Assembly (NCBI GenBank): GCA_017309115.1
Contig: JAFLEF010000067.1
Span: 1-32,826 of the forward strand
Direction of reading: 5' to 3'
DNA length: 32,826 nt
Origin: Verrucomicrobiota bacterium
GTDB lineage: Bacteria > Verrucomicrobiota > Verrucomicrobiia > Limisphaerales > UBA9464
Made by a program: the position numbers and the translations under genes. Shown here piece by piece: positions 1 to 32,826 of this stretch. Position 1 is the first letter of the stretch; each line of letters opens with the position of its first letter. The notes beneath the pieces were generated by a model. The model saw only the letters and a list, made by a program, of their open reading frames with translations, did not search any database and was not told the origin of the DNA.

Positions 1-153
1 TTCAACGACTTCATTCCGGTTCCAACCGGCTTCTTTTCCATCCTCGTGTCTCCTTCAGCCGGTTCGGGCAACTGGGACCTCCCCCCGGCTCCCCTCCATC
101 CTAACAACACCGTCAAGATGCACCCGTTGAGGGATGAAGCAGATAAGGGGTAA
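1..153 (+). CDS. Possible 3' end of a gene entering from the left edge
   Basis: Frame 1 is open from the first base to a TAA at 151-153, giving about 50 residues (begins FNDFIPVPTGFF, contains PPAPLHPNN). I do not recognise the family. The last ten or so codons coincide with a repeat sequence (gaagcagataaggggtaag) that recurs near 450 and 815, so the original C-terminus may have been replaced by repeat DNA that supplies the stop. A 50-codon open frame in GC-rich DNA can occur by chance, and a start cannot be seen. Confidence 0.3.
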   Translation, partial: FNDFIPVPTGFFSILVSPSAGSGNWDLPPAPLHPNNTVKMHPLRDEADKG

Positions 154-942
154 GGTGAGGGACTCGCTCCTTTCGTTCGATTCGTGGTTTCGATTCTCAC
201 TCCGCGGCCTCCGCGCCCTCCGCGGGAGATCTTCGAATATTTGTTGGCGTGTTGATGGCGGGTGGACGGATGGGGCTGTTCGACGCGCCACTCGCCGAGA
301 CGAAAAGCGGTAGCTCCACTGCGTTACGCGACCGCACTCCAAATGCTTCGCGCTCCCTTTACCGCTTCTCCAAGTCTCCCCCTCGCACTTTCTCCCCATC
401 TCTCCTCCCCGTCTTTTCCTGTTTTCCTGTGTTCCAGATTAATCCCTGCGGGAGTTGAAGCAGGTAAGGGGTAAGCGGTAAGGGGTAAGGAAAGCGGAGC
501 TGGGGGCAGGGTTTAGCTGAGAGCTGAGAGCTGAGAGGTGAAGCAGGGAAACGGGATGCGGCTCAGTGGGAACTTCGCCCTACCGGGGGAAGCGTTGGCG
601 TGTTGATGGCGGGTGGACGGTTGGGTTGGTCGACGCGCCACTCGCCGGGACGAAAAGCGGTAGCTCCACTGCGTTACGCGACCGCACTCCAAACGCTTCG
701 CGCTCCCTTAACCGCCGCTCCAAGTCTCCCCCTCGCACTTTCTCCCCTTCTCTCCTCCCCGTCTTTTTCCTGTTTTCCTGTGTTCCAGATTAATCCCTGC
801 GGGAGTTGAAGCAGGTAAGGGGTAAGCGGTAAGGGGTAAGGACAGCGGAGCTGGGGGCCGGTTTTAGCTGAGAGCTGAGAGCTGAGGGGTAAAGCAGGGA
901 AGCGGCTCAGTGGGAACTTCGCCCTACCGAGGATTCCGAACC
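154..942. repeat. Spacer with two 351-bp direct repeats
   Basis: Copy one runs 243-593 and copy two 594 to about 932, starting gttggcgtgttgatggcggg in both and differing at scattered positions. Each unit holds, in order: a gacgaaaagcggtagctcc module, actccaaa-gcttcgcgctcc, a pyrimidine-rich stretch, tttcctgttttcctgtgttcc, a ggtaagc-type tract, agctgagagctgagagctg, and an end resembling the 3' arm of the hairpin family seen at 12233-12571 (ttcgccctaccg). Around 200-230 there is a ctccgcg-rich module. No convincing gene is present; the short open frames are repeat shadows. Confidence 0.8.
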
Positions 943-1713
943 TTACTTCGCTCGGCTAAAACCAACTTGCAGCGCGCCCGCAGCGTTCCGGAGTTCCAGC
1001 CGATTCTCAGAAAGCTCGATGGTCGTCGTTTGCTGGAAGGCAGCGAGGAACTGCTGTTCCAGTTCATTCACCTCGGGTTCACACAGCATCTTCGTCACCG
1101 CCAACGGAAACACTTTTAGGGTTTTCCCTTCCAGCGTGTACCGGCCGGTGAAGCGGTTGCAGCCTGCACTTCCGGAGACCGTTCCATCCGGCAGGAACAG
1201 CGCAGTGACGCGAGGAGTCAGGGCCGAACTCACCACCGCCTCCCGGCCGTTGTTGATCCCCTGGGCCACCCACGGGGTGTTCTGAAGCGAGGCCACGGGC
1301 AACGGAATCCAGCGAGCCAATACCGCCCCCTGCGCATCCTCCCACACCAGCTCGCCCGCCTCGGTACGGAAGCGTTGGGTGGCCGCCAAGGCTTGGGCGA
1401 AGGCCTGGGCTTGCTTCATCTGCGGGTCGGCACAGGCCATCATGGTGCCCATTCCCAGACCCAAGGTCAGCTTCGCGCCGTTCTGGACATAGGTGCCCCG
1501 ATACTGATTGCACCCGTCCGACCCGTGAATCTGGCCGCTCGCGTCAAAGTGGAGCGTGACGGTCGAGCCCGCCAGAGCCGGAGTCGCTTGGACAGCCAGG
1601 AGTTTCCATTGGGTGCCGGCAAGATTCATGGGAGCGGAGGATGATGATGTGGCGCACCCGGCCAGTCCGAGCGCAAACACCACGACACAAAACCACAGGG
1701 ACAAGATCTTCAT
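943..1713 (-). CDS. Lipoprotein with two META (DUF306/HslJ-like) domains
   Basis: 256 residues. The N-terminus is a lipoprotein signal with a hydrophobic stretch and lipobox LAGC (Cys about residue 20), so it is probably anchored in the envelope facing the periplasm. Two META domains follow: about residues 32-135 (starts AGTQWKLLAVQ, contains GSDGCNQYRGTY) and about 140-252 (starts LQNTPWVAQG, contains GSAGCNRFTGRY, then MLCEPEV). The G-x-x-GCN-x-(Y/F)-x-G-x-Y signature appears in each half. META domains occur in HslJ and in heat- or stress-associated envelope proteins; their biochemical role is unsettled. The start ATG at 1711-1713 immediately precedes the signal peptide. The gene stands alone on its strand, with 166 bases to the next upstream gene. 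Confidence 0.88.
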   Translation of the reverse strand: MKILSLWFCVVVFALGLAGCATSSSSAPMNLAGTQWKLLAVQATPALAGSTVTLHFDASGQIHGSDGCNQYRGTYVQNGAKLTLGLGMGTMMACADPQMKQAQAFAQALAATQRFRTEAGELVWEDAQGAVLARWIPLPVASLQNTPWVAQGINNGREAVVSSALTPRVTALFLPDGTVSGSAGCNRFTGRYTLEGKTLKVFPLAVTKMLCEPEVNELEQQFLAAFQQTTTIELSENRLELRNAAGALQVGFSRAK

Positions 1714-1765
1714 GGGCTATCAGTATTTCTGACGCGCCAAGACTGAACCTCTGAGCCGACCCGAC

Positions 1766-1781
1766 TCAACTGTCGAGTTGA
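1766..1781. promoter_or_regulatory. Short inverted repeat upstream of the META lipoprotein
   Basis: TCAACT-gtcg-AGTTGA is a perfect 6-bp inverted repeat with a 4-base centre, lying 53 bases before the start codon of the lipoprotein gene. The position suits an operator or a small leader hairpin. No matching promoter boxes or second copy were seen, so function is a guess. Confidence 0.2.
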
Positions 1782-1879
1782 AGTGCTGCGAGCGGAACGA
1801 AAGCGCCCTCCGAAACCGAAGATTAACGTCCCCCGTCGGCTGCTGGAGGCGAGATTCCGGACCCAGGAAAAAGGGAAAG

Positions 1880-2881
1880 TCAGAGACCATCAGCCTTGAG
1901 GCGGTCATCCACGAAACCAACCGGTTCGTAACGGCGCGCCTCCTTGGCTAGCCTCAGCGCTTTCTGCTGCTGCCCCCGCCTTCCAGCGATGATGGCCAAA
2001 TAGAGGGCTGAGAATCCACGGTTCAGTCCGCCTGCGGAACCCTCAAACACCGGGAGCAGCAGCGCTTCGGCTTCCTCCATTCGTCCGAGTTCGGCCAAAA
2101 CAGAGCCCCGGGTACCTCGAATCGTCGCCACCAGCGGAGCCAACTGAAATGCTTCGCCACTGAAACGATCAGCGAGGCCAATCCACTGAGCACCGACTGG
2201 CCGAACGAAACAAAGACACGCGGCATGATCCAACACGAGAGGACGACCACGTGCAGGCAGCTTCCATAGGCATTCGCCAACGGCCGCTTCGAGGGCGGTC
2301 GCACCACCCTTGGCGGCCACATTTTCAATCCATAACCACCACAGCAACGTCGGCGTTCCCTCGCCTAACGGTAACCGTGATATCCGGGCGATCTCCTCCT
2401 TCGCTTCATCCCACCTCTCCGCAGCCAGAAGATCCACAATCAATGCGCGGCAGAATCTCAGGCTACCCGGATGTTCGGCGGTGAGTTTCTGCAGTTCGAC
2501 CACACCCGCTGCCGGTTTGTCAGCAAATGTCCGTTCAGCCTGATTCCACCAGAACAGCCCTGCCTTGCCCTTGGGCCACACATCCGTCGCCTCGAGATCG
2601 CGGCGGAGATCCTCCAAGGCCCACATATGTTCCGGCGCCAGCGGCTGAATCGGCGCCCCAGGCAGGGGAGACTTCCAAAACCGAACCGCCATAACGCCCG
2701 CGGCACCTCCCAAGGCCAGCAGGATCAAGCCGGCTGACCCCAATTTGGCCCGCTCCACTCCTTTCGCCCGCAAACAGACGTGCACCAGGACGAACGTTCC
2801 AAGCGCTACGGATAGAAAACAGCAACCACCCGCAGCCAGGGCCACCAAGCGGCCAAACGCAATATCTCGGAGACGCGCCAT
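1880..2881 (-). CDS. Hypothetical membrane protein with TPR-like C-terminal region
   Basis: 333 residues. Two hydrophobic segments lie near the N-terminus (about residues 10-36 and 47-67), followed by a soluble alpha-helical region. Residues from about 125 on look like tetratricopeptide-type helix pairs: RFCRALIVDLLAAERWDEAKEEI, and a C-terminal AELGRMEEAEALLLPVF followed by GQQQKALRLAKEARRYEP. The likely topology is an inner-membrane anchor carrying a helical-repeat scaffold. No catalytic motif is visible and the family was not recognised. The start ATG at 2879-2881 precedes the first membrane segment. Upstream is repeat-array DNA with no sign of an operon partner. Confidence 0.7.
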   Translation of the reverse strand: MARLRDIAFGRLVALAAGGCCFLSVALGTFVLVHVCLRAKGVERAKLGSAGLILLALGGAAGVMAVRFWKSPLPGAPIQPLAPEHMWALEDLRRDLEATDVWPKGKAGLFWWNQAERTFADKPAAGVVELQKLTAEHPGSLRFCRALIVDLLAAERWDEAKEEIARISRLPLGEGTPTLLWWLWIENVAAKGGATALEAAVGECLWKLPARGRPLVLDHAACLCFVRPVGAQWIGLADRFSGEAFQLAPLVATIRGTRGSVLAELGRMEEAEALLLPVFEGSAGGLNRGFSALYLAIIAGRRGQQQKALRLAKEARRYEPVGFVDDRLKADGL

Positions 2882-4924
2882 GCGAATTACGCTGCGAAGC
2901 TTTGGGAGCAGGAGCCGTCCATGGCGAGTTCGGAAAGGCTCGACCAGGTTTTATGGGTTAGGACCGGCCTTCGTGGGACCCATCCCATTTTCCAGGCGTG
3001 CGTGATTGGATGGCGCCTCCTGCCGTCGGCGGCTACGCATGCTCAAACCTCGCCCTGCCGGGCAGCCAAAGCACCCATTCTCCCCATCCCGCTTTCGCCC
3101 CTTCACCCTCTCCCGTCTCCCCGTCCTTTTCCTGTTTTCATGTTTTCCAGATTAGCCCTTCCCCTGTTCGTCTGCCCTAACGCCGATGGGGCTATGACGC
3201 GCCCGGTGCCATCAGAGCCTCGCCCATGGGAAAGCGGCAGAAAGTCTGCCCGCACTCCATAGGCTTCTCTCCTCCGCGAGCTCCGCGCCCTCCGCGGGAG
3301 ATTTTCGGATGTTTCGTGGCGCGTTGAGACAGGCAGGAGGTGTGGAGTAATTCGATGCGTCACTCGCCGGGACGGAAAGCGGTAGCTTCACTGCGTGGCG
3401 CAACCGCACTCCAAACGCTTCGCGCGAAGCCGACCTGTTCCGAACTTCACACGCGAAAAGCTCCGGTGACACGTGAGAGATTGGATGGCGCCTCCTGCCG
3501 TCGGCGGCTACGCATGCTCAAACCTCGCCCTGCCGGGCAGCCAAAGCACCCATTCTCCCCATCCCGCTTTCGCCCCGTCACCCTCTCTCGTCTCCCCGTC
3601 CTTTTCCTGTTTTCATGTTTTCCAGATTAGCCCTTCCCCCGCTCGTCTGCCCTTACGCCGATGTGACTATGACGCGCCCGGTGCCATCAGAGCCTCGCCC
3701 ATGGGAAAGCGGCAGAAAGTCTGCCCGCACTCCATAGGCTTCTCTCCTCCGCGAGCTCCGCGCCCTCCGCGGGAGATTTTCGGATGTTTCGTGGCGCGTT
3801 GAGACAGGCAGGAGGTGTGGAGTAATTCGATGCGTCACTCGCCGGGACGGAAAGCGGTAGCTTCACTGCGTGGCGCAACCGCACTCCAAACGCTTCGCGC
3901 GAAGCCGACCTGTTCCGAACTTCACACGCGAAAAGCTCCGGTGACACGTGAGAGATTGGATGGCGCCTCCTGCCGTCGGCGGCTACGCATGCTCAAACCT
4001 CGCCCTGCCGGGCAGCCAAAGCACCCATTCTCCCCATCCCGCTTTCGCCCCGTCACCCTCTCTCGTCTCCCCGTCCTTTTCCTGTTTTCATGTTTTCCAG
4101 ATTAGCCCTTCCCCCGCTCGTCTGCCCTTACGCCGATGTGACTATGACGCGCCCGGTGCCATCAGAGCCTCGCCCATGGGAAAGCGGCAGAAAGTCTGCC
4201 CGCACTCCATAGGCTTCTCTCCTCCGCGAGCTCCGCGCCCTCCGCGGGAGATTTTCGGATGTTTCGTGGCGCGTTGAGACAGGCAGGAGGTGTGGAGTAA
4301 TTCGATGCGTCACTCGCCGGGACGGAAAGCGGTAGCTTCACTGCGTGGCGCAACCGCACTCCAAACGCTTCGCGCGTAGCCGACCGGTTTCGAACTTCAC
4401 AAGCAAAAGCTCAGGTGGGCGTGCGTGATTGGATGGCGCCTCCTGCCGTCGACGGCTACGCGGTCAAACCTCGCCCTGCCGGGCAGCCAAAGCACCCATT
4501 CTCCCCATCCCGCTTTCGCCCCTTCACCCTCTCTCGTCTCCCCGTCCTTTTCCTGTTTTCATGTTTTCCAGATTAGCCCTTCCCCTGTTCGTCTGCCCTA
4601 ACTTCGATGCGGCTATGACGCGCCCGGTGCCATCAGAGCCTCGCCCATGGGAAAGCGGCAGAAAGTCTGCCCGCACTCCATAGGCTCCCCTCCTCCGCGA
4701 GCTCCGCGCCCTCCGCGGGAGATTCTCGGATGTTTTGTGGCGCGTTGAGACAGGGGAGATGTGGAGTAATTCGATGCGTCACTCGGCGGGACGGAAAGCG
4801 GTAGCTCCACTGCGTTACGCGACCGCACTCCAAACGCTTCGCGCGAAGCCGACCGGTTTCGAACTTCACAAGCAAAAGCTCCGGTGGGCGAGCGTGATTG
4901 GATGGCGCCTCCTGCCGTCGGCGG
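2882..4924. repeat. Tandem array of about 475-bp units
   Basis: Units start with gattggatggcgcctcctgc at 3004, 3479, 3954, 4427 and 4896 (spacings 475, 475, 473 and 469), the last copy being cut off after about 30 bases at the stop codon of the next gene. Each unit holds: a pyrimidine-rich stretch, cctgttttcatgttttcca, gggaaagcggcagaaagtct with cgcactccatagg, a ctccgcg-rich module ending cgcgggagat, gacggaaagcggtagct, and actccaaacgcttcgcgc. Roughly the first 420 bases of units two and three look identical, while units one and four differ at scattered bases. 2882-3003 holds no gene. Open frames inside repeat with the same period and are not genes. Confidence 0.9.
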
Positions 4925-5926
4925 CTACGTCCCGACCTTGTTCTGGAACTCTTCGAGTACCCATTTGAAGTCCACACCGGTGCCGGCGAATTTTTCGGCG
5001 AGCCCAGGAATTCTAACCTTCCCCCAGTTCTTCAACTCCTTGAGGTGCTTTTTCGTCGTGTAGTTGGGCGCCGGAATCCTCCCGACCCACCGTTCCACGG
5101 CGCGACGGGTGGGCGAGGCGAGACGAGCCACTTCAGCCGGGGACAGTTCCGCGGCGAGCACGAAGTCCAGTGCCGGTTCCGCATAACCAGATTCGAGTTC
5201 GGACGACAGACGGTCGAGAAACTGAGGATGGGAACGCAAGCGTGCGGTGGCCGCGTCCCGGATCGTGCGGCCGGAATGTAAACTGGCACTCCGGAGCAAG
5301 TCTTCGAACTGGGTCTCCGGATCGAGCGCAGACACCCGGGCCAGCAACTCTTGAGCCGATGGACCAGGATTGCTGATCCGGTGCGCAAGGATAGCCACCG
5401 CGCCCACCGTCCCACGGAAGGTCCGCACCCCGACGTATCCCCCGCCGACAACAAGGCTCAGACCGGCCAGAAGCGCCCAGGGAACCCGCAACCATTGGAG
5501 AGGCACTCCCGCGGTGAGCGAAGGATTCACGCTCAGAACCACCAGTAACACGGTAGAGAGCGGAACGAGGTAAATCACCGGGCTATAAAGTTGGCGCGGG
5601 GTAAAGCCAGGGCGGATGTATAGACCAATGAAGACAAACGTCAGAGCGGCCAATGCCAAGGCCGCCAAGGCAGTCAGCACGTAGAGTGAAGTTCGCCCCA
5701 AGGGCAACCAGTCAAAGCCGCCGCGGTTGGCGACACACAGCAACGCAACCAGCAATAGCAGCCAAAGCGGCGCGAGAATGGACAGCGTGGGCGCCACCCA
5801 TCGGTCGTCACTAAGGTACCTGCGCGAGTAGTCCCACAGCACGTTTCTCAGAGGGAACAGCAGCAGCGCCGCCGCGAGACCCGCACACACGTTGCCAGTG
5901 ATCTGGGTAATTGAGGGTGAATTCAT
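4925..5926 (-). CDS. Hypothetical multi-pass membrane protein
   Basis: 333 residues from the ATG at 5924-5926 (MNSPSITQITGN). An upstream in-frame start at 5989 would add 21 polar residues and is less likely. About five hydrophobic segments lie between residues 8 and 190 (for example AGLAAALLLFPLRNVLW, LSILAPLWLLLLVALLCV, YVLTALAALALAALTFVFIG, LVPLSTVLLVVLSV, WALLAGLSLVVGGGYVGV). A soluble region of about 140 residues follows, containing ETQFEDLLRSASLHSGRTIR and a basic C-terminus. This soluble part resembles a helical regulatory region, but no family is recognised. The stop codon TAG lies inside the first 30 bases of the final partial copy of the 475-bp repeat, so the true C-terminus may have been trimmed. 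Confidence 0.7.
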   Translation of the reverse strand: MNSPSITQITGNVCAGLAAALLLFPLRNVLWDYSRRYLSDDRWVAPTLSILAPLWLLLLVALLCVANRGGFDWLPLGRTSLYVLTALAALALAALTFVFIGLYIRPGFTPRQLYSPVIYLVPLSTVLLVVLSVNPSLTAGVPLQWLRVPWALLAGLSLVVGGGYVGVRTFRGTVGAVAILAHRISNPGPSAQELLARVSALDPETQFEDLLRSASLHSGRTIRDAATARLRSHPQFLDRLSSELESGYAEPALDFVLAAELSPAEVARLASPTRRAVERWVGRIPAPNYTTKKHLKELKNWGKVRIPGLAEKFAGTGVDFKWVLEEFQNKVGT

Positions 5927-6212
5927 GACGGGTATAGCGCGACCCGAGGGATTCAAGTGTCTGTTCCCAGGGACTGCGTCGGTAAGCACACCCTGAACGA
6001 CGGTCTAGTGGAGGGGGTATCAGGCCTTGGTCGGAGTTGTCGTCCGGTTCCAGCGCTCGCGGGCGCCTTCGAAATCCAGGTCGCGCGTGACGTTTGGGAA
6101 ACGAAGACCGATTCCAGACAGCAACTTCGTCCTCCATTCACCGCAAGGCCGTCCAAGCTGATTTCCATCCATACGCGAGTGTTGGGTCGCCCGCTCCCCG
6201 CGGGCATCGGTC
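5927..6212. other. Divergent intergenic region
   Basis: 286 bases separate the minus-strand membrane protein from the plus-strand RND permease, so both promoters should lie here. I could not pick out convincing -35/-10 boxes. A small inverted repeat (cccgc-tcccc-gcggg, near 6190-6204) sits just before the permease start. None of the dispersed repeat modules is obvious here. Confidence 0.4.
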
Positions 6213-9200
6213 ATGTGGATCGTTCGCCTCGCCCTTCGCCGTCCGTACACGTTCGTCGTCGCCGCCCTCGTGCTGGTGTTGATGACGCCTTACGTGCTGC
6301 TCCGAACGCCCACAGACATTTTCCCAGCCATCAACATCCCGGTGATCTCGGTGATCTGGCAGTACGCCGGCCTCAACGCCTCCGAGATCGAACAACGCAT
6401 TCTCTACAACCATGAACGCTCCCTTTCCGCGACGGTCAACGATCTCGAGCATGTGGAGTCCACTTCCTTCAATGGCGTGGGCATCATCAAAGTCTTCCTG
6501 CGGGAAGGGGCCTCGGTGGACGCCGGCGTCTCCCAGATTACTGCCATTGCCCAGACGATCCTGCGGCAAATGCCACCCGGGCAGACCCCGCCGCTGATCA
6601 TCCGCTACAACGCCTCGACGGTTCCCATTTTGCAGTACGGACTCAGTTCCAAGGCACTGTCGGAACAGGAACTGTACGACCTCGGGCAAAACCAGGTGCG
6701 CGTCGGACTCGCCACCATCGAAGGCGCCCAGGTTCCCTGGCCCTACGGCGGCAAAACGCGCTTGGTGTCGGTGGATCTCGATCTCAATGCGCTCAAGTCC
6801 AAGGGCCTTTCCGCTCAGGACGTCGTGAACGCCTTCAGCGCGCAGAATCTCGTTCTGCCCAGCGGCACCGCGAAGATCGGCGCCACCGAATATGACGTGG
6901 AGGTCAACGGTTCCCCACGGGTGCTCGACGAACTCAATCAACTCCCCCTCAAGGTGGTCAATGGAGCGACCATTTATCTGCGCGACGTGGCCCAGGTCCG
7001 TGACGGATCGCAACCGCAAGTGAACATCGTGCGCCAGGACGGCCAGCGGGGCGCTTTGCTGACCATTCTCAAAAGCGGTCAGGCCTCCACGCTGGATGTG
7101 GTCAAGCGCGTCAAAGAAGCGATGCCCAAGATTCTGGCGGGACTTCCTCCGGAACTCGAAGCACGGGAATTCGCCGATCAGTCGCTCTTCGTCCGAGCGG
7201 CGATCGAAGGGGTGGCCAAGGAAGGTGTCATCGCGGCGTCGCTGACGGCTCTAATGATCCTGCTCTTCATTGGCTCGTGGCGCAGCACCTTCATCATCGC
7301 GCTGTCCATTCCTTTGAGCGTTCTGGCGTCCCTGGCCGTGCTGAGTGCTTTGGGCCAGACGATTAACCTGATGACGCTCGGTGGGCTCGCCCTCGCGGTT
7401 GGAGTGTTGGTCGATGATGCCACCGTGGAAATTGAGAACGTGCATCGGCAAATGGCACTCGGAAAACCGCTCGAACAGGCCATTCTCGACGGCGCCCAGG
7501 AAATCGCCCTACCCGCCTTCGTCAGCACGCTGTGCATCTGCATTGTCTTTGTGCCGATGTTCTTCCTCACCGGCGTGGCCAAGTATCTGTTCGTGCCACT
7601 CGCGCAAGCCGTCGTGTTCGCCATGCTGGCTAGTTATGTATTGAGCCGAACCCTGATTCCCACGTTGGTGATGTGGTTCTATCGGAACGCCACGCACTGG
7701 CACGGCGGAGAATCGGCCGAACACGCCGGCTGGATGCGACCGTTCGTGGCGATTCAATCCGCCTTTGAGTCCGGCTTCACCCGCCTGCGGGAAGCCTATC
7801 GGCAAAGCCTCGCCGGTTGGCTGACCCGACGCGGAACTCTGATTGTTCTGGTGCTGCTGTTCTGCGCGGGCACTGGCGCGCTAATTCCGTTTCTGGGGCA
7901 GGATTTCTTCCCGACCGTCGATGCCGGACAATTTCGCCTCCACCTGCGTGCTCCCAGCGGAACGCGTATTGAGGAAACCGCGCGAATCACCGATGAAGTC
8001 GAACAAGTCATTCGCGAAGTCGTCCCGCCCGAAGAACTCGCCGGCATTCTCGACAACATCGGCATCCCCACCTCCGGCATCAGCCTTTCCTACAGCACCA
8101 GCGGCCTCATTGGTGTGGGCGACGCCGACGTCCTGGTGTCGTTGAAGCCAGGTCATGCCCCAACCCAGAAGTACGTCAACGAACTGCGCCTCCGGCTGAA
8201 CCGCGACTTCCCGGGAACGCTTTTCTATTTCCTGCCGGCCGACATCGTTAGTCAGACGCTGAACTTCGGTTTGCCCGCCCCCTTTGACATCCAATTCGTA
8301 GGACGAAATCAGGACGCCAATCGGGCCGCGGCCGCCAAACTTGCCGCGCAGATCCGGTCGGTTCCAGGCGTGGTGGATGTCCGCGTCCAGCAACCCGCAG
8401 ATCAGCCGAAGCTCCAAATTGAAATGGACCGGGTGAAGGCCGGCGAACTGGGTTTCACCGGACGCGATGTCGCCGGTTCCGTGCTGCTCAGCCTCAGCGG
8501 CAGCGGCCAGGTCCAGCCCGGTTACTGGCTCAACCCGAAAGTCGGGATCCAATACCTCGTGAATGTCCGCGCGCCGGAGCACGTGATGGACTCCGTGGAT
8601 GCCCTCGAAGGCATTCCCGTGATTTCCGGACGTGGGACCGCGGAGGATCAGTTGCTCGCCAACGTTGCCACCGTCCGGCGAAGCGTGGGTCCGGCGGTGA
8701 TTTCCCACTACAATGCCGTACCGGTCATTGATGTTTTTGGCGGCGTGGAGGGACGCGATTTGGGCAGTGTGATGCGGGATCTGAAGCCCCTGATTGATGC
8801 CGCCCGCAAGGATCTACCCCGAGGAAGTGTGATCACGGTACGCGGTGTGGCGGAGACCATGGAATCCAGTTACCGGGGCCTCCTCATCGGGCTGGGCGTC
8901 GCCGTGCTCCTGATCTATCTGCTCCTGGTGGTGAATTTTCAGGGGTGGCTGGAACCGTTCATCATCATCTCGGCCCTGCCCGCCGCCCTGGCCGGAGTCG
9001 TGTGGGCCTTGTGGCTCACGCAGACCACCCTCAGCGTGCCGGCTCTGATGGGAGCCATCATGTGTCTCGGCGTCGCCACGGCGAATTCCGTGCTGGTGGT
9101 CAGCTTCGCCCGCACTCTGCTCAGCGAAGGTCGAACTCCCGAAGAGGCCGCCTTGGAAGCCGGCACCACCCGACTGCGCGCGGTGCTCATGACGGCCCTG

Positions 9201-9419
9201 GCAATGATCATCGGCATGTTGCCCATGAGCCTGGGTCTGGGCGAAGGCGGAGAACAGAACGCTCCCTTGGGCCGTGCCGTCATTGGCGGACTTATCCTCG
9301 CGACTGGAGCCACCCTGTTCTTCGTACCCGCCGTGTTTGCCTTTCTGCACCGCCGATCCGTGCCCGCCCGACCCACACCCTTGGACTCACCCCTGGCTGA
9401 GGCCGTTCCCGTTTCCTAA
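6213..9419 (+). CDS. RND-family efflux permease (AcrB/HAE1-like)
   Basis: 1068 residues, the usual length for RND pumps. It is an inner-membrane proton-driven exporter working with a periplasmic adaptor and an outer-membrane channel. The first transmembrane helix spans about residues 9-29 and is followed by TPTDIFPAINIPVISVIWQY, typical of the porter domain start. Helices 2-6 lie at about 335-500, including GVLVDDATVEIENVHR with two adjacent Asp near residues 400-401 in helix 4, the position of the proton-relay acids. The second half repeats the plan (TM7 near 540; last helices from about 890), ending with GRAVIGGLILATGATLFFVP. The substrate cannot be read from the sequence. The start ATG has no clear Shine-Dalgarno. 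It lies 22 bases before the adaptor gene, so the two are an operon. Confidence 0.95.
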   Translation: MWIVRLALRRPYTFVVAALVLVLMTPYVLLRTPTDIFPAINIPVISVIWQYAGLNASEIEQRILYNHERSLSATVNDLEHVESTSFNGVGIIKVFLREGASVDAGVSQITAIAQTILRQMPPGQTPPLIIRYNASTVPILQYGLSSKALSEQELYDLGQNQVRVGLATIEGAQVPWPYGGKTRLVSVDLDLNALKSKGLSAQDVVNAFSAQNLVLPSGTAKIGATEYDVEVNGSPRVLDELNQLPLKVVNGATIYLRDVAQVRDGSQPQVNIVRQDGQRGALLTILKSGQASTLDVVKRVKEAMPKILAGLPPELEAREFADQSLFVRAAIEGVAKEGVIAASLTALMILLFIGSWRSTFIIALSIPLSVLASLAVLSALGQTINLMTLGGLALAVGVLVDDATVEIENVHRQMALGKPLEQAILDGAQEIALPAFVSTLCICIVFVPMFFLTGVAKYLFVPLAQAVVFAMLASYVLSRTLIPTLVMWFYRNATHWHGGESAEHAGWMRPFVAIQSAFESGFTRLREAYRQSLAGWLTRRGTLIVLVLLFCAGTGALIPFLGQDFFPTVDAGQFRLHLRAPSGTRIEETARITDEVEQVIREVVPPEELAGILDNIGIPTSGISLSYSTSGLIGVGDADVLVSLKPGHAPTQKYVNELRLRLNRDFPGTLFYFLPADIVSQTLNFGLPAPFDIQFVGRNQDANRAAAAKLAAQIRSVPGVVDVRVQQPADQPKLQIEMDRVKAGELGFTGRDVAGSVLLSLSGSGQVQPGYWLNPKVGIQYLVNVRAPEHVMDSVDALEGIPVISGRGTAEDQLLANVATVRRSVGPAVISHYNAVPVIDVFGGVEGRDLGSVMRDLKPLIDAARKDLPRGSVITVRGVAETMESSYRGLLIGLGVAVLLIYLLLVVNFQGWLEPFIIISALPAALAGVVWALWLTQTTLSVPALMGAIMCLGVATANSVLVVSFARTLLSEGRTPEEAALEAGTTRLRAVLMTALAMIIGMLPMSLGLGEGGEQNAPLGRAVIGGLILATGATLFFVPAVFAFLHRRSVPARPTPLDSPLAEAVPVS

Positions 9420-9441
9420 TCCAGCCGACTTTGCCCTTGCC

Positions 9442-10647
9442 ATGAATTCCTTGGAACAAACTCGTACCCGGGTGATGGATCCCCATGAACCCCTGCCTCC
9501 CGCGGGTCAGCCCGAGGTGGTCCGACCACCCCATCCTGGCCGTTGGGTGCTGATCGCCGCCTTGCTGGTGGCCGCCGGCGTGTTGGCCGGATTGTGGCCT
9601 CGCCTCCGTCAGCAGCGCGCCACGGTCGAACGAACCCGGGAACTGGCCGTGCCCACCGTGACGGTCACTCAGCCCAAGGCGGCCACGCCTCGTCCGGCCC
9701 TGCCCTTGCCAGCCGAACTCAAGGCCAACACGGAAGCCACTCTGTTCGGCCGCGCCAACGGCTACGTCCAGCGAGTGCTGGTGGACATCGGCAGCCAAGT
9801 CGAAGCCGGACAGCTTCTCGCCGAAATCGATACCCCCGAACTCGATGCGCAACTGGTCGAAGCACGCGCCCAACTGAATGAAGCCGAAGCCGCCCGCGGT
9901 CTGGCCGAAGAAACGGCCAAACGTTGGACCGAATTGATGAAGTCCAACAGTGTGAGCGCCCAAGAAGATGCCGAGAAGCAGGCGGATTTCCTGCTCAAGA
10001 CCGCTAGTGTCGAGGCGGCCCGAGCCAAGCTGAAGAGGCTGGAGGAAGCTGAAGAGTTCAGTCGCGTGGTGGCGCCCTTTGCCGGCACCGTCACGGCGCG
10101 CACGACCGATGTGGGCGACCTCGTGAGTGCCGAGACGCCCCACTCCCTGTTCCGTCTGGCCGACACCCGCAAGCTGCGGGTCTTCGTGCGGGTTCCGCAG
10201 TCCCTAACCCGCCTCGCCACCGTGGGCACGGCCGCCGAGCTCACCCTTCCCGAGAGTCCCAATCAACGATTCGCCGCCATTGTCGAGCGCACTGCGGGTT
10301 CGCTCGATCCACAATCCCGAACTCTCCTGGTCGAACTAACCGTAGACAACGCAAAGGGCGAAATCCTGGCCGGCGGCTATGGCCAGGTGCGCCTCCAAGG
10401 CACGCTCACCAACGCCACGCTTTCCCTTCCTTCCAACACCCTGCTCTTTCGCCCGGAAGGCACCCTCGTTGGCCTTGTGAAATCCGATCAGACCGTCGAA
10501 CTCCGCCCGGTCACCCTCGGCCGCGATTTCGGACGCGAGATCGAAATCATCTCCGGAGTGAACTCCAACGACGTCGTGATCCTGAATCCGCGCGACTCCT
10601 TGGGCAGCGGCAATCGGGTCCGCGTGGCCAAATCCGCCGAGCGCTGA
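9442..10647 (+). CDS. RND efflux periplasmic adaptor (HlyD/MFP family)
   Basis: 401 residues from the ATG at 9442; a reading frame open further upstream overlaps the permease and is not needed. The N-terminus is cytoplasmic and proline-rich, then one membrane anchor (about residues 35-52, WVLIAALLVAAGVLAGLWP). The lipoyl/biotinyl half-motifs are visible (ATLFGRANGYVQRVLVDIGS and EAGQLLAEIDTPELDAQLVE), then a helical hairpin rich in Ala/Glu/Lys (about 130-200), the second lipoyl half (VVAPFAGTVTARTTDVGDLV), a beta-barrel, and a membrane-proximal domain to the C-terminus. It should bridge the permease to an outer-membrane channel. No TolC-like gene follows; the next bases are repeats, so the channel is presumably encoded elsewhere. 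Confidence 0.93.
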   Translation: MNSLEQTRTRVMDPHEPLPPAGQPEVVRPPHPGRWVLIAALLVAAGVLAGLWPRLRQQRATVERTRELAVPTVTVTQPKAATPRPALPLPAELKANTEATLFGRANGYVQRVLVDIGSQVEAGQLLAEIDTPELDAQLVEARAQLNEAEAARGLAEETAKRWTELMKSNSVSAQEDAEKQADFLLKTASVEAARAKLKRLEEAEEFSRVVAPFAGTVTARTTDVGDLVSAETPHSLFRLADTRKLRVFVRVPQSLTRLATVGTAAELTLPESPNQRFAAIVERTAGSLDPQSRTLLVELTVDNAKGEILAGGYGQVRLQGTLTNATLSLPSNTLLFRPEGTLVGLVKSDQTVELRPVTLGRDFGREIEIISGVNSNDVVILNPRDSLGSGNRVRVAKSAER

Positions 10648-10993
10648 GCTTAGGAAGCCGTTGGACCGCGAATGGACGCGAATGGACGCGAATCGGAGAA
10701 GCACCGGATGAACCGGGCAGTTTTGAAAAAGTACCAGTTGGGTCGTTAACGCTTCCCAGAATACGACTCGGCCCCCGGCCATTTGCGGTCATTCGCGGTC
10801 CAACGGCTGTATTCCTACTCAATGCCTCATCCGCCACCTTCGAGAATCTGCGGTAGTCGGCGCCAATCCGCGGTTAACCCCTCCTGGGAACTTCCGCCGA
10901 TTCACTCAGATTCTTCAGATCACAACCGCGTTTGCGGTCGGGAATCAGGCCTTCTAACCTGCGCCGTCACGTTTCTTATTTGTTCCTCACCTT
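10648..10993. repeat. Spacer with a 153-bp inverted-repeat element
   Basis: Perfect 18-base arms agccgttggaccgcgaat (10656-10673) and its reverse complement (10791-10808) enclose 117 bases. The match continues inward for ten more bases with three mismatches. The left arm carries a 10-base tandem (cgcgaatgga, two and a half times from 10667). Beyond it, 10845-10940 contains fragments of the gattc/cagatt repeat family also found at 30892, 31018 and 32338. No gene is seen. Promoter sequence for the downstream thioredoxin gene should lie in the AT-richer end (tttcttatttgttcc) but no clear boxes are visible. Confidence 0.7.
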
Positions 10994-12073
10994 ATGAAAT
11001 CACCCCTACCGCGACTCGTTCTGGCGCTTTGTTCCCTGGTGCTTTCCGCCAGCGGAGCCGCACCCACCCTCAAAGTCGGCGATCCCGCCCCGAAACTTCA
11101 AACGGGTAAATGGATTCAAGGCGAACCCATCAAGGAGTTCGCACCGGGCAAGGCCTACATCGTTGAGTTCTGGGCCACTTGGTGCGGACCCTGCCGGACC
11201 TCCATCCCGCACCTCAACGAGATTGCCATCAAGTTCGAAGACAAAGGCCTGATCGTGCTCGGCCAGGACGTTTGGGAAAATGACGAGTCCGCCGTCGCTC
11301 CGTTCGTCAAAAAGATGGGCGAAAAAATGACCTACCGGGTGGCCCTCGACGACCTGGAGGGCAGCAAGAAAGGCAAGATGGCGGAAACTTGGATGACCGC
11401 CGCGGGACAAAACGGAATTCCGACCGCCTTCCTCGTCGACACCCAGGGACGCGTGGCCTGGATTGGTCATCCGATGACGCTGCCCGAGAAGACCATCACC
11501 GACGTGCTGGCCGGAAACTACGACCTCAAAGCCGCTGCGGCATTGTATCTAAAGGAGAAGGAACAGGAGGTCCTGATGGAAGCGGCCTGGACCGAGATCA
11601 GCGCGGCCATGAAGGCCAAAAAGTGGGATGAAGCCACCACCAAGCTCAATGCCTTCGCGGAACTCCTTCCCGACGATCAACGCGGCGGACTAGATCAGGT
11701 CCGTCTCGACATTCTCTTCAACAAGAAGGACTACCCGGCTGCCTACCAACTGGTGGCCAAGCTGGCTGAGGCCGCCAAGGACCAGCCGATGTTCCAGAAC
11801 GAACTGGCTTGGAAAATCCTGACCGACACCACGCTGGAGCAGCGGGACTTGGCGTTGGCGGAGAAAATCGCCAACCAAGCCAATAAAGGTTCCCAGGGCG
11901 AGAATGCGTCGATTCTCGATACGTTGGCCCGGGCCTTGTTCATGCAGGACAAGAAGGCCGAAGCCATTGCCATTCAGGAGAAGGCTGTCGCCAAGGCGGA
12001 CGACCAGATGAAGAAGTCGCTCGAAGCCACCCTGGAGAGTTACCGCAAGGGTGAGCTGCCCAAAGCGGAGTAA
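10994..12073 (+). CDS. Secreted TlpA-like thioredoxin with helical C-terminal extension
   Basis: 359 residues. A signal peptide (about residues 1-22, ending SASGAAPT) sends it to the periplasm. The thioredoxin fold covers about 25-175, with YIVEFWATWCGPCRTSIPHL holding the redox pair Cys64 and Cys67 in WCGPC, and the cis-proline side at NGIPTAFLVDTQGRVAWIG. This is the TlpA/AhpC-TSA type that keeps periplasmic cysteines reduced or takes part in heme-protein maturation. Residues about 185-350 are Ala/Lys/Glu-rich helices resembling TPRs (AAMKAKKWDEATTKLNAF, DQPMFQNELAWKILTD, DKKAEAIAIQEKAVAKA). The extension is roughly as long as the catalytic domain and suggests protein-protein docking. The gene is monocistronic in appearance. 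Confidence 0.92.
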   Translation: MKSPLPRLVLALCSLVLSASGAAPTLKVGDPAPKLQTGKWIQGEPIKEFAPGKAYIVEFWATWCGPCRTSIPHLNEIAIKFEDKGLIVLGQDVWENDESAVAPFVKKMGEKMTYRVALDDLEGSKKGKMAETWMTAAGQNGIPTAFLVDTQGRVAWIGHPMTLPEKTITDVLAGNYDLKAAAALYLKEKEQEVLMEAAWTEISAAMKAKKWDEATTKLNAFAELLPDDQRGGLDQVRLDILFNKKDYPAAYQLVAKLAEAAKDQPMFQNELAWKILTDTTLEQRDLALAEKIANQANKGSQGENASILDTLARALFMQDKKAEAIAIQEKAVAKADDQMKKSLEATLESYRKGELPKAE

Positions 12074-12232
12074 TCTGCCAACTATGGATTGCGGCAGACC
12101 TTCTGCCGCTTTCCCACGAGCGAGGCGCCAACAGCAATCGACACGTCCCTTCCACTCGCGCCTGGGGGGAAAGCGGTAGCATGGGCTCATGGGCTCCCGC
12201 ACTCCAAAGAAAGGTCCGTCCCTACCGCTGCC
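12074..12232. repeat. Repeat modules downstream of the thioredoxin gene
   Basis: 12085-12130 is the reverse complement of the gggaaagcggcagaaagtct module of the 475-bp array and contains a perfect hairpin gcggcaga-cct-tctgccgc, which could act as a transcription stop although no T-run follows. 12170-12225 is a variant of the aagcggtagc...cgcactccaaa module, ending ggtccgtccctaccgc, similar to the second hairpin family. Confidence 0.6.
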
Positions 12233-12325
12233 GGTGGGGCGATCCTCCGCGGGGCCGTGCGCAGGTGGACTTCCCACGCGTCAATTCGCCGGGACACGAA
12301 CGGCTCGGTGGAACCTCGCCCTACC
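12233..12325 (+). repeat. Hairpin element, family A, copy 1 of tandem array
   Basis: 93 bp with 26-base terminal inverted repeats: left arm 12233-12258 begins ggtggggcgat and ends ccgt; right arm 12300-12325 begins acggctcgg and ends cgccctacc. It shares layout and most bases with the elements at 12356, 12479, 20318 and 23781. The left arm differs from the next copy at three bases. Confidence 0.85.
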
Positions 12326-12355
12326 CGCTTCCCGCTCAGCCTTCAGCTTTCCCTA

Positions 12356-12448
12356 GGTGGGGCGACGCTCCGCGGAGCCGTACGTGGGTGGACTCCTGAA
12401 GCGACAATTCGCCGAGACACGAACGGCTCGGTGGAACCTCGCCCTACC
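12356..12448 (+). repeat. Hairpin element, family A, copy 2
   Basis: Left arm 12356-12381 (ggtggggcgacgctccgcgg then agccgt) pairs without gaps with right arm 12423-12448 (acggctcggtggaacctcgc then cctacc). By hand count 21 Watson-Crick pairs, two G-T pairs and three mismatches span 26 positions. The 41-base centre includes gtggactcctgaagcg and attcgccgagac. A 30-base linker (12449-12478) leads to the next copy, giving a 123-bp period. Confidence 0.9.
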
Positions 12449-12478
12449 CGCTTCCCGCTCAGCCTTCAGCTTTCCCTA

Positions 12479-12571
12479 GGTGGGGCGACGCTCCGCGGAG
12501 CCGTACGTGGGTGGACTCCTGAAGCGACAATTCGCCGAGACGCGAACGGCTCGGTGGAACCTCGCCCTACC
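12479..12571 (+). repeat. Hairpin element, family A, copy 3
   Basis: Almost identical to the preceding copy, 123 bp downstream, with arms 12479-12504 and 12546-12571. One clear difference is cgcgaa for cacgaa beside the right arm. The following linker ends at 12600 and the next unit changes into a different hairpin family. Confidence 0.9.
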
Positions 12572-12601
12572 TGCTTGCCCCTCCGCCTTCAGCTTTCCCT
12601 A

Positions 12602-12675
12602 GGTGGGACCACCAAAGCTCCGGTTGGCCTCGCTGCACTGGCCAACCGGGGACGGCCCAGCGGTCCGACCCTACC
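12602..12675 (+). repeat. Hairpin element, family B
   Basis: Starts ggtgggacc and ends ggtccgaccctacc, like family A in its outer bases, but the core is different: ccggttggcc (12620-12629), a 10-base loop, ggccaaccgg (12640-12649), a perfect 10-bp stem. Reverse-oriented and partial relatives lie at about 28070-28124 and 32576-32603. Confidence 0.75.
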
Positions 12676-12692
12676 ATTCCACTGAACACCGT

Positions 12693-13832
12693 TCAGCGGA
12701 AGAGCTGGGGCGCGAATTCGATCAGATACTCGCGCCACTTGTCCCAAGTGTGGCCGCCGTCGGTCTCGCGGTAGACCACGTCGAATTTGTGGCTTTTCAG
12801 CATCTCAACCGTCTTGCGGGATGTTTCCACCAAGAAGTCGTCCTTGCCGGTCCCAAACCAGAACAGCTTCAGACCGTTCTTCAACTGGGCGTCGTCCAGC
12901 TTCACCCGGTACTTCTCTTCAAAGGTCGGCCCCGCCGGCGCCGGAGCACCCGGCCGCTGCACAATTCCAAAGATTCCGGAACTGAAGACGCCCAGATACG
13001 CGAACTTGTCCAAGCTCGGGATACCGATGTTCAGTGTGTGCGCACCGCCCATCGACAGACCCGCCAATGCCCGGTTTGCCCGATCCGTCTTCACCCGATA
13101 GCGCTTCTCAACCAGCGGCATGATGTCGGCTTCAAACTCCGGTTCGAATTCCCCGGACATTGAACCACTGCCAAACCGGAACGGCCCGGTGTGTCCGTGC
13201 GGCATCACCACGACCATCGGCTTGGCTTTGCCGGCGGCGATCAGGTTGTCGAGAATGATCCCCGCGCGACCCACCGTGCTCCACGAGTCGTCCGAATCGA
13301 AGGCCCCGTGCAACAGATAGAATACCGGGTACGTCTCTGACCCAGCCTCGTAGCCCGGGGGCGTGTACACGTGCATCCGGCGGAACTTCTTCAAGGTCGG
13401 CGACCAATACGTGACTTCCGCCACGGCTCCGTGCGGGACGTCCTGGGTGTCTTGCAAAGCGTCGCCCGGCACGTGAACCAAACTCCAGGAATTCTCATTC
13501 GACTCGCTCGTTTTGGGATTCCGCGGATCTAGAACAGCCACCCCGCCAACGGTAAACTGATAGCGGTACGTTCCGGCCGGCACCGGACCGAAGGTGATTT
13601 CCCAGACCCCGTTAGTACCCTTGGTCAGGTCCTTCCCCTGCCCCAGACCGGGCAAATCACTGCCTCCCAGCTTCACCGAGGTGGCCTCGGGAGCCAGCAG
13701 ACGAAAGGTAATCTTGCGGTCGGCCCCGACCTCCGGGGACGTGATAGGCGTGGCATTGGGACGTTGCGCCATGGCCGCGACAGTGAAAATCCAGCCGGCC
13801 ACCAGGGCCAGCCCCAAGCGAGTGAGATTCAT
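12693..13832 (-). CDS. Secreted esterase, CE1/esterase-D type with N-terminal CBM48/E-set-like domain
   Basis: 379 residues from the ATG at 13830-13832. The frame is open back to 14165, but that extension runs through repeat DNA. The signal peptide ends near residue 22 (VAAMAQ). An immunoglobulin-like E-set/CBM48-type domain spans about 30-120 (ITFRLLAPEATSVKLGG, GVWEITFGPVPAGTYRYQF). The alpha/beta-hydrolase (putative esterase, PF00756 type) fills the rest: YPVFYLLHGAFDSDDSW supplies the oxyanion region, GLSMGG carries the nucleophile Ser260, an acid is likely in GTGKDDF, and GGHTW carries His361. The layout matches secreted acetyl-xylan/feruloyl esterases and enterochelin-esterase-like enzymes, so plant polysaccharide ester cleavage is likely but the substrate is unproved. 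No operon partner. Confidence 0.92.
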   Translation of the reverse strand: MNLTRLGLALVAGWIFTVAAMAQRPNATPITSPEVGADRKITFRLLAPEATSVKLGGSDLPGLGQGKDLTKGTNGVWEITFGPVPAGTYRYQFTVGGVAVLDPRNPKTSESNENSWSLVHVPGDALQDTQDVPHGAVAEVTYWSPTLKKFRRMHVYTPPGYEAGSETYPVFYLLHGAFDSDDSWSTVGRAGIILDNLIAAGKAKPMVVVMPHGHTGPFRFGSGSMSGEFEPEFEADIMPLVEKRYRVKTDRANRALAGLSMGGAHTLNIGIPSLDKFAYLGVFSSGIFGIVQRPGAPAPAGPTFEEKYRVKLDDAQLKNGLKLFWFGTGKDDFLVETSRKTVEMLKSHKFDVVYRETDGGHTWDKWREYLIEFAPQLFR

Positions 13833-14643
13833 ATGGAAATCAGGAACGAGCGGCAGACCGGCCGGAATCGATCTGGTTACGGGAGCGCATGGCGCAGCTG
13901 AGAGCTGAGAGCTGAGAGGCAGAAGCGGTAAGCGGTAAGCGGTAAGCGGTAAGGACGCGAAGCTATGGAGTGCGGCAGACCTTCTAGACCTTCTAGCCAG
14001 AAGGCCTGCGGCACTCCATAGAAGAGCCCGTCCCTTTCCTGTTTTCATGTTTTCCAGATTCGTCTTTCCCCTCCTCCGCGAGCTCCGCGCCCTCCGCGGG
14101 AGATTTTCGGATGTTTTGCGGCGCGTTGAGACAGGCAGGAGGTGTGGAGTGATTCGACGCGTCACCCGGCGGGACGGAAAGCGGTAGCTTCACTGCGTGG
14201 CGCGACCGCACTCCAAACGCTTCGCGCAAAGCCGACCGGTTTCGAACTTCACAAGCAAAAGCTCCGGTGGGCGTGCGTGATTGGATGGCGCCTCCTGCCG
14301 TCGGCGGCTACGCGGTCAAACCTCGCCCTGCCGGGCAGCCAAAGCACCGATTCTCCCCATCCCGCTTTCGCCCCTTCACCCTCTCTCGTCTCCCAGTCCC
14401 TTTCCTGTTTTCATGTTTTCCAGATTCGTCTTTACCCTACCGCGAAGTCGTTGAGCGTCGAATGACCGGAACATGGTCGTCTCCCAGTCTCCCCCCCTTT
14501 CTCCCCCTCTCCTCCCGCCCTCGCATTTGCTTTGAATGTCTTTCCCCAAGGAAGGACGTGAAAATCGGCTCACTTCCCGTCAGCCTTTCTGAAATCCCTG
14601 AAGGGTCGCTCCGGATTCGGTCAGCCCTTTCGGGAGTGTGGCT
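13833..14643. repeat. Repeat block between divergent genes, including a 366-bp relative of the 475-bp unit
   Basis: From the esterase start rightward: an agctgag heptamer tract (about 13895-13918), four copies of agcggta (13924-13951), a strong hairpin (13963-14021), then one unit of the array family with gttttcatgttttccagatt at both ends (14041 and 14407, 366 bp apart). Inside are the ctccgcg-rich module, gacggaaagcggtagct, actccaaacgcttcgcgc and gattggatggcgcctcctgc in the same order as at 3004-4927. 14450-14643 has no recognised repeat and should hold the promoter of the next gene. No genes. Confidence 0.8.
13963..14021. repeat. 23-bp stem hairpin
   Basis: Arms ctatggagtgcggcagacct plus tct (13963-13985) and its near-perfect reverse complement (13999-14021), 21 of 23 matching, separated by 13 bases. 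The tatggagtgcgg core is the reverse complement of the cgcactccatagg element in the 475-bp array. No T-run follows on either side, so it is not an obvious intrinsic terminator. Confidence 0.75.
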
Positions 14644-17600
14644 ATGACGTTTTCCTGGATTCGTTCCACCGTTGCTTTCGTCTCGCTCGCTCCGCTCATG
14701 TTCAGCGGGGCCCGGGCGGCGGATTCTGCGCTATCCCAGCGCTTCGCCAGCGACCTGCAACCCCTGCTGAAACAGTACTGCTACGACTGCCATAACGCCG
14801 AGAAACACAAGGGCGACCTCGATCTCACCCGCTTCGCCACGGTGGAATCCATGTTTCCCGAGCCGGTCATCTGGGAGGGCGTGATCGAGCAACTTCATCT
14901 CGGGGAAATGCCCCCGAAGGATCATCCGCAACCCACCGCCGCCGAACGCGACCGGTTGTCCGAAGGAGTTTCGGCCACGCTGGATGAAGCCGCCCGCAAA
15001 TACGCCGGCGATCCCGGCCCGGTGGTCCTGCGCCGACTCAACAATGCCGAATACACCTACACCCTGCGCGACCTGACCGGCGTGGACTCTTTGGACCCGG
15101 CCCGGGAATTCCCCGCCGACAGCGCTGCCGGCGAAGGCTTCATGAACACTGGGAACGCCCTGGTAATGTCGCCAGCCTTGCTCACCAAGTATCTCGACGC
15201 CGCCAAGGAGGTCGCCAGCCATGCCGTCCTGCTGCCCGATGGACTACGCTTCTCCCCGCAGAATTCCGAACGCGATTGGACCGATGAAAACCTCGCCCGC
15301 TTGCGCGCCTTCTACCGGGAGTTCGTGGTGGAATCCGAGGACGGCGGGCGTCTACCCGTGGAGGCCTATCTGGCCGCCACCCTGGCCGAACGGGGGGATC
15401 TTCGGACGGGGACGACCACCCCGGCCCTGGTGGCGCAGAAGCGCGGCCTGAATGCGCGCTACCTCACCACGCTGTGGCAAACCCTGAACGCCCCGCCTTC
15501 GGGATCCCTGCTCCTCGATTCCCTGCGCCAGCGTTGGTCCCAGGCTCAACCCGCCGACGCGCCGGCTCTAGCGGCTCAGGTGGCGGAGTGGCAACGAGCG
15601 CTCTGGAAGTTCAATTCCATTGGCCATATTCGACGGCATCTGGGCGGGACGGACGGACCCGCTTCGTGGATGGAAGCCGTCAGTCCTTCCGCTACCCAGG
15701 CCGAGGTCCGCCTCAAACTGACGCCCGCGACCAATTCCCAGGATGTCGTGCTCTATCTGGCCGCCGGGACCGCCGGGGATGGCGCGACTCAAGACGTCGT
15801 GATCTGGAAGGATCCGCATCTGGTCATTCCCGGACGTCCGGCACTGCCACTGCGGGACGTTCGCCGCTTTGCCCAGGACCTGTCCGCCCGCCGGGAACAG
15901 GTCTTCCGCTCGGCCGCGCCCTGCCTCGCCGCCGCCGCCGAAGCCAGCCAATCCCCCGGATTCAACCTCGCCGCACTCGCGCAGAAGCATGCAGTGAACG
16001 CCGAGGTTCTGGGCGCCTGGCTCGATTACCTGGGCATCGGAACGAATTCCCAGGTGAAGGTGGAGTTGCTGACCAGCCAAATTCCGAAGAGCGGCAACTA
16101 CGACTTCATTCAAGGCTGGGGCAGCGATGAGACGCCGCTGCTGATCGCCAACGCCTCCACCAATTCCGTCCGGGTACCGGGCAACATGAAGGGCTCGGCC
16201 GTGGCGGTTCATCCTTCCCCCACCTTGAACATCGGAGTGGGCTGGCGCAGTCCGCAGTCCGGTCCAGTGCGGGTGGAAGCCATCGTCACCCACGCCCATC
16301 CGGAATGCGGCAACGGCGTCACCTGGTCGCTGGAACTACGTCGGGGCGCCGTCCGCCAACGATTGGCCACCGGCGTCTCCCAAGGCGGAAAACCCGTGGT
16401 GGTTCCGCCGGTGGACGGGCTTGCCGTTCAGCCCGGCGACCTGATTTCGCTGCTGATCGGACCGCGCGATGGCAATCACTCGTGCGACCTGACGGACGTC
16501 CAGTTCAAGATTCGAGGAACGCAAGAATGGGATCTCTCCGCCGATGTCTCGCCCCACGTCCTGGCGGGCAATCCGCACGCGGACCGGTTTGGAAATCCAG
16601 AGGTCTGGAGCTTCTACACCGAACCCGTTTCTGGCGGCACCGGCACAGTCATTCCTGCCGGATCGCTGCTGGCCCGTTGGCAGGGAACAGCCGAACCCAG
16701 CGCCCGCCGACCGCTTGCCGCCGAAGTGCAATCGCTGCTGACCCAAGGTCCCACCGCAGCGACGCCCGCACCGGATGTCGAACTGTACCGACAGCTTTCC
16801 GCGCTGGGTGGACCGCTGTTCGCCGGGATTCGCCTGTCCGACGCTCCCGCCCCAGCGGCTAGTGGCGATTGGGGCTTGGACGCAACCCGCTTTGGTCAGG
16901 GAATCCAGGGCATCCCGGTAGGCGCCACCGACCTGCTGGTGCGCGCTCCGGACATCACCGAGGTGCGTCTACCAGCAGACCTGGTGGCCGGCTGTGAATT
17001 CGTAACGACCGGGATCCTGCATCCGGCTGCCGGCGCGAACGGCAGCGTTCAATTGGTCGTCCAAACCACCCGACCGGAACTGACCCAACTCCGGCCCGGC
17101 ACGCCGGTGGTCACCCTGCCGGAGAGCGCCGCGCGCGGCCGGGCGGAACAGTCCTTCGAGGACTTTCGCCAACTGTTCCCCGCCGCGCTCTGTTACACCC
17201 GCATCGTTCCCGTCGACGAAGCGGTGACGCTCACGCTCTACTACCGCGAAGATCAGGCGCTCCAGCGTCTGCTGCTCACCGAGGACCAGGTCCAGCAGCT
17301 GAACCGTCTGTGGGATGAACTGCTGTTCGTCAGCCGCGAACCCGTGCTGTTGCAGTCGGCCTTCGAGCAAATCTACGAGTACGCCACCCAGGATCGACCC
17401 GACATGGTCAAGTCGTTCGGGCCGATGCGCGAACCCGTAACCCAGCGGGCCGTGGCCTTCCGTCAGCGCGAACGCGAATCCGAGCCAGCCCAACTGGAGG
17501 CCGTCCTGAAGTTTGCCGATCAAGCCTTCCGTCGTCCGCTGACCACCGCAGAAGACCAGGAGCTCCGAACGCTGTACCAAAAATTGCGCCAGGAGGAACT

Positions 17601-18738
17601 CAGCCACGATGAAGCCATCCGACTGACCCTGGCCCGGGTGCTGGTGGCCCCGGCCTTTTTGTATCGCCTCGAGCAGCCCGGTCCGGGAGTTAAACCAACC
17701 CCGGTCAACGATTGGGAGCTCGCCACCCGCCTAAGTTACTTCCTCTGGTCGTCTGCCCCGGATGCCGAACTCCGCCGACTCGCCGCTGCCGGGCAGTTGC
17801 GCGATCCCAATGTTCTGGCCGCCCAGGCCCGGCGCATGATGCAGGATCCGAGGATTCGCCGGCTGGCGGAGGAGTTTGGCGCCGCTTGGTTGCATCTGCA
17901 CGGCTTCACCACGCTGGATGAAAAGAGCGAACGCCATTTCCCGACCTTCGCCGCACTCCGCGAGTCGATGTACGAGGAGTCGATCCGCACCTTCACCGAC
18001 CTCTTCCAAAACAACCGCCCAGTAACGAGTCTGCTGGACGCCGACTACACCTTCGTCAACGAAGCGCTCGCCGCCCATTACGGAATCCCCGGCATCACCG
18101 GAACGGAATGGCGACGGGTGGACGGGGTCCGGGCCTACGGACGCGGCGGCGTGCTCGGCCAGGCCGCCATTCTGGCCAAGCAATCCGGCGCGTCCCGAAC
18201 CAGTCCGATTCTACGCGGCAACTGGCTGTGCGAAACCCTGCTCGGCGAGAAATTGCCGCGGCCACCCAAGGGCGTGCCAGTGTTGCCCGAAGAACCCCCG
18301 GCGGGTCTGAGCGAACGTCAGCTCACCGAACGCCACAGCAGCGATCCCAAGTGCGCCGGCTGTCATGTGCGTGTGGATCCCTACGGATTCTCCCTGGAGG
18401 CTTACGACGCCATCGGGCGCTTTCGCACCAACGACGCTTCCGGTCTGCCGATCGACGCCCACGCCAAGCTGGCTGATGGCACCGAATTCGTCGGCTTGGA
18501 TGGTCTGCGCAACTACCTGGTTCAGCAGCGTCAGGACGCCTTCCTGCGGCAGTTCTATCGCAAGCTGCTCGGCTACGCCCTCGGTCGCAGCGTGCAGCTG
18601 TCCGATAAACCCTTGATTGCCGATCTGCAGAAGACGCTCGCGGCCCAGAATTATCCGGCGGCCACCGCCGTCGAATGGATTGTGCGAAGTCCGCAGTTTC
18701 GCGAAGTGCGCGGACGTGATTTCGTGACCCAGAACTGA
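14644..18738 (+). CDS. Large periplasmic cytochrome-like protein (DUF1587/1595/1592/1588/1585)
   Basis: 1364 residues from the ATG at 14644. A GTG six bases earlier is in frame, but cgggag at 14631-14636 sits at ribosome-binding distance from the ATG. Signal peptide to about residue 26 (SGARA-AD). The first heme-type motif CYDCH is at 46-50 in a planctomycete-cytochrome-C-like domain. DUF1587 lies near 125-190 (VVLRRLNNAEYTYTLRDLTG), DUF1595 about 953-1012 (FADQAFRRPLTTAEDQEL), DUF1592 about 1010-1130 (LATRLSYFLWSSAPDAEL), DUF1588 about 1130-1215 (YTFVNEALAAHYGIPG, GGVLGQAAILAKQSG), a second CAGCH at 1237-1241, and DUF1585 to the end. Residues about 190-940 are an insertion with beta-rich stretches, making it longer than compact members. 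The function of the family is not established; a periplasmic c-type heme enzyme is inferred. It is co-directional with the next gene, 18 bases away. Confidence 0.92.
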   Translation: MTFSWIRSTVAFVSLAPLMFSGARAADSALSQRFASDLQPLLKQYCYDCHNAEKHKGDLDLTRFATVESMFPEPVIWEGVIEQLHLGEMPPKDHPQPTAAERDRLSEGVSATLDEAARKYAGDPGPVVLRRLNNAEYTYTLRDLTGVDSLDPAREFPADSAAGEGFMNTGNALVMSPALLTKYLDAAKEVASHAVLLPDGLRFSPQNSERDWTDENLARLRAFYREFVVESEDGGRLPVEAYLAATLAERGDLRTGTTTPALVAQKRGLNARYLTTLWQTLNAPPSGSLLLDSLRQRWSQAQPADAPALAAQVAEWQRALWKFNSIGHIRRHLGGTDGPASWMEAVSPSATQAEVRLKLTPATNSQDVVLYLAAGTAGDGATQDVVIWKDPHLVIPGRPALPLRDVRRFAQDLSARREQVFRSAAPCLAAAAEASQSPGFNLAALAQKHAVNAEVLGAWLDYLGIGTNSQVKVELLTSQIPKSGNYDFIQGWGSDETPLLIANASTNSVRVPGNMKGSAVAVHPSPTLNIGVGWRSPQSGPVRVEAIVTHAHPECGNGVTWSLELRRGAVRQRLATGVSQGGKPVVVPPVDGLAVQPGDLISLLIGPRDGNHSCDLTDVQFKIRGTQEWDLSADVSPHVLAGNPHADRFGNPEVWSFYTEPVSGGTGTVIPAGSLLARWQGTAEPSARRPLAAEVQSLLTQGPTAATPAPDVELYRQLSALGGPLFAGIRLSDAPAPAASGDWGLDATRFGQGIQGIPVGATDLLVRAPDITEVRLPADLVAGCEFVTTGILHPAAGANGSVQLVVQTTRPELTQLRPGTPVVTLPESAARGRAEQSFEDFRQLFPAALCYTRIVPVDEAVTLTLYYREDQALQRLLLTEDQVQQLNRLWDELLFVSREPVLLQSAFEQIYEYATQDRPDMVKSFGPMREPVTQRAVAFRQRERESEPAQLEAVLKFADQAFRRPLTTAEDQELRTLYQKLRQEELSHDEAIRLTLARVLVAPAFLYRLEQPGPGVKPTPVNDWELATRLSYFLWSSAPDAELRRLAAAGQLRDPNVLAAQARRMMQDPRIRRLAEEFGAAWLHLHGFTTLDEKSERHFPTFAALRESMYEESIRTFTDLFQNNRPVTSLLDADYTFVNEALAAHYGIPGITGTEWRRVDGVRAYGRGGVLGQAAILAKQSGASRTSPILRGNWLCETLLGEKLPRPPKGVPVLPEEPPAGLSERQLTERHSSDPKCAGCHVRVDPYGFSLEAYDAIGRFRTNDASGLPIDAHAKLADGTEFVGLDGLRNYLVQQRQDAFLRQFYRKLLGYALGRSVQLSDKPLIADLQKTLAAQNYPAATAVEWIVRSPQFREVRGRDFVTQN

Positions 18739-18756
18739 TTCCCAGAACCGTTTCCC

Positions 18757-20064
18757 ATGAGCTCCTATCGTTTCTCTCGCCGGACCTTTCTCCGCGGCCT
18801 GGGTGTCACCATGGCCCTGCCCTGGATGGAATCCCACACGGTCTGGGGCGATGAGCCGCCCGTCGGACTCAAGCCCGCCAGCGAAGCCCCGGTCCGCATG
18901 GCGGTGCTGTTTTCCGGCAATGGGTTTCACTCCAAAGAATGGTGGGCCAAAGGCGAAGGCCAAAGCATGGAACTCGGACGCGTGCTCGCCCCGCTCCAGG
19001 AACATCGGAAGAAACTGGTGTTCATCCGCGGGCTCTACAACGCCGAGGCCCTGAAGGGGAACATTCACAGCTCGCAGACGGGCAATCTCCTCTCCGGCGC
19101 TCCGCTCGCTTCCGGCGGCGAGATTCGTTCGGGCACGAGCATCGATCAGGTGCTCGCCCAGCGGTACGGACGCTCCACCAAAGTGCCCAGCCTGGTCCTC
19201 GGCTGCGAGAAGTCGAATCCGTCGGTGCACAAGAACTATTCGATGCTTTACAGCTCGCACATCTCGTGGAGCTCGCCGACTACGCCGACTCCGCTGGAGC
19301 TTTATCCCGCATTGGCGTTCGACCGGTTGTTCAAGGACGAAGTCAACCGAGGCGATCAAAGCGTGCTCGATGCGGTTCTCGAGGATGCCCAGGATTTTCG
19401 CCGCCAGATCAGCGCCCACGATCAACGCAAACTCGACGAGTACCTCGACTCCGTCCGCGAAGTGGAACTGCGGATTGAGCAAGCCGGCAAGAAGGGCGAA
19501 CTCCAAGGCTGGCGCCCCACGCTGTCGGCGCCCAACATTCCCCGCCCGCCCAACGGCATTCCCCAGGACATCGCCGAACACATGCGGCTGATGAGCGACA
19601 TCCTCGTGCTGGGATTCCAGACCGACACCACCCGTCTGGCCACGCTGAAGCTCAACAACGATCACAGTTCCCTGCGGTTCCCGAATCTCGGCGTGGATTA
19701 CATGATTCACCACCTGTTGTCCCACAGCGACACGGAGGATTGGCTCAAGGTGAATCAGTTCTTCATCCAGCAACTCGCCTACATCGCCGGCAAACTCGAC
19801 GCCATCCAAGAGGGTGACCGAACGTTGCTCGACAACTCGATGTTGCTGTATTGCTCCAGCATGATGACCGGCAACCACAACAACGATCAGTTGCCGGTCC
19901 TGATGCTCGGGGGTGGCGGCGGGAAGATTCAGGGTGGCCGCATCCTAGACTACACCGGCAAGCCCGACCGCCAGATGTGCAATTTGTACCTGTCGATGAT
20001 GGACAAGTTCGACGTCCGCCTCGACCGCTTCGGCGACTCCACCGGCCGCCTCGCGGAGATCTGA
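18757..20064 (+). CDS. DUF1552 protein with Tat signal
   Basis: 435 residues. The N-terminus has a twin-arginine signal (SRRTFLRGLG, residues 7-16, then a hydrophobic stretch ending near ALPWMES), implying export in folded form. The rest matches the DUF1552 family: AVLFSGNGFHSKEWW, IRGLYNAEAL, LVLGCEKSNPSVH, ISWSSPTTPTPLELYPALAF, HMRLMSDILVLGFQTDTTR, LKLNNDHSSLRFPNLGVDYM, MLLYCSSMMTGNHNNDQLP. DUF1552 genes regularly accompany DUF1592-type genes in Planctomycetes and Verrucomicrobia, and the two here form an operon with an 18-base gap. It is distantly like the sulfatase/alkaline-phosphatase-fold DUF1501 proteins; that is family knowledge and no catalytic residues are assigned. The role is probably a periplasmic partner of the large cytochrome-like protein. 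Confidence 0.92.
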   Translation: MSSYRFSRRTFLRGLGVTMALPWMESHTVWGDEPPVGLKPASEAPVRMAVLFSGNGFHSKEWWAKGEGQSMELGRVLAPLQEHRKKLVFIRGLYNAEALKGNIHSSQTGNLLSGAPLASGGEIRSGTSIDQVLAQRYGRSTKVPSLVLGCEKSNPSVHKNYSMLYSSHISWSSPTTPTPLELYPALAFDRLFKDEVNRGDQSVLDAVLEDAQDFRRQISAHDQRKLDEYLDSVREVELRIEQAGKKGELQGWRPTLSAPNIPRPPNGIPQDIAEHMRLMSDILVLGFQTDTTRLATLKLNNDHSSLRFPNLGVDYMIHHLLSHSDTEDWLKVNQFFIQQLAYIAGKLDAIQEGDRTLLDNSMLLYCSSMMTGNHNNDQLPVLMLGGGGGKIQGGRILDYTGKPDRQMCNLYLSMMDKFDVRLDRFGDSTGRLAEI

Positions 20065-20656
20065 CCTACGGAGGGGTTCCCGCGGAGGACGCGGAGTTCG
20101 CGGAGTTGAAGACCGGGGTTTTCCTCTCAGCTCCCACTGGTGGGGCGACGCTCCGCGGAGCCGTTCCCTCGTGGAGTAGCTCCGCTCAATTTCGCCCTAA
20201 CGCGCCGAATTGAATCTCCCCCGCCGCCCCCCCACGCGCCCCAAAAGCGCCAGAGGGCTGGCGCAGTCCAAACGCTTCCCGCTTGCCGCTTCCCGCCTAC
20301 CTCTCAGCTTCTTCCCTGGTGGGGCGACGCTCCGCGGAGCCGTTCCGTCGTGGACTCCCGACGCGTCATTCGCCGGGACACGAACGGCTCGGTGGAACCT
20401 CGCCCCACCGTTAGAAAACCAGGAGAGGAACCACGAATCCCTCGGAAGAAGCACGAATGGGTGGGGAATGGAGAGAGACCGCCGGAAGCGACTGCCTTTC
20501 GCCCTACCTCTCAGCTCTCAGCTTCTTCCCTGGTGGGGCGACGCTCCGCGCTTCCCGCTTCCCGCTTCCCGCTTCCCTCTCAGCTCTCAGCTCTCAGCTA
20601 GCTCCGGCATCACCCCTCGACTTGTCAGGTCATCAGCGGCGTGAATAGGATGGCTC
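20065..20656. repeat. Repeat-rich spacer
   Basis: In order: an inverted ctccgcg-type module (ggaggacgcggagttcgcgg, about 20085-20105); a left half of hairpin family A (20139-20164) with a decayed right half; an agcgcca-gagggc-tggcgc hairpin followed by gtccaaacgcttcc (about 20247-20280), which looks like an unoccupied relative of the site at 28291; a complete family A element (20318-20409); a truncated left arm of family A (20531-20549); a cttcccg heptamer tract (20551-20578); and an agctctc heptamer tract (about 20579-20600). No gene is supported; open frames follow repeat sequence. Confidence 0.8.
20318..20409 (+). repeat. Hairpin element, family A, solitary copy
   Basis: Left arm 20318-20343 and right arm 20384-20409, with a 40-base centre containing gtggactcccgacgcg and attcgccgggacacga. 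The right arm ends cgccccacc, whereas other copies end cgccctacc. That change turns the G-T pair of the tandem copies into G-C and keeps the stem. Confidence 0.88.
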
Positions 20657-22258
20657 ATGACCCAATCAGCCGTCTTGGTCGTCGGCGCCGGACCCGTCGG
20701 GCTTTCGACCGCCTTGGCCCTGGCTCGTCAGGGAACTCCGGTGCGGATCGTCGACTCCAATTCCGGTCCCACCTCCCTCTCCAAGGCCATCGTAGTTTGG
20801 CGCCGGACGCTGCTCACCCTCGATCCATACCTGCCCGTTGATCAACTCCTGCGCCTGGGCATCGAAGCCCGGGGCGCCCGCTTCTTCGATCAGGGACGGT
20901 CCGTCGCCGCCCTGCCGTTTGCTGGACATGGCCACGGGTTGCCCGCCGGATTGCTCCTCCCGCAGTCGCGATTGGAAAAGGTCCTGATCCAAGCGCTCGC
21001 CGAGGTCGGAATCACCGTCGAGCGTCAGACCTTGCTCAAGTCGTTCACGCAGTCGCCCGAGGGCGTTCAGTGCGTCATGGAACGGACTTCCGGCACCGAA
21101 ACGTGGACCGTGCCCTTTCTGATCGGTTGCGACGGCGCCCATTCCCAGGTGCGGCACACCCTCGGTTTGGACTTTGCCGGCGAATCCGTCGCCCAACGCT
21201 GGCTCCTGGGCGACATCGATATTGAAGTGGTGGATGGGATCAATCCCCGGGCCGCTGCCGATGCGCGCGAAGCCGACATTGAGCCCGGTTGGATCTATAT
21301 CGATAGCTCCTCCCATGGCGCTCTGGCGCTGTTCCCGATCGAACCCGGCCGCTACCGCCTCATCGTGGACGGAGGTCCCGCCGACCCCGCGACGCCCCGG
21401 TGCGACCCCACCTTGGAGGATCTGCAGGCGGCTTTGCATCAGCGCACCCGTCTGCAGTGGCGAGCCCTTCGCGCGCATTGGCTTGCTGACTTTCGAGTGA
21501 ACGAGCGGCAGGTAGCCCAGTATGTTCAAGGTCGGGTCCTTTTGGCCGGCGACGCCGCTCACGTTCACAGCCCGGCCGGCGGACAGGGAATGAACACCGG
21601 GATTCAAGACGCCCTGAACTTGGCCTGGAAGGTTTCCCTCGTGCACTCGGGAGAGGCCGGGCCGGAACTGCTGCAAACCTACCATCAGGAGCGCCACCCC
21701 GTTGCGGCCCGGGTGATCCGCATGTCCGGGCGAATGCTGCGGGCGGGCATGGTGACCAACGCCGTTGCCCGACACCTGCGGGACTTGGTGATGTCAGTAG
21801 CCCTGCACGTACCCGCAGTCCGGGAACTGGCCACCGATGCCTTGTCGGAGGACGACATTCACTATCATCACAGCGACTTGGTGGAAGCGACGTTGGGTTC
21901 GTCCCTGGCGGCTTCGGGTCACGCCTTCCCTGAAGCCCAGGTGGAACTCAACGGACAATTGCGCCCCGCCACTGACCTGCTGCGCGGCGAACCCGGAACC
22001 TTGGGAACTCTCATTCTGGAGGCCTCCGCCCGCGCCGAAAATTGGCCGATGCACCTTGGCCATCGACCGCTGGCGGTCCGCCATCTGGGACCGAACCTGC
22101 GCGACGTCTCCGGAAAGCTGCGGGCCATTCTGCATTTGGATTCCGGTGAAGGTCTGCTGGTCCGACCCGATGGCATCATCGCCACCCGCGGGACTGCCGC
22201 CGACGCCCACCGCTGGTTGCGCCGACACTTCCGTTCCGCGTCACCGACTACCGCCTGA
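20657..22258 (+). CDS. FAD-dependent monooxygenase (PheA/TfdB, PF01494 type)
   Basis: 533 residues, start ATG at 20657 with aggat about eight bases upstream. The Rossmann FAD motif VVGAGPVGLSTALALARQG is at residues 8-26, followed by VRIVDS. The DG motif is LIGCDGAHSQVRHTLG (about 155-170). The second FAD/ribityl motif is GRVLLAGDAAHVHSPAGGQG then MNTGIQDALNLAWK (about 290-325). The C-terminal 150 residues look like the thioredoxin-like tail of class A aromatic hydroxylases. Such enzymes use NAD(P)H and O2 to hydroxylate phenolic or polyketide-type rings; the substrate here is unknown. It converges with a SnoaL-like gene 12 bases away, which is suggestive because such folds occur together in aromatic polyketide pathways, but no other pathway genes are present. 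Confidence 0.93.
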   Translation: MTQSAVLVVGAGPVGLSTALALARQGTPVRIVDSNSGPTSLSKAIVVWRRTLLTLDPYLPVDQLLRLGIEARGARFFDQGRSVAALPFAGHGHGLPAGLLLPQSRLEKVLIQALAEVGITVERQTLLKSFTQSPEGVQCVMERTSGTETWTVPFLIGCDGAHSQVRHTLGLDFAGESVAQRWLLGDIDIEVVDGINPRAAADAREADIEPGWIYIDSSSHGALALFPIEPGRYRLIVDGGPADPATPRCDPTLEDLQAALHQRTRLQWRALRAHWLADFRVNERQVAQYVQGRVLLAGDAAHVHSPAGGQGMNTGIQDALNLAWKVSLVHSGEAGPELLQTYHQERHPVAARVIRMSGRMLRAGMVTNAVARHLRDLVMSVALHVPAVRELATDALSEDDIHYHHSDLVEATLGSSLAASGHAFPEAQVELNGQLRPATDLLRGEPGTLGTLILEASARAENWPMHLGHRPLAVRHLGPNLRDVSGKLRAILHLDSGEGLLVRPDGIIATRGTAADAHRWLRRHFRSASPTTA

Positions 22259-22270
22259 GCAGGGATCCGC

Positions 22271-22639
22271 TCAAAGGTCCAGTCGCTTGGGACCAATCAG
22301 GCTCCAAGCCTGAGCAATCCGTCCGTCGCGAACCTCATACAGCATGATCAGCTCCAGCGTACCCGGACCTTCCGGAAACGTCCGGGTCACGGTCTCGTGA
22401 TCCACCACGAAGTTGCCCATGACCATGCGTTGGCGGAGGTGCGCGTGCAGATTGGGTTCGGCGAAGCGGGCCGCGAATCGTTCCCGCAATGCGTCGGCGC
22501 CTTGGGCCACCAAGCGATTGGGATGTTCCCACAACGACGCATCGGGCGCATAAACCGCCAACAGTTCACCGAGGTTCCGGCCGTTGTAGGCATCCAACTG
22601 GCGTTGCACGACGACTTCTGGTTCCGCAGAGGGCGACAT
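22271..22639 (-). CDS. SnoaL/NTF2-like protein (ketosteroid-isomerase fold)
   Basis: 122 residues from the ATG at 22637-22639. A TTG at 22655-22657 could add six residues and has gaggg at a reasonable distance, so the start is uncertain. The fold signature is clear: VVVQRQLDAYNGRNLGELLAVY, then APDASLWEHPN, DALRERFAARFAEPNLHAHL, and a beta-sheet end TLELIMLYEVRDGRIAQAWS. Family members act as small cyclases, isomerases or stress proteins; no specific catalytic residues can be assigned here. Its stop faces the stop of the monooxygenase with 12 bases between, so they share a terminator region but not a promoter. Confidence 0.88.
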   Translation of the reverse strand: MSPSAEPEVVVQRQLDAYNGRNLGELLAVYAPDASLWEHPNRLVAQGADALRERFAARFAEPNLHAHLRQRMVMGNFVVDHETVTRTFPEGPGTLELIMLYEVRDGRIAQAWSLIGPKRLDL

Positions 22640-22717
22640 GCCTCTAGCTCGCGGCAAAGGGACGCCCTCAGCAATCCCAATACGTTCGGCTCTGGGGCCG
22701 GCGCTTGAGGGTCGCGT

Positions 22718-23614
22718 TCAGGGAACGGCCCGGAAGAATCGCAGGACGCCCTCCGTAGTGGAGACGCGATGCGGACTCGTCGCCCCAGGCACAGCCACGA
22801 AGGGACCATCAGGCGAGGGAGCTGACTCCAAACGGCCGAGGAAGTTGACGACCAAGCTACCGGCGGGCTCGTTCTCAACGGACAAGGCCGGCCCCGGACC
22901 CACATCAAAGACCCAGGAAAACTGTTCCGACCGGCCAATCGATTTGAAATCGACCAGAACAGAATGGCGACCGGCCGTGAGTTCCTGTGGAGGCCGGTAG
23001 TTCAGAACCCGGCCACTATCGGTCCTGGGAGACTGAGTCGGTCCCGGAGACGGGGAACGATCGTTCAGGAAGAACTGACTGCTCGTCGGGGTTGATTCCC
23101 CCGGCGCGATCTCCACCACAATGGAGGTTCCCGGCGCTACGCCCAAGCTGGAAGGCGGCGGTTCCACCCAAGCCACATAGACCGGACTGGGATTCTCCGA
23201 GGTCGCCACCGCCACGAGTTCCATCAGGTTCGGGAGTGGTGCTGCCTTCAGATCCATCACATACGAGACGTTGGCACCGAAGCTGGTTCCATTCGGCGTC
23301 AACACGATCGGGCGACCCGCCGCATCGGTCAGCGGAATCAGGGGTGCCTCGGTCCCGGAATCGATCGGACCCGGAACGCGAAACTGGCCGATGGAGTAAG
23401 CCACGCCAGCGACGCGAAGCGCCCGAATGAGGGTGGCCTGATTAGCCGAAGCGCGCAGGTAAAGCCGATGGTTTGATTCCATCTTGGGCAACGTCACCGA
23501 CGCCGATCCCGGTGAAAAAGCCGCCGACACGGACGCGCCATCAGCGGCACCAACGTCAAGCGTCGCAATTACAATTGCAAACAAACAAGCAACGAGGGGA
23601 GCCTTGGTATGCAT
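22718..23614 (-). CDS. Secreted hypothetical protein with verrucomicrobial-type C-terminus
   Basis: 298 residues from the ATG at 23612-23614; an in-frame upstream extension to 23683 would cross the promoter-like AT-rich stretch and is rejected. The signal peptide is HTKAPLVACLFAIVIATLDV with cleavage after about GAADG. The mature protein is beta-rich with Ser, Pro and Gly-rich segments (NDRSPSPGPTQSPR, residues about 205-218). Its end (FLGRLESAPSPDGPFVAVPG, then ATSPHRV and RFFRAVP) resembles the LQSA-GPW-V-GATSPY-FFR motif that ends many Verrucomicrobia extracellular proteins. No catalytic motif was seen and the family is not recognised. Confidence 0.72.
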   Translation of the reverse strand: MHTKAPLVACLFAIVIATLDVGAADGASVSAAFSPGSASVTLPKMESNHRLYLRASANQATLIRALRVAGVAYSIGQFRVPGPIDSGTEAPLIPLTDAAGRPIVLTPNGTSFGANVSYVMDLKAAPLPNLMELVAVATSENPSPVYVAWVEPPPSSLGVAPGTSIVVEIAPGESTPTSSQFFLNDRSPSPGPTQSPRTDSGRVLNYRPPQELTAGRHSVLVDFKSIGRSEQFSWVFDVGPGPALSVENEPAGSLVVNFLGRLESAPSPDGPFVAVPGATSPHRVSTTEGVLRFFRAVP

Positions 23615-23664
23615 GATGAACTGGGGTTTGATTCGAATTACGGGGAACGGAGCTAGAAAACAAT

Positions 23665-23683
23665 TTACACGTGTAACTGTCAA
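23665..23683 (-). promoter_or_regulatory. Promoter-like site with overlapping palindrome
   Basis: On the minus strand a perfect TTGACA (23683-23678) lies next to the perfect 12-bp palindrome TTACACGTGTAA (23676-23665) in an unusually AT-rich stretch about 50-70 bases upstream of the secreted-protein gene. A -10 box at 17-18 bases is poor (ttttct/tttcta). The palindrome sits in the spacer, where a repressor or activator dimer could bind. This is inferred from sequence only. Confidence 0.45.
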
Positions 23684-23699
23684 TACCGTTTGTAAACGC

Positions 23700-23913
23700 T
23701 GAGTAATGAACCCGGACCCGGTGGGTGACGCCCAGCTTATCCCTGGTGGGGCAGCTCTCGGTCAGCTCTCAACTCTCCCCGGTGGGGCGACGCTCCGCGG
23801 AGCCGTGCGTTTGTGGACTCCCCACGCCTCACCCGCCGAGACGCGAACGGCTCGGTGGAACCTCGCCCTACCAATTCCCGCTTCCGACCTCTCAGCTCTC
23901 AGCTTCTCCCCAC
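23700..23913. repeat. Spacer with hairpin family A and heptamer tracts
   Basis: Contains a truncated ggtggggc start of family A (about 23748), agctctc tracts on both sides, and one complete family A element (23781-23872: arms 23781-23806 and 23847-23872). It lies between the promoter region of the secreted protein and the 3' end of the PVC cytochrome gene. Confidence 0.8.
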
Positions 23914-26900
23914 TCACTTCTTCCCCAGCGCGGCCAGATAGGCGACGAGATCCCGCAATTCCTCCGCGGACAATCCATCCACCAACCCCGCCGGCATGAG
24001 CGATCCCAGCTGACGTTGCTCCACCACACTCGAACGCGGCAGGGTTACCGTACGACCACTCAGGTGATCCAGAATCGTCAGAGTTTCGGCCGTCTCGCCC
24101 CGCAAATAGCCCTGGTACATGGTGCCGTCCTGCACCACGAGTTCATGTGCCATGAAGCCTTCCTTAACCTCCCGCTGAGGCTCAATCAGGGCTCCCACCA
24201 CAAACTCCAAGGTCTGGGCGGTTCCCAATGCCCCGAGGTCAGGTCCCACCCGGCCTGGAGTCCCGTCCACAGCGTGGCACGTGGTGCAAGCGAGTTGCGG
24301 GGAAGCAAACAACTGCGCTCCGCGAGCGCGATCCGCCGACGCTCGGGCGGCCGCCACGACTGAAGGCACGTCCGCCGCCGACCATGGTTGCTTCCGGACT
24401 TCCGGGCTCATGGCCGCAACGAGAAGGAGATTCAAATCCGGCTCATGTCGTCCGTTCCGCGCCAGGACCTCCTGGATCACCCGGGCATTCGCCGCCGCCG
24501 GAGGACGTGCTCTCAGGGCCGCCAGAAGGGCGCCCATTCCATTTCGCTGACGAATAAACGCCTGCAAAGCGCTCGCCACGGCTCCGGGGTCAGCAGATCC
24601 CTGCCACCACTGAGCGGCCTGTCCGGCAGCTACCTCTAGCTGGAGCGGGACAAGTCCGGCCACTGCCGCGGCCCGCATGGGTCCAGGGAGATCCGAACTG
24701 GACAACGTCAGCAACGTTGCGGTGGATTTCGAGCCACCCAACCAAGCCAGTCCTTCGACCGCCGCCACACGTTCCAAAAGGGGTACTGAATCCGACGTCA
24801 CCAAAGCTTCCAGCGAAGCCCGCAGAGATTCGACTTTCCAGGCTCCGATCAGTTCGCTGGCGGCAGCCCGCACCTCGGGAGACGGCGACTGACTCAACCG
24901 CTGCAGCGCGGGCGCTTGGTCACCGTTTGGCACCAACCCGCGCCTTCGGCTCGATTCCGCAGCCTCGCGCAGGCGCCGGGCGTGCAGTGAAGCGTCATAA
25001 TTCGTGCCCACCGTGAACGACCGCGGCGACAGCAACACACTCAACTCGCCCGGGCCACCCGAAGCCGCGACCACCCCGGACAGCTGACGAATCGTCGGCG
25101 CGTCCAACGCCACCTCGCCGATACGCCGCAATCGGCCCGCCGCGTAGCTCACCGAACCCGCCCCGCCTTCCGCCTGCGCGAACGCGGCCGCCTGCTGGGA
25201 ATTCTGCAGCAACTTCAGTTCTCCCCGTGCTTGAGCCGAACTCCACCACGGCCGCAAGGCCGCAACGCACTGTGTGAACGCGTAGGTCAACGCGGAGTCC
25301 ATCGGTCGGTCCGCCGCCCGCGCGGCGATATCCATGGCCGCCGCCGTGGGCACATAACTGCACGCCACCACCGCCTCCAACCGCACCCGTGGATGCTCGT
25401 CCTGCACGAGGGTCGAAAGCAGCTCGAGCAGCGGAGCGGCTTCCCCCGTCGCCTTAACCGCGTTGACTCCCTCGCCGGCTGGGCTGACGCCGCCTCGGCG
25501 GGCCAACTCACCCGCCGCCCGGGCCGCAGCGGCGCGCGCTTCGGGCAACGCACTTGCCACCAGTTGTTGCAGCAGGGGAAGGTCCGTGGTGCCTAGAGCA
25601 ATCTGGGCACCCAGAACTTCCCATCGGGCCAGTTCGGAACCGGTTCCGGGCAAGGATTGAGCCCACGTCCGCAGGGCTTCCGAGGTGGGCACCGGATCCC
25701 GGTCCGCCAAGACCATCCGGGCCATTTGCCGATTCCACCGCTGGTTCGAGGACAACTGCTTCACCACCTCGGGTGTCGCCACGGCACCCAGCGGTGTCCA
25801 CGTCACCAGCGGACGTCCCTTCGCCGTCACGCGCCAGATGCGACCATTCGCCTTGTCCCGGTTGGGGTCCCGAAAACTGTTTTGGTAATGCCCTATAATC
25901 GGATTGTACCAGTCGCACAGATACAACGCGCCATCCGGACCGAAGCGCACATCCACGATACGGAACGCGGTGTTCGTCGACTCCACAAGCGGCGGCAGCC
26001 GTTCCGCCTTGAAGGTGGATCCGTCCGGAGTCAGACGGAACCGTTCCACCGTGTTTTGCAGATAGCCTCCCGACACCACCTCGCCCTGATTCGCGGTTGG
26101 CCAGTGGGTGTTCTCCACAAAATCAGCCCCGCCAAACTTCCGTCCCTGATTCCAGATCGACCGCTGCTCGAGAAAATGATCGGTCGCAATCATGGCCTGC
26201 GTCAGGTGATAGACTCCATGTCCGTTCCCCGCGAAGACGAACGGTTGACCCCACGCATCGAAGGCGGTTCCGAACGGATTGTGGGCACCCATCGCGCCGG
26301 TCCAGAACGGATCCAACCGCACCTGCCGTGGCCAGAACCGCCACACTCCGGCCTGACGCAACTCCGCCACGCCCCAGGGTGTCTCCACCCGACTCTCGGC
26401 GTGCAATCCCTGGGACATCATCAGTTCCCCCAGCGGTCCCCAGCAGAACGAATTGATCGTCTGATGCGTGTCGCCCGTACCAAAGCCCCGCAGAACGACC
26501 CGTCGTTCATCCGCCTTGCCATCGCCATTGGTGTCCCGCAGATGCAGCAGCTCGGTTGCCGCGCCAACGTACACCCCGCCCTGCCCCAACTCGAGTCCGG
26601 TGGGAATGTGCAAGCCACCGGCAAACACCGTCGAACGATCCGCTCTTCCGTCGCGATCGGTGTCCTCCAGCACGACCACCTGATCATCCGGTTCCTCGCC
26701 CGGCTTGATCTGCGGATACACCGTGCTGCCGACCACCCACAGACGTCCGTCGGGATCGAACCGAATTTGAATCGGTTTGCGCACACCCTCCTTCTCGGAG
26801 GCGAACAGGTTGACCTCGAATCCATCAAGGACCCGGAACGAGGCTTGTTCCTGCGCCGGATCCGACTGACCTCGGACCAGCGGACCCGTCAGCAGGGCCA

Positions 26901-26922
26901 AAATAAGAACCACGCGCTTCAT
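23914..26922 (-). CDS. PVC-type CxxCH dehydrogenase-like protein with HEAT repeats
   Basis: 1002 residues from the ATG at 26920-26922; the frame is open further upstream only because it overlaps the preceding gene. The signal peptide is about residues 1-18 (MKRVVLILALLTGPLVRG). A beta-propeller-like membrane-bound-dehydrogenase domain spans about 30-380, with FRVLDGFEVNLFASE, calcium-loop-like DTDRDGRAD and DTNGDGKAD, GPDGALYLCDWYNPIIGHYQ and DKANGRIWRV. HEAT-like helical repeats fill about 400-860. A c-type cytochrome domain ends the protein, with heme motif CTTCH at 879-883, VGPDLGALG, and LSAEELRDLVAYLAAL at the C-terminus. This is the architecture of planctomycete/verrucomicrobial putative heme-binding proteins, thought to be periplasmic oxidoreductases acting on sugars or alcohols; the substrate is unknown. 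It is translationally coupled to the upstream SGNH-like gene through an ATGA overlap. Confidence 0.94.
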   Translation of the reverse strand: MKRVVLILALLTGPLVRGQSDPAQEQASFRVLDGFEVNLFASEKEGVRKPIQIRFDPDGRLWVVGSTVYPQIKPGEEPDDQVVVLEDTDRDGRADRSTVFAGGLHIPTGLELGQGGVYVGAATELLHLRDTNGDGKADERRVVLRGFGTGDTHQTINSFCWGPLGELMMSQGLHAESRVETPWGVAELRQAGVWRFWPRQVRLDPFWTGAMGAHNPFGTAFDAWGQPFVFAGNGHGVYHLTQAMIATDHFLEQRSIWNQGRKFGGADFVENTHWPTANQGEVVSGGYLQNTVERFRLTPDGSTFKAERLPPLVESTNTAFRIVDVRFGPDGALYLCDWYNPIIGHYQNSFRDPNRDKANGRIWRVTAKGRPLVTWTPLGAVATPEVVKQLSSNQRWNRQMARMVLADRDPVPTSEALRTWAQSLPGTGSELARWEVLGAQIALGTTDLPLLQQLVASALPEARAAAARAAGELARRGGVSPAGEGVNAVKATGEAAPLLELLSTLVQDEHPRVRLEAVVACSYVPTAAAMDIAARAADRPMDSALTYAFTQCVAALRPWWSSAQARGELKLLQNSQQAAAFAQAEGGAGSVSYAAGRLRRIGEVALDAPTIRQLSGVVAASGGPGELSVLLSPRSFTVGTNYDASLHARRLREAAESSRRRGLVPNGDQAPALQRLSQSPSPEVRAAASELIGAWKVESLRASLEALVTSDSVPLLERVAAVEGLAWLGGSKSTATLLTLSSSDLPGPMRAAAVAGLVPLQLEVAAGQAAQWWQGSADPGAVASALQAFIRQRNGMGALLAALRARPPAAANARVIQEVLARNGRHEPDLNLLLVAAMSPEVRKQPWSAADVPSVVAAARASADRARGAQLFASPQLACTTCHAVDGTPGRVGPDLGALGTAQTLEFVVGALIEPQREVKEGFMAHELVVQDGTMYQGYLRGETAETLTILDHLSGRTVTLPRSSVVEQRQLGSLMPAGLVDGLSAEELRDLVAYLAALGKK

Positions 26923-27857
26923 TGAGAAATGCTTTTCTGGCGGAGGGCAGCTGCCCGTTGGGCCACCTCGGACTCGGCCGCTTGCAACAACGGCACGAAC
27001 TCCTCCATCTCTTGGGGAAACCAGCGAATGGACCGATCCCGATGATCCCGACTGCTCGCCTGTTCGGTTCGGTCCCCGGCGAGAAAGGCCCAATTGGTGG
27101 GACGCGAGTAGCGGAACCAAATCTTGTTCTTGGCGATGACGGCTTCCCGCAAGGCTTCAACATCCTTGCCACCCGGCTGAACGGTGTACTCGGCCACCAA
27201 CGCACCACGGCGGTCCGCGAGATCGAAAAGCGCAATCCAAGCCGCTATAGCTCGCTGGGAATCCGCTGTGGGCTGAACCCCGTCCTCCGTGCTCCAAGGA
27301 AACGGTGGCTCACCCTGATTTCCAAATACATTAATCACGCGCAGGTCCTGCCGGGTCCCGATCCGCTCCACGGCGTTGATATACAATCGCAAGTTTCGAT
27401 TCCGCGCGGCCACGGCTGCCGCATCCAAAGGCCCGCCTCCGCCGAACGGCGTGGGCGTCAGCAACACCACCTGCGGAACGACCTTCCGCACGTCCTGAAT
27501 CAGCGTCTCATAAGCGTTCTCAAATTCCTCGACGCCAGCCGCTCCCGCCAGCGACTCCATCTGGCCGAATTGCATCAGGACGGCGGTGGCGCCGATGGAT
27601 TTCAGCTGTTGATCCAACCCGGGATAATTGAGGGGGCGGGGTCGAGCGAACACCGTGTCACCTTCCCACGACAGATTGCGAAACCGGGTTCCCTTCCCTT
27701 GCTCCCGAAGCACGTAATAGGTCTCCAAGTAGCCCGCTTCTGAAGCGGCGACCAATTGCGAGCCACCGATCAGCGCCACCACGCCGGGAACTCGTTCTGC
27801 GCCGAGCGCGCTGAGCACACCGAGCCAACCCAAAAGTCCGAAAACGAGGACACGCAT
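26919..27857 (-). CDS. Secreted SGNH/GDSL-hydrolase-like protein
   Basis: 312 residues from the ATG at 27855-27857, which begins a good signal peptide (MRVLVFGLLGWLGVLSALGA). The SGNH-like layout is recognisable: block I region VVALIGGSQLVAASEAGYLE, then FRNLSWEGDTVFARPRPLNY, block III region VLMQFGQMESLAG, NRNLRLYINAVERIG, and block V region STEDGVQPTADSQRAIAAW. Compared with active GDSL enzymes, the block V His (DGxH) is Gln here, and the block III Asn-Asp is Met-Glu, so catalysis is doubtful or differs. Related proteins are often encoded beside PVC-type heme proteins. The stop codon overlaps the start of the heme-protein gene (ATGA), so both are made together. Confidence 0.82.
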   Translation of the reverse strand: MRVLVFGLLGWLGVLSALGAERVPGVVALIGGSQLVAASEAGYLETYYVLREQGKGTRFRNLSWEGDTVFARPRPLNYPGLDQQLKSIGATAVLMQFGQMESLAGAAGVEEFENAYETLIQDVRKVVPQVVLLTPTPFGGGGPLDAAAVAARNRNLRLYINAVERIGTRQDLRVINVFGNQGEPPFPWSTEDGVQPTADSQRAIAAWIALFDLADRRGALVAEYTVQPGGKDVEALREAVIAKNKIWFRYSRPTNWAFLAGDRTEQASSRDHRDRSIRWFPQEMEEFVPLLQAAESEVAQRAAALRQKSISQ

Positions 27858-27932
27858 GGCGAGTAGAGGCGCAAGACTGCCGAACTCCCTCACCCTTGAC
27901 CATCCCCAGAATCAAGCGAACCCGGGAAAAGC

Positions 27933-28012
27933 GTGAGGGCGTGAGGGCGTGAGGGCGTGAGGGCGTGAGGGCGTGAGGGCGTGAGGGCGTGAGGGCGTGA
28001 GGGGGTGAGGGT
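27933..28012. repeat. Octanucleotide tandem repeat (gtgagggc)n
   Basis: Eight exact copies of gtgagggc (27933-27996), then gtgagggg and gtgagggt. One strand is strongly G-rich. Located 76 bases upstream of the SGNH-like gene start, so copy-number change could affect its expression. Confidence 0.95.
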
Positions 28013-28306
28013 TGAGGGGGTGACTGGGAGACTAGGAGACAGAGGAGATGAATCTGGAACGTGGGAGCGATAGGGATGGACCGCCGGGCCGTCCCCGGTT
28101 GGCTGGCAAAGCCCGGCCAACCGGCAGTTGCTGGTCAGCGTAAGAAACCGGCAGCACCACCGTCCTTCTCGCTCCAGCCCGCGCGAAGCGTTTGGAGTGC
28201 GGTCGCGCAGCGCAGCGAAGCTACCGCTTTTCGTCCCGGCGGGTGACGGGCCAGAGTATTCAGAAACCTCACCCGCCATCCTCGCGCCCCAAAGCGGCAG
28301 AGGGCT

Positions 28307-28486
28307 AGCCCGGATATTTCACACTCTTTCTGCTGCGGCTGGCTGCAAGCCCGTCTGGCGGCGTTGGCCTCGCATTCCTCGCCGGACAGTATGTCCCCAT
28401 ACAGCCCGGTTCGGAATCGCTTCGGCCGCCTTGCCAGACGGGCTTTCGCGGCGCCTCGCGACGAAAGCCTGTGAAATATCCGGGCT
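28307..28486. mobile_element. MITE-like 180-bp inverted-repeat element
   Basis: Outer arms agcccggatatttcaca (28307-28323) and its exact reverse complement (28470-28486), 17 of 17. Inner arms aagcccgtctggc (28347-28359) and its exact reverse complement (28433-28445), 13 of 13. The sequence between outer and inner arms matches imperfectly, so each half is about 53 bases, enclosing a 73-base centre. It interrupts a repeat: aaagcggcagagggct on the left and ctgccacactccaaacgctt on the right correspond to the continuous agcgccagagggctggcgca at 20247. No coding capacity. A clear target duplication is not visible. Confidence 0.7.
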
Positions 28487-28522
28487 CGAGGTCTGCCACA
28501 CTCCAAACGCTTCGCGGCTCCC

Positions 28523-28608
28523 GGTAGGGCGAGGTTTCCACCGAGCGTCCCGGCAAATCACGCGTCACCCCTCCACACCCGAACGGCTCCGCCGAGCGTC
28601 GCCCTACC
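28523..28608 (-). repeat. Hairpin element, family A, reverse orientation
   Basis: Begins ggtagggcgaggtttccacc and ends cgagcgtcgccctacc, i.e. the family A arms read on the other strand, with right arm at 28523-28548 and left arm at 28583-28608. It is 86 bp, with a shortened and diverged centre; inner stem pairing is weaker than in the plus-strand copies. Confidence 0.7.
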
Positions 28609-28685
28609 GCTTACCGCTTACCGCTTACCGGCCCCTCCCCTTCCGACCTCTCAGCTCTCAGCTCTCAGCTCTCAGCTTTCCCCGA

Positions 28686-28859
28686 CTACCTCGGCCCGTT
28701 CATGAACCACATGATGGTTCCGATAATCGCGGCGAAGATGGATCCGGCAATGATGGCGGCCACCAACTGCAACCGATGCTTGCGACGGTTGCTTCGGCCC
28801 TGACCGGGCAGGAGGTAGTACCGATGCTCCTCAGGATTGCGCTTTTTGCCGAACCACAT
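28686..28859 (-). CDS. Small single-pass membrane protein
   Basis: 57 residues from the ATG at 28857-28859 (MWFGKKRNPEEHRYYLLPGQ); a GTG nine bases upstream would add three residues. The first 30 residues are basic and polar (GRSNRRKHR), followed by one transmembrane helix (about 32-54, LVAAIIAGSIFAAIIGTIMW) and a short FMNGPR tail. This is an N-in tail-anchored layout. The RYYLLPGQG-RxxRRK-TM pattern looks like a conserved small protein of this group, but I cannot name a family. It lies 107 bases downstream of another minus-strand membrane protein and may be co-transcribed with it. Confidence 0.6.
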   Translation of the reverse strand: MWFGKKRNPEEHRYYLLPGQGRSNRRKHRLQLVAAIIAGSIFAAIIGTIMWFMNGPR

Positions 28860-28966
28860 GATATCCACGGTGAACGAGCGAGGAGCCTAGGCGGTTCGGG
28901 TCACCAGTGGCAATCCGGGACCTACGCGGGTTTGGGGTACCTGCCCAGCCTTCCGAGTGCGTGCGG

Positions 28967-29539
28967 TCAGGGCTTCTTCGGAGGATCCGTCGGAGGGTTT
29001 TCCTCCCCGCCGCGCTGACGCTCCAACGTGTTCAGAACCCCGACCACAAACGACTCGGAATACCCGCTCACAAAGCACCATACTAGCAGCTTGCCCAGAT
29101 CCTGAACGCCCTTGGGACGCAACCCCAGCACCTCCCGCATGCTCAACCGAAGACCCTCGGCCTCCGGCAAAAAGGTGAAGTTCGGAAACAGATTGCTGGT
29201 GAACAGTCCGTGCCCGCCTTCGCCGGTGAGGATTCCCGACATGAAGAGCAGATACGCCACCCCGGCCATCAAGCCGCCATACACCAGCGGCATGTATGTG
29301 GCAGGCGAGCTTCGGGCCATTTGGACCACCCCATGATGATCACCCGTCCGCAGACGCCGCAGCAGGGACAGACTCCCGCCCAGCGCTCCCACCAGGATGG
29401 ACGCCGGCATGGAACCCAGATGTTCCGGTGACAGAAACTGCCCGATCAACACCAGAGCCACGAGTCCCGCCACCAAAACGCCCTGCGCCAGGAAGACGCG
29501 GCGCAGCACCAATTCGATCGCGTCATCAAGGGTGTTCAT
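28967..29539 (-). CDS. Hypothetical membrane protein
   Basis: 190 residues from the ATG at 29537-29539 (MNTLDDAIELVLRRVF). The frame runs 31 codons further upstream but that part has no coding character. About four hydrophobic segments: VFLAQGVLVAGLVALVLIG, PASILVGALGGSLSLL, YMPLVYGGLMAGVAYLLF and LGKLLVWCFVSGYSESFVV. The C-terminus is charged (ERQRGGEENPPTDPPKKP). The first Lys/Arg-rich loop (RRLRTGDHHG) lies between segments two and three. No known family is recognised. It starts 56 bases after the stop of the AAA+ ATPase gene on the same strand, so read-through transcription is likely. Confidence 0.65.
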   Translation of the reverse strand: MNTLDDAIELVLRRVFLAQGVLVAGLVALVLIGQFLSPEHLGSMPASILVGALGGSLSLLRRLRTGDHHGVVQMARSSPATYMPLVYGGLMAGVAYLLFMSGILTGEGGHGLFTSNLFPNFTFLPEAEGLRLSMREVLGLRPKGVQDLGKLLVWCFVSGYSESFVVGVLNTLERQRGGEENPPTDPPKKP

Positions 29540-29595
29540 GCTGAAGCCGGAGCCAACCACATCCACATCCCCTGGAGCAACTCCCCTATACCGAG

Positions 29596-30765
29596 TCACA
29601 GTGCATCCAAGAGCTGGCGGATACCCGTCCACGGCACCACCCCACCCCGCTCGCGCGTCTGGGCAACGTCGCCCCCATAGACCAGCCAGGGACGGAGATC
29701 AGCTTTTGGCGACTGAGACCGCCAAAAATCCAATCCCTCGAAGAAGTCAGTCGCCACCGTTTTACCGGCCTTGATTTCGATCCCGTGCCAGGTCGTTCCC
29801 CGTTCCACGACCGCATCCACTTCGTGACCGTCCTTGTCCCGCCAGAAATACACCGAGGACACATCCCCGCGGTTGGCCAGTTCCTTGATCAGTTCGGAGA
29901 TAACCCAGTTCTCAAAGAGTCCGCCCCGGAGCGGATGTGCCATCACGTGGCCCGGCTCCCGAATACCGACCAGCCACGAAGCCAAGCCGGGATCGCAGAA
30001 GTAAAGCTTGGGAGTCTTGATGATCCGTTTCGACAGATTCCCGAAATGTGGTCGCACCTGAAACACGAGAAAGCTCGCCTGCAACACCGATAACCAGGCC
30101 TCCGCCGTGGGCCGGGAGATTCCCGCGTCCGCTGCCAGACTACTCAGATTCACGAGCTGTCCCACTCGGCCAGCACAAAGCTGCAGGAAACGCTGGAACG
30201 AGGCCAAGTCCTGAACCTTCAGAGAATGCCGGACGTCACGCTCCAGGTAGGTCGACACATAACTCTTGATCCAGGAAGCCGGGTCTACGGCCCGGTCGTA
30301 CAGCGGAGGAAAGAGTCCGTTGGCCAGGAGCGAATCCAGGTCTTTGGGTGCCCGGTCGGCGGCCTGAAGCTCTGGCAGGGAGAAAGGGAGCAGGTTCAAC
30401 ATCGCCACCCGACCCGCCAGCGACTGCGTGATGGCCTCCACCAAACCGAACTGCTTCGACCCCGTCAGGATGAACCGGCCCATTCGCCGATCCGAATCCA
30501 GTACCCCTTGGAGGTAGGAGAAGATCGAGGGACACCGCTGCACTTCATCCAGCACCGCTCCGTCTTGGAACTGACCCAGGAATCCTCGCGGATCGCTTTC
30601 AGCAAATTGTCGTGTGTCCGGATCTTCCAGGCTGGCGTACGGCTTCGTGCCTCCCAATTGCTTGGCCAAGGTGGTCTTGCCCGACTGCCTGGGACCGGTG
30701 ATCGCCAGCGCCGGAAAGCCTTGAAGAGCTGCCCGAGCGACCGGCAACAGCCGACGTTCAATCAT
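29596..30765 (-). CDS. AAA+ ATPase with DUF4143 C-terminal domain
   Basis: 389 residues from the ATG at 30763-30765. aaggtgg lies about six bases upstream and overlaps an in-frame GTG, which settles the start. The Walker A motif GPRQSGKT is at residues 24-31, and Walker B-like GAVLDEVQ near 70. TGSKQFGLVEAITQSLAGRV is the sensor/arginine region, typical of the ATP-binding (COG1373) family. After about residue 180 come a winged-helix-like part (RFLQLCAGRVGQLVNLSSLA, ISRPTAEAWLSVLQ) and the DUF4143 region with a PD-(D/E)xK-like signature (DKDGHEVDAVVERG, HGIEIKAG). These proteins are widespread, often in accessory regions; roles in DNA or toxin-antitoxin-like processes are suggested but not proven. 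The upstream AT-rich stretch should be its promoter. Confidence 0.93.
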   Translation of the reverse strand: MIERRLLPVARAALQGFPALAITGPRQSGKTTLAKQLGGTKPYASLEDPDTRQFAESDPRGFLGQFQDGAVLDEVQRCPSIFSYLQGVLDSDRRMGRFILTGSKQFGLVEAITQSLAGRVAMLNLLPFSLPELQAADRAPKDLDSLLANGLFPPLYDRAVDPASWIKSYVSTYLERDVRHSLKVQDLASFQRFLQLCAGRVGQLVNLSSLAADAGISRPTAEAWLSVLQASFLVFQVRPHFGNLSKRIIKTPKLYFCDPGLASWLVGIREPGHVMAHPLRGGLFENWVISELIKELANRGDVSSVYFWRDKDGHEVDAVVERGTTWHGIEIKAGKTVATDFFEGLDFWRSQSPKADLRPWLVYGGDVAQTRERGGVVPWTGIRQLLDAL

Positions 30766-30775
30766 GCCGGCCACC

Positions 30776-30860
30776 TTAACCTTTTCTGGCTACTCGTAAA
30801 GCTCTGTTTACAAATAGCCAACTTTATATAGATCAGGTTTTTACGCTGCATTTTACCAAG
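30776..30860 (-). promoter_or_regulatory. AT-rich promoter region of the DUF4143 ATPase gene
   Basis: The stretch 30790-30855 is much more AT-rich than its surroundings. Read on the minus strand it contains tatataaag, and closer to the gene ttggct followed 17 bases later by tacgag, a weak -35/-10 pair. The exact start site cannot be chosen from sequence. Confidence 0.4.
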
Positions 30861-31038
30861 ATTTCCGCCTCGACGGACGCCGCAAAGGGTTTTCGCAGAT
30901 TGGCACCGATTCACACAGATTCGCGGGAAGTCTCAAGTTCAACTCAACCAACGACCCTTCGTCTTCCATCCACTGCCAAAACCAATCCCCAACCCAAACT
31001 CAACCCGCTTCCCTCCCTGAAATCTGCGTGAATCTGCG
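30861..31038. repeat. Spacer with cagatt/ctgcg repeat fragments
   Basis: Fragments cgcagattggcaccgattca at 30895 and tgaaatctgcgtgaatctgc at about 31018, continuing gtcaatctgggg, are inverted relatives of one another and of 32338-32374 and 10893-10930. The middle (30930-31015) holds no gene that I can support. Confidence 0.55.
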
Positions 31039-31170
31039 TCAATCTGGGGATAAAAAGCCCTTCCGGTGGTGGCCACTCTCTGCCTCGGCGACCCTCCGCA
31101 GGCGATAGACCAAGTCGATCCCCTCGTCCGGATCACCCCACGACTCCCAAAGCACCAGGAGGTATCTCAT
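31039..31170 (-). CDS. Possible 43-residue ORF coupled to the four-helix membrane protein
   Basis: ATG at 31168-31170 overlaps the TGA of the upstream gene (ATGA), a pattern that favours translation. The product (MRYLLVLWESWGDPDEGIDL, then VYRLRRVAEAE) is charged and shows no domain. Its C-terminus and stop fall at the edge of the cagatt repeat, so it may be a gene shortened by repeat insertion. There is no independent support. Confidence 0.35.
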   Translation of the reverse strand: MRYLLVLWESWGDPDEGIDLVYRLRRVAEAESGHHRKGFLSPD

Positions 31171-31637
31171 GATGTTTTCTGGCCCGAGAACTTCCGGCGG
31201 AGAAGGTCGATCACCGCTCCCGACGAGGTGAGAAGCGTCCAGTAGATGCCGAAGTAGACAAACGCCAAGCCCGTCACGACCGCCACAAAACTCATTTCCC
31301 GTGTCCGTCCGTAGAGCAAGACAACAACCAGGAACGTGACGAGCGGAACGGCAAAAACCGGCAGCCAGGCCGGAAAGAACCGCTTCGCGCGAAGCCACGT
31401 GAGGAGCACAGAAACCACGAATGCAGCGGTGGAGAAAACCACGGCAAACACCCCTGCCAGGAACATCAACGCGAAGAACTCGGGAATCACGGCTATCGGG
31501 TTGTCGATTCCGCCAGCCGCAGTGGCCACCCCCACGACGTAGCAGACAAACGTCACCAGCAGCGTCCCAAGGATCACGACCGCTCCTGCCAGAACGTGTC
31601 CAACGACGAACTTCAGACCTGAATGTAAAGTCACCAT
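31167..31637 (-). CDS. Hypothetical four-helix membrane protein
   Basis: 156 residues, start ATG at 31635-31637. Four strongly hydrophobic segments: GHVLAGAVVILGTLLVTFVC, FFALMFLAGVFAVVFSTAAF continuing to VVSVLLTW, LPVFAVPLVTFLVVVLLYG, and SFVAVVTGLAFVYFGIYWTL. Short basic loops (RAKRFF, GRTREM) and a basic tail (DLLRRKFSGQK) suggest the C-terminus is cytoplasmic. No conserved motif or family is recognised. The stop overlaps the start of a 43-codon ORF. Confidence 0.7.
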   Translation of the reverse strand: MVTLHSGLKFVVGHVLAGAVVILGTLLVTFVCYVVGVATAAGGIDNPIAVIPEFFALMFLAGVFAVVFSTAAFVVSVLLTWLRAKRFFPAWLPVFAVPLVTFLVVVLLYGRTREMSFVAVVTGLAFVYFGIYWTLLTSSGAVIDLLRRKFSGQKTS

Positions 31638-31833
31638 ACGATCGCCGGACTATGCCCCCCGAGCGAAGGCTGCGATCTCCTCAAATCCCGGGAGTTCCGC
31701 AATCTCGATGTCCCGGTCGTTGGAGTCCATGGCGTGGTAAGCGGGGGGGCGGGTATCGTTACTGAACCTGAATCACTAACTGCGTGGAGCGTATCGACCA
31801 CGCAGGGCCTGAAAAGGACCAAGTCGTGCACTG

Positions 31834-32271
31834 TCAGCCGGAGCCCAAATCCTCCAAGATCTTTTGCATCAGCTTCGCAGAATCCACGCGCAACAGCTTG
31901 AACAAAGCCGCAGCAGCGCCGCCTGCCTCCTCGGCCAACAATCCTAGCGTCAGGTGCTCAACTCCGAGAATCGTGTGGTGGAACGCTGCGGCCTCCATTT
32001 CGGCTCGCGCCAACGCATTCGTGGCAGACTTGCCAAAGACTAAGCCCTCTTGCCTGATCACTTCCTCAGCCTGGCTTGGATTGATGGACAAATAGCGGTC
32101 GACCAATTCAGCAGATAAGCCTGCGTCTTTGAGCACCGTATCGCCGACTCCGCCGTTGAGTGTCAGCAACCCATAAACCAAATGCGCACTCGTGAGCTGC
32201 GAATGACTAAGGCGACAATACGACTCCGCCGCATGGTCAATTGCTAACTGACATCGTGGTGTGCGTTCCAT
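31834..32271 (-). CDS. Stand-alone Clp N-terminal domain protein
   Basis: 145 residues, start ATG at 32269-32271. Two copies of the Clp-N helical repeat are visible: about residues 5-70 (AIDHAAESYCRLSHSQLTSA, HLVYGLLTLNGGVGDTVLKD) and about 80-142 (ALARAEMEAAAFHHTILGVE, HLTLGLLAEEAGGAAAALFK, LLRVDSAKLMQKIL). In ClpA/ClpC this module binds substrates and adaptors (MecA, ClpS); here the ATPase modules are absent. Isolated Clp-N proteins such as ClpC-N homologues are known in other bacteria and may modulate the protease or protect against it. No clp gene is adjacent. Confidence 0.88.
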   Translation of the reverse strand: MERTPRCQLAIDHAAESYCRLSHSQLTSAHLVYGLLTLNGGVGDTVLKDAGLSAELVDRYLSINPSQAEEVIRQEGLVFGKSATNALARAEMEAAAFHHTILGVEHLTLGLLAEEAGGAAAALFKLLRVDSAKLMQKILEDLGSG

Positions 32272-32704
32272 GACCTTTGCCGTGTGGGTAATCTCAAACC
32301 TCAGGAACCGCTGAGCGAGCAGAGAACAGTAGATGGTATCCGCAGATTGACTCCGATTCCCGCAGATTCTTTGGGAATCCGACTTGTTCAGTGTCTCCCC
32401 TTCCCACTCCCCCTCTTTCCCTTCCCCTTTCCTGTTTTCATGTTTTCCAGATTCATCCCCCTCCGCGAACTCCGCGTCCTCCGCGGGAGACCCTTTCCCC
32501 GGGGTGTAATCGAGGCGGGTGTCCGTTCGACGCTGACCAGCAAAGGCCGCGTTCCGACGCTGCGCGCGGAAGCGCGGGGACGGACCAGCGGTCCATCCCT
32601 ACCGAGGAGAAGTTGAGAGTTGAACGTTGAGAGTTGAGAGACCGGAAGTTGGCCGCGTCCCCAAGTCTCGCCCTCCCACTTTCTCCGTCGCCGTCTTCCT
32701 CCTT
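32272..32704. repeat. Repeat-bearing spacer near the right edge
   Basis: Holds cagatt repeat fragments (32338-32374), cctgttttcatgttttcca with flanks (32426-32453), a ctccgcg-rich module (ctccgcgaactccgcgtcct, 32461-32480, then ccgcggg), and a family B fragment (32576-32603) containing the perfect hairpin GGACC-agc-GGTCC. Then gttgagagttgaacgttgag. No gene is supported. Confidence 0.75.
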
Positions 32705-32826
32705 CTAAGAAACTACCGAGGCGGCCGGGGTGTTTGGGGTGAGTTGGAAGCCGAGGTTTTGGGCGGTTTTGTGGAGGTGTTTGAGGACGCGTTGGCGGTG
32801 TTTTTCTTCGTACTCTTCGAGGCCCT
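32705..32826 (-). CDS. 3' end of an unidentified gene, possibly a transposase
   Basis: The minus-strand frame is open from the window edge to a TAG at 32705-32707. The last 40 residues include GLEEYEEKHRQRVLKHLHKT and AQNLGFQLTPNT, ending AASVVS. The pattern (L/D)xYExxYRxRVLxxLxxxAxxLG(F/Y)xL resembles the C-terminus of some transposases, recalled from memory without a search. The gene is cut by the window edge, so a transposase is only a suggestion. Confidence 0.4.
   Translation of the reverse strand, partial: GLEEYEEKHRQRVLKHLHKTAQNLGFQLTPNTPAASVVS

Follow-up and report, generated by a model that had tools for sequence, protein, structure and literature searches.

The window analysed here (the whole stretch of 32,826 nt) corresponds to contig C76 of a Verrucomicrobiota genome of 7.53 Mb in 111 contigs, 95.3% complete. 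Its genes include those for a planctomycetal DUF1592/1588/1587/1585/1595 cytochrome-type protein and a DUF1552 protein, and it carries six copies of an 86–93 bp element with 26-nt inverted ends. Three of them, numbered as REPIN copies 1–3 after the reading favoured below, form a tandem cluster on the + strand at 12233–12325 (left arm partly decayed), 12356–12448 (93 nt, the reference copy) and 12479–12571. The cluster has spacings of 123 and 123 bp and two 30-nt linkers of identical sequence (12326–12355 and 12449–12478). Solitary copies lie on the + strand at 20318–20409 (GTGG on both arms) and 23781–23872, and a reversed copy, shortened to 86 nt, occupies 28523–28608 (−). All six copies, as well as the 123-bp spacing, had been reported in the preliminary description and were confirmed. 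Additional to these are a partial copy with an intact left arm (20139–20204, +), a fragment of a left arm (20532–20550, +) and two solitary arms with stem AGT/ACT and loop TCCC (559–583 and 903–927, both −).

The neighbouring tandem copies match the 93-mer without gaps at 81/93 and 92/93 positions, compared with a best ungapped match of 47/93 in 100 first-order Markov windows; the solitary + copies at 20318 and 23781 contain an indel relative to the 93-mer and reach ungapped matches of only 56 and 53. A 24-nt arm pattern, GTRGGGCGANNNTYYNNNGAGCCG, has 10 exact occurrences in the window versus 0 in 300 Markov windows. In the copy at 12356, the left arm (12356–12381, +) is a GTGG-tagged REP hairpin with stem CGC/GCG and loop TCC, and the right arm (12423–12448, read on the − strand) is a GTAG-tagged REP hairpin with stem GGT/ACC and loop TCC. 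Recomputed without gaps, the 26-nt ends of this copy pair in 21 Watson–Crick and 2 G–T positions with 3 mismatches, exactly as first described.

Several further repeats share the window. A ~475-bp unit is repeated four times in tandem at 2997–4987, with a partial copy at 14027–14440 and an inverted 68-nt piece at 28180–28248 (−). Two tandem copies of a 350-bp unit span 200–932, each followed by one of the solitary AGT/ACT arms; the genome has this arm on contigs C3 and C10 as well. A second inverted-repeat element (12603–12680) has the tips GGTGGG...CCCTACC in common with the first and a different body; inverted relatives of it lie at 28064–28124 and 32575–32604, and it possibly represents another GTRG-tagged family. 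A tandem 8-bp repeat, GCGTGAGG, occupies 27931–28018, just past the start of the gene at 26919–27893. Two motifs, CTCTCAG (7 bp) and CGCTTACC (8 bp), form short tandem runs that abut elements and other intergenic repeats at 515–541, 13887–13954, 20573–20608 and 28602–28677, and occur in many linkers.

Arm hairpins and their covariation

A profile search of 34 stretches of the genome (142 kb) yielded 79 full and 8 partial copies; the full copies make up alignment A1, and a covariance model (R1) was built from the copies. The arms are laid out as GTRG followed by GGC-GA-NNN-loop-N'N'N'-GA-GCC with a loop of 3–4 bases, so that an unpaired GTAG-type tetranucleotide stands at one end of a short stem–loop, a feature of the GTAG REP superfamily. 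The element is composed of two such GTRG-tagged REP hairpins arranged head to head around a conserved spacer of ~40 nt. In A1 the left-arm stem is CGC/GCG in 74/79 copies. Right-arm stems are more varied (GGT/ACC in 56/79, GGC/GCC in 16, CGC/GCG in 2, GAC/GTC in 1 and non-complementary in 4), and the right-arm loop is variable. The internal GA/GA mismatch is retained in 75/79 left and 76/79 right arms, and the tag reads GTGG in 58 and GTAG in 16 of the 79 left arms, and GTAG in 63 and GTGG in 16 of the right arms.

The small arm hairpins are backed by compensatory change. On A1, 98.7% of their cells are paired versus 96.7% in shuffles, and 23 double-change cells were counted against 5.5 expected, a value reached by 0/500 shuffles; 20 of these 23 cells fall in one right-arm pair and are partly shared by descent. 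The left-arm hairpin has no double-change cells on A1, and the number of further pair types in the arm hairpins (8) is not higher than in shuffles (8.0). Within a 175-kb sample of the genome, 176/206 arms have Watson–Crick stems (shuffled mean 69, maximum 87). Among the arms listed for 26 other genomes of the order, which include 20/28 arms of one genome (G066), the count is 80/104 (shuffled mean 32, maximum 42), with stems GAC, CAC, GGC, GAG, AAC, AGC, TAC, ACC and others. After reduction to one entry per genome and type, three standard pairs form in 37/50, against a mean of 17 and a maximum of 25 in shuffles. This cross-genome comparison covers the stem only, as the arm pattern fixes the bases outside it.

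The long stem formed between the two arms behaves differently. On A1, 95.9% of its cells are paired with one double-change cell, and both the paired percentage and the covariation score were equalled or exceeded by 500/500 shuffles; selection for the long hairpin was rejected on these counts. The long stem forms because the two arms resemble each other, a likeness that by itself yields pairing. The preliminary description had taken a G–T to G–C change in the copy at 20318 as a sign that the stem is selected or copied as a hairpin. The change itself is real (22 Watson–Crick pairs and 1 G–T pair), but it provides no evidence for long-stem selection. One copy can fold into a single long hairpin, as REPINs can, and better than shuffles on both strands (z −3.8 and −3.4, DNA parameters), without covariation across the long stem. 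Unconstrained RNAalifold predicted the local arm hairpins plus six outer pairs of the long stem; it folded the left arm as CTC/GAG (GCTC/GAGC) in preference to CGC/GCG, the fold chosen here by analogy with the right arm. These findings indicate that the small hairpin of each single arm, and not the long one, is the unit kept constant.

Abundance, placement and spread among relatives

The genome search for the arms suggested in the preliminary description disclosed a genome-wide family. The pattern GTRGGGCGANNNTYYNNNGAGCCG occurs 462 times exactly and 650 times at ≤1 mismatch in the 7.5 Mb genome, and the reversed control pattern 0 times at either setting; BLAST placed the element at ≥75 sites with 40 of 467 candidates scored. 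Simple duplication limited to the copies of the window is contradicted by these numbers. Copies are intergenic at 42/43 sites, the remaining one overlapping the start of a predicted gene (calls by a simple in-house codon-score gene finder), so that high copy number goes together with extragenic position as in the GTAG REP superfamily. The 37 sites with both neighbours known comprise 17 co-directional, 12 divergent and 8 convergent gaps, a distribution compatible with random orientation (p = 0.57). TSDs of 4–10 bp were sought in 74 copies, excluding 5 of the 79 with incomplete ends or short flanks, and found in none; flank matches of 2 and 3 bp (6 and 3 of 74 copies) stayed within shuffles.

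Head-to-head pairing was observed for 168/206 arms in the whole own-genome sample, where full copies are over-represented, and for 20/41 arms in stretches chosen from outside the full-copy set. The GTRG-to-GTRG distance is 90–92 nt for 160/168 paired arms, the fixed-length doublet typical of REPINs. Among the 21/41 unpaired arms, 6 have a decayed partner (score ≥12), compared with 14/552 control positions. Searching the same 175 kb to a distance of 4 kb, we found no neighbouring head-to-head arms more than 226 bp apart that could mark a larger parent element.

Solitary copies are dispersed, and some have multiplied locally as tandem units of element plus linker. Sixteen tandem clusters contain 51/79 copies, with arrays of up to seven; we take these clusters of REP pair plus linker to be BIME-2-like. 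Linker identity has a median of 0.83 within clusters versus 0.31 between them (maximum between clusters 0.89); some linkers therefore resemble those of other clusters, and many have a common CTCTCAG run. Between copies of different stretches, the median identity is only 0.85.

Among relatives the family is patchy within the order. The exact arm pattern occurs in 27/196 genomes of the order (own included; 21/108 genera) and in 3/387 genomes of a draw across the phylum (again counting the present one; the other two have one match each), where the reversed control gave one match in one genome. The arm count of the present genome is by far the highest among pattern-searched genomes; the next, G101, has 128 arms at ≤1 mismatch. 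At the DNA level, with ≤9 candidates scored per genome, the whole element matched 3/97 genomes, namely the present one and two congeners (G003 and G004) whose copies are diverged in sequence and of the same architecture. No empty site with conserved flanks was found in the congeners: orthologues of the flanking esterase are present in G001, G002 and G004, and orthologues of the 23914–26922 protein in G001–G004, with the element-side neighbour not found there in either case. The exact 25-nt left arm was further detected in at least 31 stretches of named genomes, the listed ones all Verrucomicrobia/Spartobacteria/Chthoniobacterales MAGs; in most, a spacer of ~10–25 nt separates the left arm from a right arm with stem GAC/GTC, giving a shorter pair, and a few have no recognisable partner arm. 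A minimal 48-bp form, with two head-to-head arms, no spacer and one imperfect stem, lies at 2537–2584 of locus L271 (genome G058).

Y1 transposase loci and arm flanks

A co-occurring RAYT/TnpA, the partner suggested by the preliminary description, was sought at Y1_Tnp genes. The search (E ≤ 0.001, 28 genomes) turned up 203 such places. Of these, 146 were read as loci and scanned for arms: the five of the present genome (L031–L035), 30 of ten relatives, 3 more of G004, 30 + 48 of 12 genomes reached via named Verrucomicrobia/Chthoniobacterales loci, and 30 from five genomes of the order that bear arms. None of the 146 is flanked by arms, some loci being cut by contig ends; this includes 0/5 in the present genome at its 95.3% completeness. 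All Y1 places found were read in 20 genomes that bear arms (own, G003, G004, G016, G058, G066, G069, G631 and G097–G108), and 0/110 are flanked. The scan left aside 57/203 places, located in G005 (16), G006 (6), G007 (22) and G577 (13), of which G006 and G577 bear arms. The arrangement that defines a REPtron, the same REP on both sides of a RAYT, was not seen among the loci read.

Single weak arm matches (≤2 mismatches, no complementary stem) occur in L119, L213, L279, L280, L282 and L288. In L271 the minimal arm pair, with one of its two stems imperfect, lies 0.8 kb from a Y1 gene that has an internal stop and different repeats of its own; this locus has two more matches, one that forms no stem and one that does, the latter with 3 mismatches. 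The proximity of the pair to the gene is probably incidental. When ten Y1 loci were searched for repeats, other repeats were found on both sides in nine and on one side in one, and a REP-marked gene would therefore have been noticed. Other repeat families, at least three in number (CGGAGTCCCGGCTTTAGCCGG, AGATTGCCTGGCACTC and a 350-bp repeat), are present in the five Y1 loci of the present genome. The window (28296–28497) and Y1 locus L034 (2492–2677) have in common an inverted pair, CCCGGATATTTCACA...TGTGAAATATCCGGG, with a span of ~200 bp.

The bases directly upstream of the tag differ between GTGG and GTAG arms. Over all arms, CC precedes GTGG in 40/66 versus GTAG in 10/33 on the left side, and in 19/27 versus 14/80 on the right. 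Reduced to clusters, the counts are 26/41 versus 7/20 (p = 0.055) and 9/17 versus 10/50 (p = 0.014), with a Mantel–Haenszel odds ratio of 3.7 (p = 0.002) in this post hoc comparison. PMC8266576 reports that changing GTAG to GTGG in one REP shifted cleavage to CC. The CC–GTGG link has the direction expected from that published guide model and may serve, as a post hoc observation, as a pointer to Y1-type chemistry. No matching link of upstream CT with GTAG arms was found, and strand-asymmetric flanks could instead account for the CC link.

Interpretation and known REP families

Anatomically the copies correspond to REPINs, the head-to-head dimers of GTAG REPs, and match neither DDE-type MITEs nor a conserved RNA. 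We regard it as likely that the copies form a REPIN family, that is, a GTRG-tagged head-to-head REP heterodimer with covarying arm stems, intergenic and free of TSDs. Of the readings offered in the preliminary description, REP/BIME-type DNA is borne out by the GTRG-tagged imperfect palindromes, head-to-head pairs, intergenic position, lack of TSDs and tandem clusters. Mobilisation by a RAYT is putative here. The element would be dispersed as single-stranded DNA by a Y1 HUH transposase of TnpA-REP (RAYT) type, which would recognise the two small hairpins and take GTRG as its guide for cleavage. Slippage or unequal recombination would subsequently produce the tandem clusters. Since no RAYT that was read carries the arms, the enzyme may act in trans, may have been lost or may lie in the unseen part; the same result lowers the claim of a complete REPIN–RAYT system, and not that of REPIN-like working.

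A REP-like pair might instead be moved by an enzyme other than Y1/RAYT that recognises GTRG hairpins, with the REPIN likeness convergent or the family taken over. Twenty arm-bearing genomes without an arm-marked Y1 gene and the other repeats around ten Y1 loci speak for such an enzyme, which we nevertheless consider unlikely, as the anatomy fits GTAG REPs and the 175-kb sample revealed no larger parent element. It also seems improbable that we are looking at an old REPIN population without present transposition, in which copy number changes through replication slippage, unequal recombination and gene conversion: clusters with their own linkers, the modest identity between stretches and the unpaired half of the arms outside the full-copy set agree with this, but the solitary copies, found at dozens of sites whose flanks differ, demand dispersal at some time.

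The two other readings raised in the preliminary description fare worse. A structured RNA or transcription terminator preserved for its RNA fold would explain why one copy folds better than shuffles, but the window has 0 matches to Rfam 15 at gathering score, gap orientation is random with no 3'-end preference, tandem arrays reach seven copies, and the arm is missing from most genomes of the order and phylum searched; this reading was rejected on the Rfam result and gene orientation, and is very improbable. Imperfect terminal inverted repeats of 26 nt would suit a MITE served by a DDE transposase. This candidate was rejected on the absence of TSDs in 74 copies, and with covariation confined within the arm and none between arms it is hardly tenable.

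Tentatively, and with low confidence, we propose that the several hundred arms constitute an orphan REPIN population, related to others across the order and in Chthoniobacterales, that spreads without a REP-marked RAYT, through a RAYT associated with other REPs acting in trans or through another enzyme. If this holds, the GTGG/GTAG arms would display the guide rule (GTGG with CC) in genomic flanks. The data add several families of one order, probably of Verrucomicrobiota, to the range of REP pairs supported by covariation, and the single-arm hairpin as constant unit bears on the fold used by the transposase. With a large REPIN population lacking a marked RAYT, REPIN persistence without a transposase of its own becomes a testable question.

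Literature searches on REPs in Verrucomicrobia returned nothing beyond PMC3733652, although a family given in a figure, a supplement or a journal outside their coverage would escape them, and a search with an 11-letter arm piece returned only unrelated titles. REPINs are tied to RAYTs (PMC3116915, PMC3733652). Those of P. fluorescens SBW25 (Bertels and Rainey 2011, PMC3116915) likewise consist of two inverted REPs with a spacer in extragenic DNA, and occur dispersed and in tandem clusters that take in flanking sequence; their cognate RAYT adjoins REPs, whereas none was found for the present family. In E. coli REP/BIME with TnpA-REP (PMC8266576), an imperfect palindrome likewise comes after GTAG, its internal mismatch being conserved, and unlike REPs form mosaics; the mismatch is AA/GC there and GA/GA here, stem and loop are different, and no Y1 gene is linked to the arms here. 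The GTAG REP superfamily (Di Nocera et al. 2013, PMC3733652), which includes families of Opitutus terrae, a member of the Verrucomicrobia, offers head-to-head dimers with terminal GTRG and a short stem–loop, heterodimers with different stems, spacers mostly of 20–100 bp and tandem groups. Its REPs reside mainly in co-directional and convergent gaps, a preference not seen in the present family, which does not avoid divergent gaps. Some species with GTAG REPs are without REPtrons (PMC3733652). The O. terrae families are GTAG-17 to GTAG-20, and the GTAG-20 repeats have GTGG in most cases (PMC3733652); the present family may or may not be identical with one of these four. The present family is of a kind already known, the REPIN type, except that no transposase gene marked by its own repeat was found among the loci read.
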